Source: Caballeronia humi
Lineage (GTDB): Bacteria > Pseudomonadota > Gammaproteobacteria > Burkholderiales > Burkholderiaceae
Direction: 5' to 3'
DNA length: 64,000 bases
Assembly: GCF_001544475.1 (NCBI RefSeq)
Contig: NZ_FCNW02000001.1
Location: forward strand, 434,001 to 498,000
Under the pieces are notes generated by a model. That model did no database searches. It saw nothing but the letters and a program-made list of their open reading frames with translations, and was not told the origin of the DNA. A program made the translations under genes and the position numbers. Shown piece by piece: positions 1 to 64,000 of the stretch. Every line of letters starts with the position of its first letter. Within the stretch, counting starts at the first letter, position 1.

Positions 1-632
1 GCCTTCACCTCTTCCGGCGGCGCACTGAACGCCGATCCGTACGCGAGTCCGCTGCTCAAACCGAGCGCGCCGTTCTCCAGCGCTTCTTCGAGCTGCGCGC
101 GCATGCCCTCGATTTCCGTCGAAGTCGCCGCCCGGTCGAGGCGGTCCATGTGATTGTTGCGCAACGCCGTATGCCCGATCAGCGCGCCGACGTTCACCGC
201 CGGCCGCGCCTCGTTGACCGCTTCGACGTAATCGGCGAACGTCGGATAGAGGAATGCGCCTTCGTCGCCGAGCAGGTTCATCGGGTCGGGCGGCGCGCCC
301 TTCAACGTCACCGGCGACACGCTGATCCCGCAATTGCCGACGATCACCGTCGTCACGCCTTGCGTCAGCTTCGGCAGCATCTGCGGCGAGCGGATCACGT
401 GCGTGTCGTCGTGCGTGTGGACATCGATGAAACCGGGCGCCAGCACGCGCCCTTCCGCTTCGACGATTTCGTCCGCCGTCCAGCCGGCGAGGCCGCCCGG
501 CGCCGTGATCGCGACGATCCGGCCGTCGCGCAGCGCCACGTCGCGTTCGACGGCGGGCGCGCCCGTGCCGTCGATCACGCGCGCGCCGACGATCAGCGTG
601 TCGGCCTTCTCGGTTTCCGCTTGCGAATCCAT
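1..632 (-). CDS. N-acyl-D-amino-acid deacylase (D-aminoacylase), N-terminal part
   Basis: Amidohydrolase-superfamily enzyme expected to hydrolyse N-acyl-D-amino acids to free D-amino acids. The reading frame starts at the ATG at 632 and runs off the left edge, so only about 210 N-terminal residues are present. Visible motifs are the metal-binding GFIDVHTHDD segment near residue 65 and GNCGIS near residue 100, which in D-aminoacylases carries the metal-ligand Cys. The ATG lies one base beyond the stop of the RpiR-type regulator gene, so the two form a tight operon. With the divergent D-amino-acid deaminase gene it suggests a D-amino-acid salvage locus. The family is clear; the exact substrate is not readable from sequence. 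Confidence 0.88.
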   Translation of the reverse strand, partial: MDSQAETEKADTLIVGARVIDGTGAPAVERDVALRDGRIVAITAPGGLAGWTADEIVEAEGRVLAPGFIDVHTHDDTHVIRSPQMLPKLTQGVTTVIVGNCGISVSPVTLKGAPPDPMNLLGDEGAFLYPTFADYVEAVNEARPAVNVGALIGHTALRNNHMDRLDRAATSTEIEGMRAQLEEALENGALGLSSGLAYGSAFSAPPEEVK

Positions 633-633
633 T

Positions 634-1521
634 TCAGTCTCCCAGGGGTTGACGCTCGCCGCCGCCCCGATGGGCATCGAGTGCGTGTTTCATGCGGCGC
701 AGCAGTTCGCGGCTGTGGCTCGCCTGCTTGACGGCCAGTTCAGTGACGAGCAGGTCGAGCGCCATCATCATCGCGTAACGTGACGATGATGGCTTGTAGA
801 TGAAATCGGTCTCGATCGCGATGATCGGGATCAGCCAGTCGGCCAGTTGCGCGAGCGGCGACGCGGGCGCGGTCAGCGCGATCACGCGCGCGCCGTATTC
901 ACGCGCGAGGCGGCAGCTTTCGACCATCTCCGGCGTCTGGCCCGTGACCGACAGCGCCACGACGACGTGTTCCTTCGACAGCGTCGCCGCGACCATGCGC
1001 TGCAACAAGCCGTCCTGGTACGACGCCACCGGCCGGCCGAGCCGCACGAGCCGAAAGCGCATTTCGTCGGAGAGCGCCGTCGAGCCGCCGCCCATGCCGA
1101 ACACGTAGATCATCGAGGCCGCGCCGAGCGCATCGGCCGCCGCTTCGATCGGCGCGGCGCGCAGCGCGCCCTGGTTGTGCGCGAGCGTCGTCTGCACTTC
1201 CTCGAAGATGCGCGTGGCGAGGGAATCGGGCAGGTCGTCGGGTTCGCGCTTGAGAAAGCGCTGGCCGACCGCTGCCGCCTGCGCGAGCCGCAACTTCAGT
1301 TCACGCACGTCCGCGCAGCCGACCGCCTTCGCGAACCGCGTGACGGTCGCGATGCTCACGTCGGCCTTCTCCGCGAGCGCGCCGATGCTCGCGCGCGACG
1401 CACCCGTCAGGTCGTCGAGGATCAGCGCCGCGACCTTGCGTTCCGCCGAGCGCAACTCGGGCGCGCGCTCGGCAATCCGGGCGACGATATCGAAAGCAAG
1501 CGGTTCCGACGATGCATTCAT
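634..1521 (-). CDS. RpiR/MurR-family transcriptional regulator
   Basis: About 295 residues: N-terminal RpiR helix-turn-helix (about residues 15-90, including ADVSIATVTRFAKAVGC) followed by a SIS sugar/phosphosugar-type domain with the IYVFGMGGGS segment. The frame is open up to a GTG/ATG-like start at 1587, but the start at 1521 fits family length better and leaves the palindromic DNA at 1566-1607 outside the gene. It is the first gene of an operon with the D-aminoacylase gene and lies back to back with the deaminase gene. It probably controls both, responding to a D-amino acid or related metabolite; the ligand is inferred only from context. Confidence 0.85.
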   Translation of the reverse strand: MNASSEPLAFDIVARIAERAPELRSAERKVAALILDDLTGASRASIGALAEKADVSIATVTRFAKAVGCADVRELKLRLAQAAAVGQRFLKREPDDLPDSLATRIFEEVQTTLAHNQGALRAAPIEAAADALGAASMIYVFGMGGGSTALSDEMRFRLVRLGRPVASYQDGLLQRMVAATLSKEHVVVALSVTGQTPEMVESCRLAREYGARVIALTAPASPLAQLADWLIPIIAIETDFIYKPSSSRYAMMMALDLLVTELAVKQASHSRELLRRMKHALDAHRGGGERQPLGD

Positions 1522-1565
1522 CAGGGTAAATCCGGGTTCAGAAATCGGCGTCAACGCCGTGGTAC

Positions 1566-1607
1566 TAAATAACAATTTATCCCGCATCCTACTTTCGGTA
1601 ACATGTT
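1566..1607. promoter_or_regulatory. Palindromic control region between divergent D-amino-acid genes
   Basis: Two inverted repeats lie in the roughly 150-bp divergent spacer: TAAAT-N4-ATTTA at 1566-1579 and the perfect octamer AACATGTT at 1600-1607. The surrounding DNA is AT-rich for this genome. Binding by the neighbouring RpiR-type regulator is inferred from position, not from a known consensus. Confidence 0.35.
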
Positions 1608-1675
1608 GTCGTCAACCTTGGCGCCAGTTAAGTATCGACAGAAGTCTATATAAACGGACGATGGAGTAGCAGGAC

Positions 1676-2950
1676 ATGAAAGTTACAAACTATCAGAACG
1701 CCACGATCGACCCGTTCGGCAAGGGTCTTGGCATGGTGCCGGGCACGGGCATCCAGCTAAGCGACGCGGGGCGGCTCGACTGGAATCTGCTCGACGAGGA
1801 TGTGAGCCTGCCGGCCGCCGTGCTGTACGCGGATCGCATCGAGTACAACCTGAAGTGGATGCAGGCGTTCGTCGCGGAATACGGCGTAAAACTCGCGCCG
1901 CACGGCAAGACGACGATGGCGCCGCAGTTGTTCCGCCGCCAGCTCGAAACCGGCGCGTGGGGCATCACGCTCGCGACCGCGCATCAGGTGCGCGCGGCGT
2001 ATCGCGGCGGCGTGCATCGCGTGCTGCTCGCGAACCAGCTCGTCGGCAAGCGCAACATGGGCATGATCGCGGAACTGCTGACCGATCCCAATTTCGAGTT
2101 CTTTTGTCTGGTGGATTCGGCGGATGGCGTTGATCAGCTGGGCACGTTCTTCAGCGACGTGAAGAAAAAGCTGAACGTGCTGATCGAGCTCGGCGTGCCG
2201 GGCGGCCGAACTGGCGTGCGCGACGACGCGCAGCGCGAAGCCGTGCTGGCCGCCATCGCGCGCTGGCCGGACACCATCCAGCTCGCGGGCATCGAGTTAT
2301 ACGAGGGCGTGCTGCAGGACGAGTCGAAAGTACGCGAATTCCTGCAAAGCGCGGTGGCCATCACGCGCGCGCTCGTCGCCGAAGGAAGGATCACGCGCAA
2401 GCCGGCGATTTTGTCGGGCGCGGGTTCGGCGTGGTACGACGTCGTCGCCGATGAATTCGCGAAGGCGCACAGCGACGTGATCGAAGTCGTCCTGCGGCCG
2501 GGCTGCTATCTGACGCACGACGTCGGCATCTACAAAAAGGCGCAGAGCGAGATTTTCGCGCGCAATCCGATCGCACAGAAGATGGGGCAAGGGCTGAAGC
2601 CAGCGCTGCAGTTGTGGGCGTACGTGCAGTCGATTCCGGAGCCGGATCGCGCGATCATCGGCTTGGGCAAGCGCGATTCGGCGTTCGATGCCGGCATGCC
2701 GGAGCCCGCGCGCCACTATCGGCCGGGTGATGAGGCGCCGCGCGACGTCGGTCCCGACGACGGCTGGGAAATCTTCGGCCTGATGGACCAGCACGCGTAT
2801 CTGCGCATCAAGCCGGGCGATGACGTGAAGGTCGGCGACATGATCGCGTTCGACATCTCGCACCCCTGCCTCACGTTCGACAAATGGCGCCAGGTGCTCG
2901 TCGTCGATCGTAAATTCCGTGTGACGGAAGTGATCGAGACGTTCTTTTAA
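1676..2950 (+). CDS. PLP-dependent D-amino-acid deaminase (D-serine dehydratase-like / alanine racemase fold)
   Basis: 424 residues with an alanine-racemase-like N-terminal barrel and a D-serine-dehydratase-like C-terminal domain. The APHGKTTMAP segment near residue 76 supplies the PLP lysine. SHPC near residue 395 is the His-x-Cys pair that binds the catalytic zinc in eukaryotic-type D-serine dehydratases and DSD1-like proteins. Such enzymes deaminate D-serine or D-threonine to 2-oxo acids. AGGA lies five bases before the ATG. It is divergent from the RpiR regulator and D-aminoacylase operon, which would release its D-amino-acid substrate. Its stop overlaps the convergent MarR gene by four bases (shared TTAA). 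Confidence 0.85.
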   Translation: MKVTNYQNATIDPFGKGLGMVPGTGIQLSDAGRLDWNLLDEDVSLPAAVLYADRIEYNLKWMQAFVAEYGVKLAPHGKTTMAPQLFRRQLETGAWGITLATAHQVRAAYRGGVHRVLLANQLVGKRNMGMIAELLTDPNFEFFCLVDSADGVDQLGTFFSDVKKKLNVLIELGVPGGRTGVRDDAQREAVLAAIARWPDTIQLAGIELYEGVLQDESKVREFLQSAVAITRALVAEGRITRKPAILSGAGSAWYDVVADEFAKAHSDVIEVVLRPGCYLTHDVGIYKKAQSEIFARNPIAQKMGQGLKPALQLWAYVQSIPEPDRAIIGLGKRDSAFDAGMPEPARHYRPGDEAPRDVGPDDGWEIFGLMDQHAYLRIKPGDDVKVGDMIAFDISHPCLTFDKWRQVLVVDRKFRVTEVIETFF

Positions 2951-3405
2951 GCGTCTTCGCTCGGGGCGGCGCCCGACGCCGCCACTTCCTGGATGCGCTG
3001 TTCCAGCATGCGCAACGCGTCTGAAAGTGCTGCGATGGCGTCGTCCGGGAGCGACGCCATCGTGTCGTGCAGGAACGCGTTCCTGCGCGGCAAACCGGCT
3101 TCGATCACGGCGCGCCCGTCCGGCGTCAGCACGACATTCGAGATGCGGTTGTCACGCGGATCGACACTGCGCGCGATCCAGCCGAGCGCTTCGAGCGCCT
3201 TCAGTTGCCGCGTGAGCGCGCCCGGATCGACGCGCAGCCGCTCCACCAGCTTCTTCTGCGACGATTCCCCCGACTGCTCGTGCAGCGCGAGCAAGATGCG
3301 CCAGCGTGGCATCGGCTGGCCGACCTGCGATTCGAACGCTGACATGAATGCGCGATACGTGCGCCCGAACTGTTGCACCACGGCGATTCGATCCTGTTCT
3401 TCCAT
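2947..3405 (-). CDS. MarR-family transcriptional regulator
   Basis: 152 residues with a central winged helix-turn-helix (SSQKKLVERLRVDPGALTRQ, about residues 47-66, then the wing DPRDNRISNVVLTPDG). The start ATG at 3405 has GGGAAG upstream. A longer open frame reaching 4254 is only a shadow of the transporter gene. It lies 20 bp downstream of the exporter gene on the same strand, the usual arrangement in which a MarR repressor is co-transcribed with the efflux pump it controls. A matching palindrome sits in front of the operon at 5040-5053. The inducer is unknown. Confidence 0.9.
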   Translation of the reverse strand: MEEQDRIAVVQQFGRTYRAFMSAFESQVGQPMPRWRILLALHEQSGESSQKKLVERLRVDPGALTRQLKALEALGWIARSVDPRDNRISNVVLTPDGRAVIEAGLPRRNAFLHDTMASLPDDAIAALSDALRMLEQRIQEVAASGAAPSEDA

Positions 3406-3425
3406 GCTGTTGTCTTCCCGCAAAA

Positions 3426-5021
3426 TCATTCGGCGACGATCGTCGGATCGACTGGGCCTTTCAGGCGTATCGGCGGCACGCGGCGCGACTGCCAGAGCGA
3501 AATCACCGCGACGATCGCCGCCAGCGCGAGCCCTATATGGATCGCGGCGACCAGCGCCTCGCGCGCCGCTTCCAGCAGCAGCGCGCCATTGTGACCTGCC
3601 GCGCCGAGTTGCGACAGCAGCGTGTCCTGCGCCTCCCGGTTGATCAAAATCTGCGGATCGGAGAGATCGGGGTACCAGTGTGAGGCGTGGTCCTTGTCCA
3701 GCGCGAGCTTCACGCCGCTCGCGTACAAATGCGTCACGAGCGTGCCGGTCAGCGCCGTCCCGATCATGCCGCCGATCATCCGCAACGATTGCAAAAGCGC
3801 CGTCGCGATGCCGAGATGCTGGCGCCCAGCCGTCTGCTGCGCGAAAACGGTCAGGTTCGGCATGACGAAACCGAGCCCCAGGCCGCCGATCAGCATGAAC
3901 GTCATCAGGACGGGACGCGGCATCGCGCGCGTCGCGATCACCACACCGAGACACGCCACGACCAGCAGCGCGAAACCGACGTAGAGCATCGAATTCGGGT
4001 TTTTCACGCGCGTGACGATCCGCCCGTTCGCGATACTGCCGATCGTGATGAACACGACGAGCGGCGTAATCATCAGCCCGGCATCTTTCGGCGACATCCC
4101 GAAACCGCCCTGGAACAGCAGCGGCGCGTAGAACAGCAGCGAAAACATCGTGAAGCCGCCAAGAATGCCGAGCGTGAAGAGCGCCGCGAGGCTTTTGTTG
4201 CGAAACATGTCGATCGGCAGGATCGCGTGCGGGCAGCGCTTTTCCCAGAACCACAGCGCGATCGCGCTCGCGACGCTCATCGCAATGAGTGCAACCGTTT
4301 CCGCCGTGACGCCCTGCTTCGGCACGGTTTCGACGAACACCTGCAGCGAACCGAGCGCAATCGCGATCAGCGCGGCGCCAGGCCAGTCGAGCCGCATCTT
4401 GCCCTCGTGCGCGACGTGCCGGAGATGCGGCAGATAACGCCAGACGAAAACCAGCGACAGCGCGCCGACCGGCAGATTCACGTAGAACACCGACCGCCAG
4501 CCGTAATACTCGGTGAGAAAGCCGCCGAGCGACGGCCCGACCGCGTTCGCGATGCCGAACGCCGAACTCATCAGCACCTGCCAGCGCAGGCGCACGACGT
4601 TGTCGGGAAACAGATCAGCAATGCACGCGAACGCCGTGCCGACCAGCATCCCGCCCCCGATGCCTTGCAGACCGCGCGCGAGCACGAGAAAGAGCATGCT
4701 GTTGGCGAGCCCGCAGAGCACGGACGCCACGGTGAAGACGACGATCGACGCGATCACGAACGGCTTGCGTCCGTAGTAATCGCCAAGGCGGCCAAAAATG
4801 GGTACGGTAATGACGGAAAGCAGCAGATACGACGTGGCGACCCACGCGTAGAGATCGAAGCCCTTCAATTCGGAGACGATGGTGGGCAGCGCCGTCCCGA
4901 CGACCGTCTGATCCAGCGCGACGAGCATCGTTACGAACGAGATGCCGATCATCGCCATCAGCGATTCGCGGAACGGCAGGACCTGCGAACTGGAATGTTG
5001 CGCGGCTGTATGAACGGCCAT
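3426..5021 (-). CDS. DHA2-type MFS multidrug exporter
   Basis: 531 residues with about 14 hydrophobic segments, as expected for the drug:H+ antiporter-2 (EmrB/QacA) family. GRLGDYYGRKPF near residue 77 is the loop 2-3 motif A, and GLQGIGGGMLVG near residue 120 matches motif C-like sequence. It starts MAVHTAAQ and is the promoter-proximal gene of an operon with the MarR regulator. Probable role: proton-driven export of toxic compounds across the inner membrane. No membrane-fusion or outer-membrane partner is adjacent, so it may act alone. Substrates cannot be predicted. Confidence 0.9.
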   Translation of the reverse strand: MAVHTAAQHSSSQVLPFRESLMAMIGISFVTMLVALDQTVVGTALPTIVSELKGFDLYAWVATSYLLLSVITVPIFGRLGDYYGRKPFVIASIVVFTVASVLCGLANSMLFLVLARGLQGIGGGMLVGTAFACIADLFPDNVVRLRWQVLMSSAFGIANAVGPSLGGFLTEYYGWRSVFYVNLPVGALSLVFVWRYLPHLRHVAHEGKMRLDWPGAALIAIALGSLQVFVETVPKQGVTAETVALIAMSVASAIALWFWEKRCPHAILPIDMFRNKSLAALFTLGILGGFTMFSLLFYAPLLFQGGFGMSPKDAGLMITPLVVFITIGSIANGRIVTRVKNPNSMLYVGFALLVVACLGVVIATRAMPRPVLMTFMLIGGLGLGFVMPNLTVFAQQTAGRQHLGIATALLQSLRMIGGMIGTALTGTLVTHLYASGVKLALDKDHASHWYPDLSDPQILINREAQDTLLSQLGAAGHNGALLLEAAREALVAAIHIGLALAAIVAVISLWQSRRVPPIRLKGPVDPTIVAE

Positions 5022-5039
5022 TTTTTGGCTGTCGCAATA

Positions 5040-5053
5040 GTTGACGAGTCAAC
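5040..5053. promoter_or_regulatory. Putative MarR operator, perfect palindrome
   Basis: GTTGACgaGTCAAC is a perfect 6-2-6 inverted repeat centred 25 bp upstream of the MFS exporter ATG. Size, symmetry and position fit a MarR-family operator that also covers the promoter. It also lies about 85 bp upstream of the divergent EcsC gene. Confidence 0.6.
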
Positions 5054-5130
5054 GGAAATCGAATCTTAGCACGCGAAAACGCTCTAATCTGCTCCCGGAC
5101 GCACTCTCTTACTATTTCAAGAAGCCAAAA

Positions 5131-5979
5131 ATGGAACCCACGCCGATCGCCAGCACGCCCCTTTCAACCGACGACCTGGAGGCGCTGCGCCACGCGAAGG
5201 AGGCACTCGAAAGCCCGTCGCTGACGATGAAGCTCGCGAGCGTCGTCGGCTCGCCAATCGAGAAGCTGATGGCGAAGATGCCGAACATCGCGCAGGAAAA
5301 GATCGACGAAGCGACGCAACTCGCGCTGAAAAAGTGCCTGCAACTCGCGCTGCGCACGCTCGGCAAGTCGTCACCGTTCGATTCGCTGATGGCGCCGACG
5401 CCCGACAAGCCGCACAACCTGATGCACAAGCTCGCGGTCGCGACGACCGGCGCCGCGGGTGGGGCTTTCGGCATGTTCGCGCTGCCGGTCGAGCTGCCCG
5501 TCACGACGACGCTGATGTTCCGCTCGATCTGCGACATCGCGCGCAGTGAAGGCGAGGACATCCATCGGATCGACACGCAACTGCAATGCATGATGGTGCT
5601 CGGCATGGGCGGGCCGAGCAAGAGCGACGACAACGCCGACCTCGGCTATTTCATCGTGCGCGGCGCGCTGGCGCAGTCGGTCTCGCGAGCGACCAATGAG
5701 ATCGCGGCGAAGGGCCTGAGCAGCCACGGATCGACCGCGCTCATCAAGTTTTTGCACACGGTGGCGTCGCGATTCTCGGTGCAGGTGAGCGAACAGGTCG
5801 CGGCCAAGTCGATTCCGGCGATCGGCGCGGTGCTCGGCGCGATGGTGAACACCGTGTTCATCGACCACTTCCAGCAAATGGCGCACGGCCATTTCACCGT
5901 GCGGCGGCTTGAACGGCAATACGGCCAGGTGGCCATCGAGCGCGCCTATCAGACGATCGACGTTTCCGGCAGCCGTTGA
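5131..5979 (+). CDS. EcsC-family protein
   Basis: 282 residues from the ATG at 5131; the open frame extends further upstream to 5041, but that extension has no recognisable sequence and covers the palindrome and promoter region. The body matches EcsC-type proteins: LMHKLAVATTGAAGGAFGMF followed by a hydrophobic helical core and a second Gly/Ala-rich segment near residue 235. EcsC proteins are of uncertain biochemical function, often membrane-associated. It overlaps the convergent esterase gene by 31 bp at the 3' end. Confidence 0.75.
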   Translation: MEPTPIASTPLSTDDLEALRHAKEALESPSLTMKLASVVGSPIEKLMAKMPNIAQEKIDEATQLALKKCLQLALRTLGKSSPFDSLMAPTPDKPHNLMHKLAVATTGAAGGAFGMFALPVELPVTTTLMFRSICDIARSEGEDIHRIDTQLQCMMVLGMGGPSKSDDNADLGYFIVRGALAQSVSRATNEIAAKGLSSHGSTALIKFLHTVASRFSVQVSEQVAAKSIPAIGAVLGAMVNTVFIDHFQQMAHGHFTVRRLERQYGQVAIERAYQTIDVSGSR

Positions 5980-6902
5980 GCGGCGGCGCGTTGCGGCGGC
6001 GGCGTCGCTTCGCGGATGAAGCGGGCGGCGCGTTCAAGCGCGCGATTCGCCTCCGGCATGAACGGCGCGAACAACTGGAAGCCGTGCGGCACTTTTGGCC
6101 AGATCTCGAAATCGACCGTCACGCCTGCCCCGCGCGCCTTTTCCGCGACTCTTGTTGAGTCGTCGAGGAGCACTTCCGTGTCGCCGGCTTGAATCAACAG
6201 CGGCGGGAGACCTTCGAAGCGGCCGTATAGCGGGGAAGCGCAGGGATTTGTCGCGTCGGCATCGCCGAGATAGACCTTCGCCGCGCGAGCGAGCGCCGCG
6301 CCGTGGAACATCGGGTCGCGGCCGTCGTTCGTCACGATCGACGCACCGGTCGACGCGAGGTCCGTCCACGGCGAAAACAGGACGCCGCATGCGGGCAAGG
6401 GATCGGCTGCGTCGCGTAGTTTGAGCAGCGTTGCCAGCGCGAGGCCGCCGCCAGCGGAATCGCCCGCGATGGCGATCGACCGCGCGGGAACGCCATCGGC
6501 GAGTAATCGGCGATAGGCGGCGACGGCGTCGTCGAGTGCGCACGGAAAGCGGTGCTCTGGAGCCAGGCGATAGTCGAGCGAAAAAATGCGCGCATCGGTG
6601 CGCGTGGCGAGCGCAAACACCAGCGAACGATGACTGCGCGGCGAACAGAAGTAATAACCGCCGCCATGCAGATAAAGAATCGTGATGTGCTGCGGCGCGG
6701 CCGAAGCGAGCCATTCGCCACGCAGAGGGGCGGCATGTATGTCGTAGTGTTCGGTCAGACGCCAGCCGGGCGGCACCTTCGGCGACCAGACGCGCCGCGC
6801 GGTATAAGCCCGCGCGCGCGCGACATCAATGACCGGTTTCGCGGTCTCGGGGCGCATGCGCCGGCGCACGATCCAGCAGGCCAACGCGCTTTGCCAGCTC
6901 AT
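5949..6902 (-). CDS. Alpha/beta hydrolase, hormone-sensitive-lipase-type esterase
   Basis: 317 residues. LYLHGGGYYF near residue 77 is the oxyanion-hole HGGG motif of the HSL (family IV) esterases. IAGDSAGGGLAL near residue 148 contains the nucleophilic Ser in GDSAGG, and VPHGFQLF near residue 275 carries the catalytic His. It probably hydrolyses short-chain esters in the cytoplasm. It follows the CHRD gene by 19 bp and may be co-transcribed with it. Confidence 0.9.
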   Translation of the reverse strand: MSWQSALACWIVRRRMRPETAKPVIDVARARAYTARRVWSPKVPPGWRLTEHYDIHAAPLRGEWLASAAPQHITILYLHGGGYYFCSPRSHRSLVFALATRTDARIFSLDYRLAPEHRFPCALDDAVAAYRRLLADGVPARSIAIAGDSAGGGLALATLLKLRDAADPLPACGVLFSPWTDLASTGASIVTNDGRDPMFHGAALARAAKVYLGDADATNPCASPLYGRFEGLPPLLIQAGDTEVLLDDSTRVAEKARGAGVTVDFEIWPKVPHGFQLFAPFMPEANRALERAARFIREATPPPQRAAAQRLPETSIV

Positions 6903-6921
6903 CGGGCGCGATCCATGGGCT

Positions 6922-7368
6922 TCAATTTGCCGGCACGACCTGTCCGCGAATCTCGCCGGATGGGTTTTCCGCCGTGTGGATGTTGAAGTACCACTGGCCG
7001 GCCATCAGGTCAGTGATCTGCTGATCCGTCAGCGTGGCCTGCCCTTTCATCGGGCTGGCGAGCGCGCCTTTATCGACCGGGATTTGCGGCTTTGCATTCT
7101 GCCCGACCGGCGCGGGGCCATGGAAGTGCGCCATCGTGACCGGGCCGGACAGTTCCGAATAGGTCGCGGTCCAGGTCAGCGTCTTGCTGGTCGTATCGAA
7201 ATTCGCCTCGACGACGCCGTGCCCCTTGCTCACACGCGGCGGCACTTCGCTCGACGGCTGGAGATTCGCCTTCAACGCAACGGTATCGGCGAAAGCGCCC
7301 GCCGATGTCAACGCCGACAACACGAGGACAGTCGCCAAGCAGATACGCGGCCTGAATATCGAATTCAT
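6922..7368 (-). CDS. CHRD-domain protein, exported
   Basis: 148 residues with a clear signal peptide (cleavage probably after AGAFA, near residue 27). A single CHRD domain follows, with the hallmark AHFHGPAPVGQNA near residue 80 and QWYFNIHTAENPSGEIRGQV at the C-terminus. CHRD domains occur in chordin and many bacterial exported proteins; the bacterial role is not established. Probably periplasmic or surface. It is upstream of the esterase gene on the same strand. Confidence 0.85.
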   Translation of the reverse strand: MNSIFRPRICLATVLVLSALTSAGAFADTVALKANLQPSSEVPPRVSKGHGVVEANFDTTSKTLTWTATYSELSGPVTMAHFHGPAPVGQNAKPQIPVDKGALASPMKGQATLTDQQITDLMAGQWYFNIHTAENPSGEIRGQVVPAN

Positions 7369-7489
7369 TTTTATGCTCTCCTGTGACGGATGACCGCGTG
7401 CATCACAACGCCCCGGCGCTCATCTCATAATCCATGTTAGTGCATTTGGAATCACCTCGTTTGATTGGTGTTTTGGGAAGAGGCAATGC

Positions 7490-7515
7490 AAAAGGGCACC
7501 TTGCGGTGCCCTTTT
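7490..7515 (-). terminator. Intrinsic terminator of the porin gene
   Basis: An 11-bp stem AAAAGGGCACC/GGTGCCCTTTT with a four-base loop. It lies just after the porin stop codon and reads as hairpin plus short T-run on the minus strand. Confidence 0.8.
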
Positions 7516-7540
7516 GCTACTGCTTACCGATCAATTCGCT

Positions 7541-8683
7541 TTAGAAGCGGTGACGGATACCCGTTGTCACGACGACCTGATTGCCGCTGCTCGACGGAGC
7601 AGTGCCGTAGACGTTGGCGTAGCGGCCATCACTGTTCGTAAATTGCGCGACGCCTTCCGCGTAGATGTCAGTGCGCTTCGACAGCGCATAGTCTGCCTGG
7701 AGGCCAATCTGGTGATACTGCGTGTGGTCACTGTTACGCGAACCCGGCACGGAACCCTTCACGTCCGTGTACGTGTATGCGCCGCCGAGTGCCAATGCGG
7801 GCGTGAGGTTGTAGCGTGCGTTCACCTCATAGTTGTTGAAGCGGAGAGCCGAATCGCCCAGGTCGTACTGGAAACGCGACTGCGTCCACAGTCCGCCGAA
7901 CGTCAGGGCGCCGACCGAGTAGTTCGCGCCCACGCCGTAGGTACGCTGCGACTGGCTCGGAACGAGACCGACGCTAAGGTGATTCGCATCCAGCGTATCG
8001 GTGATCGCACCGCCCGCGTTACCCGAGTTCGTGTTCTGCGTTTGCAGGTAGGCGGCGGCGATCTTGAACGGGCCGTTCGCGTACTGCATGCCGGCGCTGT
8101 AAGCACGGTTCGAAGCAAATCCGCCGGCGGCGTTCGAGAAGCCATAGAGGCCGCCGAACGAGAAGCCGCCGTAGTTCGCGCTTTGGTACTTCACCGAATT
8201 GTTCACGCGCACCGTGTGGTACGTGTTGTCATTGTCGAACGGATGCGCGAAGAACGTACCACCCCAAGAGCCACTCGCCGTCATCGGCCCCAGATAGTCG
8301 ACCACGGAGTCGTATTGGCGACCGAGCGTCACGGTGCCGAAGTCGTTGCTCGTGACGCCGACGAATGCCTGACGGCCGAAAATTCGGCCATCTTGTTGCG
8401 ACCGGCCGTTGGTGACGTCGAAACCGCTTTCCAACGTGAAGATCGCCTTCATGCCACGACCGAGGTCTTCCTGACCCTTCAGGCCCCAGCGGCTATCCTC
8501 TACGTTGCCGCCGGACAGACGTACGGTGGCGTTGTGGCTATTGGCATCACCTTGCGCCGTGGCTTCGTTGTTCACATAGGTAAAGCCCGCATCGACAATC
8601 CCGTACAGCGTCACGCTGCTCTGCGCGCTCGCGGCAGTCGCGAAAGAAGCGGATACGGCCGCCACAATCAGAGTCTTTTTCAT
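7541..8683 (-). CDS. Gram-negative trimeric porin (Burkholderia OmpC-like)
   Basis: 380 residues. The signal peptide MKKTLIVAAVSASFATAASA is followed by QSSVTLYGIVDAGFTYV, the typical first strand of beta-proteobacterial porins. The C-terminus ends VTTGIRHRF with the terminal Phe needed for outer-membrane assembly. Repeated amphipathic strands fit a 16-strand barrel. It provides diffusion of small solutes; substrate specificity is not predictable. AAAGGA lies upstream of the ATG. It is monocistronic between a strong terminator and a long AT-rich spacer shared with the divergent LysR gene. Confidence 0.93.
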   Translation of the reverse strand: MKKTLIVAAVSASFATAASAQSSVTLYGIVDAGFTYVNNEATAQGDANSHNATVRLSGGNVEDSRWGLKGQEDLGRGMKAIFTLESGFDVTNGRSQQDGRIFGRQAFVGVTSNDFGTVTLGRQYDSVVDYLGPMTASGSWGGTFFAHPFDNDNTYHTVRVNNSVKYQSANYGGFSFGGLYGFSNAAGGFASNRAYSAGMQYANGPFKIAAAYLQTQNTNSGNAGGAITDTLDANHLSVGLVPSQSQRTYGVGANYSVGALTFGGLWTQSRFQYDLGDSALRFNNYEVNARYNLTPALALGGAYTYTDVKGSVPGSRNSDHTQYHQIGLQADYALSKRTDIYAEGVAQFTNSDGRYANVYGTAPSSSGNQVVVTTGIRHRF

Positions 8684-8853
8684 GTGTGATCCTTTGAATG
8701 AGTCTTGCGACTCGATTGGTTGCTAAACGCGGCGCTGCACTCTTCGATTGAGCGGGACCACCACGCCTCCGGTTTTCCGGACACCGTTATTCGGCAGACC
8801 AAAGTTTAGGACGCGTCCAATTCCATCAACCACCAAAGAAAACACAAAAATCA

Positions 8854-8870
8854 TTTCGAATAAGTCGAAA
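8854..8870. promoter_or_regulatory. Inverted repeat upstream of the porin
   Basis: TTTCGA-N5-TCGAAA is a perfect 6-bp inverted repeat about 180 bp upstream of the porin ATG in AT-rich DNA. Possible regulator site; the factor is unknown. Confidence 0.35.
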
Positions 8871-8996
8871 AATGCAATTTTGATACGGGAAAACACTTAC
8901 GTTCCATAGGTTTGCCGGTATCTCAAATTTAGATCTGGATTCCGAAATATTCACCGAAGTTGCGCACACACGACAGTGCACTTGTAGCGACGTCCT

Positions 8997-9022
8997 TGAG
9001 ATCTAGGAAATTTCGTATCTCA
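8997..9022. promoter_or_regulatory. Inverted repeat upstream of the LysR gene
   Basis: TGAGAT-N14-ATCTCA lies about 115-140 bp before the LysR ATG, a location typical of a LysR-type recognition site. Its right part, CGTATCTCAT, is identical over ten bases to part of the 19-bp motif at 17017-17035 (read on the minus strand), which may be coincidence. Confidence 0.35.
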
Positions 9023-9136
9023 TCGTGATGGGCAAGGAATTAATATCGCGCGCGTAGCCGGCGCCTCGACTGTCCCGAGCGCTGCCGATCATCCGCCGCG
9101 CCTTCCTGCCAGCGCGCATTTTCATCGGGCAGGACC

Positions 9137-10069
9137 ATGAATCATTTGCAAGCCATGCGCGTTTTTCTGAAAGTCGCGGAAGCGGGATCGTTCGGACGGG
9201 CCGCGGCCGGGCTCGAACTGTCGAACGCTGTCGTGACCCGTTATGTCGCGCTCCTCGAAGCCCATCTCAATACGCGTCTCTTGAACCGCACCACGCGCAG
9301 CGTCTCGCTGACCGAAGCCGGGCGCACCTACGCGCTCGGCTGCAAGGCGGTGCTCGAACAGGTCGAGGAGGTCGAGGCGTCGATCACGAGCAGTTCCACC
9401 GATCCCTCCGGCACGCTCAAGCTCGTCGCGTCGGCGTCGTTTTCCTTGCTCGGGCTCACGCCGCTCCTGAGCGCCTTTCGGGATGGCTTCCCCAACGTGA
9501 AACTCCGCCTGACCCTGCTGCACCGGCCTGTCGATCTCGTCGACGAAGGTTTCGATGTCGGTATTGTCGTGCCGCGGCTCGTCAACAGCGGAACGCTGAT
9601 CAATCGACCGCTGTTCAGGGTGATGCCGGTCGTCGTCGCCGCGCCCGGCTATCTCGCGCTCTACGGCACGCCAGCGCGCCCCGCCGCGCTCACGAAGCAC
9701 GCGTTCCTCGCGCCATCGTCCGATATTCACGGCTCGACGTGGTCGTTCACCAGCCCCTCCGGTGATGACGAGGACGTCACGCTCGATCCCGCGTACACGG
9801 TCAACAACTCGCCGATGCTGCGGCAAGCGGCGATCTGCGGGATGGGCGTGACCGTGCTGCCCGAGAGCCACGTCGCGCGCGACATCGAAAGCGGCGCGCT
9901 CGTGCGTCTCTTGCCGGGTTTCGCGATCAAGGGCGCGGACAAGGAAGTGTCGCTGGTCTATCCTGGGCGCCGGCATGTGTCGGCGAAGACGCGCGCGTTC
10001 GTCGACTTCACGCTCGCCTTTTTCCGCGAGGATGTGTCGGCGGCGCATTTTCAGTCGCCGGCCGCATAA
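9137..10069 (+). CDS. LysR-family transcriptional regulator
   Basis: 310 residues. The N-terminal winged helix-turn-helix (MNHLQAMRVFLKVAEAGSFG, then LNRTTRSVSLTEAGRTY) is the CrgA/DsdC-like form common in Burkholderia. A periplasmic-binding-like effector domain spans about residues 90-300. It is divergent from the porin gene across a 453-bp spacer. Targets and inducer are unknown; the divergent porin is the obvious candidate, and autoregulation is usual for the family. Confidence 0.92.
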   Translation: MNHLQAMRVFLKVAEAGSFGRAAAGLELSNAVVTRYVALLEAHLNTRLLNRTTRSVSLTEAGRTYALGCKAVLEQVEEVEASITSSSTDPSGTLKLVASASFSLLGLTPLLSAFRDGFPNVKLRLTLLHRPVDLVDEGFDVGIVVPRLVNSGTLINRPLFRVMPVVVAAPGYLALYGTPARPAALTKHAFLAPSSDIHGSTWSFTSPSGDDEDVTLDPAYTVNNSPMLRQAAICGMGVTVLPESHVARDIESGALVRLLPGFAIKGADKEVSLVYPGRRHVSAKTRAFVDFTLAFFREDVSAAHFQSPAA

Positions 10070-10091
10070 AAAACGCGGCCGGGGCCGCGTT
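10068..10091 (-). terminator. Intrinsic terminator of the sensor kinase gene
   Basis: A 9-bp GC stem AACGCGGCC/GGCCGCGTT with a two-base loop. On the minus strand it is followed by six T residues, downstream of the kinase stop at 10123. On the plus strand it follows the LysR stop but lacks a T-run, so it mainly serves the kinase. Confidence 0.75.
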
Positions 10092-10122
10092 CGGTATCAC
10101 TTTCGACGTAAGCCGAATTGCG

Positions 10123-13100
10123 TTAAGCGATCGCCGCGCATTGCGATTCGATTCGCTCGAGCAGAATCTCGCAGCGCGCTATCAGCGCCATACCGTCGTC
10201 ACGGCGCTGAACGCGCGATTTCTCCGAGAGATCGCTTCGGAACGCTTCGAGCGCGGCGAGCAACGGCCGATACTGCAACACGCTCGCCGCCCCAAACACG
10301 CGATGATGCCATTCCCTCAGTCGTTCGACCGAGCCGTTTTCGAGCAGCGGCTTGAGCGTCGCGAGGTCGTCGAGGAAGGAAGACACGAACGAGTCCAGCA
10401 GCGCTTTCACCGTCGTTTCGCTGCCCCATAACTGGGTCATATACGTCAGATCGAGTTCGTCATCGGACGTAGGCCACATGGGCGCCATCGATGCAGGCGG
10501 CTTCCGTTCGATCTTCTGCTCGACCGGTTCGGGCGCATCGACGGTGCGCCAGCGGTGCAAATGCTCGCGCAACGTGGCGAGACGGGTCGGCTTGACGAAA
10601 CAGTCGTCCATGCCGGCCTCGCGACACATCCGCGGTTCTTCCGGCGCGGTACTCGCCGTGATGCCGAGAATCGGAAGACGCCGCGACGTGCCCAGTTCAC
10701 TCGTCCGCACGCGCCGCGCAAGCTCGTAGCCCGTCATGTTGGGCATATGACAATCGGTGATCAGGAAGCCGTAGCGCGTGTTCTTGAGTGCCGCGAGCGC
10801 CTCGACGCCATCGTGCGCGACGTCGCAGGCGAAGCCGAGCAGCGAAAGCTGATGCCGGATCAGCTCCTGATTCACCGGATGATCCTCGGCGACGAGCACG
10901 AGTCGGCCGCTCTTCAACGCCTTGTCGCGATCGGGCGCCTGCATGCTCGTCTCGACGCCGCCGGTTGCGCGCGACACGATCTGCGGCAGTCCGGTCAGCG
11001 CGGCGACGCATGCAGCGCCGAGACCGCGCCACGAGATCGGATTGACGCTCACGCGGATGTCGTCGTCGAGGATGCGATAGCCGGTGGGCTTCGGCTTCTC
11101 CGTGACGTGGATCACGCGCGATTTCACAGGCAGCGCGTCCTTGTGCGCATCGCTCAGGAAAACGAGCTCGACGCCGTCGAACGTGCGCGCGCGCTTCAAT
11201 GCGTCGTCGGTGCGCGACAGCACGCGCAGTTCGAGGCCGAGCGCCTGCCCGTAGTCGACCAGCGCCCGCGCGACGCACGCATCGTCGATCGCGATGATGC
11301 CCTTCTTGCCGCGCAGGCCGTCGATCTGGTAGTTCACGGTGTCGACCAGCATCGCGAGCCGCACGGTCATGCGCGTGCCGATGCCCACTTCGCTTTGCAG
11401 ATGAAGCGTGCCGCCCATCAGTTCGACGAGCTTGTGACAAATCGTGAGGCCGAGCCCCGTCCCGCCGAAGCGCCGCGTCGTCGATGTCTCCGCCTGCACG
11501 AACGGCTCGAAGAGGCCCGCCTGAGCGTCCGCCGCGATGCCGATGCCGGTATCCTCGACGCACAATTCGATGATCTGCTCGGCGCCGCGCGTCTTGGCCA
11601 CCTGCACACGCAGCGCGACCTCGCCCTTCATCGTGAACTTGATCGCGTTGCTCATCAGGTTGAAGAGCACCTGACGCAGCCGAACGCTGTCGCCGCACAC
11701 GCTCGCCGCCACTTCCGGCGCGACGTCGACGCGCACCCGCAAGCCCTTCTCGTGCGCGCGGCCCGCGAGCAAGCCGACGGCGCTATCGACGAGTTCGCGC
11801 AAGTCGATCGGCGTCGATTCGATACTGAGGCGCCCCGCTTCGATCTTCGAATAGTCGAGCAGGTCGTCGAGGATTTGCAGGAGCGCGCTCGCCGAGTCCT
11901 GAATCATGCCGAGCATCTGCGCCTGGTCCGGATTGAGCGGCGTGTTCTCGAACACTTCGACGAGCCCCAGCACGCCGTTCATCGGCGTGCGGATTTCGTG
12001 GCTCATCATCGCGAGGAAGTCATCCTTCGCGCGCGATGCGGCTTCGGCGGTGTCGCGCGCCCGCGCCAGTTCGTCGGCGCGCGCGCGCTCGATGCTCGCG
12101 TCGACCCAGTAGCCGCTCCACACGACCGAGCCGTCGTCTTCGCGACGCGCCGCCAGCACGGCGCGAACCCAGCGCTTGCCGCCGTCGGCGGTCGAGCGGA
12201 ACTCGGCGTGCACCGGCTCGAGCGTCAGCGCGGAGCGTTCGATCACGTCGCGAAGCGTGCCTTTGTCCTCGTGATGAATCTGCGAGAGGCAGGCCAATTG
12301 GTCCGCGCCGAGCTCCAGCAGGTCGACGCCGAACAGCGGCCGCGTGTCGCCTCCGATATACGGGAAACTGAGACTGCCGTCGGGTGCGCGGCGCAGTTGG
12401 AACACCACGGCCGGCAGCGAGCGCGTGACGTCGTGCAGACGCCGCTCGTTTTCACGCGCGCGCATTTCGGCGTCGCGGATGTCGGTGATATCGATCATCG
12501 TGCCGACGATGCCCGCCATCGCTCCGTCGGCGGCGTTGAACGTGCCGGTCCAGAAGAGGCCGTGGCGCTGCTGGCCGTGCCGGTCGCAAAACTCGAGTTC
12601 GACTTGCTGGCGCGTCCCGGTCGCGATGCTGAGCGCGGACAATTGGTGAATCTGCTCGCTATATGTCGAGCCCCACGGCATCACGTCGACGGTCGAACGC
12701 CCGATGATTTCCTCGCGGCGCACGCCGAGCGCCTCCTCGAACGCGCGATTCACCGCGATATAGCGATTGTCGAGATCCTTCGCGACAAGCGGATACGGCA
12801 CCACCTCCATCATCGTGCGTTGGAAGCTTAGTTGCGTCGCGAGCGCCTCCTCGGTTTCGATGCGCCGGCTCATCTCGCGTTGCAGGAGGATGAACGCGCG
12901 CAGCGTCACGGCGAGCACGACGCCGATCGCGATCAGCGCCGGCAAGAGACGCAGCGCGTTCACGCTCCAGCCGCTTTGCGGCTGCGAAAGCGCAGCCTGG
13001 CGCGCGACGTTGATCTTCTGCTTCTCGACCTCGGGCATCGCCTTCAGCGCCCGGTCGACGAGCGGCACCAACCCGGCCAGTTCAGGACGCAGCGCGAATC

Positions 13101-14538
13101 CGATGCTCTCCGACTTGCCCGCCGGCCCGAGAATTTTCAGTTGATCGTCGAATCGGGAAGACAAAGCGAGATCGACTGCGGCGAGATTGCCGACCGCCAC
13201 ATCGGCTTCTCCGCTCGCCACGCGATCGAGCGCTTCGTTCAGGTTTCGCACCACGACGAATTTCGCCTTCGGCGCCAGGTTGACAAGGCTGCCGTCCGCC
13301 GCGAGACGCTCGCTGACCGAAACGCGCCGCACGGGCAGATCGTCGAGGTTCTTCACGGCGGCCTGACCGTGCCGTCCGACGATGACGAGCGGGAAGCGGT
13401 CGTGCGGCTCCGTCGCGATGCCGCCTGCCAGTTTGTCCGGGTCCTGCTCGGCGGTGAGGATCATGTCGGCGTCGCGGCGCGCGAACGCCCGCGAAACCGC
13501 CGATGAATCCGCGTACGCGCGACGATCGAACGTCACGCCGAGCACGTTCGACAGATACGCAAGGTACGCCGCAGCGATGCCGCGCGCGCGCCCGTCGGAA
13601 TCGACGTAGCTGAACGGTGCCCAGTCGGCATCGAAGGCGACCGTGATCGGTTGCAAGGCGTGCAGATAACGCCGCTCGTTCGCGCTCAGCACAAGCGGCT
13701 TGCCAGCGTCCGCGCCAGATTGAAGTTTGTCGCTCGAAGCGGAACGGATGTTGTGCAGGCGGTCGGAATCGAGCTTGAGCAGGCGCTCGTTCAAGTCGTT
13801 GCGCAGCGCCACGCGGCCCGCGGGAACCGCAAAGCGCGATTCGTTCAGCTCGCCATTCTGAGTGCGCACGACGCCGAGCGTATCGAATTCGGCGGCGTCG
13901 AGCAGCTGGCTTGCACCGGGCGCGACGCCGAAATACACGTCGGCCGAATGGTCCGCGACGGCCTGCAACGCCTGCCGGCCCTGGCGATAAGCGCGGATCT
14001 TCGCTTCGGGGAATCGTTCGCGGATGAGTCTTTCGAGCGAATATCCCTCCTCGATCGCGACAATCGCCTGACGCATGCCCTCGCGCGAGATCGTCGCGAA
14101 ATCGGCGGTGCGCGCGATCATGATCGACTGATCGAAGGAGTAAGGGACGGTGAAGGTCAGGCAGCCGTTGCGATCGGCGGCGCGCGAGACGTTCGCGAGA
14201 ATGTCGACGTCGCCCGAGCATGCCGCGGCGATCATCTCGGCCATCGTGGAATAGGTGCGCGCGTCGAATCGAACGGCCGGGCCGGTGAGTTCACGCAGTA
14301 CGTCGATGCTCAGGCCGGCGGGCTCGCCGCGTACAACCGTCGCCGATGGGTCCGCCGCTGCCGACAGCACGCCGACCGTCAGGACCGGGTAGTCCTTCAA
14401 CGGCCGGCCGGCCGCGATCGCGCGGGCCGGATCGGCGTGCGCGCCTGGCGCCGACGCGAACAGCATCGAACAAAGCAGCAGGCGAGCACAAAGCAGCGTC
14501 ACACTCGATGCAAAAAAAATTTTACTGAGGTTTGCCAT
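10123..14538 (-). CDS. BvgS-like unorthodox hybrid sensor histidine kinase
   Basis: 1471 residues. Order: signal/TM segment (about 8-36); two periplasmic solute-binding (Venus-flytrap) domains (about 50-265 and 295-510); TM (about 525-552); PAS (575-690); second PAS/PAC (700-820); HisKA with phospho-accepting H847 in MMSHEIRTPMNG; HATPase with N964, DTGIGI and GGTGLGL; a degenerate receiver-like region (about 1078-1185); an intact receiver with D1262 (ITDCHMPNMTG) and K1316; and a C-terminal HPt with H1412 in HRVFGAAS. This is the BvgS/EvgS layout, signalling by His-Asp-His-Asp phosphorelay to a NarL-family regulator. It follows aqpZ by 24 bp. Three candidate partner regulators lie just upstream. 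Confidence 0.93.
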   Translation of the reverse strand: MANLSKIFFASSVTLLCARLLLCSMLFASAPGAHADPARAIAAGRPLKDYPVLTVGVLSAAADPSATVVRGEPAGLSIDVLRELTGPAVRFDARTYSTMAEMIAAACSGDVDILANVSRAADRNGCLTFTVPYSFDQSIMIARTADFATISREGMRQAIVAIEEGYSLERLIRERFPEAKIRAYRQGRQALQAVADHSADVYFGVAPGASQLLDAAEFDTLGVVRTQNGELNESRFAVPAGRVALRNDLNERLLKLDSDRLHNIRSASSDKLQSGADAGKPLVLSANERRYLHALQPITVAFDADWAPFSYVDSDGRARGIAAAYLAYLSNVLGVTFDRRAYADSSAVSRAFARRDADMILTAEQDPDKLAGGIATEPHDRFPLVIVGRHGQAAVKNLDDLPVRRVSVSERLAADGSLVNLAPKAKFVVVRNLNEALDRVASGEADVAVGNLAAVDLALSSRFDDQLKILGPAGKSESIGFALRPELAGLVPLVDRALKAMPEVEKQKINVARQAALSQPQSGWSVNALRLLPALIAIGVVLAVTLRAFILLQREMSRRIETEEALATQLSFQRTMMEVVPYPLVAKDLDNRYIAVNRAFEEALGVRREEIIGRSTVDVMPWGSTYSEQIHQLSALSIATGTRQQVELEFCDRHGQQRHGLFWTGTFNAADGAMAGIVGTMIDITDIRDAEMRARENERRLHDVTRSLPAVVFQLRRAPDGSLSFPYIGGDTRPLFGVDLLELGADQLACLSQIHHEDKGTLRDVIERSALTLEPVHAEFRSTADGGKRWVRAVLAARREDDGSVVWSGYWVDASIERARADELARARDTAEAASRAKDDFLAMMSHEIRTPMNGVLGLVEVFENTPLNPDQAQMLGMIQDSASALLQILDDLLDYSKIEAGRLSIESTPIDLRELVDSAVGLLAGRAHEKGLRVRVDVAPEVAASVCGDSVRLRQVLFNLMSNAIKFTMKGEVALRVQVAKTRGAEQIIELCVEDTGIGIAADAQAGLFEPFVQAETSTTRRFGGTGLGLTICHKLVELMGGTLHLQSEVGIGTRMTVRLAMLVDTVNYQIDGLRGKKGIIAIDDACVARALVDYGQALGLELRVLSRTDDALKRARTFDGVELVFLSDAHKDALPVKSRVIHVTEKPKPTGYRILDDDIRVSVNPISWRGLGAACVAALTGLPQIVSRATGGVETSMQAPDRDKALKSGRLVLVAEDHPVNQELIRHQLSLLGFACDVAHDGVEALAALKNTRYGFLITDCHMPNMTGYELARRVRTSELGTSRRLPILGITASTAPEEPRMCREAGMDDCFVKPTRLATLREHLHRWRTVDAPEPVEQKIERKPPASMAPMWPTSDDELDLTYMTQLWGSETTVKALLDSFVSSFLDDLATLKPLLENGSVERLREWHHRVFGAASVLQYRPLLAALEAFRSDLSEKSRVQRRDDGMALIARCEILLERIESQCAAIA

Positions 14539-14562
14539 GGCGGCGGTTCCCGTCGATGCGCG

Positions 14563-15309
14563 CTATCGCTGCGGCAAGTCGCTGAACTTTCGATCGGCGG
14601 TCTTCGTGCCTTCCCGCGCGCCTCGTCCGAAAAGCAATGGAAAGGACACGCCGGCGAGTATTCCTCCAGCGAGCGGAGCGGCCCAGAAGAGCCACAATTC
14701 GTCGAGCGCCCAACCGCCCACGACGAGCGCCGGCCCGGTCGAGCGCGCCGGATTCACCGACGCACCCGTCACCGGCATCGTCACGACGTAAATCAGCGCG
14801 AGCGTCAATCCGACGATCAACGGGCCGCCGACGCGAAATGCGCGACCAGCCGACGTCGCGAGCTTCACGATTACGAAGGCGAAAGTCATCACGGCTTCGA
14901 TCACGAATGCCGCATGCAATTGGTAATTTCCGGGCGAATGGCTGTCGTAGCCATTCACGCCGAAACTGGGCGCGTAGAGTTCGAAACCGGGCCGCGCGCG
15001 TGCGAGGAAATACAGCAAGGCCGCGCCCGATGTAGCACCGGCCAACTGCGCAAGAATGTAGGGAACCAGATCACGGACCGGAAACCGATTCGCGACCGCG
15101 AGGCCGACGGTCACGGCCGGGTTGAAGTGAGCACCGGAGATGGGCCCAAGAAGATAGGAGGCAGCGGTCATCGCAAGACCGAACGCGATCGATTGCGCGA
15201 GAACGCCCGGGTCCGCCACGAAGCTGCCCGCGGCCAATGCACTGCAACCGCATCCCATCAGAACGAGCCAGAAGGTTCCCGCGCATTCGGCAGTCAGTCT
15301 TCTAATCAC
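14563..15309 (-). CDS. aqpZ: Aquaporin Z-type water channel
   Basis: 248 residues with six membrane helices and both pore motifs: HFNPAVTVG near residue 60 and SVNPARSTG near residue 185. The second-half selectivity-filter region fits water-specific aquaporins more than glycerol facilitators, but that is an inference. It is 24 bp upstream of the BvgS-like kinase on the same strand, so the two are probably co-transcribed. A copy of the 19-bp island motif lies about 120 bp upstream of its start. Confidence 0.88.
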   Translation of the reverse strand: MIRRLTAECAGTFWLVLMGCGCSALAAGSFVADPGVLAQSIAFGLAMTAASYLLGPISGAHFNPAVTVGLAVANRFPVRDLVPYILAQLAGATSGAALLYFLARARPGFELYAPSFGVNGYDSHSPGNYQLHAAFVIEAVMTFAFVIVKLATSAGRAFRVGGPLIVGLTLALIYVVTMPVTGASVNPARSTGPALVVGGWALDELWLFWAAPLAGGILAGVSFPLLFGRGAREGTKTADRKFSDLPQR

Positions 15310-15421
15310 GTTGCTCCTTGAATTTGGAATGAAATTCGCGCGACTACGGACACCAACGGCGTCCGTGCAGACATTTCGATACGGGGAAACGAAGAGTCTG
15401 ACGGGCAGAACGTTTTACCGA

Positions 15422-15440
15422 CATCAGATAGGTCCCAAAG
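15422..15440 (-). promoter_or_regulatory. Island motif, copy 1 (upstream of aqpZ-kinase)
   Basis: Read on the minus strand: CTTTGGGACCTATCTGATG. It matches copy 2 at 15 of 19 positions and copy 3 at 13 of 19. Centre about 120 bp upstream of the aqpZ start. The outer halves resemble the RcsB-type pattern TARGA-N4-TCY. Confidence 0.55.
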
Positions 15441-15472
15441 CGGTCTTTGCACGCATTGTCGAAAGGGGCTGT

Positions 15473-16117
15473 TTACGTCAGCCCGATCTGCTGCGCATAG
15501 GCAATCAACTCGGATTCGGAATCGAGGCCAAGTTTGCGCATCGCGCTACGTCGCTGGGTAGCGACGGTCTTGCTGCTGCGATTGAAGTAATCCGCGATTT
15601 CTGGAATGGGCATGCCGCTCGCGTACATCCGAAAGACGTCCCACTCGCGCGCGCTCAACGTACCCGCGCGGGCCGGCACGTCGGGCAAAGTTGCGGACAA
15701 CAATTCATATGCGTGCAGCGATGCAAAACGCCGTCCGCGAGTAATTGCGTTGATCGCCTCGGTCAACGATTCCAGCGCGTCGCGCTTGTCGACGATGCCC
15801 TCCACGCCCAAGTTCATCAGCCCGGCCAACATTTGGGCATGCGCGATCATCGTGACCGCAACGATGTGTGGCCGCGGCGCCTCCCGCGCGAGGCGCCTCA
15901 GGAACGAGATGGAATTACTCTCGCCATTCATTCCCTGCATGCCGATATCGGAAAACACGAAGTCGCAAGAGTGGTCTGAGAGCAGGGATGCGAGTGAATT
16001 CGCGTCGCTGGCCATGCCCACCAAATCGATTCGCCGGTCCCGCCTCAGGTAGGCGCCAATGCCTTCGCGCGCTACCGGATGGTCGTCCGCGACGATGACC
16101 CTTATTTTTCTCTGCAT
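15473..16117 (-). CDS. NarL/LuxR-family response regulator 1 (RcsB/BvgA-like)
   Basis: 214 residues. The receiver has the acidic pair in VIVADDHP (residues 8-15), phospho-acceptor D57 in VFSDIGM, a conserved Thr in VAVTM and Lys in GIVDKRD, so it should be phosphorylatable. The C-terminal LuxR-type HTH (LSAREWDVFRMYASG, then SSKTVATQRRSAMRKLGL) is of the RcsB/BvgA type. It is the regulator gene closest to the aqpZ-kinase unit and the least RcsB-like of the three. Likely receives phosphate from the BvgS-like kinase. Confidence 0.9.
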   Translation of the reverse strand: MQRKIRVIVADDHPVAREGIGAYLRRDRRIDLVGMASDANSLASLLSDHSCDFVFSDIGMQGMNGESNSISFLRRLAREAPRPHIVAVTMIAHAQMLAGLMNLGVEGIVDKRDALESLTEAINAITRGRRFASLHAYELLSATLPDVPARAGTLSAREWDVFRMYASGMPIPEIADYFNRSSKTVATQRRSAMRKLGLDSESELIAYAQQIGLT

Positions 16118-16226
16118 CGTTCTTCTTTTTCTGTTTTGAGGTTACGAGTCTCTCTCCGGACAGCCTCGACCCTCTCCGGCTCGCAACACGAATGTTGGCA
16201 TCTCGAGGTGTTGAATCAGCCCCGCT

Positions 16227-16898
16227 TCACGCCCGGCGCGCCTGAACGAGTCCGCTGTCGAATGCGAAACGGTATAGCTCCGCGTCGGTCGACAGATCGA
16301 GCTTTCGCATCGCTGCGCACTTCTGGGCGCTGATCGTTTTGACGCTGCGTCCGAGTTCCTTGGCTATCTCCGTGACGTTTCCGCCCCGTGCATAGCGCGC
16401 GATGACATCGAGTTCGCGACGTGTCAGCTTCTTGCGAATCAGGTCCACGCGGTTCGCCACATTGGCGTCCGCGAGTAACGCTCGCACTGACGGCCCGAGA
16501 TAATCCTCCTGCGCGAGAACGGTCACAATCGCCACATAGATCAGTTCGAGCCGGTCCTGCTTACTCACCATCGCTTTCGCGCCCGACTCGAGTGCCTGCG
16601 CGATCAGCTCCGCGTCGGTCATCATCGATAAAACGACGATCGCTGCTTTCGGATGGCGGCTCGCGACATATCTGATCAAATCTATGCCGTCGCCATACTT
16701 GCCACCGGGCATGAAAAAATCCATGACCACGACGTCGCATTCCTGCGTCGCAAGCACTTCGACTAATTCAGTCGAATCCTGAGCCCGGCAAACGATTTCG
16801 ATATTCGGGATATTAGCAATCAGTTTCTCGATAGCGAGAATAACCAAGGGATGGTCATCGGCGACTGCCAGCCGTATTAATTTAGTGAACGCATGCAT
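16227..16898 (-). CDS. NarL/LuxR-family response regulator 2 (RcsB-like)
   Basis: 223 residues. The receiver has VADDHP, phospho-acceptor D60 and the stretch MPGGKYGDGIDLIRYV, nearly identical to the corresponding segment of enterobacterial RcsB as I remember it. A conserved Ser is in VVLSM and Lys in AMVSKQD. The HTH contains VTEIAKELGRSVKTISAQK, again strongly RcsB-like. It is transcribed in the same direction as its two relatives, 109 bp upstream of regulator 1. A copy of the 19-bp motif lies about 128 bp before its start. Confidence 0.9.
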   Translation of the reverse strand: MHAFTKLIRLAVADDHPLVILAIEKLIANIPNIEIVCRAQDSTELVEVLATQECDVVVMDFFMPGGKYGDGIDLIRYVASRHPKAAIVVLSMMTDAELIAQALESGAKAMVSKQDRLELIYVAIVTVLAQEDYLGPSVRALLADANVANRVDLIRKKLTRRELDVIARYARGGNVTEIAKELGRSVKTISAQKCAAMRKLDLSTDAELYRFAFDSGLVQARRA

Positions 16899-17016
16899 TT
16901 ACCCGCTCCTTGTATCGGGCGCAACTCCGGATTAAGGGTCTAATTCGGAACAGCAAAAAGCTTAAACGCCGCCTAAAATAACGCACGTAAGCATCAGTCA
17001 TCGACGCATTCTTCAA

Positions 17017-17035
17017 CATGAGATACGTCCTAAAT
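17017..17035 (-). promoter_or_regulatory. Island motif, copy 2 (upstream of regulator 2)
   Basis: Read on the minus strand: ATTTAGGACGTATCTCATG. It shares 15 of 19 positions with each of the other two copies. Centred about 128 bp upstream of the regulator 2 start, nearly the same distance as copy 1 has to aqpZ. Confidence 0.6.
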
Positions 17036-17053
17036 CAGTAAAAATTTCCATAA

Positions 17054-17701
17054 TCAAGCCAATCCATGTGCGCGCGCGAACGCGAACAAGCCGGGATCGT
17101 TCCGAACTCCGAGTTTGCTCATGGCGTCGCGTTTCTGGCGGCTGATGGTTCGCACGTCGCGATCCAGCGAGCGCGCGATTTCGGTAATTGACATGCCGCT
17201 AGCGAACATGCGAACCACCTCGATCTCACGCGGAGAAAGCCGCGGACCGTCCGCGAGCGCGTCAGTTTCCGCGCCGGCGACCGCGAGGGCCGCGACAATC
17301 GAAGTACTCAAGTACCGCCGTCCAACCCCGGCGAACCGCACTGCGGCAGCCAGTTCCTCCATTGATTCGACTTTGTTAAGCAAGCTCATCGCGCCAGCAT
17401 TCAGGATGGAACGCAAGATCGCCACGTTGCTCATGCTCGTCAGCACGACGATGCGTATATGAGGCCAGTCGCGACACACCCGCCGAATTAACCGCAAGCC
17501 GTCTTCGGTCTGCGAACCCTGCTCCGGCATGGCGAAATCCGTGACGAGGACGTCACAACGCGTCTTCCCCAACAGCGCAATAAGCGCGCTGGCATTGACC
17601 GCCTCTCCTACGATTTCCAGACTTTCATCGGTGCTGAAAGTTGCCCGGATACCCAGCAGCACAAACGGATGATCGTCTGCTAAAACCACACGTAACTTCA
17701 T
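17054..17701 (-). CDS. NarL/LuxR-family response regulator 3 (RcsB-like)
   Basis: 215 residues. The receiver has VVLADDHPFVLLGIR, phospho-acceptor D55 in VTDFAMPE, Thr in VVLTSM and Lys in SLLNKVE. The HTH reads LSPREIEVVRMFASGMSITE then RTISRQKRDAMSKLGV, closely matching the RcsB DNA-binding domain. It is the most upstream gene of the island and is preceded by a 536-bp AT-rich spacer containing motif copy 3. Its partner kinase is probably the BvgS-like protein, the only kinase in the island. Confidence 0.9.
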   Translation of the reverse strand: MKLRVVLADDHPFVLLGIRATFSTDESLEIVGEAVNASALIALLGKTRCDVLVTDFAMPEQGSQTEDGLRLIRRVCRDWPHIRIVVLTSMSNVAILRSILNAGAMSLLNKVESMEELAAAVRFAGVGRRYLSTSIVAALAVAGAETDALADGPRLSPREIEVVRMFASGMSITEIARSLDRDVRTISRQKRDAMSKLGVRNDPGLFAFARAHGLA

Positions 17702-17907
17702 AGCGACCCTCCCCGGTTTTTATTTTGTTTATGCTTCGGCCAGAATCCAGGCCGACATACCATGCTTCTTTTCATGACTCACAGACTTCAGCAGCACTAC
17801 CGGAAATCAGAACGACTTAAATTTCAGAGGTGCTGCATTACGAATGCTTAAAATGAAAACGCTTGCCGCATATTTTCAGCAGCGTAATCGGCGTAAAATC
17901 CATTCTC

Positions 17908-17926
17908 CATACGATTTGTCCTAAAT
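17908..17926 (-). promoter_or_regulatory. Island motif, copy 3 (upstream of regulator 3)
   Basis: Read on the minus strand: ATTTAGGACAAATCGTATG. Identical to copy 2 in the nine-base ATTTAGGAC half. Centred about 216 bp upstream of the regulator 3 start. Confidence 0.55.
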
Positions 17927-18052
17927 GCTTTTTACCCACTTTTGCGCGATGGCTAGAGACGCGCTAATTTAGGCGGGCACGAATGCATTCCCTATCAGCT
18001 AAGGCTTATTCGAGTTGAGTGGCGGAAGTGTCGCTACATTAGAGACAGAAGT

Positions 18053-18083
18053 GACATTTACTGTCGCTTAAATGTCTTTTTTT
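18053..18083 (+). terminator. Orphan terminator-like hairpin (possible sRNA end)
   Basis: GACATTTA/TAAATGTC is a perfect 8-bp stem with an eight-base loop, followed at once by seven T residues on the plus strand. No plus-strand gene precedes it, so it may end an unannotated small RNA, or it may be a protein-binding palindrome. Confidence 0.4.
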
Positions 18084-18181
18084 GTGGAAGGCGTGCGGCG
18101 AGGAAAAGCACGCTATACGAGATTTTTCTCAGATTTACAAGCCAAATTAAGAAGACGCAAAAGCGTGTAAAAACGCAGGCT

Positions 18182-18218
18182 AAAAAAAACCCCACGACGT
18201 TTCAGATCGCGGGGTTTC
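18182..18218 (-). terminator. Intrinsic terminator of ssb
   Basis: An AAACCCC/GGGGTTT stem enclosing a short partly paired loop, followed on the minus strand by a run of eight T residues, 20 bp after the ssb stop codon. Confidence 0.85.
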
Positions 18219-18237
18219 TTGCCAATCTACTGAAAGA

Positions 18238-18771
18238 TTAAAACGGAATATCGTCATCCATCTCGTCAAACCCGCCGCCGGCCGGCGCGCTTGGGCGACT
18301 AGATCCACCGCTCGCCCCGCCACCGCCCGCGGCACGCCCGGCACCCGCCGGCGCGCGGCCACCGCCACCGCCTCCGCCACGCTCCGCAGGCGCGCCACGG
18401 CTATACCCGCCGTCATCACCGCCACCGCCCGCGCCGCCGCGACCACCCAGCATCTGCATCTGGTCCGCCACGATCTCGGTCGAATACTTTTCCTGCCCCG
18501 CCTGGTCCGTCCATTTGCGCGTACGGATACGCCCCTCGATATACACCGACGAGCCCTTCTTCAGATATTCGTTCACGATCTCCGCGAGCCGTCCGAAAAA
18601 CGCCACGCGATGCCATTCCGTGAGTTCCTTCATTTCGCCGGACGATTTGTCCTTGTAGCGGTCGGTCGTCGCGAGACGGATGTTCGCCACGGCGTCGCCG
18701 CTTGGCAGATAGCGGGTTTCCGGGTCGGCGCCCAGGTTTCCGACGAGAATGACCTTATTGACGGATGCCAT
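18238..18771 (-). CDS. ssb: Single-stranded DNA-binding protein
   Basis: 177 residues from ATG 18771, which has GGAG seven bases upstream; the open frame continues 29 codons further but lacks SSB-like sequence. An OB-fold domain occupies about residues 1-110 ([20 protein letters not shown]). It is followed by a long Gly/Ala/Ser-rich disordered linker and the acidic tip DEMDDDIPF that recruits replication and repair partners. The protein binds ssDNA as a tetramer. The MFS gene lies upstream in the same direction, and uvrA is divergent beyond it, a conserved arrangement in this group. Confidence 0.97.
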
Positions 18772-18898
18772 GATTTCTCCTGTTGTTCGATACCTTGCCG
18801 TCGGACGCGGCGCGCGGCTCACACGGACTCGCAAGTCCCGAACCGTCACCGCCCCCAACTGAATTCGATTGACCTGAAACCTTGCTTAACTCGCGCGC

Positions 18899-20101
18899 TT
18901 AAACCACGCGCTGAACCTTGCGCGGCGGAGCCTTCATATTCGCGGCCACGACGAGCCACGCGAACACCAGCGCAGAACACGCAAAAAAGACGGCGCTCTG
19001 CCCGTCCACCTTCAGCAGCCAGCCGCCGATCACGCCACCCAGTGCGAGTCCTATCGACTGCGTCGTGTTGTAGACCCCCGCCGCCGCGCCCTTGCGCGTG
19101 CCCGGCGCGAGCTTCGACACGAGCGACGGCTGCGACGCCTCCAGCACGTTGAAACCGAGGAAGTACACGAACAGGATCGCGGCCACAGACCATAGCGTAT
19201 GGGGAGCCGCGCCCAATAACAACTGGCCGATCAGGATAAGCCCGATCGCGCCCAGCATCACGCTCTTCATTTTTCCACGTTTCTCGGCGGCGATGATGGC
19301 GGGCACCATCATCACGAACGCGAGCCCCATCACCGGCAGGTAAATCTTCCAGTGCGCCGCGACCGGCAGGCCGCCCGCCTCCAGAATGCGCGGCACGACG
19401 AGAAAGAGCGCCGTCTGCGTGGCGTGCAGCACGAGCACGCCAAAGTTCAGACGCAGCAATTCGACGTTGTGCAGCACTTCGGCGAACGGTGCCTTGACGT
19501 GCACGGGCGGCGTCGGCGCATCGGGGACGACCCACAGCACCACGCCCACCGCCAGAATCGACAGGAAGCCGATCACCGTGAAAAGGCCGCTCATCCCGAC
19601 CCAGTGGAACACGATCGGCGCACCGACGATCGCCACCGCGAACGACACGCCGATGCTCGCGCCCACCATCGCCATCGCCTTCGTGCGGTTTTCCTCGCTC
19701 GTGAGATCGGCGATGAACGCGATTACCGCTGACGACACCGCGCCCATCCCCTGAATCACGCGCCCGGCGATGATCCACGTCATCGAGTGGCCGACCGCCG
19801 CGACGAAGCTGCCGATCGCGAACACGATCAGCCCAAACACGATCACGGGCTTGCGGCCGAGCTTGTCCGAGATCCAGCCGTAAAAGATATAGAGCATCGA
19901 CTGCGTGACGCCGTACGCGCCGAGCGCCAGGCCGACGAGAAAGACGTTGTCGCCGCCGGGAATCGTCTTCGCATAGATCGAGAACACCGGCATGATCATG
20001 AAGAGGCCGAGCATCCGCAGCGCGAAAATCGCGGCGAGCGACACGGTCGCGCGCAATTCGGGCGCGCTAAGACGTGAAGACATGGCAGACGGATTGGACA
20101 T
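18899..20101 (-). CDS. MFS transporter (YajR-like)
   Basis: 400 residues with 12 predicted membrane helices. Motif A is GWISDKLGRKPVIV near residue 75, and GRVIQGMGAVSSAVIAFIAD near residue 113 is the motif C-like region. It resembles proteobacterial YajR-type drug/efflux permeases but lacks an evident C-terminal YAM domain. Its position between uvrA and ssb is conserved in Burkholderiaceae, without implying a repair role. Substrate unknown. Confidence 0.85.
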   Translation of the reverse strand: MSNPSAMSSRLSAPELRATVSLAAIFALRMLGLFMIMPVFSIYAKTIPGGDNVFLVGLALGAYGVTQSMLYIFYGWISDKLGRKPVIVFGLIVFAIGSFVAAVGHSMTWIIAGRVIQGMGAVSSAVIAFIADLTSEENRTKAMAMVGASIGVSFAVAIVGAPIVFHWVGMSGLFTVIGFLSILAVGVVLWVVPDAPTPPVHVKAPFAEVLHNVELLRLNFGVLVLHATQTALFLVVPRILEAGGLPVAAHWKIYLPVMGLAFVMMVPAIIAAEKRGKMKSVMLGAIGLILIGQLLLGAAPHTLWSVAAILFVYFLGFNVLEASQPSLVSKLAPGTRKGAAAGVYNTTQSIGLALGGVIGGWLLKVDGQSAVFFACSALVFAWLVVAANMKAPPRKVQRVV

Positions 20102-20342
20102 CAGAAGCGGGAAATGTTGGAGAGTCGCGTTGGCCGGGGCGCGAGATGAAGCCCCGGCGCGGCCGCCTTGTAGTTACTGGAAACGGCACTATATGAGACG
20201 CAGTGCCCGGGCGCGCCACCCGGCTGAAACGCGCCGCGTGACAACCCTTCCGGCGCTTCGCTGACGCTGTCGGGCACGGAAACGGCGCCCTTGAAAAGTC
20301 GTTATAGTAGCAGGTTTAGCCCCCTCACTTTCCGCCCGGTTC

Positions 20343-23216
<2,874 letters not shown>

Positions 23217-23340
23217 ACGCACGGGCTGAACCCCGGGCCGTCCGGCGGCGTGAACTCGCCGGGAACACGAGTTGCGCCCGGTAGCGATACCGTGCTGCAA
23301 CGGTGATGAACCAAGCTGGCGACAGGAGATGGAAGCGGTC

Positions 23341-24426
23341 ATGGCAAAGCGCAACGAAGCGACCGAGGAGCGGCGGGTCCGGGACCTGCCCGCCCGGCCG
23401 GTCAGGCTGACGAGCGACATGAGCATGCCGAAGCTGTCGGCGGTGGAGATCGGCAGCTATCTCGCGATGTTCGCCGGCATGTTCCTCGTGCTCGAACTGA
23501 AGCTGCTCGGCGGCCTGCTCGCGGGCATGCTCGTGTACCAGCTCGTGCACATGATCTCGCCGTTCATCGAAAAGCGCATGACGAGCGGCCGCGCGCGGCT
23601 CGTCGCGGTCGTGCTGCTGTCGGCGGTGATCATCGGCGGGCTGACGGGCGCGACCATCGCCACCATCGAGCATTTCGAGCACGACGTTCCGAGCATGCAG
23701 AAACTGCTCGACCAGTTGATGACGATCAGTTCGCACGCGCGCCTGCGCGTGCCGGACTGGGTGGCGAACTATCTTCCCGTCGATGCCGGCCAGATGAAGG
23801 ACAAGGCGACCGAACTGATGCACCGGCACGCCGAGCAGCTCCAGCAAGGCGGCAAGGAGATGGCGCGCGGCTTCGGCCATATCCTGATCGGCATGATCAT
23901 CGGCGCGATAATCGCGGTCAGCGTGCCGAAGCATCCGCATCGGCTGCCGCTTTCGACGGCGCTGGTCACGCGCGTGACGCGCTTTGCCGACGCATTCCGC
24001 CGCATCGTGTTCGCGCAGATCAAGATCTCGGCGATCAACGCCGTCTTCACCGCGATGTACCTGCTGATCGCGCTGCCGATCTTCCACGAGCGGCTGCCGC
24101 TCTCGAAGACGCTCGTGCTCGTCACGTTCATCGTCGGGTTGCTGCCGGTGATCGGCAATTTGATCTCGAACACGATCATCGTCGGGATTTCGCTGTCGGT
24201 GTCGTTCGGCACGGCGGTCGCGTCGCTCGTGTTCCTGATCCTGATCCACAAGCTCGAATACTTCCTGAACGCGCGGATCATCGGTGGGCAGATCGAGGCG
24301 CGCGCGTGGGAACTGCTCCTCGCGATGCTCGCGATGGAAGCCGCGTTCGGCCTGCCGGGCGTGATCGCCGCGCCGATTTTCTACGCGTATATCAAGCGCG
24401 AACTGATTTATTTGCGGCTGGTTTAG
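23341..24426 (+). CDS. AI-2E family (TqsA/PerM-like) permease
   Basis: About 361 residues from ATG 23341, preceded by an AGGAG-ATGGAAG stretch; the ATG at 23329 is an alternative. Hydrophobic helices lie at about residues 35-75, 85-110, 190-210, 240-275, 285-320 and 330-350, with a periplasmic helical segment between. The PVIGNLISNTIIV and GGQIEARAWELLLAM segments are typical of the AI-2E transporter family, whose members export autoinducer-2 or act as Na+/H+ antiporters. The actual substrate is unresolved. Confidence 0.8.
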   Translation: MAKRNEATEERRVRDLPARPVRLTSDMSMPKLSAVEIGSYLAMFAGMFLVLELKLLGGLLAGMLVYQLVHMISPFIEKRMTSGRARLVAVVLLSAVIIGGLTGATIATIEHFEHDVPSMQKLLDQLMTISSHARLRVPDWVANYLPVDAGQMKDKATELMHRHAEQLQQGGKEMARGFGHILIGMIIGAIIAVSVPKHPHRLPLSTALVTRVTRFADAFRRIVFAQIKISAINAVFTAMYLLIALPIFHERLPLSKTLVLVTFIVGLLPVIGNLISNTIIVGISLSVSFGTAVASLVFLILIHKLEYFLNARIIGGQIEARAWELLLAMLAMEAAFGLPGVIAAPIFYAYIKRELIYLRLV

Positions 24427-24452
24427 CCCCTATCCGATGCTTTGAAACGAAC

Positions 24453-24483
24453 GCCGTCCAGTCGCAAGACTGGCGGCTTTTTT
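24453..24483 (+). terminator. Intrinsic terminator of the AI-2E family gene
   Basis: CCAGTC/GACTGG with flanking GCCG/CGGC, a one-base bulge and a GCAA tetraloop, followed by six T residues, 27 bp after the stop codon. Confidence 0.8.
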
Positions 24484-24633
24484 CATCGGCCGATCGATCC
24501 GTCGTCCACAATTGTTCACGTTTCCGCTGCGCAAAATTTACGAATTCCGCGCCTTCGTCCGATGTTCACGGCGTATACCAATGCCAGGGCTAATCGCTCG
24601 AACACACGTCAAACCATCGAAGGAGGCTTTTCC

Positions 24634-25467
24634 ATGAGCACACGCAAGGCGGTCGATACATCGGCGGGAACCGTCGAATATCGCGAGAGCGGCACCGGTC
24701 GTCCGGTCCTGTACGTTCACGGCATCTTCACGAACAGCCACATCTGGGACCCGGTCGTCGAAAAATTGCCGGACGGGCTGCGCCACATCCAGCCGGATTT
24801 CCCCTTCGGCGCGCAACACGTTCCGGCCCGCGAGGACGCCGATCTCTCGCCAACCGGCCTCGCCGCCATCCTTCTCGACGTGATCGAAGCGCTCGACCTG
24901 AAAGACGTCACGATCGTCGCGAACGACACAGGCGGCGCGGTGACGCAAATCGCCGCGACTGGCGACGATCCGCGTGCCGCGCGCATCGGTCGGCTGGTGC
25001 TGACCAATTGCGATGCGTTCGAGGAATATCCGCCGCCCGCGTTCAAGACGGTGCAGGACGCCGCGAAGGCCGATCCCGTGGCGCTCGCCGCGCAGTCGCA
25101 AACGCCCGAGGGACGCGCCGCGTTCCTCGCGACGGCCGCGAAAACCAGGTTGCCCGATAGCGAACTTCTGGAAATTCTGGGCGGCGGCGTGACGAATCCG
25201 GAAGTCGCCCGCGACGGTCTGAAGGTTCTGCTCGCGATGGCGCCGCACTACACGCTAGACGCCGCGAAGAACTTCTCGAAGTACCAGAAGCCGGTGTCGC
25301 TGGTCTGGGGCGAGAACTGCATTTTCTTTCCTCCGGCGCTGGGCGTGCGGCTGAAGGAGTCGTTCCCGAACGCGCGCCTGAAAAGCGTGCCGAACGCGAT
25401 GCTGCTTGTTTCGATCGATCAGCCGCAGGCCGTGGCGGACGCGATCGTCGAGGCGACACACGCTTAA
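24634..25467 (+). CDS. Alpha/beta hydrolase
   Basis: 277 residues from ATG 24634, chosen because of the strong AGGAGG ten bases upstream; an upstream in-frame extension is not credible. VLYVHGIFTNSHIWDPVVEK near residue 28 carries the oxyanion-hole HG. The nucleophile-elbow position reads VANDTGG near residue 93, with Asp in place of Ser, as in haloalkane/fluoroacetate dehalogenase-like members. A downstream VWGEN and no classical HG pair make activity uncertain. Free-standing gene with its own terminators. Confidence 0.8.
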   Translation: MSTRKAVDTSAGTVEYRESGTGRPVLYVHGIFTNSHIWDPVVEKLPDGLRHIQPDFPFGAQHVPAREDADLSPTGLAAILLDVIEALDLKDVTIVANDTGGAVTQIAATGDDPRAARIGRLVLTNCDAFEEYPPPAFKTVQDAAKADPVALAAQSQTPEGRAAFLATAAKTRLPDSELLEILGGGVTNPEVARDGLKVLLAMAPHYTLDAAKNFSKYQKPVSLVWGENCIFFPPALGVRLKESFPNARLKSVPNAMLLVSIDQPQAVADAIVEATHA

Positions 25468-25470
25468 AAA

Positions 25471-25501
25471 AAAGCCGCCGGTCATGACGACCGGCGGCTT
25501 T
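25471..25501. terminator. Bidirectional terminator
   Basis: A 13-bp stem AAAGCCGCCGGTC/GACCGGCGGCTTT with a five-base loop between convergent genes. On the minus strand it is followed by a run of T residues and ends purU; on the plus strand it ends the hydrolase gene. Confidence 0.9.
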
Positions 25502-25526
25502 CTTGCAAGATTTTCCTAAGAGCGAT

Positions 25527-26396
25527 TCAGCGAAACACCACCGTCTTGCTGCCATTCAGCACGATCCGGTGCTCCACATGCCACTTCACGGCGCGCGCGA
25601 GCGTCACGCATTCCACATCTCGGCCGATTGCCGTCAGTTGATCCGGCGTCATGCTGTGATCCACACGCTCCACTTCCTGCTCGATGATCGGGCCTTCGTC
25701 GAGGTCGGTCGTCACGTAATGCGCGGTCGCGCCGATCAGCTTCACGCCGCGGTCGAACGCCTGGTAATACGGCTTCGCGCCCTTGAAGCTCGGCAAGAAC
25801 GAGTGGTGAATATTGATCGCGTGGCCGGCGAGCTTCTCGCACATCTGCGGCGACAGAATCTGCATGTAGCGCGCGAGCACGACGAGATCGACGTCGTGCT
25901 GCTCGACGATTTCCAGCACGCGCGCTTCCTGCGCGGCCTTGGCCTGCGGCGTCGACGAAGTCAGCGGCAAGTGGTGAAACGGAATGTCGTAGCTCGCCGC
26001 AAGCTGGTAAAAATCCTTGTGATTCGAGACGATCGCCGGAATTTCGATCTGCAACTGGCCGGTGCGATAGCGAAACAGCAGATCGTTCAGGCAGTGCCCG
26101 ATCTTCGAGACCATGATCACGACGCGCGGCTTCACGGACGCGTCGTGCAACTCCCAGCGCATGCCGAAATCCTCGGCGAGCTCGTTGAACGAAGCCCGCA
26201 GCGCCTCCAGCCCCGGATCGCCGCCGACCTGCTGGAAGTGCACGCGCATGAAGAACTCGCCGGTGTGGCTGTCGCCGAACTGCGCCGAATCGAGAATATT
26301 GCCGCCGAGGGCGAACAGGAACCCCGACACCGCGTGCACGATGCCGGGCCGGTCCGGGCACGACAACTTCAGAATGAAACTATGTTCGGTCGACAT
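25527..26396 (-). CDS. purU: Formyltetrahydrofolate deformylase
   Basis: 289 residues from ATG 26396. An N-terminal ACT domain (FILKLSCPDRPGIVHAVSGF) senses ligand (methionine/glycine in E. coli). The C-terminal formyltransferase-fold domain carries INIHHSFLPSFKGA with the catalytic Asn/His and the downstream Asp in DLDEGPII. It hydrolyses 10-formyl-THF to THF and formate, balancing one-carbon pools and feeding formate to PurT-type purine synthesis. It lies downstream of the NUDIX gene by 26 bp. Confidence 0.95.
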   Translation of the reverse strand: MSTEHSFILKLSCPDRPGIVHAVSGFLFALGGNILDSAQFGDSHTGEFFMRVHFQQVGGDPGLEALRASFNELAEDFGMRWELHDASVKPRVVIMVSKIGHCLNDLLFRYRTGQLQIEIPAIVSNHKDFYQLAASYDIPFHHLPLTSSTPQAKAAQEARVLEIVEQHDVDLVVLARYMQILSPQMCEKLAGHAINIHHSFLPSFKGAKPYYQAFDRGVKLIGATAHYVTTDLDEGPIIEQEVERVDHSMTPDQLTAIGRDVECVTLARAVKWHVEHRIVLNGSKTVVFR

Positions 26397-26422
26397 GAAC
26401 CGGTAACTCCTTCGCTTTAAAT

Positions 26423-27268
26423 TTATGGCGCGGGGCTGTCGTAGACGGCGGCGATGCCCTCGCAGGCTTCCTCGTCGATCCAGCGGCGGCGCAGCAGGCA
26501 ATCGAGCGTGGCGAGGCTCGCATCGACGGTGAGCGCGCCCTCTTCGATCCAGCGCGCGACTTCGTCGATGCGCGCGAGCCGGTGTTCTCCGACTTCGCCG
26601 TCCTGGTTGCGCGGCGCGAAATCGGCGGGGAGCGCGACGTCGAAGACGAAGATCTGCTCCGCCTGCGTGCCTTCGGGCAGCGTCTGCAATACGTGGAACG
26701 TGCCGCCGCGCACGGCGCGCGCAGCGAGTTCGGATGACATGCCGGCTTCTTCCCAGCACTCCTTCACGAGCGTCGCCTCGACGCCCATTCCCCAGCCGAT
26801 GCCGCCCGCGACGACGTTGTCGAGCATGCCCGGATCGGTCGCCTTGCTCTCGCTCCGGCGCGCGATCCACAACTGCGGCGCGCAATCGTCATATTCTACG
26901 ATGCCGTTCAGATGCACCGCGTACGTCATCGTCCCGAAGAAACGCGACGCGGCGCGCTCGATGAACGCGAGCGGCGCGGCGTCGAAGTGGTTGCGGATCG
27001 CGTAGGTTTCGTCGCGCCAGCCGGGGATACGGCCGTCGGCGGCGAGCATGCCGATCACCGCGCCGAGCGCCGCGCTGCGGGCATCGACGGTATCGAACGA
27101 CGGCGACAGGCGGACCGCGGAGGCATCGATCGCGAAGACGCCCGGCCAGCGCCCAAGCAGCGATACATCGCCGCGACGAATCCAGCCGACACGCTCATTG
27201 CCGATGAAAAACGGCAGGTGCGCAGCGGGATCGAAGCGACGAGCGGCGGCGATCGAAGGCAGGGGCAT
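26423..27268 (-). CDS. DUF4743-NUDIX hydrolase (thiamine-diphosphate-type NUDIX)
   Basis: 281 residues. The N-terminal part is the DUF4743 module found in eukaryotic and bacterial proteins related to yeast YJR142W. The C-terminal half is a NUDIX domain with box GGIGWGMGVEATLVKECWEE followed by AGM; Lys replaces the usual Arg before the first catalytic Glu. Relatives have been reported to hydrolyse damaged (oxo/oxy) thiamine diphosphates, so a metabolite-repair role is a reasonable inference. Co-directional with apt, lysE-like and purU genes. Confidence 0.8.
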   Translation of the reverse strand: MPLPSIAAARRFDPAAHLPFFIGNERVGWIRRGDVSLLGRWPGVFAIDASAVRLSPSFDTVDARSAALGAVIGMLAADGRIPGWRDETYAIRNHFDAAPLAFIERAASRFFGTMTYAVHLNGIVEYDDCAPQLWIARRSESKATDPGMLDNVVAGGIGWGMGVEATLVKECWEEAGMSSELAARAVRGGTFHVLQTLPEGTQAEQIFVFDVALPADFAPRNQDGEVGEHRLARIDEVARWIEEGALTVDASLATLDCLLRRRWIDEEACEGIAAVYDSPAP

Positions 27269-27350
27269 GGAGTCTCCGGCGACGCGTCATAGGCGCCTAG
27301 GCAAAGCCGGCAATTGTAACGCGGGGGTTTCTAAAACCCGCCGCGCGAGG

Positions 27351-27965
27351 CTAGTCGCGCAACGCGACGCGAATCCCCAGCGCGATGAACGTAGCGCCCG
27401 CGAGCCGGTCAAGCCACACGCCGACGCGCGGCCGGCGTTTCAGCCACGCGCCGATCATTCCCGCGCCGATCCCGAATATCGAAAACACGACGACCGTCTG
27501 CAGCATGAACAGCGCGCCGAGTTCGAACATTTGCAGCATCACGCTCTGGCCGCCGTGCGGATTGACGAATTGCGGCAGGAACACGATGAAGAACAGCGTG
27601 ACCTTCGGATTCAGCATGTTGCCGATCACGCTTTGACGGAACACCGTCGAGAGCGGCTGGCTCGGACGCTCGTGCGCGGTCGCGAGGCCGCGGCTCGTCA
27701 GCGCCTTGATGCCGATCCACACAAGATACGCGGCGCCGGCCAGCTTCACTGCTTCGAACGCCATCGGCGATGAGCGCAGCAACGCGGCGACGCCGAGCGC
27801 GGCGAGCGTCGTGTGAAAACTGATGCCGGCAGCAAAGCCGAGCGCCGCGACGAGGCCCGCCGCGCGGCCTTGCGAGATGCCGCGCGCGAGCACTTGCAGG
27901 TTGTCGGGACCGGGCGCAACGGTGATCGCAACCGATGCGGCTAAAAAAAGCAGAAAGTTGGGCAT
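27351..27965 (-). CDS. LysE/RhtB-family amino-acid exporter
   Basis: 204 residues with six hydrophobic segments. The N-terminal ITVAPGPDNLQVLARGISQG is the family signature PGP(D/N), and GNMLNPKVTLFFIVFLPQF near residue 113 is the conserved NPK motif. It should export an amino acid (homoserine/threonine-like group) across the inner membrane. It starts eight bases after the apt stop codon, so the two are likely co-transcribed. Confidence 0.9.
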   Translation of the reverse strand: MPNFLLFLAASVAITVAPGPDNLQVLARGISQGRAAGLVAALGFAAGISFHTTLAALGVAALLRSSPMAFEAVKLAGAAYLVWIGIKALTSRGLATAHERPSQPLSTVFRQSVIGNMLNPKVTLFFIVFLPQFVNPHGGQSVMLQMFELGALFMLQTVVVFSIFGIGAGMIGAWLKRRPRVGVWLDRLAGATFIALGIRVALRD

Positions 27966-27972
27966 GGCGTTG

Positions 27973-28539
27973 TTATCGGTCGGCGAATTCGCACACGGTG
28001 AAAAGCGGGAGGCCGCTGTTGCGCAAAAGCTTCGAGCCGCCGAGGTCCGGCAAATCGATGATCGCCGCGCCTTCCACGACCACCGCGCCCAGGCGCCTGA
28101 GCAACTGCGTGCCCGCCATCATCGTGCCGCCGGTCGCGATCAGATCGTCGACGATCACCACGCGCTCGCCCGGCTGGCACGCGTCCTCGTGAATCTCGAC
28201 GGTCGCGCTCGCATATTCCAGCTCGTACGACTGCGAGAGCGTCTTGTACGGCAGCTTGCCCTTTTTGCGGATCGGCACGAAGCCGATGCTCAGTTCATAC
28301 GCGAGAATCGGCCCGATGATGAAACCGCGCGCATCGAGCCCGGCGATGGTGTCGAGCTTCGCATCGATATAGCGCTGCACGAACAGGTCGATCAACGTGC
28401 GCAACGCGCGGCGATCCGCCAGGACCGGCGTGATGTCGCGGAACTGGACGCCCGGCTGCGGCCAGCCGTCGATCGTGCGCACGCGGTTCTTGATGAATTG
28501 CGCGGCGTCGGACGGGGCGGTCGTGGGAAGGCTGGACAT
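27973..28539 (-). CDS. apt: Adenine phosphoribosyltransferase
   Basis: 188 residues. [19 protein letters not shown] near residue 33 is the Apt signature, and [18 protein letters not shown] near residue 125 is the PRPP-binding loop with its two acidic residues. It converts adenine plus PRPP to AMP (purine salvage). It follows the Kef-type antiporter gene by 15 bp. Confidence 0.96.
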
Positions 28540-28554
28540 GATGTCTCCGGAAAT

Positions 28555-30549
28555 TCAGGCGGCGCGGCGATTGCGCGACAGCCGCTCTTCGGCCACTGCA
28601 AGCACTTCGGGCAGGCCGCGCAACACGACGATATCCTTCGCGCGCAGCTTGGTATCGGGGTCCGGCTCGACGCCGCGAATTCCATGGCGCCGGATCGCCG
28701 TCACCTCGATCTCCTTGCCCACCAGCCCGAGCGCCTCGAGCGTCTGGCCGACGGCTTCCGAGTTCTCGTCGATCGGCACCGATTGTAGCCGGACCTGCTC
28801 GTGGCCATCGTCGTCGTCGAGATCGTCGGCGCCGCGGAAATAGCCGCGCAGCAAGCTATAGCGCTCGTCGCGCATTTCCTCGACACGCCGCACGACGCGC
28901 CGCATCGGCACGCCCATCAGCACGAGTGTGTGCGACGCCAGCATCAGGCTGCCCTCGACGATCTCCGGAATCACCTCCGTCGCGCCCGCCGCGATCAGCT
29001 TTTCGAGGTCGGCGTCGTCGACGGTGCGCACGATCACCGGCAAGGTCGGTTCGAGCTCGTGGATGTTGTGCAGCACGCGCATCGCCGAGGGCGTGTTCGC
29101 GAACGTGATCGCGATCGTCGCCGCGCGATGCAGGCCGGCGGCGAGCAGCGACTCGCGCCGCCCGGCATCGCCGAACACGACCGATTCGCCCGCCGCCGCG
29201 GCCGCCGCGACGCGATCCGGGTCCAGGTCGAGCGCCACGTAGGACAAGCCTTCGTGCTCCAGCATGCGCGCGAGGTTTTGCCCGGCGCGGCCGTATCCGC
29301 AGATGATCACGTGGCCACTCTGCTTCAGGCTATGCGTGGCGATCTTCGTCATTTGCAGCGATTGCAGCATCCATTCCGTCGACGACAGCCGCAGCACGAT
29401 CCGGTCCGCGTTCTGGATGATGAACGGCGCGGCGAGCATCGAGAGCAGCATCGCGGAGAGGATCGCCTGCAGCAGCACGGGATTGACGAGGTGCGAATCG
29501 AGGATCAGGTTCAGCAGCACGAAGCCGAACTCGCCCGCCTGCGCGAGATTGAGGCCTGTGCGCATCGCGACGCCAGGCGGCGCGCCGAAGAGCCGCGCGA
29601 GGCCGGTGATCATCACGGCTTTCAGCAGGATCGGCACGACGAGAAACCCGAGCACGAGCAGCGGGTGTTGCCAGATCACGACCGGATTGAGCAGCATGCC
29701 GGTCGTCACGAAGAAGAGACCGAGGAGCACGTCGCGAAACGGCTTGATGTCCTCTTCCACCTGATGCCGGTACGGCGTCTCCGCGATCAACATCCCCGCG
29801 ATGAACGCGCCGAGCGCGAGCGACAGGCCGAATTTGTCGGTGATGAACGCCGCGCCCAGCGTGACGAGCAGCAGGTTCAGCATGAAAAGCTCTTGCGAAC
29901 GGCGCCGCGCGACGATGTCGAACCAGCGCGTCATGAACTTCTGGCCGATGAAGAGCAGCACCGTCAGCGCGACGACGATCTTCACCGCCGCGATGCCGAG
30001 CCACATAGCGAGTTGCGACGAATTGCCGTTGCCGAACGCCGCGATGATGATGAGCAGCGGCACGACGGCGAGATCCTGGAACAGCAGCACGCCGAAGATG
30101 TTGCGGCCGTGCTCCGATTCGAGTTCGAGCCGCTCGGCGAGCAGCTTGCTGACGATCGCCGTCGACGACATCGAGAGCGCCCCGCCGAGCGCGAAGCTTG
30201 CCTGCCACGACATATGCATCCAGAAGTTCGCGATCCAGCCGAAGATGAGCGCGAATCCGATCGTCCCCGCGACCTGCAGCGCGCCCAGGCCGAACACGAT
30301 GCGCCGCATCGAGCGCAATTTGGATAGCGAGAACTCAAGCCCGATCGAAAACATCAGGAACACGACACCGAACTCGGCCAGATGCTGCGCGCCCTCGCTG
30401 TCCGGCACGATGCCGGCCGCGTGCGGCCCGACGACGATGCCGACGGCCAGATAGCCGAGCATCGGCGGCAGGTTCAAAAACCGGAACACAACGACTCCCG
30501 CCACCGAACACAGCAGCAACAGCAGAGTCATTTCGAGCGGCGATGTCAT
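28555..30549 (-). CDS. CPA2-type monovalent cation:proton antiporter (Kef/Ybal-like)
   Basis: 664 residues from ATG 30549; a longer open frame lacks support. About 12 membrane helices span residues 1-390, including LSMSSTAIVSKLL and GAFIAGMLIAETPYRHQVEE of Kef proteins. An RCK/TrkA-N domain follows at about 415-530 with Rossmann motif GYGRAGQNLARML, then TrkA-C at about 565-640. Probably a K+ or Na+/H+ antiporter gated by nucleotide or thiol ligands. It is divergent from kdsD across a 163-bp spacer. Confidence 0.9.
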   Translation of the reverse strand: MTSPLEMTLLLLLCSVAGVVVFRFLNLPPMLGYLAVGIVVGPHAAGIVPDSEGAQHLAEFGVVFLMFSIGLEFSLSKLRSMRRIVFGLGALQVAGTIGFALIFGWIANFWMHMSWQASFALGGALSMSSTAIVSKLLAERLELESEHGRNIFGVLLFQDLAVVPLLIIIAAFGNGNSSQLAMWLGIAAVKIVVALTVLLFIGQKFMTRWFDIVARRRSQELFMLNLLLVTLGAAFITDKFGLSLALGAFIAGMLIAETPYRHQVEEDIKPFRDVLLGLFFVTTGMLLNPVVIWQHPLLVLGFLVVPILLKAVMITGLARLFGAPPGVAMRTGLNLAQAGEFGFVLLNLILDSHLVNPVLLQAILSAMLLSMLAAPFIIQNADRIVLRLSSTEWMLQSLQMTKIATHSLKQSGHVIICGYGRAGQNLARMLEHEGLSYVALDLDPDRVAAAAAAGESVVFGDAGRRESLLAAGLHRAATIAITFANTPSAMRVLHNIHELEPTLPVIVRTVDDADLEKLIAAGATEVIPEIVEGSLMLASHTLVLMGVPMRRVVRRVEEMRDERYSLLRGYFRGADDLDDDDGHEQVRLQSVPIDENSEAVGQTLEALGLVGKEIEVTAIRRHGIRGVEPDPDTKLRAKDIVVLRGLPEVLAVAEERLSRNRRAA

Positions 30550-30697
30550 CCGTCTAGCGTCCTCGTTTTCGTCGGCGGAACGGCTCGCGCGCAAAGCGCT
30601 CGCCACTCTCGTGGATGGCCTTGTCACAGCAGGCCTTTCGGGGGGCGGATGAGCGGCCGAGAGCCGCTGGTAGTCCGGCGCGGCGAAGAAACGCCTT

Positions 30698-30713
30698 TGT
30701 TATACTCCGCGAA
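30698..30713 (+). promoter_or_regulatory. Extended -10 promoter abutting the kdsD start codon
   Basis: TGTTATACT (TG-N plus TATACT) ends seven bases before the A of the kdsD ATG, which would place +1 at or within one base of the start codon. No Shine-Dalgarno sequence is visible. This suggests a leaderless kdsD transcript, unless another promoter further upstream is used. Confidence 0.5.
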
Positions 30714-31696
30714 TGATAGCGAAAATCAATGGCGACCGGGCGCTCGCGCTGGCTCGCAACGTAATCGACATCGAAGCCGACGCGGTGCGCGGCCTCTCCG
30801 GTCTCCTCGACCACAACTTCACCGGCGCCGTCGAATTCCTGCTCGGCTGCCGGGGACGTGTCGTGGTGTCGGGCATCGGCAAGTCCGGTCATATCGCGCG
30901 CAAGTTCGCCGCGACGCTTGCGAGCACCGGCACGCCCGCCTTCTTCGTGCATCCCGCCGAAGCGAGCCACGGCGACCTGGGCATGGTCACCGCCGACGAC
31001 ATCTTCATCGCGATGTCGAACTCCGGCGAAACCGAGGAACTGGTCGCGATCCTGCCGCTAATCAAGCGTCTCGGCGCCAAGCTGATCGCGATCACGGGCC
31101 GCCCCGAATCGAGCCTCGCGCAACTCGCCGACGTGCATTTGAACGCGCGCGTCGAAAAGGAAGCGTGCCCGCTGAATCTCGCGCCCACCGCCAGCACGAC
31201 CGCCGCGATGGCGCTCGGCGATGCGCTCGCGGTCGCCGTGCTCGACGCCCGCGGCTTCGGCCCCGACGATTTCGCGCGCTCGCATCCGGGCGGCGCGCTC
31301 GGCCGGCGCCTGCTCACCTATGTACGCGACGTGATGCGCGTAGGCGACGAAGTACCGGTCGTGCCGCTTGAAGCAACCGTCGCCGACGCGCTGTTCCAGA
31401 TCACCGATAAGCGCATGGGCATGACGGCCGTGATCAATTCGAACCGTCACGTCGAAGGCATTTTCACCGATGGCGACCTGCGCCGCGTGCTGCAGCGCGA
31501 CGGCGACTTCCGCGCGCTGCGACTCGCCGACGTGATGACGCGCCACCCGCGCACCATCGGCCCCGATCATCTCGCGGTGGAAGCCGTGGAACTGATGGAG
31601 CGTCATCGCATCAATCAGATGCTGGTCGTCGACGCCAACGCGACGCTGATCGGCGCCCTGAACATGCACGACCTTTTCTCCAAGAAGGTAATTTGA
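30713..31696 (+). CDS. kdsD: Arabinose-5-phosphate isomerase (KpsF/GutQ family)
   Basis: 327 residues: SIS domain (about 40-180; GIGKSGHIARKFAATLASTG and NSGETEE) followed by two CBS domains (about 205-325). It interconverts ribulose-5-P and arabinose-5-P, the first step of Kdo synthesis for lipopolysaccharide. The start is fixed by homology to E. coli KdsD. The stop TGA overlaps the kdsC ATG by one base. First gene of the Kdo/Lpt run. Confidence 0.96.
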   Translation: MIAKINGDRALALARNVIDIEADAVRGLSGLLDHNFTGAVEFLLGCRGRVVVSGIGKSGHIARKFAATLASTGTPAFFVHPAEASHGDLGMVTADDIFIAMSNSGETEELVAILPLIKRLGAKLIAITGRPESSLAQLADVHLNARVEKEACPLNLAPTASTTAAMALGDALAVAVLDARGFGPDDFARSHPGGALGRRLLTYVRDVMRVGDEVPVVPLEATVADALFQITDKRMGMTAVINSNRHVEGIFTDGDLRRVLQRDGDFRALRLADVMTRHPRTIGPDHLAVEAVELMERHRINQMLVVDANATLIGALNMHDLFSKKVI

Positions 31697-32253
31697 TGGC
31701 GCAGAAGCCTTCCGCCGCACAGGGCCCCGCCGACGCCACCGAGCGCGCGAGCCGCATCAAGCTGATGATTTTCGACGTCGACGGCGTGTTCACCGACGGC
31801 AGCCTCTTCTTCACCGCCGAAGGCGACACGATGAAGTCGTTCAATTCGCTCGACGGTTACGGCGTGAAGGCGCTCGCCTCGATCGGCGTGCAGACGGCGA
31901 TCATCACCGGACGACAGTCGGGCATCGTCACGGCGCGCGTGCGCGAGCTCGCGATCACGCATCTGTTCCAGGGCGTCGAGGATAAAACCGTCGCGCTCGC
32001 CGAATTGCTGCAAAAGACCGGCGTCGCGGCGTCCGAGTGTGGCTACATGGGCGACGACTGGCCGGATCTCCCCGTCATGCGCCTGTGCGGCTTCGCGGCG
32101 GCGCCGGCCAACGCGCATCCCGAAGTGATCCGGCGCGCGCACTGGGTGGCCGAAGCGCGCGGCGGCCACGGCGCCGTGCGCGAAGTGTGCGACGCGATCC
32201 TGCGCGCGCAGAATCGTTACGACGACCTGCTCGCCACGGCGATCGGAGGCTGA
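31696..32253 (+). CDS. kdsC: 3-deoxy-D-manno-octulosonate 8-phosphate phosphatase
   Basis: 185 residues from ATG 31696 (a TTG just upstream in frame is unlikely). HAD-superfamily C0 enzyme: MIFDVDGVFTDGSLFF with the nucleophilic Asp, TGRQSG, and GYMGDDWPDLPVM with the metal-binding Asp pair. It dephosphorylates Kdo-8-P to Kdo. Translational coupling to kdsD by the TGATG junction; lptC follows within three bases. Confidence 0.96.
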   Translation: MAQKPSAAQGPADATERASRIKLMIFDVDGVFTDGSLFFTAEGDTMKSFNSLDGYGVKALASIGVQTAIITGRQSGIVTARVRELAITHLFQGVEDKTVALAELLQKTGVAASECGYMGDDWPDLPVMRLCGFAAAPANAHPEVIRRAHWVAEARGGHGAVREVCDAILRAQNRYDDLLATAIGG

Positions 32254-32255
32254 CG

Positions 32256-32858
32256 ATGCCGCGCCCCGCCCGCCTCACTTCGCTCCTGCCGCTCGTCGCG
32301 ATGGCCGCGCTCGCGGGCGTCACGTACTGGCTGCTGCAGGCGACGCTGCCCTCCGCGCCAGAAGCGCCGGAGCAGGCGAAGCGCCACACGCCCGACTATT
32401 TCGCCGACAACTTCTCCGTCTCCGAACTCGACACAACCGGCACGACGCAATATCGTTTGACGGCGAAGTCGATGATCCATTACGAAGACGACGAGAACAG
32501 CGACCTCACGCTGCCCGCGATGCGCATGTTCCAGCCGCAGAAGCCGACCGTCACCGCGACGGCCGAGCGCGGCACGGTAAACGGCGACGTCTCCATCGTC
32601 GACCTGTACGACAACGCGCGCATCCTGCGCGCCGCCGGGTTCGGCGATCCGCAGATGCAGGCGGATTCGCAGCATTTTCGCGTGCTGGTGAACGACGATG
32701 TCATCGAAACGGAAAAGCCGGTTAAACTTCAGCGCGGTCCGTCCGTGATGACGGCCAATGGCATGAACTACAACAACGTGACCCGGGAAATGAAGCTCTT
32801 CGGTAGCGTGCGCGGCGCAATCGCCTCGTCCGATATCAACGGCGGCTCTTCCAAGTAA
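32256..32858 (+). CDS. lptC: LPS export protein LptC
   Basis: 200 residues: a short cytoplasmic N-terminus, one membrane anchor (LLPLVAMAALAGVTYWLL, about residues 9-26) and a periplasmic beta-jellyroll that passes LPS from LptB2FG to LptA. The start ATG lies three bases after the kdsC stop. Family assigned from anchor, length, the NDDVIETEKPVKLQRG segment and the neighbouring lptA-lptB. Confidence 0.93.
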   Translation: MPRPARLTSLLPLVAMAALAGVTYWLLQATLPSAPEAPEQAKRHTPDYFADNFSVSELDTTGTTQYRLTAKSMIHYEDDENSDLTLPAMRMFQPQKPTVTATAERGTVNGDVSIVDLYDNARILRAAGFGDPQMQADSQHFRVLVNDDVIETEKPVKLQRGPSVMTANGMNYNNVTREMKLFGSVRGAIASSDINGGSSK

Positions 32859-32888
32859 TCCCGGCAATCCCATCCCAAGTGTGACTGC

Positions 32889-33578
32889 ATGAACGAAACG
32901 TCCCCTCGTCCTGATTCCGGCTGTCCGCGCCAAGCGCTGTCGCGCCGCGCCGCGCGCGCCGTGCAGACCGGGCTCGCGGCCGCGCTCGTCGCGCTGCCGC
33001 TCGCGGGCTTCGCTCCGGCAGCCCACGCCGAACGCGCCGACCGCGACAAGCCGCTCAACATCGAAGCGGACAACATGTCCTACGACGACCTGAAGCAGAA
33101 GAACATCTTCATCGGCCACGTCGTCGCGACCAAGGGCACGATCGTGATCAAGGCCGATCGCGTCGAAGTGACCCAGGACCCGCAGGGCTACCAGTACGCG
33201 ACCGGCACGTCCACCGGCAAGAACCTGTCGTACTTCCGCCAGAAGCGCGATGGCGTCGACGAATACATCGAAGGCAACGCGGTTCGCATCGACTACGACG
33301 GCAAGCAGGACCTCACCACGCTGACAAACCGCGCGGTCGTGCGCCGCCTGCAGGGCCTGACGAAGGTTCAGGACGAAGTGCGCGGCAGCGTCATCACCTA
33401 CGACGGCCAGAAGGATTTCTACACCGCGAAGGCGGGTCCGGACGTCGCCGGGCCGGGCAATCCGAGCGGACGCGTGCGCGCGATGCTCTCGCCACGCAAC
33501 GGCAACGCCGCGCCGCTCAGCGGCGGCTCGGCCACACTCGCTCCGTCCAACACCATTCAAGGAACGCCGCAGCAGTGA
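32889..33578 (+). CDS. lptA: LPS transport periplasmic protein LptA
   Basis: 229 residues with an unusually long basic N-region before the signal peptide core ([20 protein letters not shown], ending near residue 47). The OstA-like jellyroll begins [20 protein letters not shown]. It forms the periplasmic bridge carrying LPS to LptD/E. A low-complexity Gly/Pro/Asn tail follows the jellyroll. The stop overlaps the GTG start of lptB. Confidence 0.95.
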
Positions 33579-34357
33579 ATTCGCCCGCCATGCCCCATCG
33601 AAAGCCGGTCGGTGAATCGAGTTCGCTCGCCGTCCGCAATCTGAAGAAGCGCTACGGCTCGCGCACGGTCGTGAAGGACGTGTCGCTCGACGTGAAGAGC
33701 GGGGAAGTCGTCGGGCTGCTCGGCCCGAACGGCGCGGGCAAGACGACGTCGTTCTATATGATCGTCGGGCTGGTGCCGCTCGATGCAGGCGAAATCGCGC
33801 TCGACGGCACCTCGATCTCCCTCATGCCGATTCACCAGCGCGCGAAGCTGGGCTTGTCGTATCTGCCGCAGGAAGCATCGGTATTCCGCAAGCTGACGGT
33901 CGAGCAGAACATCCGCGCCGTGCTGGAGCTGCAAACCGACGAATCCGGCAAGCGTCTCTCGAAGGACGCCATCTACGAGCGCGCCGAAGCGCTACTCGAT
34001 GAACTCCAGATCGCGCATTTGCGCGAAAACCCGGCGCTGTCGCTCTCGGGCGGCGAACGGCGGCGCGTGGAAATCGCCCGCGCGCTCGCGACCAACCCGG
34101 CGTTCATCCTGCTCGACGAACCGTTCGCGGGCGTCGATCCGATCGCCGTGCTGGAAATCCAGAAGATCGTCAAGTTCCTGAAGCAGCGCAACATCGGCGT
34201 GCTGATCACGGACCACAACGTGCGTGAGACGCTCGGCATCTGCGACCACGCGTATATCATCAGTGACGGCAGCGTGCTCGCGGCCGGCGCGCCGAGCGAG
34301 ATCATCGAGAACGAGAGCGTGCGGCGCGTCTATCTCGGTGAGCACTTCCGCATGTGA
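33575..34357 (+). CDS. lptB: LPS export ABC transporter ATP-binding protein LptB
   Basis: 260 residues from GTG 33575, overlapping the lptA stop by four bases; ATG 33590 is an alternative start. ABC ATPase: Walker [11 protein letters not shown], signature [15 protein letters not shown], Walker [14 protein letters not shown], and the H-loop ITDHN. Drives LPS extraction from the inner membrane with LptFG, whose genes are elsewhere. It is followed by a terminator-like hairpin and rpoN. Confidence 0.97.
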
Positions 34358-34417
34358 CGGATTCACGCCGGATCGCGCGTTTTACTGCGCTGCGTCAAGC
34401 CGACGATGCAATTCTTA

Positions 34418-34447
34418 CGTGCCGCCCTCGAGGCGGCACGGCTGTTT
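34418..34447 (+). terminator. Terminator-like hairpin between lptB and rpoN
   Basis: A 9-bp stem CGTGCCGCC/GGCGGCACG with a five-base loop, then GCTG and a run of five T residues. It may partly separate lptB from rpoN transcription; a TACAAT -10-like element at 34489-34494 could start rpoN. Confidence 0.6.
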
Positions 34448-34509
34448 TTGTGAATCCCCGCGAGGTTTCGCGCGCGTGGCAAACTCTCTACAATGAATAA
34501 AAACTTGCC

Positions 34510-36027
34510 ATGAAAGCCAGCCTCCAACTCCGCCTATCGCAGCATCTTGCGTTGACCCCGCAACTGCAGCAGTCCATCCGGCTGCTGCAGTTGTCGACGC
34601 TTGAACTGCAGCAAGAGGTGGCGATGGCGGTCGCCCAGAATCCGCTCCTCGAAAACGAGGACGACTGGATCGCGAGCCCGCTGCGCGTCGCTGCCGACGG
34701 CTCGCTGATCACCTCGGCGAATACGTCGAGCGCGCCGCCCGAGCCGCTGATGAACAACGGGTCGACGAGCAGCACGTCGACGTCCGAGCGGTCGGAAAGC
34801 GGCGAACCGCAAGGTGTCGACGAATACAACGGCATGGGCTCGGACAGTGGCGCCGATTCCAATTCGTGGAATCTGGAAGACTACGGCCGCTCGAACACCG
34901 GCTCCGACGACGACGACCTCCCCCCCCTGCAAATTCACGAATCGACCACGACGCTGCGCGATCACCTGACCGCGCAACTGCGCATGACGCAGGCGAACCA
35001 GCGCGACCGCGCGCTGATCACGTTCCTGATCGAGTCGCTCGACGAGGACGGGTATTTGACTTCGTCGCTGGAGGAGGTGCAGGCGGATTTGCCGGACGAA
35101 CTCGAAGTGGACGTCGACGAACTCAGCGCCGCGCTCGCGCTCTTGCAGAGTTTCGATCCGCCAGGCGTGGGCGGACGCTCGGCGTCGGAATGTCTGAAGC
35201 TGCAATTGCTGCGGCTCGATGCATCGGCCACGCGCACGCTCGCGCTCGAAATCGTCACACATCACCTGGAACTGCTCGCCGCACGCGACTTCACGCGTCT
35301 GCGCAAACAACTCAAAGCCAGCGATGACGCCCTGCGCGACGCCCACGCGCTCATCAAGTCGCTGGAACCGTTTCCGGGCGCCGCGTACGGCAAGAGCGAA
35401 GCAGATTACGTCGTGCCGGACATCCTCGTGCGCAAAAGTGCGGGCGGCTGGACGGCGGAACTGAATCCGGAGATCGTCCCGCGCCTGCGCATCAATCATT
35501 TGTACGCGAACATTCTTCGCAACAACCGCGGCGATCCGGGCAGCGGATCACTGCGTCAGCAACTGCAGGAAGCGCGCTGGCTGATCAAGAATATTCAGCA
35601 GAGGTTTGAGACAATTCTGCGTGTTGCGCAGGCAATTGTGGAACGTCAGAAGAACTTTTTTGCACATGGCGAAATTGCCATGCGGCCCTTGGTTTTGCGG
35701 GAGATTGCTGATACGCTGGGTTTACACGAGTCGACGGTTTCACGTGTGACGACCGGCAAGTACATGCTCACCCCGTTCGGGACGCTTGAATTTAAGTACT
35801 TCTTTGGATCGCACGTATCGACTGACACAGGAGGCGCGGCATCGTCCACGGCGATCCGGGCCCTCATCAAGCAACTGATAGGAGCGGAAGACCCCAAATC
35901 TCCTCTTTCTGACAGCCGCATCGCCGAACTGCTGGCGGAACAAGGATTCGTGGTCGCGCGGCGCACAGTCGCCAAGTATCGCGAAGCCCTGAAAATCCCC
36001 GCGGTGAATCTGCGTAAGTCTCTATGA
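34510..36027 (+). CDS. rpoN: RNA polymerase sigma-54 factor
   Basis: 505 residues. The N-terminal activator-interaction region is Gln/Leu-rich ([20 protein letters not shown]). An acidic, Ser-rich linker spans about 50-140, then the core-binding domain, a helix-turn-helix ([17 protein letters not shown]) and the RpoN box [10 protein letters not shown] near residue 485. It directs transcription from -24/-12 promoters with AAA+ activators. Its place upstream of hpf, ptsN, hprK and rapZ is the conserved proteobacterial rpoN cluster. Confidence 0.97.
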
Positions 36028-36039
36028 CCCGTCTCTGTA

Positions 36040-36066
36040 GCCCGTTGCATTTCGCAGCGGGCCTTT
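36040..36066 (+). terminator. Hairpin after rpoN
   Basis: GCCCGTTGC/GCAGCGGGC stem (one G-T pair) with a five-base loop, then CTTTACC. A weak intrinsic terminator or attenuating hairpin between rpoN and hpf. Confidence 0.45.
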
Positions 36067-36212
36067 ACCGGCCGCATCGCGGAAAGCGCGGACGAGCCGG
36101 CCGATGCGACCCGTTTTTCACGTACGCCCGGACGGCGTAGCGACGGGAAGCAGAGCCGACCGGTATCAGCCGCGTTGCCGTGCTTGTGCGGCCACTAGCT
36201 TGGAGAGCAACT

Positions 36213-36572
36213 ATGAATCTGAAGATCAGTGGACACCACCTCGAATTGACGCCTGCATTGCGAGAGTACGTGATCACCAAACTCGACAGAGTGCTCCGTC
36301 ATTTCGATCAAGTGATCGACGGCAATGTGGTCCTCTCGGTCGACAATCATAGAGAAAAGGACAAGCGGCAAAAGGTTGAAATCAACCTGCATCTGAAGGG
36401 CAAGGACATTTTCATCGAGAGTTGTGACGTTGATATGTACGCGGCGATCGACCTGATGGTGGACAAGCTGGACCGGCAAGTCATCAAGCACAAGGACAAG
36501 ATCCAGGGTCACGCACACGAAGCCATGAAGTACCGCGCCGAGGCGCAAGAACTGGAAACGCCGTCGCCGTGA
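36213..36572 (+). CDS. hpf: Ribosome hibernation promoting factor
   Basis: 119 residues from ATG 36213 with GGAGAG eight bases upstream. Short-type HPF/YfiA fold: [20 protein letters not shown] and [17 protein letters not shown] near the C-terminus. No long C-terminal dimerisation domain, so the short form that inactivates or pairs ribosomes in stationary phase. Followed by a strong terminator. Confidence 0.95.
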
Positions 36573-36691
36573 GTTGAGCCGGCCGGTGTCGAACGGTCGG
36601 TCGTCGCAATATCGTCTTCACGATGGCAATGATTCGAGGAATCATTCAAAATTTGTGAACCGGCCCACGACAAAGTGCAACCCTGGCACGA

Positions 36692-36717
36692 GCCGCCTGA
36701 ATTCAGGCGGCTTTTTT
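36692..36717 (+). terminator. Intrinsic terminator after hpf
   Basis: The perfect 20-base palindrome GCCGCCTGAATTCAGGCGGC is followed by six T residues. It ends the hpf transcript and implies a separate promoter for ptsN. Confidence 0.9.
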
Positions 36718-36952
36718 GTTGCAAATCGGGGCCAACTCGTTGATTTCGGGAGAGTTTGGTAGCACTCACAAACTGCTGGAAGAGATTGGCGCGCTGCACC
36801 ATCGCAGGTTGCGCTGTCATATAATGGACCGGTTATTATCGAATTTCACAACGGACTGCGCCGTGGGCGCGTTCCCTTCCAACATCGCCGTGAGCGCTTT
36901 TCGACCAATCGCCACGATGAGGAGAATTCAGGCCACGCATCAGCCTGCCAAC

Positions 36953-37408
36953 ATGAATCGTTTAGCCAAATTTCTTCCCCTCGAAAACGTCGTCCTCGGA
37001 CTGGCCGTCACCAGCAAGAAGCGCGTATTCGAGCAAGCGGGGCTGATCTTCGAGAACCAGAACGGCATCGCCCGCAGCACCGTCACCGACAATCTTTTCG
37101 CGCGCGAGCGCCTCGGCTCGACCGGTCTCGGCGAAGGCGTCGCCATTCCTCACGGACGAATCAAGGGCCTGAAGCAACCGCTCGCCGCCTTCGTGCGCCT
37201 GGCGGAGCCGATCGCGTTCGAATCGCCCGACGGCCAGCCGGTGTCGCTGCTCATCTTCCTGCTCGTGCCCGAGCAAGCGACCCAGCAGCATCTTGAAATT
37301 CTGTCGGAGATCGCACAGCTACTCTCCGACACCCAGGCGCGCGAGCGTCTGAACAAGGAAGAAGATCGTGAAGCACTATATAAAGTGCTCACGCAGTGGC
37401 AGCCGTAA
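36953..37408 (+). CDS. ptsN: PTS IIA-like nitrogen-regulatory protein
   Basis: 151 residues from ATG 36953 (an upstream in-frame ATG at 36917 is possible). EIIA of the mannitol/fructose family; phospho-accepting His in GVAIPHGRI near residue 66. In the nitrogen PTS it is phosphorylated by NPr/EI-Ntr and signals to K+ and nitrogen regulators rather than transporting sugar. Neighbours hprK and rapZ support this regulatory PTS role. Confidence 0.95.
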   Translation: MNRLAKFLPLENVVLGLAVTSKKRVFEQAGLIFENQNGIARSTVTDNLFARERLGSTGLGEGVAIPHGRIKGLKQPLAAFVRLAEPIAFESPDGQPVSLLIFLLVPEQATQQHLEILSEIAQLLSDTQARERLNKEEDREALYKVLTQWQP

Positions 37409-37574
37409 AAACTAGCCCGGGAAGCCAGGCGTGGCGTGACAGAGCGGCCGGCCGCCGGCTCGCGCGGTCCATGCTTCTGGGGCACAATCGGTTCAATGGA
37501 GCGGAACACGTCTGGCTCGGGCGCCGAGCCCGTCACCCCAAGTCCGCTCCCGGCTTCCAACGGAGTTCCGGTTC

Positions 37575-38543
37575 ATGGATACGTCCAGCATCAACGCCCA
37601 GAGTATTTTCGATGACAACGCCGCCGCGCTGAAACTGAGCTGGCTCACGGGTCACGAAGGCTGGGAGCGCGGCTTTTCGACCGAGACGGTTGCAAACGCG
37701 ACATCGAGTGCCGATCTCGTCGGCCACTTGAACCTGATTCACCCCAACCGTATCCAGGTACTCGGCGACGCCGAGATCACCTACTACCAGCGCCAGTCCG
37801 ACGAAGACCGTTCGCGCAACATGGCCGAACTGATCGCCCTCGAGCCGCCGTTTCTCGTGGTGGCGGGCGAAGTCGGCGCGCCGCCCGAACTCGTCCTGCG
37901 CTGCACGCGCTCTTCCACGCCGCTTTTCACGACGCGCATGTCGGCGGCGGCGGTCATCGACAGTCTGCGGCTCTATATGTCGCGCATCCTGGCGCCGCGT
38001 GCCACGCTGCACGGCGTTTTTCTCGACATCCTCGGCATGGGCGTGCTGCTCACCGGCGACTCCGGCTTGGGAAAGAGCGAACTCGGCCTGGAACTGATCA
38101 GCCGCGGCCACGGCCTGGTCGCCGACGATGCCGTCGATTTCGTGCGGCTCGGTCCTGATTTCGTCGAAGGACGTTGTCCGCCGCTGTTGCAGAATCTGCT
38201 TGAAGTGCGCGGTCTGGGCCTCCTTGACATCAAGACGATCTTCGGTGAAACCGCCGTGCGGCGGAAAATGAAGCTGAAGCTGATCGTGCAGCTCGTGCGG
38301 CGTCCGGACGGCGAATTCCAGCGCCTGCCGCTCGAGAGCCAGACTGTCGACGTGCTCGGCCTGCCGATCAGCAAGGTCACGATTCAGGTGGCCGCCGGCC
38401 GAAATCTCGCCGTGCTGGTCGAAGCCGCGGTGCGCAATACGATCCTGCAACTGCGCGGTATCGATACCTTGCGGGACTTCATGGATCGCCAGCGGCTCGC
38501 GATGCAGGACCCCGACAGCCAGTTCCCCGGCAAGCTGATCTGA
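37575..38543 (+). CDS. hprK: HPr kinase/phosphorylase
   Basis: 322 residues. The N-terminal DRTGG-like domain is followed by the C-terminal kinase domain with P-loop [18 protein letters not shown] near residue 155 and the signature region [15 protein letters not shown] near residue 208. It phosphorylates or dephosphorylates a Ser on HPr. In proteobacteria it sits beside rapZ and ptsN in a regulatory PTS cluster. The cognate HPr gene is not in the window. Confidence 0.96.
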
Positions 38544-38617
38544 CGCGCCGGGCGCGGCGCGGCGGCGATTCCGTGCACAATCGCAGGTGCTAAGATTAAG
38601 CGAACGAGTCGATACCC

Positions 38618-39514
38618 ATGCGCATCATCCTGATCACCGGCATCTCCGGTTCCGGCAAGTCCGTCGCATTGAACGCCCTCGAAGACGGCGGCTACTACTG
38701 CGTCGACAACCTGCCGCCGCGCTTTCTGCCCGAGCTCGCGCGATATCTCGAAGGCGAAGGCCAGACGCGCCTCGCCGTCGCGATCGACGCGCGTTCCAGC
38801 ATCTCGCTCGACGAAGTCCCCGCGATCATCGACGATCTCTCCCGCGCCTTCGACCTGCGCGTCCTGTTTCTCAACGCCAGCACGCAGTCGTTGATCCAGC
38901 GTTTTTCCGAGACACGCCGACGCCATCCCCTCTCGGGGTCGCCCGTGCACGACGCCGACGTCGGCCTCTTGACCTCGCTCGCCGAAGCCATCGAGCGCGA
39001 ACGCGAACTCGTCGCCGGACTTGCTGAATTCGGCCATCAGATCGACACGAGCAATCTGCGCGCGAACGTGCTGCGCGCGTGGGTGAAGAGCTTCATCGAG
39101 CAGGAAGCGGCGGGGCTCACGCTGATGTTCGAGTCGTTCGGATTCAAGCGCGGCGTGCCGCTCGACGCTGACTTTGTCTTCGATGTCCGCACGCTGCCGA
39201 ACCCGTACTACGATCGGGAATTGCGGCCGCTGACGGGGCTCGACCAGCCGGTCATCGAATATTTATCGGCGCAGCCGATGGTGCACCAGATGATCGACGA
39301 CATCGGCACCTTCATCGCCAAGTGGCTGCCGCAGTTTCGGGACGACAACCGCAGCTATCTCACGGTTGCGATCGGTTGCACGGGCGGGCAGCATCGCTCG
39401 GTTTTCATCGCCCAGGCGCTCGCCGCGCGCTTCGGCGACAAGGCGAATGTGATCGTGCGGCATCGCGACGCGCCCATCGCGGTCGATGGCAACGCGGCGC
39501 CCACGCCAACCTGA
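38618..39514 (+). CDS. rapZ: RNase adapter protein RapZ
   Basis: 298 residues. Walker A in [18 protein letters not shown] at the N-terminus, a DNLPP segment near residue 29, and the C-terminal [17 protein letters not shown] near residue 257 typical of RapZ. In E. coli RapZ targets GlmZ sRNA to RNase E and controls amino-sugar synthesis. In this lineage the RNA partner is not established. Confidence 0.95.
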
Positions 39515-39548
39515 TCGCCGGCGCGGCGATCAAAACCGGAGGCGCGCG

Positions 39549-40181
39549 ATGTCTTCCAATCCCATTCTCGCTGACTTGCCGCTGTTCCCGCTGCACACCG
39601 TGCTGTTCCCCGGCGGCCTCCTGCCGCTCAAGATCTTCGAAGCGCGCTATCTCGATATGGCGCGCGAGTGCCTGCGCGAAAAGACGCCGTTCGGCGTCTG
39701 TCTCCTGAAAAGCGGTAACGAGATTGCGTCGCCGGGCGATCCGTCGGTGCCGGAAAGCGTCGGTTGCCTCGCGGAAATCACAGAATGCGATGTCGATACG
39801 TTCGGCCTGCTGCTCGTGCAGGCGCGCGGGACGGAGCGTTTTCGCCTGTTGTCGCATCGGGTCGAGCCGAGCAATCTGATCGTCGGGATGGCGGAAACGA
39901 TCGGTGAGGATCAGCCGCTACAGGGCGTGGAAGCGCTCGCGAAGTTCGGCGCGTGCGCGGAAGTTCTGGAACGGATCATCGATACGATCAAGGCGCGCGA
40001 TCCTCAGAATCTTCCGTTCGCAGAGCCCTTTCTCTTCGACGATCCGACGTGGGTCTCAAATCGCCTCTCCGAAATCCTGCCGATTCCGATGCGCGCGCGA
40101 CAAAAGCTCATGGAATTAGACGACGCGTCGGCGCGTATCGACGTCGTGCATCACTATATGCAGCACCATCAGCTGCTTTAG
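39549..40181 (+). CDS. LON substrate-binding-domain protein
   Basis: 210 residues from ATG 39549. Only the N-terminal Lon substrate-binding (LAN) domain is present (LPLFPLHTVLFPGGLLPLKI, FEARYLDM); there is no AAA+ or protease domain. Such stand-alone LON proteins are common in proteobacteria; their role is unproven. The 3' end overlaps the convergent mutY gene by four bases. Confidence 0.88.
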   Translation: MSSNPILADLPLFPLHTVLFPGGLLPLKIFEARYLDMARECLREKTPFGVCLLKSGNEIASPGDPSVPESVGCLAEITECDVDTFGLLLVQARGTERFRLLSHRVEPSNLIVGMAETIGEDQPLQGVEALAKFGACAEVLERIIDTIKARDPQNLPFAEPFLFDDPTWVSNRLSEILPIPMRARQKLMELDDASARIDVVHHYMQHHQLL

Positions 40182-41239
40182 ATCAGCGAGCCTTGCAGGG
40201 CGTTGAGCAGCTTGCGCACCGGCGCGGGCAAGCCGAACGAATCGATGTCCGCGAGCGGCGCCCAGACGGTTTCGGCGTCCGCAGCCTGAATCAGCCGGCC
40301 CCGCGATTCCCCAAGACGCGGCTCGATATCCAGCTTGAAATGCGTGAAAGTGTGTGTGAGCGGCGAGAGGCGCTGCAACGCATCCGCCCCTCCGAAACTA
40401 TGCGCGACGGCCACAAGCGCCGCCTCATCGGCCGCTTCGGGCAGGCTCCAGAGGCCGCCCCAGATGCCCGTCGGCGGACGTTTTTCGAGCAGAACGGTGT
40501 CGCCTGACTTCAATACGAGCATCCACGTCTTGCGCGTTGGCACCGTTTTTTTGGGACGCGCCGCCGGCAGTTCGCGCTGACGCCCGGTCACGTTCGCCAC
40601 GCAATCGACTGCAAACGGACAGCGTGCGCAATCCGGCTTCCCGCGCACGCAAAGCGTCGCACCGAGATCCATCAGACCCTGGGTGTACGCGGTGACATCG
40701 TCCTTGTGCGCGGCGTCGGGCAATAGCGACTCGGCCAGCGTCCACATCGTGTTCTCCACGCGCTTTTCGCCCGGAAAGCCCTCGATGCCGAACACGCGCG
40801 CCAGCACGCGCTTCACATTGCCGTCCAGGATCGTCGCTCGCGCGCCGAACGCGAACGACGCGATTGCCGCCGCCGTTGAGCGCCCGATGCCTGGCAATTC
40901 GGCGAGTTCATCGACCGTTTGCGGGAAATGACCGCCGTACTCCGCCGATACGGCCTGCGCGCATCGATGCAGATTGCGCGCGCGCGAGTAGTAGCCGAGG
41001 CCGGCCCAGAGCGCCATCACGTCGTCGAGCGGCGCGGCGGCGAGCGCGTTGACATCGGGGAAACGGGCGAGAAAACGCGCGTAGTACGGAATCACCGTCG
41101 ACACCTGCGTCTGCTGCAGCATGATTTCCGATAGCCAGATCCAGTAGGGATCGCGTGTGTTTTGCCACGGCAGGTCGTGCCGGCCGTGGACGCGTTGCCA
41201 CGCGATCAGGTGCGTGGAGAAATCGGCGAGAGCGAGCAT
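40178..41239 (-). CDS. mutY: A/G-specific adenine DNA glycosylase
   Basis: 353 residues from ATG 41239. Catalytic Glu in WLSEIMLQQTQV, HhH-GPD motif LPGIGRSTAAAIASFAFG with the downstream catalytic Asp in TILDGNVKRV, and the 4Fe-4S cluster cysteines C-x6-C-x2-C-x5-C (CVRGKPDCARCPFAVDC). A C-terminal NUDIX-like domain recognises 8-oxoG. It removes A mispaired with 8-oxoG. It lies eight bases after mutM, so both GO-repair glycosylases share an operon. No clear Shine-Dalgarno precedes the ATG, consistent with coupling to mutM. Confidence 0.97.
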   Translation of the reverse strand: MLALADFSTHLIAWQRVHGRHDLPWQNTRDPYWIWLSEIMLQQTQVSTVIPYYARFLARFPDVNALAAAPLDDVMALWAGLGYYSRARNLHRCAQAVSAEYGGHFPQTVDELAELPGIGRSTAAAIASFAFGARATILDGNVKRVLARVFGIEGFPGEKRVENTMWTLAESLLPDAAHKDDVTAYTQGLMDLGATLCVRGKPDCARCPFAVDCVANVTGRQRELPAARPKKTVPTRKTWMLVLKSGDTVLLEKRPPTGIWGGLWSLPEAADEAALVAVAHSFGGADALQRLSPLTHTFTHFKLDIEPRLGESRGRLIQAADAETVWAPLADIDSFGLPAPVRKLLNALQGSLI

Positions 41240-41247
41240 CGGAGAAA

Positions 41248-42078
41248 TTAGCGTTGGCAGCGCGGACAAAAATACGTCGAGCGCTGGCCTTGAACGATTT
41301 GTTTGATCGCCGTGCCGCAGACGTGGCACGGCAGGCCGGCGCGATCATAGACGAAATAGTCGAGCTGGAAATAACCCGACTCGCCGTTGCTGCCGACGAA
41401 ATCGCGCAACGTGCTGCCGCCCTTCTCGATCGCGGCGGCGAGCGTCGTGCGCACGGCGTCGGCGAGCAGGTCGTAGCGCACGAGCGAGACGCGGCCGGCG
41501 GCGGTCGTCGGACGGATGCCGGCGCGAAACAGGCTCTCCGACGCATAAATATTTCCGACGCCGACGACGATTTCCCCCGCGAGCAGCGCCTGCTTGACCG
41601 AGACCTTCCGCCCGCGCGTGCGTCGAAACAGCAGCGCGCCTGAGAACTCCGGCGTGAACGGCTCGACGCCGAGACCCGCGAGCAGCGGATGATCGAGCAC
41701 GTCGCCGTCCTCGCGCGCGTGCCAGAGCACTGCGCCAAAACGTCGCGGATCGCGGAATCGGAGGATGAATTCGTCGAAAATCAGATCGATGTGATCGTGC
41801 TTGGCGGCGTCCGGCGGGCGCGGCACGTTGCGCAATACGCGCAGCGTTCCCGTCATGCCGAGATGCACGATCAGCCAGCCTTCGGCCGTCTCGAAAAGCA
41901 GATATTTGCCGCGCCGCTCGACCTTTTCGATTCTCAGAGACCCGAGCGTCTTCGCCAGATGCGGCGGAATCGGCCAGCGCAGCGCGGGCGTGCGCACTTC
42001 GACGCGTTCGACGCGCCTTCCCGCCACATACGGTTCGATCCCGCGGCGCGTGACTTCTACTTCGGGCAACTCTGGCAT
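41248..42078 (-). CDS. mutM: Formamidopyrimidine-DNA glycosylase
   Basis: 276 residues from ATG 42078. MPELPEVE gives the catalytic Pro2 and Glu3; the catalytic Lys lies in [11 protein letters not shown]. The C-terminal zinc finger [10 protein letters not shown]...CPRC is complete. It excises 8-oxoguanine and Fapy lesions. Upstream frames extending to 42252 are not part of the gene because mature MutM must start with Pro. It is followed directly by mutY and is divergent from the TPR gene. Confidence 0.97.
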
Positions 42079-42175
42079 TGTTTCGTTGGTCTGCAACTTG
42101 CTGGGCGAAGTGCCCGCTTTGTGCCTGTATTGTAGCGACCGCGTTACAATCGACTGAAACATCGACTGGAATTCC

Positions 42176-44044
42176 ATGAACTTGTTCGTCACGAAGCTGT
42201 TCTCCAAGCGGACGGCCGCGCTCGCGGATGGCGGGACGCCGTTTACGCGCATCGCAGGCGCCGTCGCGCTCGCGGTTGTTGCCTTCGCTTTCGTGCCCGC
42301 CTGCGCGCAAAATCCGCCGCAGCCCCGGGCACAGAATCAAACCCCCGCTCCCGCCCCCGACGATCAGGCCGTCAGCGCCGCCGACCTGCTGACCGCGCCG
42401 ACGACCGCGAAGGAATCGCAGGACCTCCCCGGCATCGCGCTTTCGAGCCAGATCGTGTTTCAGGTGCTGGCCGCCGAAGTAGCGCTGCAGCGTGGCCAGC
42501 CCGCCCCCGCGTACCAGACCTATCTCTCGCTCGCCCGCGACACGCACGACCCGCGTTTCGCCCAGCGCGCAACTGAGATCGCGATCGGCGCGCAGAGCCC
42601 GAACGATGCACTGACCGCCGTTCAGTTGTGGCAGCAGTTCGCGCCGCATTCGGATCGCGCGGCGCAGTTGAGCGCGTCGCTTCTGATCGTGTCCGGCAAG
42701 CCCGACGATGCCAAGCCGATCCTCGAACGCGAACTCGCGAAGGTGCCCGAAGGGCAGCGCGCCGACGCCATCCTTTCGCTGCAGTCGCTGCTGTCGCGCG
42801 GGCCGAACCGCGTTGGCGGGCTGAACGTGCTCAAGGACCTGACAAAGAACGACTTGCAGCGCCCTGAAACGCAGCTCGCAATCGCGCGCCAGCAACTGCT
42901 CGCCGACGATCAGCCGGGCGCGAAGGCATCGCTCGAAAAGGCGCTCCAACTGAAGCCGGACTACCTGCCCGCCGCGCTGACGCTCGCGCGCATGGGTCCG
43001 GAGGAGCGCAAGGAAGGCATCGCGTCGTTTGAGAAATACGTCGAGAAGAATCCGAAGTCGCACGACGCGCGGCTCGCGCTCGCGCAGTTGTATCTGTCGT
43101 CCGATCGGCTCGACGATGCGCAAAAGCAGTTCGAAATCATGCGCAAGAACGATCCGAAGGACCTGACGCCGCTGATGGCGCTCGCCCTGATCAACATCCA
43201 GAAAAAGCAATTGGACAAGGCGCAGGACTATCTGAACCAGTACGCGAAGACCGCCGAAAGCACGCCCGGTGCGGATCCCGGACAGGCTTATATTTATCTC
43301 GCGCAATTGTCGCTGGAACAGAAGAACGACGCTGCCGCGAGCCAGTGGCTCGACAAGATTCCGCACACGAGCCAGCAGTATCTGCCCGCGCAGATCACGC
43401 GCGCGCAGCTGCTCGCGAAGCAGGGCAAGGTCGACGAAGCGCGTCAGTTGCTTGCGAATCTGCAAAGCTCCGATCCGCGCGACATCGCTCAACTTGCACG
43501 CACCGACGCCGCGCTGCTCTTCGAAGCAAAGCGCTATCCGGAAGCCGAGGCAAATCTGGCGAAGGCTTCTGCCGCGTTCCCCGACGATCCCGATCTCACC
43601 TACGACTACGCGATGGCCGCCGAAAAGAACGGTCATTACGACGTGATGGAAGCGCAGTTGCGCAATCTGATGCGCACGCAGCCAGACAATCCGCAGGCCT
43701 ACAACGCACTCGGCTATTCGCTAGTGGACCGGAACCAGCGGGTCGAGGAAGCGGTGAAGCTGATCGAGAAGGCGGTCGCGCTCGCGCCGAACGACGCGTT
43801 CATCATGGACAGCCTCGGCTGGGCCAAATTCCGCCAGGGCAATTCGGCGGAGGCCGCGAAGATCCTGAGACAGGCGTACGACCTGCAGCCGAACGCCGAA
43901 ATCGGCGCGCATCTGGGCGAAGTGCAATGGAAGTCGGGCCAGCAGGATCAGGCGCGCGCGACATGGCGACAGGCGCAAAAGCTTGAACCGGACAACGACA
44001 CGCTCGTCAAAACGCTCAAACGACTTCAGGTGAACGATCTTTGA
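42176..44044 (+). CDS. Tetratricopeptide-repeat protein
   Basis: 622 residues with an N-terminal signal-like hydrophobic segment ([16 protein letters not shown], about residues 27-42), then a long series of TPR-like helices to the C-terminus. The C-terminal repeats [16 protein letters not shown] and [20 protein letters not shown] are recognisable TPR units. A Cys in the VPACA position might make it a lipoprotein. Probably a periplasmic or membrane-bound scaffold. It overlaps lolB by one base (TGATG), suggesting a shared envelope-related role. Two copies of ATCGACTG (42149 and 42161) lie in its 5' region. Confidence 0.85.
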
Positions 44045-44670
44045 TGGCATTCAATTTTTTCGCCGGCGCGCCGCTTCGCCGCGGCGCGCTCACGCTGGCG
44101 GCCGCGTCCGCCGTCCTGCTCTCCGCCTGCGCGACCAAGCCGAACGTCCCGAATACGACGAACGCCGCGACCTCGATCACGGCACAGACGAGCCGCGCGT
44201 ATCACGGACGTTTCGCCGTCCAGTACAACGACCAGTACGGCAAGCAGCGCAACGCATACGGCAACTTCGACTGGCAGGAAACGGGCGATACGGTCACGTT
44301 GCAACTGCGTGATCCGCTTGGGCAGACGCTCGCCATCGTGACGTCGTCGCCTTCATCGGCGACGCTGGAATTGCCGAATCGCCAGCCGGTGAACGCCGAA
44401 AATGTCTCCGACTTGATGCAGAGTACGCTCGGGTTCGCGCTGCCGGTCGAGGGGCTGAGGTACTGGCTGCAGCCTTCCGCAGCGCCGACCTCGCGCGCCA
44501 AGACCACGATGGACTCATCGTCCGGTAATGGGCATCTGAAGGAAATCAAGCAGGACGGCTGGACGATCGACTATCTGGCCTACGCCGACGCGCCCGCCAC
44601 GGGCGTCAAGCGCGTGAACCTCACGCGCAACGATCCGCCGCTCGACATCAAGCTCGTGATCGATCAGTAA
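44044..44670 (+). CDS. lolB: Outer-membrane lipoprotein LolB
   Basis: 208 residues from ATG 44044. A lipobox LLSAC is at about residues 22-26, giving a signal II peptide, followed by a LolB beta-barrel-like domain ([28 protein letters not shown]). LolB accepts lipoproteins from LolA and inserts them in the outer membrane. In beta-proteobacteria lolB sits next to ispE, as here. Translationally coupled to the TPR gene. Confidence 0.93.
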
Positions 44671-44683
44671 CCTGGTCCTACGC

Positions 44684-45565
44684 ATGTCCTCATCGATCGA
44701 ATCGCTTCGCGACTGCCTCGCGCCCGCGAAGCTGAATCTCTTCCTGCACATCACCGGCCGTCGTCCGGACGGCTATCACGCGCTGCAGACGGTGTTCCAG
44801 CTCCTCGACTGGGGCGACACGCTTCACTTCACGCGTCGCGACGACGGCATGATCACGCGCAAGACGGATGTGCCGGGCGTGCCCGAAGCCAGCGACCTCG
44901 TCGTTCGGGCCGCGCGCCTGCTGCAAACGCATACGGGAAGCAAATACGGCGTCGAGATCGAAATCGACAAGCGGCTTCCGATGGGCGCAGGCCTCGGCGG
45001 AGGCAGTTCTGACGCGGCAACGACACTTTTGGCGTTGAATCGACTCTGGGGCGTTGACCTGCCGCGCGCGACGCTGCAGAATCTCGCCCTGCAACTCGGC
45101 GCGGACGTACCGTTTTTTGTTTTCGGGCAGAATGCATTTGCAGAAGGAGTGGGCGAAACGCTTCAGGCAGTCGAGCTGCCGAAACGCTGGTTCCTGGTGG
45201 TGACTCCTGCGGTCCATGTCCCAACCGCTGAGATTTTTTCTGAGAAAGCGTTGACAAGGGACTCAAAAGTCCTCACAATGACGGACTTTCTTGCACAACA
45301 TAGTTCTGACACAGATTGGCCCGAGAGCTTCGGCCGAAATGACATGCAGGCAGTTGTCGCAGAAAAGTACGCGGAAGTTGCGATGGTGCTCGAGTGGTTT
45401 TCGAATCTTGCACCGGCGCGAATGACCGGATCTGGAGCAAGCGTGTTTGCTGCTTTTCGTAGCAGAGCCGAAGCGGAGATGGCACAAGCCAAACTCCCGG
45501 CAAGCTGGAAAAGCAAAGTAACCGGCAGCCTGGATTCTCATCCTCTCTTCGCTTTCGCGTCATAA
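44684..45565 (+). CDS. ispE: 4-diphosphocytidyl-2-C-methyl-D-erythritol kinase
   Basis: 293 residues. GHMP kinase: [20 protein letters not shown] at the N-terminus, [23 protein letters not shown] loop near residue 100, and [13 protein letters not shown] near residue 245. MEP isoprenoid pathway. The 3' third has lower GC than the 5' part. Followed within 60 bp by tRNA-Gln and prs, the usual beta-proteobacterial order. Confidence 0.96.
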
Positions 45566-45619
45566 GGTTTTGTTTTGTCGGGTTGTCCTACACTCCCCGG
45601 CAAGGCTCAAAGTTAGTGT

Positions 45620-45696
45620 AGGGGAGTCGCCAAGTTGGTCAAGGCACCGGATTTTGATTCCGGCATGCGAGGGTTCGAGTCCTTCCTCCCCTGCCA
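45620..45696 (+). tRNA. tRNA-Gln (anticodon TTG)
   Basis: 77 nt including encoded CCA. The acceptor stem pairs AGGGGAG with CTCCCCT. The anticodon arm is CCGGA-TTTTGAT-TCCGG, with anticodon TTG at 45654-45656. The T arm has GGTTCGAGTCC. It lies between ispE and prs. Confidence 0.95.
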
Positions 45697-45743
45697 TAAT
45701 TTCTCGCGTTTTTCCTCTCGCCCCCAGCCCGAACAGGTGCACG

Positions 45744-46697
45744 ATGAGCAGTGACGGCCTGATGGTTTTTACTGGCAACGCGAATCCCGCGCTTGCACAG
45801 GAAGTCGTCAAAATCCTTGGAATTCCTCTCGGCAAAGCGATGGTAAGCCGTTTCTCCGACGGCGAAATCATGGTCGAGATTCAGGAAAACGTCCGAGGCA
45901 AGGACGCGTTCGTTTTGCAGTCCACCTGCGCCCCGACGAACGACAACCTGATGGAACTGATGATCATGGTCGATGCGCTCAAGCGCGCATCCGCTGGCCG
46001 GATCACCGCAGCCATCCCCTATTTTGGTTATGCGCGTCAGGATCGCCGGCCGCGTTCGGCGCGAGTCGCCATCTCGGCCAAGGTCGTGGCGAACATGCTG
46101 GAAATCGCCGGCGTCGATCGCGTCATTACGATGGACCTTCACGCCGACCAGATTCAAGGCTTCTTCGACATCCCGGTCGACAACATCTACGCAACGCCCG
46201 TGCTGCTCGGCGACTTGCGCAAGCAGAGTCACGAAGATCTGCTGGTGGTGTCGCCGGACGTGGGCGGCGTGGTTCGCGCCCGAGCACTGGCGAAGCAACT
46301 GAACACCGATCTCGCGATCATCGACAAGCGTCGCCCGAAGGCGAACGTCGCTGAAGTGATGAACATCATCGGTGAAGTGGAAGGCCGCACGTGCGTGATC
46401 ATGGACGACATGGTCGATACCGCCGGCACGCTCTGCAAGGCAGCACAGGTTTTGAAGCAACGCGGAGCGAAGCAGGTTTTTGCGTACGCAACGCACCCCG
46501 TTCTCTCGGGTGGCGCGGGCGAACGGATCGCGGCATCGGAACTCGACGAACTCGTCGTCACCGACACGATTCCGCTCTCCGCCGAATCGCTGGCATGCAA
46601 GAAAATTCGCCTGCTGTCGAGCGCGGGACTCCTCGCGGAGACCTTCTCGCGTATCCGGCGCGGCGACTCGGTGATGTCGCTCTTCGCCGAAAGTTAA
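45744..46697 (+). CDS. prs: Ribose-phosphate pyrophosphokinase
   Basis: 317 residues from ATG 45744, preceded by AGGTG; a longer open frame runs through tRNA-Gln and is rejected. Key segments are [30 protein letters not shown] and the PRPP-binding loop [15 protein letters not shown] near residue 220. It makes PRPP from ribose-5-P and ATP for nucleotide and histidine synthesis. Ends at a strong terminator. Confidence 0.98.
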
Positions 46698-46711
46698 AAG
46701 AATTGGCACTG

Positions 46712-46737
46712 ACGCGAAGCTCCAGCTTCGCGTTTTT
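46712..46737 (+). terminator. Intrinsic terminator of prs
   Basis: ACGCGAAGCT/AGCTTCGCGT, an 8-10-bp stem with a very short loop, followed by five T residues, 15 bp after the stop. Confidence 0.88.
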
Positions 46738-46847
46738 GCGTGATCGGCGCGAACGGACGAAGGTTCGTGCCGTTGCTCTTGGGGCTGTCACTTAACGAAT
46801 AGCCTCGTTTTCACTGCCTGGTCGCGGGCAGCTTATGGAGTTGAATC

Positions 46848-47474
46848 ATGAAAGTAGTCGCTTTCGAGCGTAATTTGCAAGGTACGGGTGCGAGCCGCCG
46901 CCTGCGTAACTCGGGCAAGACCCCGGGCATCGTATATGGCGCCGACAAAGACACACAACTGGTCGAACTCGACCACAACGCGCTTTGGCACGCGCTGAAG
47001 AAAGAAGTGTTCCATTCGTCGATTCTCGACCTGGAAGTGGGCGGCAAGGCGCAGCAGGTTCTCCTGCGCGACGTGCAATACCACCCGTTCAAGCAGATGG
47101 TTCTGCACGTGGACTTCCAGCGCGTCGATTCGAAGAAGAAGCTGCACACCAAGGTGCCGCTGCACTTCTTGAATCAGGAAACGAATCCGGCCGTCAAGCT
47201 GTCGGGCGCTGTGATCTCGCACGTGATCAACGAACTCGAAGTCGAATGCCTGCCGGGCGACCTGCCGGAATTCATCGAAGTCGATCTGGCGAACATCGAA
47301 GCCGGTCAAACGATGCACGCCAAGGACATCACACTGCCGAAGGGCGTCGAGCTCGTCGCTCACCTCGAAGCGGAAAATCCGGTTCTCGCCTCGGCGACGA
47401 TTCCGGCCGCCGTGGTGTCGGATGCATCGGCTGGCGGTGCTGCAGCAGGCGAAGGCGAAACGCCCGCAGCGTAA
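46848..47474 (+). CDS. rplY: 50S ribosomal protein L25 (general stress protein Ctc type)
   Basis: 208 residues, the long CTC form: an N-terminal L25 domain binding 5S rRNA (about 1-92) and a C-terminal TL5-like beta domain, ending in an Ala/Gly/Glu-rich tail. GGAG precedes the ATG. It lies between prs and pth, each separated by terminators. Confidence 0.97.
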
Positions 47475-47530
47475 GTTTTCGCTGAGAAAAGCCTATCCTC
47501 TCGAACCGTTCGCAAGAACGGGACGACGTG

Positions 47531-47565
47531 ACCCGCCGGTGCTCGCGCTCCGGCGGGTTTTTTTT
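47531..47565 (+). terminator. Intrinsic terminator of rplY
   Basis: ACCCGCCGG/CCGGCGGGT stem with a ten-base loop, followed by a run of about eight T residues. Confidence 0.92.
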
Positions 47566-47606
47566 CGCACCATTTCAGGCGGGCGCTTCGCTCGCAACGA
47601 CTCGAC

Positions 47607-48209
47607 ATGATCAAGCTGATCGTCGGCCTCGGCAATCCGGGCGCCGAGTACACCGCCACGCGACACAACGCCGGCTTCTGGTTCGTCGACCAGTTCGCCC
47701 GCGACGCCGGCGCAAGCCTGCGCGATGAACGGCGCTTTCACGGTCACTACGGCAAGGGACGTCTGAACGGGCACGAAGTCCATTTGCTCGAACCGCAGAC
47801 GTTCATGAACCGCTCGGGGCAATCGGTCGTCGCGGTGGCGCAGTTTTTCAAGATTCTGCCCGACGAAATTCTCGTCGCGCACGATGAGCTCGATCTGCCG
47901 CCCGGCACCGTCAAGATGAAGCTCGGCGGCGGGAGCGGCGGGCATAACGGGCTGAAGGACATTTCCGCGCATCTGTCGTCGCAGCAGTATTGGCGTCTGC
48001 GGATCGGGATCGGGCATCCGCGCGATCTGATTCCCGAAGGTTCGCGCGCGGGCGCGAAGCCCGATGTCGCCAATTTCGTGCTCAAGCCGCCGCGCCGCGA
48101 GGAGCAGGAGCCGATCGACCAGTCGATCGAGCGCGCGCTCGCAGTGATGCCGTTCGTCGTCGCTGGCGAGACCGAGCGCGCGGTGATGAACCTGCATCGC
48201 AATTCCTGA
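47607..48209 (+). CDS. pth: Peptidyl-tRNA hydrolase
   Basis: 200 residues. [20 protein letters not shown] carries the catalytic His and Asn. FMNRSGQSV and the GHNGLKDI signature are intact. It rescues peptidyl-tRNA released prematurely from ribosomes. The start is 42 bp past the rplY terminator. Confidence 0.97.
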
Positions 48210-48229
48210 CACCTCTTTCGGAGCCGCCT

Positions 48230-49300
48230 GTGAGCCGTTTCTGGAGCGATATCGTCCATCGACTGACGCCGTATGTGCCGGGCGAACAGCCCGCGCTGGC
48301 GCATCCCATCAAGCTCAATACGAACGAAAATCCGTATCCGCCGTCGCCGCGCGTCGTCGAGGCGATTCGGCGCGAGCTGGGCGACACCGGCGAGACGCTG
48401 CGAAAATATCCCGATCCGACCGCCCGCGCGCTGCGCGAGACAGTCGCCGCGCATCATGGGCTGCGTATCGAGCAGGTATTTGCGGGCAACGGTTCTGATG
48501 AAGTGCTCGCGCACGTGTTTCAGGCTCTCCTGAAGCACGACAAGCCCATCCGTTTCCCCGATATCACCTACAGCTTCTATCCGGTCTACGCGCAGTTGTA
48601 CGGCGTGGCGTTCGATGCGATCCCGCTGAACGCGGAGTTCGGCATCGATATCGACGACTATCGGGCGGACGGTGGTGCTGTGCTCTTGCCGAATCCGAAC
48701 GCGCCGACGGGCCGTGCGTTGTCGCTCGCCGAGATTGAAGCATTGCTAGAGACGAATCCCGATTCACCGGTCGTGATCGACGAGGCGTATGTCGATTTCG
48801 GTGCTGAATCGGCGGTCAAGCTGATCGATCAATATCCGAATCTGCTCGTCGTGCAGACGTTGTCGAAAGCGCGCTCGCTCGCCGGAATGCGCGTGGGTTT
48901 CGCATTCGGCGATGCCGCGCTGATCGAAGCGCTGACCCGCGTGAAGGACAGCTTCAACTCATATCCGCTCGATCGGCTGGCGCAAGCGGCGGGAATCGCG
49001 GCTTATGAAGACGACGTGTGGTTCCGCGAAACCTGCGCGAAAGTGATCGCTTGTCGCGATCGTCTGACGGGCGAGTTGCAGGCGTTAGGCTTCGAGGTCG
49101 TGCCGTCGGCGGCAAATTTCCTGTTCGCTCGCCATCCGGCGCACGATGCCTCAACGATTGCTGCGTCGCTGAAAGAGAGGGAGATTTTTGTGCGGCACTT
49201 CAAGTTGCCGCGCATCGACCAGCATTTGCGCATTTCCATCGGCACTGATGCCGAATGCGAGGCGCTCATCGGCGCGTTACGTGCGGTGATCGTCGGTTAA
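48230..49300 (+). CDS. hisC: Histidinol-phosphate aminotransferase
   Basis: 356 residues from GTG 48230, chosen because GGAG lies eight bases upstream; a longer frame through pth is spurious. Class I/II PLP aminotransferase: [31 protein letters not shown] and PLP lysine in [15 protein letters not shown] near residue 217. It converts imidazole acetol-P plus Glu to histidinol-P. It is separate from the main his operon (not in this window), so it may be a second aromatic/histidinol aminotransferase copy. Confidence 0.95.
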
Positions 49301-49307
49301 GCGCGCG

Positions 49308-49568
<261 letters not shown>

Positions 49569-49623
49569 TTACTCTCAATAAGCGACAAATGGCCCGCTCC
49601 CTTAAAAGCGGGCCCCCGCGCGC

Positions 49624-50127
49624 TCAAGGCGTCGCGGCGTCGCGCGCGATCGGGCCGACCTTGTCGATCAGGCGCTTCTCGACCGACGGAAATACGAACT
49701 TGCTGACATCGCCGCCCAACTGAGCGATTTCACGCACGATCGTGCCCGAAATAAACTGATACTGATCCGACGGCGTCATGAACATCGTTTCCACGTCCGG
49801 CAGCAGATAACGGTTCATCCCCGCCATCTGAAACTCGTACTCGAAATCGGAGACGGCCCGCAAGCCGCGCACGATCACGCGCGCGTTATTCTTCCTCACG
49901 AAATCCTTCAATAGCCCTTTGAAACTCATCACCTGCACGTTCGGATAGTGTCCGAGCACGTCGTGGGCGATGTCGAGGCGCTCCTGAAGATCGAAAAACG
50001 GCTTTTTGGCGCGGCTGTCTGCGACACCTACGACCAGCGTATCGAAAATGCTCGACGCGCGCCGGACGAGGTCTTCATGTCCGCGCGTCAGCGGGTCGAA
50101 CGTTCCCGGGTACACGGCGACTACCAT
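49624..50127 (-). CDS. coaD: Phosphopantetheine adenylyltransferase
   Basis: 167 residues. [19 protein letters not shown] contains the T-x-GH nucleotidyltransferase motif; [20 protein letters not shown] and the C-terminal [20 protein letters not shown] are typical. Catalyses the penultimate step of CoA synthesis. It follows rsmD, a conserved pairing. Confidence 0.97.
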
Positions 50128-50233
50128 GGGGCTTCTCCTCTTATGGTGACATTGGGCCGCCCGGCCGCATCGGCTAGCGCAGCCCGGCGGGTCGCCCGGT
50201 CAAGAGCCCGGTGCGTTATTTTTGGAACGCGCA

Positions 50234-50911
50234 TTATTCCTCATTTTCGCGCCGCAGCAAATGATAGCGGACCGCGCCCGCCTTGCCTTCCCGGTCTATC
50301 CGCCAGCCTTCCAGCGCAGGGTACGCGGCGACCTCGATCGCCTCGCCGGATTCGACGTAAAGCGCGCCGCCGGGCGTGACGAGCGGTGCCGCCAGCGCGA
50401 TCGCGCGTTCGAGCATCGGCTGGTCGGCGAACGGGGGATCGAGGAAGACGACGTCGAACGAGTTCGGCGCGAGACCAGCAGCGAGTCGCAACGCGTCGGC
50501 TTCGACGATTTCGATGTTCTTCGCCGCGAGTCGCGTCTGGTTCGCCTTCAGTTGCGCGACCGCGCGGCCGCTGCGCTCGACCATCAGCACCCGCTCCGCC
50601 CCGCGCGATGCCGCCTCGAAGCCGAGCGCCCCGCTGCCGGCGAACAGATCGAGACAGCGCTGGCCGTCGAGTTCCTGGCCGAGCCAGTTGAAGAGCGTTT
50701 CGCGCACGCGATCGGGCGTCGGGCGCAGGCCGTCGAGATCGAGCACGGGCAGCGGCGTGCGCTTCCAGTCGCCGCCGATGATGCGGATCGAATGCGGCTT
50801 GCCGCCGCGCGAAAGCGTCGGCTCGCGGACTTTGGCGGGCTCGCGGACCTTCGGCGATTCGCGGCCGGGCCGGGCTGACAAAAGCGAACGTGTGATGGAC
50901 GAACGGGACAT
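50234..50911 (-). CDS. rsmD: 16S rRNA (guanine-966-N2)-methyltransferase
   Basis: 225 residues from ATG 50911; the first ~40 residues are a basic, low-complexity extension (REPAKVREP repeats). The SAM motif is LDLFAGSGALGFEAASRG near residue 90, with catalytic motif IV DPPF near residue 155. Methylates G966 of 16S rRNA. The N-terminal extension is unusual compared with E. coli RsmD. It is divergent from ftsY. Confidence 0.95.
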   Translation of the reverse strand: MSRSSITRSLLSARPGRESPKVREPAKVREPTLSRGGKPHSIRIIGGDWKRTPLPVLDLDGLRPTPDRVRETLFNWLGQELDGQRCLDLFAGSGALGFEAASRGAERVLMVERSGRAVAQLKANQTRLAAKNIEIVEADALRLAAGLAPNSFDVVFLDPPFADQPMLERAIALAAPLVTPGGALYVESGEAIEVAAYPALEGWRIDREGKAGAVRYHLLRRENEE

Positions 50912-51132
50912 GTGAGAGCGATTAGGGATGCGCGAGGGCGCCGGACGCCAACGCGAAAAGTTGAAAGCCAACGTTACCACAGGCGTGCGCCTTGCCACCA
51001 ACGGGCAGCGACCGCCATAGGCATCGCCTGATAAAATACGCGCCTTCCGTGCTTTCGCTCGCCCGCCCGGCTGTCCCGACGCCGGGAACGCCGCGGTCGA
51101 AGAAACGCGCGCATCACCCACCAGTGCAGACC

Positions 51133-52338
51133 ATGTTCAGCTTCTTCAAACGATTCAAGAAACCGACCGAAGGCGACACGCCGGCTGAAGTTCAGGCCGA
51201 AGAAGCCGCCGAAGCCGAAGCGCCGGAAGAGCCGCTGCGCCACGCGACGACGCCCGTCACGCCCGCGCAGCCGGTCGAGCCGCCTGTTGCTCCGGTTGAA
51301 GCGACGTCGACCGCGCCCGAGCAAAAACCCGCCGAGCCGCAGCCGTACTGGCAGGGCCGCACGCCGTCGCAATGGAAGCGCGAGCCGCTCGCCGAAGAGC
51401 TGAACGAGGTGATCCCGCCGCCTGCGCCCGATGCCAGCGCCAAAAAATCGTGGATAACGCGGCTGAAGCACGGTTTGTCGAAGACGAGTACGAGCCTGAC
51501 CGGGATTTTCGTCGGCGCGAAGATCGACGAGGATCTGTATGAGGAACTCGAAACCGCGCTCCTGATGTCCGACGCGGGCGTCGATGCCACCGAGTTCCTG
51601 CTCGAAGCCCTGCGCGAAAAGGTGCGCACCGAGCGTCTAAGCGACGCGATGCAGGTCAAGAACGCGCTGCGCGATCTGCTCGTCGAGTTGCTGGAGCCAC
51701 TCGAAAAATCGCTGATGCTCGGCCGCGCGCAGCCGCTCGTCATGATGATCACGGGCGTGAACGGCGCGGGCAAGACGACCAGCATCGGCAAGTTGGCCAA
51801 GCATCTGCAGCGCTTCGACCAGTCAGTGCTGCTCGCCGCCGGCGACACGTTCCGCGCCGCCGCGCGCGAGCAGCTCACTGTCTGGGGCGAGCGCAACAAC
51901 GTGACGGTGATGTCGCAGGAAAGCGGCGACGCGGCCGCGGTGATCTTCGATGCCGTCGGCGCGGCGCGCGCGCGCAAGATCGATGTGATGATGGCCGACA
52001 CCGCCGGCCGCCTGCCGACGCAATTGCACCTGATGGAAGAACTGCGCAAGGTGCGCCGCGTGATCGCGAAAGCGATGCCGGATGCGCCGCACGAAGTCCT
52101 GCTCGTGATCGACGCCAATACGGGGCAGAACGCGCTCGCGCAGGTCAAGGCGTTCGACGACGCGCTCGGCCTCACCGGGTTGATCGTGACGAAGCTCGAC
52201 GGCACGGCGAAGGGCGGCATTCTCGCGGCAATCGCTCGTCAGCGGCCGATTCCGGTGTATTTCATCGGCGTCGGGGAGAAAGTGGAGGACTTGCAACCTT
52301 TCAGCGCTGCGGAATTCGCCGACGCGTTGCTTGGCTAG
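51133..52338 (+). CDS. ftsY: Signal recognition particle receptor FtsY
   Basis: 401 residues. An N-terminal acidic Pro/Ala/Glu-rich A domain (about 1-90) is followed by N and G domains: G1 [15 protein letters not shown] near residue 212, DTAGRLPTQ, TKLDGTAKGG. It docks ribosome-SRP complexes at the membrane. The adjacency ftsY-rsmD-coaD is conserved in beta-proteobacteria. Confidence 0.97.
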   Translation: MFSFFKRFKKPTEGDTPAEVQAEEAAEAEAPEEPLRHATTPVTPAQPVEPPVAPVEATSTAPEQKPAEPQPYWQGRTPSQWKREPLAEELNEVIPPPAPDASAKKSWITRLKHGLSKTSTSLTGIFVGAKIDEDLYEELETALLMSDAGVDATEFLLEALREKVRTERLSDAMQVKNALRDLLVELLEPLEKSLMLGRAQPLVMMITGVNGAGKTTSIGKLAKHLQRFDQSVLLAAGDTFRAAAREQLTVWGERNNVTVMSQESGDAAAVIFDAVGAARARKIDVMMADTAGRLPTQLHLMEELRKVRRVIAKAMPDAPHEVLLVIDANTGQNALAQVKAFDDALGLTGLIVTKLDGTAKGGILAAIARQRPIPVYFIGVGEKVEDLQPFSAAEFADALLG

Positions 52339-52359
52339 GAACTTGGCTGGGAATCAAGA

Positions 52360-52384
52360 AGGCGTCCCGTGGGACGCCTTTTTT
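52360..52384 (+). terminator. Intrinsic terminator of ftsY
   Basis: GGCGTCCC/GGGACGCC, an 8-bp stem with a two-base loop followed by six T residues. Confidence 0.9.
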
Positions 52385-52407
52385 GCGCGCTGTCGAAGCC
52401 GCAACGC

Positions 52408-53028
52408 TCAGTGCGAAAACACCAGCGCCGCCGCGATCCACCACATCACGCAGCCGACGATCACGTCCAGCACGCGCCACGCGACATCCTTCTCGAACCA
52501 CGGCTGGAGCAGACGCGCGCCGTAGCCGAGCGTCGTAAACCACACGATCGACGCGCACATCGCCCCCGCCGCAAACCACGCGTTGCGCGGCCATCCGTAA
52601 CGCGCGCCGATCCCGCCGAGCAGCACGACGGTATCGAGATAAACGTGCGGATTGAGCAGCGACAGCGCGAGCACCGTCGATGCCGCGCCGAGCGCCGTCT
52701 GCGTTTCGCCGTCGGAGGCGTCGAGGTGGCCGGGACCGCGCCACGCCGCGAGAAACGCCCGCGCGCCGTACAGGAACACGAAAATCGCGCCGGCCCAGCG
52801 GATCACGTCGAGCAGGAACGGCGCCCGCGAGATCAGCGCGCCCATCCCGCCGATGCCGAGGCCGATCAAAAGCACGTCGATCGACGCGCAGATCACGACG
52901 ACCAGCCCCACGTGCCTGCGCTTCAATCCCTGCTTCAACACAAACGCGTTCTGCGCGCCGATCGCGATGATCAGACTGGCGCCGAGCCCGGCGCCGGACA
53001 GGAAGCTCGATAAATAGGGAAGCGTCAT
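52408..53028 (-). CDS. argO: LysE/ArgO-family amino-acid exporter
   Basis: 206 residues, six membrane segments. LIIAIGAQNAFVLKQGLKRR near the N-terminus and LNPHVYLDTVVLLGG near residue 124 are the ArgO/LysE subtype signatures. Likely exports arginine or lysine/canavanine. The start overlaps the maiA stop by four bases (ATGA), suggesting translational coupling in a three-gene run. Confidence 0.85.
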   Translation of the reverse strand: MTLPYLSSFLSGAGLGASLIIAIGAQNAFVLKQGLKRRHVGLVVVICASIDVLLIGLGIGGMGALISRAPFLLDVIRWAGAIFVFLYGARAFLAAWRGPGHLDASDGETQTALGAASTVLALSLLNPHVYLDTVVLLGGIGARYGWPRNAWFAAGAMCASIVWFTTLGYGARLLQPWFEKDVAWRVLDVIVGCVMWWIAAALVFSH

Positions 53029-53669
53029 TCAGCGTCGGGTTGTTGCGCGGGCGCAGCGCGTTGGAAGGCATCGATCTGTCCGGCGTGATCGGCGATGCGT
53101 TCGATCGTCGGGAAGCGGCTCATGTCGATCTTGAAACGCCGCGCGTTGAAAACCTGCGGCACGAGGCAGAGATCGGCGACGGTCGGGGTATCGCCGAAAC
53201 AAAGCGCGCCGACCCGCCGGTCGGGCGCAAGGCGCTTTTCCAGCGACTCGAAGCCCGCCTCGACCCAGTGCGCATACCAGGCGTCCTTGACATCGTCGGG
53301 CGTTTTCACTTGATGCTTCAGGTACTTGAGCACGCGCAGGTTGTCGAGCGGGTGGATTTCGCACGCCACCTGCAGCGCGATCGAGCGCACGAACGCGCGA
53401 TCGACCGGTGCGCGCGGCAGGAGCGGCGGCTCGGGATGCGTTTCCTCCAGATATTCGATGATCGCAAGCGATTGGTTGAGGACGTTATCGCCATCGATCA
53501 GCGTCGGGACGATGCCGTCCGGATTCAGCTCGCGATATTCCGGCTTGAGTTGCTGGCCGCCGTCACGCAGCAGATGAACGGGCGCGTACTCGTAGTCGAG
53601 CCCTTTCAGGTTTAGCGCGATGCGCACGCGGTAGGCGGCGGAACTGCGGAAATAGCTGTACAGCTTCAA
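53025..53669 (-). CDS. maiA: Maleylacetoacetate/maleylpyruvate isomerase (zeta-class GST)
   Basis: 214 residues. A zeta-class glutathione transferase with the SSAAYRVRIALNLKGL N-terminal catalytic segment (SSCxxR-like, with Ala for Cys). GSH-dependent isomerase of the tyrosine or gentisate ring-cleavage pathways. It pairs with the downstream-transcribed hydrolase-type neighbour. The choice between maleylacetoacetate and maleylpyruvate as substrate is unresolved. Confidence 0.9.
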   Translation of the reverse strand: MKLYSYFRSSAAYRVRIALNLKGLDYEYAPVHLLRDGGQQLKPEYRELNPDGIVPTLIDGDNVLNQSLAIIEYLEETHPEPPLLPRAPVDRAFVRSIALQVACEIHPLDNLRVLKYLKHQVKTPDDVKDAWYAHWVEAGFESLEKRLAPDRRVGALCFGDTPTVADLCLVPQVFNARRFKIDMSRFPTIERIADHAGQIDAFQRAAPAQQPDAE

Positions 53670-53770
53670 TTTGTGTCTCCTCTTTCGGCCAAACGCGCTG
53701 TCAGCCAGAGTTGACGCCTTAGCGCCTTATCTGGCCCCATGCAACGTATTTGCGCCCTTATTCGCCACGC

Positions 53771-54469
53771 TTAAACCACGCGCACTGCAAACTCCCCGAT
53801 CCCGTCCACCCCACCCTTCATCAACTCGCCCTTTACAACCGCGCCGACGCCTTCAGGCGTGCCGGTGAAAATCAGATCGCCGGGGAAGAGTTCGAAGAGC
53901 GTCGACAGATAAGCGATCGTCTCGCCCACCGACCAGATCAGTTGCGAAATATCCGAGCGCTGCTTTTCCTCACCGTTGACCGTCAGCCAGATTGCGCTCT
54001 TTTCGAGATGCCCGACCTTCGCCACCGGATGAATCGGCCCGAGCGGCGCGGAGTGGTCGAAGCCCTTGGCGGTATCCCACGGACGGCCGAGCTTTTTCGC
54101 TTCGGCCTGGAGATCGCGGCGCGTCATGTCGAGACCGAGCGCGTAGCCGTACACGTAGTCGAGCGCCGTGTCGGCGGGAATGTCGCGGCCCTGCTTGCCG
54201 ATCGCCGCGACCAGTTCCATTTCGAAATGCACGTTCTTCGATTGCGACGGGTATTCGAACTCACCGGTCGCGCCGGGTGCGACGTAGAGCACCGCATCGG
54301 CGGGCTTGCTGAAGAAAAACGGCGGTTCGCGGTCGGGATCGTGGCCCATTTCGCGCGCGTGCGCTTCGTAGTTGCGGCCAACGCAGTAGATCCGGCGCAC
54401 AGGAAACCGCTCTTCCGACCCGACGACGGGCACCGCAACCACCGGTGCCGGAGTGAACACGTAACTCAT
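53771..54469 (-). CDS. Fumarylacetoacetate-hydrolase-family protein (fumarylpyruvate hydrolase type)
   Basis: 232 residues. FAH fold: [16 protein letters not shown] near residue 27, then [22 protein letters not shown] with the metal-binding acidic residues, and [11 protein letters not shown] near residue 200. Resembles fumarylpyruvate hydrolases (NagK type). It precedes maiA and the exporter gene on the same strand, so isomerisation and cleavage of a ring-fission product is the likely shared pathway. Confidence 0.85.
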
Positions 54470-54704
54470 CCCGCTCTCCTTTCATGATTGGTCGTGCGGC
54501 CCGCGTGACCAGGCGAAGCCGGCAAGACGAAGAGTGTAACTTGGCCGCGCCGCGCTTGCGTGGCGGGCCTCTGCGGCCGATATCACCGTAAGCGGAATGC
54601 AAAGCGGCCCGCCGCGACTTGCCAGCGCTCGGCAAATGCGATACTCAATACAATCCCTTATCGCAAAAAAGCATGGACGCACGCCGCGCGTGCCCACTCA
54701 CCCG

Positions 54705-55676
54705 ATGACCGACTCCGCTGCTAAAGCCTTCCCCTGCGCGCGCTACATCAAGGAAATCGGCCGCGGCCCGAACGGCGCCCGCGCCCTGAGCCGCGACGAC
54801 ACCTACGCGCTCTACGAAGCGATGCTCGACGCCCGCGTCTCCGACCTCGAACTCGGCGCGGTGCTGCTCGCGTATCGCGTGAAGGGCGAGACCGCCGCCG
54901 AACTCGCCGCGATGCTCGCGGCCGCGCACGCATCGTTCGAGCCGTTGCACATCCAGAATGGCCGCGACCACGCGCGGCCGGTAGCGATCCCGAGCTACAA
55001 CGGCGCGCGCAAGCAGCCGAACCTCACGCCGCTCCTGTCGATGCTGCTCGCCCGCGAAGGCGTGCCGGTGCTGGTGCACGGCGTCGTCGACGATCCGGGC
55101 CGCGTCACGAGCGCCGAGATTTTCGCGGAACTGGGGATCGAGCACGCCGCGTCGCATGATGAAATCGAGGACAGCCTCGCGTCGCGCCGGCTGGCGTTCG
55201 CGCCGATCGCGTCGCTTGCGCCGAAGCTCGCGCGGCTCCTGTCCCTGCGCCGGATCATGGGCGTGCGCAATTCGACGCACACGCTCGTCAAGATTCTGCA
55301 GCCGTTCGCGCAGCCGGGCCTGCGGATCGTGAACTACACGCATCCACAGTATCGCGACAGCCTGACGGGCCTCTTCATCGACCACCCCGATGCCGCGACC
55401 GGCGGCGCTTTGCTCGCGCGCGGCACTGAAGGCGAAGCGGTCGCGGATACGCGTCGGCAAGTGCAGGTCGACTGGTTCCACGACGGGCATTCGGAGACGC
55501 TGCTGTCGGCGGAACGCTCGTCCGCCGATGCGCCCGCCGCCGCGTTGCCCGAATCGCTCGACGCGGCGACCACCGCGCGCTGGATCGAAACCGTGTTGCG
55601 CGGCGAGGTGCCGGTGCCCCCAGCGGTCGCGCGGCAGGTGGAACTGATCACCGAGGTGGTGCGCAGGCCCCAATAA
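54705..55676 (+). CDS. ybiB: DNA-binding protein YbiB / TrpD2 family
   Basis: 323 residues from ATG 54705. Glycosyltransferase-family-3 fold related to anthranilate phosphoribosyltransferase (TrpD2). Family segments YIKEIGRGPNGARALSRDD and RRIMGVRNSTHTLVKILQPF are present. E. coli YbiB binds nucleic acid and is LexA-regulated; no enzymatic activity is established. It is divergent from the FAH operon and upstream of leuA. Confidence 0.88.
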   Translation: MTDSAAKAFPCARYIKEIGRGPNGARALSRDDTYALYEAMLDARVSDLELGAVLLAYRVKGETAAELAAMLAAAHASFEPLHIQNGRDHARPVAIPSYNGARKQPNLTPLLSMLLAREGVPVLVHGVVDDPGRVTSAEIFAELGIEHAASHDEIEDSLASRRLAFAPIASLAPKLARLLSLRRIMGVRNSTHTLVKILQPFAQPGLRIVNYTHPQYRDSLTGLFIDHPDAATGGALLARGTEGEAVADTRRQVQVDWFHDGHSETLLSAERSSADAPAAALPESLDAATTARWIETVLRGEVPVPPAVARQVELITEVVRRPQ

Positions 55677-55704
55677 ACCGGAAAGCTCCGATTGCACCCG
55701 TCGG

Positions 55705-55734
55705 TTGACAGTTCAGCCGACGCTGACATACAGT
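55705..55734 (+). promoter_or_regulatory. Promoter of the leu leader/leuA transcript
   Basis: A perfect -35 TTGACA (55705-55710), 18-bp spacer and -10-like TACAGT (55729-55734). The predicted transcription start is at or near 55741, the first base of the leader-peptide ATG. Confidence 0.6.
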
Positions 55735-55740
55735 AGCCTC

Positions 55741-55818
55741 ATGCGCTACACCCAATTCTCCTCCCTCCGAATTATTTCGGGCCGCCTAGCGCGGCCCCTA
55801 TCACTACGTCTAGCGTAA
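55741..55818 (+). CDS. leuL: Leucine-rich leader peptide (leuA leader)
   Basis: A 25-residue ORF, too short for standard ORF lists, upstream of leuA: MRYTQFSSLRIISGRLARPL then SLRLA. It contains five Leu (positions 9, 16, 20, 22, 24) and two adjacent Ile. Four of the five Leu codons are CTA, a codon expected to be rare in such a GC-rich genome, so the ribosome should stall when Leu-tRNA is scarce. No Shine-Dalgarno precedes the ATG, which coincides with the predicted transcription start, so the leader may be leaderless, like trpL of rhizobia. Symbol assigned by analogy. Confidence 0.7.
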   Translation: MRYTQFSSLRIISGRLARPLSLRLA

Positions 55819-55893
55819 ATCGCCAGGCGTAGTGCTGCGCGTTCGTCTCTTCAACGCGCGGTCCTCCCAGCAGTTCCCGTAGTGCTCTCTTTT
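55802..55893 (+). promoter_or_regulatory. Candidate attenuator RNA downstream of the leader peptide
   Basis: CACTACG (55802-55808, covering the Leu codons) can pair with CGTAGTG at 55828-55834 or with the second copy at 55878-55884, so mutually exclusive structures are possible. A further 9-bp hairpin lies at 55835-55861. A pyrimidine tract CTCTCTTTTC ends at about 55894. No textbook terminator with long T-run is obvious, so the mechanism (intrinsic, Rho or translational) is open. Confidence 0.5.
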
Positions 55894-55955
55894 CACCACC
55901 TGTAGTCGTCAGCTTTTCGTTCGCGCATCCCGCGATACGGAAACGCGAGGGTCAC

Positions 55956-56135
55956 ATGCACGCTGCTTCGCGCACGTTCACGCTGGTCGCAGGCGTCACC
56001 ATCGCCGTGATGCAACGTGACCGCGCGCGCGGACAAGCCTCTCAGCGCGCATCGGGCAGTAGCCGGCCAGCCGCCGGCGTCGGCCTCTCTCGCAGGCGCT
56101 ACGCAACCGCCGATAAACGAGGTCGACGATCATGA
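55956..56135 (+). CDS. Small ORF overlapping the leuA start
   Basis: 59 codons, ATG with GAGGG five bases upstream, ending at TGA inside the ATGATG of leuA. The peptide is basic (RRR and KRGRR segments) with no recognised family. It could translationally couple leuA to the leader region, or be chance in GC-rich DNA. Low confidence that it is expressed. Confidence 0.25.
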
Positions 56136-57784
56136 TGCCCAGCCCCTCCGAGAAATACCGTCCGTTTCCGCAAGTCCGCCTGACCGGCCGCCGCTGGCCG
56201 ACGCGCACGATCGAGAAAGCGCCGATCTGGATGAGCACCGACTTGCGCGACGGCAACCAGTCGCTGATCGAGCCGATGAGCATCGCGGCGAAGCTCGAAT
56301 TCTTCGAGCTGCTGGTGGCGACGGGTTTCAAGGAGATCGAGGTGGGCTTTCCATCGGCCTCGCAGACGGATTTCGACTTCGTGCGCAAGTTGATCGTCGA
56401 AAAGCGCATCCCCGATGACGTCACCATCGAAGTGCTCGTGCAGTCGCGTCGCGAATTGATCGAGCGGACGTTCGAGGCGGTGGAAGGGGCGTCGAAGGTG
56501 ATCGTGCACTTGTACAACGCGATCGCGCCCTCGTTCCGGCGCATCGTGTTCAATCAATCGAAGGATGAGGTGAAGGCGCTGGCCGTCGAGGGTACGCGCA
56601 TCATCAAGGAATGCGCGGCCGCGCGGCCCGGCACGCACTGGACCTATCAGTACTCGCCGGAGACGTTCAGCATGACCGAGCTCTCCTTCGCGCGCGAAGT
56701 CTGCGACGCCGTCGCGCAAATGTGGCGCCCGACGCCCGAGCACAAGATGATCGTGAACCTGCCCGCGACCGTCGAAGCGGCGATGCCGAACGTATTCGCC
56801 GACCAGGTCGAGTGGATGGACCGCAACATGGGGTATCGCGACAGCATCGTGCTGTCGGTGCATCCGCATAACGATCGCGGCACGGCGGTCGCGGCAGCCG
56901 AACTCGCGCTGCTCGCGGGGGCGGATCGCGTCGAAGGGTGTCTCTTCGGCAACGGCGAGCGCACCGGCAACGTCGATCTCGTGACGCTCGCGATGAATCT
57001 CTATACGCAGGGTATCGACCCGGGCCTCGATTTCTCGGATATCGACGGCGTGCGGCGCGTCGTCGAGCGCTGCAATCAGATTCCCGTGCACCCGCGCCAT
57101 CCGTACGCGGGCGATCTCGTGTTCACGGCGTTTTCGGGTTCGCACCAGGACGCGATCAGGAAGGGCTTCGCACAGCGCCAGCCGGGCACGGTGTGGGACG
57201 TGCCCTATTTGCCAATCGATCCCGCCGATCTCGGCCGCAGCTACGACGCCGTGATCCGCGTGAACAGCCAGTCGGGTAAAGGCGGCGCGACGTTCCTGCT
57301 GGAGCGCGGATTGGGGTTCACGCCGCCACGGCGCGTGCAGATCGAGTTCAGCCACGCGGTGCAGGCGGTCGCGGATCAATCGGGCGAGGAAGTTTGCGGC
57401 GATGCCATCTGCGCGCTGTTCCGGCGCGAATATTTCGATGTCACGGGGCCGGTGTTGCGCGTGAATGCGGCGACGCTGCGTGTCCAGGGGCGGAGTGTCG
57501 CGATGCCGGCGGCGTCCGGTGCGGCTTCGGGCGATGTGTACGCGGAAGCGGTCGCGGTCGCGCTGGGGATGGCAGCGCAGGTGTCATCGTTTGAAACGGC
57601 CAATACCGCGAATGGCGAGACGGCGGTGTTCGTCGGGTGCCGCGTCGGTGAGCAGGCCGTGCGTTACGGCGTCGCGGTAAATGCTAACGCGGCGCTGGCA
57701 GTCGTCGATGCGGTCGTCAGCGCGGTGAATCGTGCGCAATGGGCGGGAGTTGCACAGGTTGAAAGCGAAGCGGTCGCGGCTTGA
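56132..57784 (+). CDS. leuA: 2-isopropylmalate synthase (long LeuA2 type)
   Basis: About 550 residues from ATG 56132 (or 56135), with GAGG upstream. HMGL-like TIM barrel: [15 protein letters not shown] near residue 36 with the metal-binding Asp, and [16 protein letters not shown] near residue 245 with His ligands. The C-terminal LeuA allosteric domain follows from about residue 425, with leucine feedback binding. Catalyses the committed step of leucine synthesis. Preceded by a leucine-rich leader, suggesting attenuation control. Confidence 0.96.
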
Positions 57785-57900
57785 ATCGCGCTGTGACGCA
57801 GACGCAGGCGTCATGGCTTGCGGCGCGTTGGCGAGGAGCGCAGGCGTCGCAACTTGAGAAACACCGCAGCGAGCGAATCACTCTTGCCGCCTGAAAAGCA

Positions 57901-57940
57901 AAAGCGCCTCGCCGCAACACGCGACGAGGCGCCGATGTTT
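57901..57940 (-). terminator. Intrinsic terminator of the NTF2-like gene
   Basis: GCGCCTCG/CGAGGCGC stem with inner CGC/GCG pairing. On the minus strand it is followed by TTTTGCTTTT. Probably ends the NTF2-like gene; also faces leuA. Confidence 0.7.
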
Positions 57941-57961
57941 TCCCAAGCCCATCGCGAAAGC

Positions 57962-58345
57962 TCACTCCAGCGCCACGCGCGTCGCCTGCAGCGCGAGCAA
58001 CTGCCACTGCCCGTCGATATGAACATGCACCGCCGTGTACGCGATCGGAAACAGCAGCGCGCCGTTTTTCGATTCCATCTCGATCAGCGCGCGGCCCGAC
58101 ACGAGACACGTATCGCGTCCGGCAGGCATCACGTCCTGCGACTGGATTTCGATCTGGCGATACCGTCGCCGCCCGGCCGTGATCGCGTCGATGAACTGGC
58201 GTTTCGTCTCGCGCTTGCCGTTCGTGTGCACGTAACTGACGTTCTCTGCCAGCAACGCGTCCAGCAGGGCACCGTCGCCGTCCACCATCGCCCGGAAGCG
58301 GTCGCGCTCGAGGCCGCGGATCGCCTCAATAGTATTTGCCGGCAT
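57962..58345 (-). CDS. NTF2-like (SnoaL/DUF4440) protein
   Basis: 127 residues. Cone-shaped NTF2-like fold indicated by IRGLERDRFRAMVDGDGALL, the LLAENVSYVHTNGKRETKRQ strand-turn and the C-terminal HVHIDGQWQLLALQATRV. Enzymatic role unknown. Lies downstream of the PagL-like gene by 45 bp on the same strand. Confidence 0.85.
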   Translation of the reverse strand: MPANTIEAIRGLERDRFRAMVDGDGALLDALLAENVSYVHTNGKRETKRQFIDAITAGRRRYRQIEIQSQDVMPAGRDTCLVSGRALIEMESKNGALLFPIAYTAVHVHIDGQWQLLALQATRVALE

Positions 58346-58390
58346 CTGTCGATTCCTCTTGCACCGAGGAACCGATGCACGCGTTCCCCG

Positions 58391-58957
58391 TCAGAAGTTG
58401 TATTGCAGATATAGCTGGCTGAAATTTATACCAGGATTCGGCTCTTTGATACCGCCGTTCGACAAATGCTGAAAGCGGAAGCCGGCCTGGTAGTTCTGAT
58501 GCGAGCCGAAGATCGCACCCACGCCGACCATGTCGGCAAACTGGAACGCGCTGCCCACCGAGAACGTATCGGTGATGCGCGTGTGCGAAAGCAGCCGTAT
58601 TCCGACACCCGCCTCGATGAACGGCCGGATCGTGCCTGAACTCCTGACGAAGCGGATGACCGGCGTGAGGCCGACCTCGAAGATATTTGGATGGACGGCA
58701 TTGTCCTCGGTCGAATGCCAGTAGGAGACGTGCGCTTCGCCGACCATAGTGAAGTGAAAGCCGCCGATTTCCCACCAGGTCCAGTTGGGGTCCCACACGA
58801 CGCCGATATCCGCTTTCTTGATGTCGTGATCCGCGACGCCGCCGGCAACTTGCACGCCGAACTGGTCGGCGCTCGCGACGGCCGGAAGGCACGCCCAAGC
58901 CGCAAAGACGGCGCATTGCAGGAATAGATCTAGCCAGGCGCTTTTTTTCTTCTTCAC
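58391..58957 (-). CDS. pagL: PagL-like lipid A 3-O-deacylase
   Basis: About 188 residues from GTG 58957, chosen because it gives a normal basic signal peptide (KKKKSAWLDLFLQCAVF...ASA); another GTG at 59002 adds 15 residues. Outer-membrane beta-barrel with the PagL active-site stretch FQHLSNGGIKEPNPG near the C-terminus (catalytic His-Ser) and terminal LYLQYNF. Removes the 3-O-acyl chain of lipid A, altering host recognition and outer-membrane packing. Divergent from rpoH. Confidence 0.88.
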   Translation of the reverse strand: MKKKKSAWLDLFLQCAVFAAWACLPAVASADQFGVQVAGGVADHDIKKADIGVVWDPNWTWWEIGGFHFTMVGEAHVSYWHSTEDNAVHPNIFEVGLTPVIRFVRSSGTIRPFIEAGVGIRLLSHTRITDTFSVGSAFQFADMVGVGAIFGSHQNYQAGFRFQHLSNGGIKEPNPGINFSQLYLQYNF

Positions 58958-59201
58958 GAACACCCCGACACTAGTTTCGATACCGACCGCTCGGACGGCC
59001 ACCGCGGTATTTTAGAGATGGCTGCGAAATCTTGCTTGGATCGTGTCCGGTTTCCGCGAAAAGATGAATAAAGTTTCGAGGACGGATCGAAACGAGGTAA
59101 TTCATGCGAATTAATCGGACCTTGCACGGCGTCCACGGTAAAAATGACTGTTTAATTATCTGTAATATGTCTCCTATCATCCCCCGATTTTCGATAGTTT
59201 T

Positions 59202-59217
59202 TGTGGGAACTCCCACA
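59202..59217. promoter_or_regulatory. Perfect palindrome upstream of rpoH
   Basis: TGTGGGAACTCCCACA is a 7-2-7 inverted repeat 20 bp upstream of the CIRCE element. Its GGAACTC half overlaps the possible sigma-E -35. Possible site for an unknown regulator. Confidence 0.5.
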
Positions 59218-59233
59218 CTAGGCAGCGCTCTAA
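59206..59233 (+). promoter_or_regulatory. Possible sigma-E-type promoter of rpoH
   Basis: GGAACTC, 16-bp spacer, TCTAA. This resembles the sigma-E (RpoE) consensus GGAACTT-N16-TCNAA. The predicted start falls inside the CIRCE element. Inference by eye only. Confidence 0.4.
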
Positions 59234-59236
59234 TTC

Positions 59237-59263
59237 TTAGCACTCAATGGACTGGAGTGCTAA
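59237..59263. promoter_or_regulatory. CIRCE element (HrcA operator)
   Basis: TTAGCACTC-N9-GAGTGCTAA at 59237-59245 and 59255-59263 is a perfect match to the CIRCE consensus with the canonical nine-base spacer. It lies 55-80 bp upstream of the rpoH ATG. HrcA binding here would repress rpoH in non-stress conditions. Confidence 0.92.
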
Positions 59264-59317
59264 TATCGTGGTGACTCGATGCGCTGTTGCACCGGGTTTT
59301 TTGTTGATAAGGAGCTT

Positions 59318-60256
<939 letters not shown>

Positions 60257-60276
60257 GGGTTGAATCAGGCAGTCGA

Positions 60277-60308
60277 AGCCCGCCGCTGCAAGACGGCGGG
60301 CTTTTTTT
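60277..60308 (+). terminator. Intrinsic terminator of rpoH
   Basis: AGCCCGCCG/CGGCGGGCT, a 9-bp stem with an eight-base loop and seven T residues. Confidence 0.92.
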
Positions 60309-60473
60309 GCCTCTGCTGCGCGCCTTTCCGCCCTGCCGATCCGCGCACGACGCGCGAGAGTACGCTCGCGCATGCCCCGGTACGCATCGTCAGCATCGCG
60401 TGCGGAATCCGGAGCGGTGTCTCTCGCTCAAACTCGTCCCACATCAGTAGGCGCCGCAATCGCCTGAAAGCGA

Positions 60474-60497
60474 AAACGGCGCCCGAGGGCGCCGTTT
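60474..60497 (-). terminator. Intrinsic terminator of the PTS EIIBC gene
   Basis: AAACGGCGCCC/GGGCGCCGTTT, an 11-bp stem with a two-base loop, 28 bp past the EIIBC stop; a short T-run follows on the minus strand. Confidence 0.8.
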
Positions 60498-60524
60498 CTC
60501 ATGCTAAACGAGCTGGGCGACCAG

Positions 60525-62303
60525 TCAGGCCGGCAAAGGCGCCGCCCCGCCGCCATTCGACGACAAGCGCGCACCCAACTGACGCGCATAGCGCTCCGCC
60601 GCCGAGCCCACGACGATGTGGAACGTATCCGCCGATACCCACGCCACGTCGAGCGACGACAGCCGCTGGCGATCCACCGCCGACGGATCGCGCACGACCA
60701 CACGCAGACGCGTCGCGGCGATCGCATCGAGCGAAGCGACGTTGGTCGCGCCGCCGAACACGGCGAGCCAGCGGAGCGGGTCCGGATCGAGCGGGCCTTG
60801 CTCGCTGGCGCCAACCGCTGCCGCAACAGCCGGAGCCACAACGGGAGCCGCAGCCGCCACTGCGCCACGCGCCGGCGAATGCTCGATTTCCGTGCGGATT
60901 TCGTCGGCGATCAGGTCCGCTTCCGGCCCGATGATCACCTGCACGGTCGTCGCGCCGCGCTTCAGCACGCCGCGCGCACCGGCCGTCTTCAGTTGCGCTT
61001 CCGACACTTTCTCCGTATCCACCACCGACAGACGCAGACGCGTCGTGCAGGCATCGACGAGCGTCAGATTCGACGCGCCGCCCAGCGCCGCGATGTACTG
61101 CGATGCGCGCGATTTCGCCAGGCCCGGCACCGGTGCAACAGCACCGCCCGCGCTTTCAGACGTCGATTCGGCTTGCGTATCGGCGGTTTCGGGTTCGCGG
61201 CCCGGCGTCGCCATGTTGAACTTGCGGATGAAGAAGCGGAACAGGCCGTAGTAGATGAACCCGTAGACGATGCCGATCGGAATCGCCATCCAGCCGCGCG
61301 TCGAGAGACCGTAGTTCAGCACGTAGTCGATCGCGCCCGCCGAGAACGTAAAGCCCAGGTGAACGCCGAGCAGCGAGCAGATCGCGAGCGCGAGGCCCGT
61401 CAAGAGCGCGTGGATCGCATACAGAAGCGGCGCAAGGAACATGAACGTGTATTCGATCGGCTCGGTGACACCCGTCAGGAACGAGGTCAGCGCCATCGAG
61501 AACAGCAAGCCGCCCACGATCGCGCGACGATGCTTCGGCGCCTCGTGGAACATCGCGAGACACGCTGCCGGAAGGCCGAACATCATGATCGGGAAGAACC
61601 CGGTCATGAAGCCGCCTGCGGTCGGGTCGCCTGCGAAGAAGCGGTGCAGGTCGCCCGTAACCGCCGCGCCGCCGCCCGGCGGCGTGAACGTGCCGAACAC
61701 GAACCACGCGAGCGAGTTGATGATGTGGTGCAGGCCCGTGACCAGCAGGATCCGGTTCAGCACGCCGAACACGAAAGTGCCGAGCGCGCCCGCCGTGGTC
61801 AGCCAGAGACCGGCCGCGTCGATCGCGTGCTGCACCGGCTGCCAGATGTAGCCGAACACGATCCCGAGCACGAGACACGCCACGCCCGTGACAATCGGCA
61901 CGAAGCGCTTCCCTCCGAAGAACGCGAGGTATTCGGGGAGCTTGATGTCCTTGTAGCGGTTATAGAGATACCCGGCGACGCCACCCGCGACGATCCCCGA
62001 GAGCACGCCCATGTTCAGCTTCGGGTCGATGTCCTTCATCACCGCGATTTCGATCAGGTAACCGATCGCGCCCGCGAGACCCGCCGTGCCGTTGTTGTCC
62101 TTCGCGAAACCCACCGCCACGCCGATCGCGAACAGGAGCGGCAAATTCGTGAAGATCGCGTCGCCGGCGTCGGCGATCATCTTGATATTGAAAACGTCCG
62201 GCTGGCCTAGCCGCAACAGCAGCCCGGCCACGGGTAAAACGGCAATCGGCAGCATCAGCGCGCGGCCTAGGCGCTGCATTTTTGCAAACGGGTTAGCGTC
62301 CAT
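60525..62303 (-). CDS. nagE: PTS N-acetylglucosamine-type EIIC-EIIB transporter with second, degenerate EIIB
   Basis: 592 residues from ATG 62303 with GGAG nine bases upstream (an upstream TTG is unlikely). The EIIC glucose-family membrane domain spans about 1-370, including MFGLPAACLAMFHEAP and GVTEPIEYTFMFLAP. EIIB-1 (about 405-480) has the phospho-accepting Cys in VDACTTRLRL. A second EIIB-like domain (about 510-580) has the same LDAxxxTRLR frame but no Cys (LDAIAATRLRVVV), so it cannot be phosphorylated. Takes up and phosphorylates an amino sugar. Downstream of, and co-directional with, the EI gene. Confidence 0.88.
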   Translation of the reverse strand: MDANPFAKMQRLGRALMLPIAVLPVAGLLLRLGQPDVFNIKMIADAGDAIFTNLPLLFAIGVAVGFAKDNNGTAGLAGAIGYLIEIAVMKDIDPKLNMGVLSGIVAGGVAGYLYNRYKDIKLPEYLAFFGGKRFVPIVTGVACLVLGIVFGYIWQPVQHAIDAAGLWLTTAGALGTFVFGVLNRILLVTGLHHIINSLAWFVFGTFTPPGGGAAVTGDLHRFFAGDPTAGGFMTGFFPIMMFGLPAACLAMFHEAPKHRRAIVGGLLFSMALTSFLTGVTEPIEYTFMFLAPLLYAIHALLTGLALAICSLLGVHLGFTFSAGAIDYVLNYGLSTRGWMAIPIGIVYGFIYYGLFRFFIRKFNMATPGREPETADTQAESTSESAGGAVAPVPGLAKSRASQYIAALGGASNLTLVDACTTRLRLSVVDTEKVSEAQLKTAGARGVLKRGATTVQVIIGPEADLIADEIRTEIEHSPARGAVAAAAPVVAPAVAAAVGASEQGPLDPDPLRWLAVFGGATNVASLDAIAATRLRVVVRDPSAVDRQRLSSLDVAWVSADTFHIVVGSAAERYARQLGARLSSNGGGAAPLPA

Positions 62304-62382
62304 CGGGTTCTCCAATATATATGTAGGTCTTGTCGTTGCTGGGGTTATATAAGGCCGCGAAGGGCCGGCGCCGGACGGACGA

Positions 62383-64000
62383 TTAGTCCAGCGGCCAGAT
62401 TTCGCGGCTTGCTGCTCTTACTGCCTGAGCCGATTCGAGCGCGAGGGCATCCTCGGCGCGCTGACGGCAAAGCGGGTAATCGAGATTGCGAACGCGCGCC
62501 TTGATGCCGGGCACCGACACCGGATCGACCGACAATTCCGTCACGCCGAGGCCGACCAGCAGTGGCACCGCGACCGGATCGCCGCCGAGCGCACCGCACA
62601 CGCCGACCCACTTGCCGTGCTTCGCCGCACCCTGCACCGCCGCCTTGATGAGGCGCAACACGGCCGGGTGCAGGCCGTCGGACTGGGCGGCGAGGTCGGG
62701 CTGGCAGCGGTCCATCGCGAGCGTGTACTGCGTCAGATCGTTCGTGCCGATCGAGAGGAAATCGGCGTGTTGCGCCAGTTGGTCCGCGAGCAGCGCCGCT
62801 GACGGCACTTCGATCATCACGCCGACTTCGATCGCATCCGTCCGGCCGATTTCGCGAGCCAGTTCGTCGATACGCTTTCTGAGACGCACGAGTTCGCCCG
62901 AATCCGTGACCATCGGCAGGAGAATGCGCACCGTGCCGAACGGCTGCACGGCGATCAGGCCGCGCAACTGGTCGTCGAGGAGATCGGGGCGCACTTGCGC
63001 GAGACGAATGCCGCGCAAACCGAGCGCCGGGTTCGTCTCGGGCGGCAGCGTCAGGTAATCGACTTCCTTGTCCGCGCCCACGTCGAGCGTGCGGATGATC
63101 GCCGTGCGGCCCTTCAGTGCATCGACGATGCCCTGGTAGCTGTCCTTGTGCTCGTCCTTCGTCGGCGCCGAGGCGCGGTGGATGAAGAGCAGCTCCGTCC
63201 GCAGCAAGCCGACCGAATCGGCCCCGTTTTCGACGGCGGTCCGCGCGTCGTCGAGCGTCGCGATGTTCGCGGCGACCTCGATCGCGCGGCCATCGCTCGT
63301 CGTCGCCGCTTGTTGCGACGTGCGGCGGTTCGCCTCCCGCACGCCCGCGAGACGCTGGCGTTCGAACCGCGCGCGTTCGACATCGAGCGCGGTCGGCGCG
63401 TGTTCGAGCCGTCCCGCCGATGCATCGACCACCACTTGCGTGCCTTCCGGCACGGCATGCAGCGCATCGCCGACGGCGACAAGCGCGGGAATGCCGATCT
63501 GGCGCGCGATGATCGCCGCGTGCGAGGTCGCGCCGCCGCGCGCCATGACGAGCGCGGTGACGCGCGTGCGGTCGAGCGACGAGAGATCGGACGGCGTGAA
63601 TTCGTCGGCGGCGAGGACGGCTTCGTCCGGCAGCTCGCGCGCCGACGTGTTCTTGTAGCCGAGCGCGCGCAGCACGCGCTTTTCGATGTCGCGCAAGTCG
63701 GCGGCGCGTTCAGCGAGCAGCGCGTCCTCGATTTTCGACAACAACGCGATCTGCGCGCGGATCGCCTCGCGCCACGCGAAACCGGCGCTCTTGCCGAGGC
63801 TGATCAGGTCGCGTGCGGCATCGACGAGCGTCGGGTCTTCCAGCAGCACGCGATGCACCGCGAAAATCCCCGCCTCGCCGACCGCGCCGCGTTGCGACGC
63901 GGTGCGCACGGTTTCGTCGAGTTCGGCATCGATGGCGGTGATCGCGCGGTCGAGCGCATGGCTTTCCGCCGACGACGAGCCGCTCGCCTGCTCGGGCGGT
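62383..64000 (-). CDS. PTS enzyme I (phosphoenolpyruvate-protein phosphotransferase), C-terminal part
   Basis: Partial, running off the right edge; about 538 residues seen. The EI N-domain has catalytic His in RGGATSHAAIIARQIGIPAL near 63530. The PEP-binding TIM barrel contains LLRTELLFIHR, NPALGLRGIRL, IGTNDLTQYTLAMDR and the CGALGGDP region (usually CGExAGD). The visible N-terminal residues do not show whether HPr and EIIA domains are fused upstream, as in many Burkholderia multiphosphoryl proteins. It donates phosphate to the neighbouring EIIBC. Confidence 0.92.
   Translation of the reverse strand, partial: PPEQASGSSSAESHALDRAITAIDAELDETVRTASQRGAVGEAGIFAVHRVLLEDPTLVDAARDLISLGKSAGFAWREAIRAQIALLSKIEDALLAERAADLRDIEKRVLRALGYKNTSARELPDEAVLAADEFTPSDLSSLDRTRVTALVMARGGATSHAAIIARQIGIPALVAVGDALHAVPEGTQVVVDASAGRLEHAPTALDVERARFERQRLAGVREANRRTSQQAATTSDGRAIEVAANIATLDDARTAVENGADSVGLLRTELLFIHRASAPTKDEHKDSYQGIVDALKGRTAIIRTLDVGADKEVDYLTLPPETNPALGLRGIRLAQVRPDLLDDQLRGLIAVQPFGTVRILLPMVTDSGELVRLRKRIDELAREIGRTDAIEVGVMIEVPSAALLADQLAQHADFLSIGTNDLTQYTLAMDRCQPDLAAQSDGLHPAVLRLIKAAVQGAAKHGKWVGVCGALGGDPVAVPLLVGLGVTELSVDPVSVPGIKARVRNLDYPLCRQRAEDALALESAQAVRAASREIWPLD

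What the first reader, a model, noticed from the sequence alone, without database searches (positions are those of the whole stretch)
10123..18237. BvgS-like phosphorelay kinase with three different RcsB-like regulators and an aquaporin
One unorthodox kinase (two periplasmic binding domains, PAS pair, H847, D1262, HPt H1412) lies with three full-length, phosphorylatable NarL/RcsB-family regulators (D57, D60, D55) that differ in sequence, all in one orientation. BvgS/EvgS systems known to me use one regulator. Three RcsB-like outputs from one kinase would allow branched or heterodimeric control (RcsB is known to heterodimerise with other LuxR-type proteins). Co-direction of the kinase with aqpZ at 24 bp suggests an osmotic or envelope signal. 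Seen: domains, residues, order. Inferred: that all three are fed by this kinase.
Basis: partly seen in the sequence, partly recalled or inferred. Interest (0 to 1): 0.8.

Follow-up and report, generated by a model that had tools for sequence, protein, structure and literature searches.

The report
One kinase, three self-wired RcsB-like regulators
In a group of soil bacteria one sensor kinase gene is inherited together with three different gene regulators, which it likely switches on, and the same kind of short DNA element stands in front of their genes and the kinase's, so the set is predicted to control its own production.

Summary
In detail: a 1471-residue BvgS-like kinase (H847, D1262, H1412), an aquaporin and three full-length RcsB-family regulators (D57, D60, D55) lie in one orientation in a Caballeronia genome. 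The aquaporin and periplasmic sensor are dispensable: one Caballeronia clade lost both and kept the regulators and kinase core. New finding: a 14-bp inverted repeat like the E. coli RcsB operator stands upstream of RR3 (73 of 73 loci, about 3 expected), RR2 (39 of 72, about 1.5), aqpZ-kinase (62 of 74, about 2) and a neighbouring LysR gene (33 of 42, about 0.7). The two RcsB residues that touch bases are nearly fixed within each regulator class and differ between classes (K/T, K/A, R/R). Most likely this is a branched, self-wired phosphorelay. Phosphotransfer, DNA binding and heterodimers are untested; natural losses of one regulator leave most of the other operators in place, which speaks against one obligatory heterodimer. 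New variant of a known kind.

The parts
10123..14538 (-). BvgS-like unorthodox histidine kinase, 1471 aa (two periplasmic binding-protein domains, two PAS, HisKA, ATPase, receiver-like linker, receiver, HPt)
   Evidence: phospho-sites
11998..12000 (-). H847 codon (autophosphorylation site, by homology)
   Evidence: HisKA 837-902; 81 of 81
10903..11343 (-). kinase residues 1066-1212: receiver-like fold, taken as a pseudo-receiver
   Evidence: model (mean pLDDT 76), weak receiver-domain matches; no Pfam receiver match there
10753..10755 (-). D1262 codon (receiver)
   Evidence: 81 of 81
10303..10305 (-). H1412 codon (HPt)
   Evidence: HPt match, 22.7 bits; 80 of 80, one more row ends before it
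14563..15309 (-). aqpZ-type aquaporin, second copy in this genome
15473..16117 (-). RR1, RcsB-family response regulator, D57
16227..16898 (-). RR2, RcsB-family response regulator, D60
   Evidence: fold matches RcsB
17054..17701 (-). RR3, RcsB-family response regulator, D55
17910..17923 (-). P1 box TAGGACAAATCGTA, upstream of RR3
   Evidence: a box in 73 of 73 loci
17019..17032 (-). P2 box TAGGACGTATCTCA, upstream of RR2
   Evidence: 39 of 72 strict
15424..15437 (-). P3 box TGGGACCTATCTGA, upstream of aqpZ-kinase
   Evidence: 62 of 74
9004..9017 (+). P4 box TAGGAAATTTCGTA in the LysR/porin divergent intergenic region
   Evidence: 33 of 42
9137..10069 (+). LysR-family regulator gene, convergent with the kinase; predicted target

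Best explanation
This is a conserved cluster of one BvgS-like kinase and three RcsB-family regulators that likely works as a branched phosphorelay: the kinase would pass phosphate from H847 to D1262 to H1412 and on to all three regulators, which are predicted to bind an RcsB-type 14-bp box found in front of RR3, RR2, aqpZ-kinase and a neighbouring LysR gene, and so to set their own and the kinase's expression. Shown by sequence: the gene order, the conserved phospho-sites, three orthologous regulator classes, and the boxes with their conservation. Inferred: which regulators the kinase phosphorylates, that these regulators are the proteins that bind the boxes, the sign of regulation, and whether dimers are homo- or heterotypic. 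The three classes share most of the phosphate-contacting scaffold of RcsB but carry different, class-typical residues at the two base-contacting positions, so they are predicted to read related but different half-sites. The sensory input is replaceable: two binding-protein domains, one, a remnant or none precede the same core, so the signal in derived lineages would come through the membrane segment or the PAS domains.
For: Order RR3-RR2-RR1-(aqpZ)-kinase with all three regulators in 66 of 80 evaluable loci (79 named + window); the losses need at least 4 (RR3), 1 (RR1) and 2 (RR2) changes on the kinase tree. Three clades (SH-aLRT 85, 100, 99; 85-row subsample). Phospho-acceptor Asp in every row. 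Boxes: P1 73/73 (2.8 expected; 66 of 2218 background 600-bp windows), P2 39/72 (1.5), P3 62/74 (2.0; 68 of 8754 background 155-bp windows), RR2-RR1 gap 0/72 (0.5 expected), P4 33/42 (0.67). Boxes go with the gene behind them: five of six RR3-less loci have no P1 but keep P2 and P3; RR1-less loci keep P3 in 6 of 6; RR2-less L071 has no P2. RcsB's base-contacting K180 and S184 (PMC5829831, passages) correspond to K 74/74 and T 70/74 in RR1, K 78/78 and A 77/78 in RR2, R 74/74 and R 70/74 in RR3. RR2's model: the top 16 PDB matches are all RcsB. No box within 500 bp upstream of the genome's other RcsB-like regulator or its other BvgS-like kinase.
Against: No interaction, phosphotransfer or binding data. 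The loci are related, so counts are not independent trials; the P1 pattern was chosen after aligning 14 of the 73 promoters, and the LysR region was tested because the window showed a site there. P2 is absent in one Paraburkholderia clade (11 loci) and P4 in 9 of 42 loci, six of them one Caballeronia clade that has the whole system. A P1-like site also stands in G009, a reduced genome with no RR3 match. The receivers differ at the RcsB Ile14 position (C or V, L, F), so one HPt need not serve all three equally. Promoter and terminator pattern scans found none on the genes' strand, so transcription units are inferred from boxes and gaps only. Kinase-regulator distance correlations (RR2 0.94, RR1 0.90, RR3 0.78; 66 loci) could come from shared ancestry alone.
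Confidence: 0.6

Rival explanations
1. Only one regulator (most likely RR2, whose divergence follows the kinase best) is the phosphorelay output; the other two are auxiliary partners, or are fed by another kinase.
For: RR2 is absent from the fewest loci (2 of 80, though by two events against one for RR1), has the highest distance correlation with the kinase domain (0.94) and a fixed residue at the RcsB Ile14 position (L 78 of 78). RR3 decays repeatedly (remnant matches in 6 of 6 RR3-less loci, weak in L026). A second BvgS-like kinase without a neighbouring regulator exists in the genome.
Against: Acid pair, Asp and Lys are kept in nearly all rows of all three classes, unlike RcsA, whose N-terminal domain is not a typical receiver (PMC4125116, section 21). 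RR2 is itself missing in two loci that keep RR3 and RR1.
Confidence: 0.25
2. The 14-bp boxes are bound by another protein, for example the neighbouring LysR-type regulator or the genome's other RcsB-like regulator, and the three regulators act elsewhere.
For: P4 lies where a LysR autoregulatory site would lie, and the box is roughly palindromic with T and A ends. The other RcsB-like regulator has a similar recognition helix (KTISTQKN).
Against: P1-P3 are present where one search found no LysR beside the block (for example L018, L022), although that gene may lie elsewhere; nine loci have LysR but no P4. The 5-4-5 spacing and half-sites match the RcsB operator half-sites TTAGGAA/TCTAAGA (PMC5829831, passages), not the T-N11-A of LysR boxes (recalled). 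No box upstream of the other RcsB-like regulator or of seven LysR paralogues.
Confidence: 0.15
3. Three independent two-component outputs that happen to be neighbours: each regulator has its own distant kinase and the clustering is a relic of tandem duplication.
For: The genome has four further Pfam HPt hits in other long open frames, and the window's three regulators are only 32-36% identical.
Against: Co-inheritance in one order across genera while aqpZ, the sensor domains and the flanking genes change, and common operators on the regulator and kinase units.
Confidence: 0.1

Closest known systems
Rcs phosphorelay (RcsC-RcsD-RcsB with RcsA, BglJ, GadE, MatA), Enterobacterales
   Same: All three regulators have RcsB as best NCBIfam model and RR2's fold matches RcsB first; operator spacing and half-sites are of RcsB type (PMC5829831, passages); RcsB binds as homodimer or heterodimer, with motifs alike in one half and varying in the other (PMC5651002, passages).
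   Different: One kinase carries HK, receiver and HPt together; three receiver-plus-HTH regulators instead of one RcsB plus auxiliary proteins; all three are below the RcsB equivalog cut-off.
BvgAS / EvgAS
   Same: Kinase with tandem periplasmic binding-protein domains, PAS, HK-receiver-HPt; the sensor matches solved BvgS and EvgS periplasmic chains by sequence; NarL-family regulators.
   Different: Three regulators instead of one (one per kinase in BvgAS and EvgAS: recalled), an aquaporin gene, a receiver-like linker between ATPase and receiver, and natural loss of the binding-protein domains.
PvrSR/RcsCB of Pseudomonas aeruginosa PA14
   Same: Kinases with an RcsB-type regulator and a second regulator in one gene group (PMC3842833, abstract and outline).
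   Different: Two sensors act on one RcsB; the second regulator, PvrR, is a phosphodiesterase, not a second RcsB-like DNA-binding protein.
BldM-WhiI heterodimer, Streptomyces
   Same: Two response regulators form a functional heterodimer with its own promoter group (PMC4125116, abstract and section 21).
   Different: Atypical orphan regulators from separate pathways, not clustered with one phosphorelay kinase.
mrgRS of Burkholderia pseudomallei
   Same: RcsB/BvgA-like regulator next to a hybrid kinase (PMC1557856, passages).
   Different: One regulator, a different kinase architecture; reported there as absent from other Burkholderia species.

Membership tests
BvgS/EvgS-type unorthodox kinase | Tandem periplasmic SBP_bac_3 (Venus flytrap) domains, PAS, HisKA, ATPase, receiver, HPt in one chain | tested here: met
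   HPt by a sub-threshold Pfam match plus conserved H1412. Relatives with fewer binding-protein domains exist
EvgS (equivalog) | NCBIfam PRK09959 cut-off 1995 bits | tested here: not met
   257 bits; it may work like EvgS but is not EvgS
BvgAS / EvgAS system | A single cognate regulator beside the kinase | tested here: not met
   three regulators
RcsB (equivalog) | PRK10840 cut-off 235 bits | tested here: not met
   112.9, 139.6, 152.6 bits; best model for all three, below cut-off
RcsB-type response regulator (broad) | Receiver with acid pair, Asp, Thr/Ser, Lys plus GerE HTH; RcsB fold | tested here: met
   fold checked for RR2 only
RcsB-type operator | Two 5-bp half-sites 4 bp apart, half-sites like TAGGA and TCTTA | tested here: met
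   reference half-sites from PMC5829831 (passages)
RcsB-type operator | Bound by the regulator | not testable with these tools
   needs gel shift or ChIP
Branched phosphorelay | One HPt phosphorylates several regulators | not testable with these tools
   needs phosphotransfer profiling
Response-regulator heterodimers | Physical and functional heterodimer | not testable with these tools
   asymmetric P2 and P3 boxes (halves identical in 2 of 61 and 6 of 74) are compatible, but the asymmetric flhDC site binds an RcsB homodimer too (PMC5829831)
Aquaporin Z | NCBIfam PRK05420 cut-off 256 bits | tested here: not met
   253.1 bits, just below; the MIP subfamily model is passed (172.3 against 171.25)

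The most novel reading that the evidence does not exclude
A three-regulator combinatorial code behind one kinase: RR1, RR2 and RR3 pair in several homo- and heterodimers, each class reads its own half-site through class-typical residues (K/T, K/A, R/R), and the asymmetric boxes in front of RR2 (TCCGA or TCTGA against TCTTA), aqpZ-kinase (TCCTA, TCTTA or TCCCA against TCTGA) and LysR are addresses for particular dimers, so one phosphorelay signal is split into graded outputs by dimer composition.
Probability: 0.25. Interest if true: 0.85.

Novelty: new variant of a known kind. Interest (0 to 1): 0.6.

Why it matters
Transcription-factor heterodimers are called rare in bacteria, with RcsB long the only response regulator known to form them (PMC4125116, section 21). 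Here three co-inherited RcsB-like regulators with class-typical base-reading residues stand beside one kinase, with four predicted operators and natural strains that lack RR1, RR2 or RR3. That makes branching, dimer composition and operator choice testable in soil bacteria, and it shows that the output side of a BvgS-like system can be kept while its sensor is worn away.

Tried and rejected
Aquaporin as the core of an osmotic sensor: rejected as a necessary part. Its loss together with the sensor 5' end in Caballeronia may be one deletion of neighbouring DNA (2 changes of aqpZ on the tree in all), so it is not counted as proof of functional linkage.

Genome-wide regulon by pattern. In the window's genome TMGGANNNNTCSKATGG has three sites, one of them P1. 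The site about 30 bp before ubiC is kept in genomes whose regulators are broken (L198 from G005) and, farther from ubiC, in G003, where one search found no RR3 match, so it is no evidence for this regulon. In Paraburkholderia ATTCGGANNNNTCYGATT has matches in 31 of 77 genomes (reversed control 0); 15 of the 30 loci fetched are P1 itself, five more lie between map and a gene that looks like a glycosyltransferase (by eye, no search), in genomes not shown to carry the system. Left as leads.

Obligatory heterodimer with RR3: not supported, because P2 stays in 5 of 6 and P3 in 6 of 6 loci that lost RR3. Half-site change with regulator loss: RR1-less strains have altered P1 right halves, but they are one clade, and the RR1-bearing L066 beside it shares TCTGA, so nothing is claimed. 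L086, one of the two RR2-less loci, belongs to the clade that has no P2 anyway, so only L071 informs on P2.

Distance-correlation test of kinase-regulator coupling: dominated by shared ancestry. Rfam search of 8000-20500: nothing. Promoter/terminator scan: nothing on the genes' strand. P4 control in genomes without an intact block: G018 and G045, where kinase matches are partial or in pieces, have no P4 box; G001 (fragmented assembly, no RR3 orthologue, the LysR match runs to a contig end) has one; inconclusive.

Literature: eight searches; none of the listed titles or abstract starts describes this gene block. Most subscription papers are not in that library. The bacLIFE paper was checked for BvgS and sensor kinase only (passages).
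Full report
WHAT IS THERE. The window lies in a Caballeronia genome (inferred: C. terrestris kinase 96% identical over its best segment, contig C1 of a 7.6-Mb assembly). On the minus strand, behind ssb, stand RR3, RR2, RR1, aqpZ and a 1471-residue kinase. Added here: kinase residues 1066-1212 form a receiver-like fold (mean pLDDT 76; one PDB match below E 0.001, the top 29 receiver domains). Pfam sees no receiver there and the family consensus has Glu where the window's FLSD has Asp, so I take it as a pseudo-receiver.

CO-INHERITANCE. A scan of one genome per species gave 345 kinase relatives, of which the best 80 were kept, so what follows holds for the close relatives. L040 is cut by its contig. 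Of the other 79 plus the window, 66 carry all three regulators in the order RR3-RR2-RR1, 6 lack RR3, 6 lack RR1, 2 lack RR2. On the kinase-core tree this needs at least 4, 1 and 2 changes. The six RR3-less loci hold RR3 remnant matches, weak in L026. The regulators are three clades, each one side of a branch (SH-aLRT 85 for RR1, 100 for RR2, 99 for RR3; subsample of 85 rows); mean identity is 32-34% between classes and 56-59% within. The phospho-Asp is kept in all 74, 78 and 74 rows. A full-length RR3 orthologue (66% or more, no stop) is listed in 44 of 58 genomes of the genus. RR1 matches at E below 1e-79 are in 41 of 200 family genomes, in 4 of 25 genera, one of them with stops. In an even sample of the order RR2 passes 1e-60 in 2 of 250 genomes, both of the window's genus.

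SENSOR AND AQUAPORIN ARE REPLACEABLE. The same core follows two binding-protein domains (window), one (L014), a short remnant (L053, L027) or none (L059, L061, L063, L088). aqpZ is absent beside the block in 17 Caballeronia loci with the eroded sensor and in L086 (2 changes on the tree). The window's aqpZ is a second aquaporin; the other in the genome is 54% identical. So aqpZ is not a core part, and an osmotic signal is not supported.

OPERATORS. An alignment of 14 promoters showed a 14-bp inverted repeat. A strict pattern, read on either strand, then found it within 600 bp upstream of RR3 in 73 of 73 loci (72 named, those 14 among them, plus window; L052 dropped because RR3 lies at its contig end) against 2.8 expected from a first-order Markov model and 66 of 2218 background windows. 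With the pattern slightly widened and read on the sense strand, the RR3-RR2 gap has it in 39 of 72 (1.5 expected), the RR2-RR1 gap in 0 of 72 (0.5), the 300 bp behind RR1 in 62 of 74 (2.0). With a matrix built from those hits the best P2 site lies 110-134 bp before RR2 in all 61 loci outside one Paraburkholderia clade; that clade's 11 loci have no P2 and were dropped from the P2 half-site counts. The divergent LysR/porin region next to the kinase has a box in 33 of 42 loci (0.67 expected), in 30 of them 120-155 bp before LysR; it lies some 320-345 bp from the porin start, so LysR is the likelier target. The half-sites are of RcsB type: the E. coli flhDC site has TTAGGAA and TCTAAGA (PMC5829831, passages). 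P2 and P3 are asymmetric: halves identical in 2 of 61 and 6 of 74; P1 in 25 of 73. The right half of P2 is TCTTA in 24 of 28 Caballeronia and 26 of 33 other loci; that of P3 is TCTGA in 22 of 28 and 33 of 46.

NATURAL KNOCKOUTS. Five of six loci without RR3 have no P1 within 1400 bp before RR2 and keep P2; the sixth (L037, an RR3 fragment in one frame with RR2) keeps P1 and has lost P2; P3 is kept in all six; loci without RR1 keep P3 in six of six; both loci without RR2 lack P2, of which only L071 informs, since L086's clade has no P2. The boxes go with the gene behind them, and RR1 or RR3 is not needed for the other boxes to persist. This argues for operators of separate units and against one obligatory heterodimer.

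READING HEADS. In the RcsB-DNA structure only K180 and S184 make sequence-specific base contacts (PMC5829831, passages). Their equivalents are K and T in RR1 (74/74, 70/74), K and A in RR2 (78/78, 77/78), R and R in RR3 (74/74, 70/74). Of the phosphate-contacting residues T181 and Q185 are kept in nearly all rows, K186 in 64/74, 78/78 and 74/74, S183 in 47/74, 78/78 and 66/74; the window's RR1 has A and R at S183 and K186. The three thus likely bind in one manner but are predicted to read different bases. RcsB Ile14, whose mutation impairs RcsB homo- and heterodimers (PMC5651002, passages), is mostly C or V in RR1, L in RR2 and F in RR3.

WHO ELSE COULD FEED THEM. The genome has five Pfam HPt hits, this kinase's included. 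One other kinase is BvgS-like (L127), with no regulator found beside it; one further RcsB-like regulator (L119) has no such kinase beside it. Neither has a box upstream.

VERDICT. Observation confirmed and extended. Best reading: a branched, self-wired phosphorelay with three RcsB-like outputs; kinase feeding, box binding and dimer types are inferred. New variant of a known kind.

Noticed in passing
L119:8672-9397 (G000 contig C39): An orphan RcsB-like regulator without a kinase neighbour; matches of this kind (39-44% to RR3) are listed in 48 of 58 genomes of the genus. Recognition helix KTISTQKN.
   Followed up: partly
L127:4194-7757 (G000 contig C35): A second BvgS-like kinase (SBP_bac_3 match, HPt) without a regulator found beside it; it may pair with the orphan regulator.
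   Followed up: no
L201, L213, L215, L200 (around base 1501): TCGGAYGAGTCCGATGG is listed in 21 of 58 Caballeronia genomes; in three loci read it follows TTGACAAT about 130 bp before a response-regulator-like gene, and L200 has a variant. Possible further target.
   Followed up: partly
L162:5771-5787: A box-like site about 30 bp before ubiC, kept also where the regulators are broken; probably unrelated.
   Followed up: partly
L202 (around base 1501, genome G009): A P1-like site whose downstream flank resembles the RR3 promoter of one Caballeronia clade, in a reduced genome without an RR3 match: perhaps a relic.
   Followed up: no
L037:7120-8046: The N-terminal part of an RR3 lies in one open frame with a whole RR2, and a P1 box now stands before it.
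   Followed up: no
L164, L165, L174, L179, L188 (around base 1501): In five Paraburkholderia loci an RcsB-type palindrome lies between map and a gene that looks like a glycosyltransferase.
   Followed up: no
window 8807-8820: A second box-like site about 125 bp before the porin gene, seen in the window and C. terrestris (L010) but at that place in no other of the loci checked.
   Followed up: yes
L011-L016, L062 upstream of RR3: A further RcsB-type box (TGAGAGTGTTCCTA) nearer to RR3 (about 127 bp in L012) in one Caballeronia clade.
   Followed up: no
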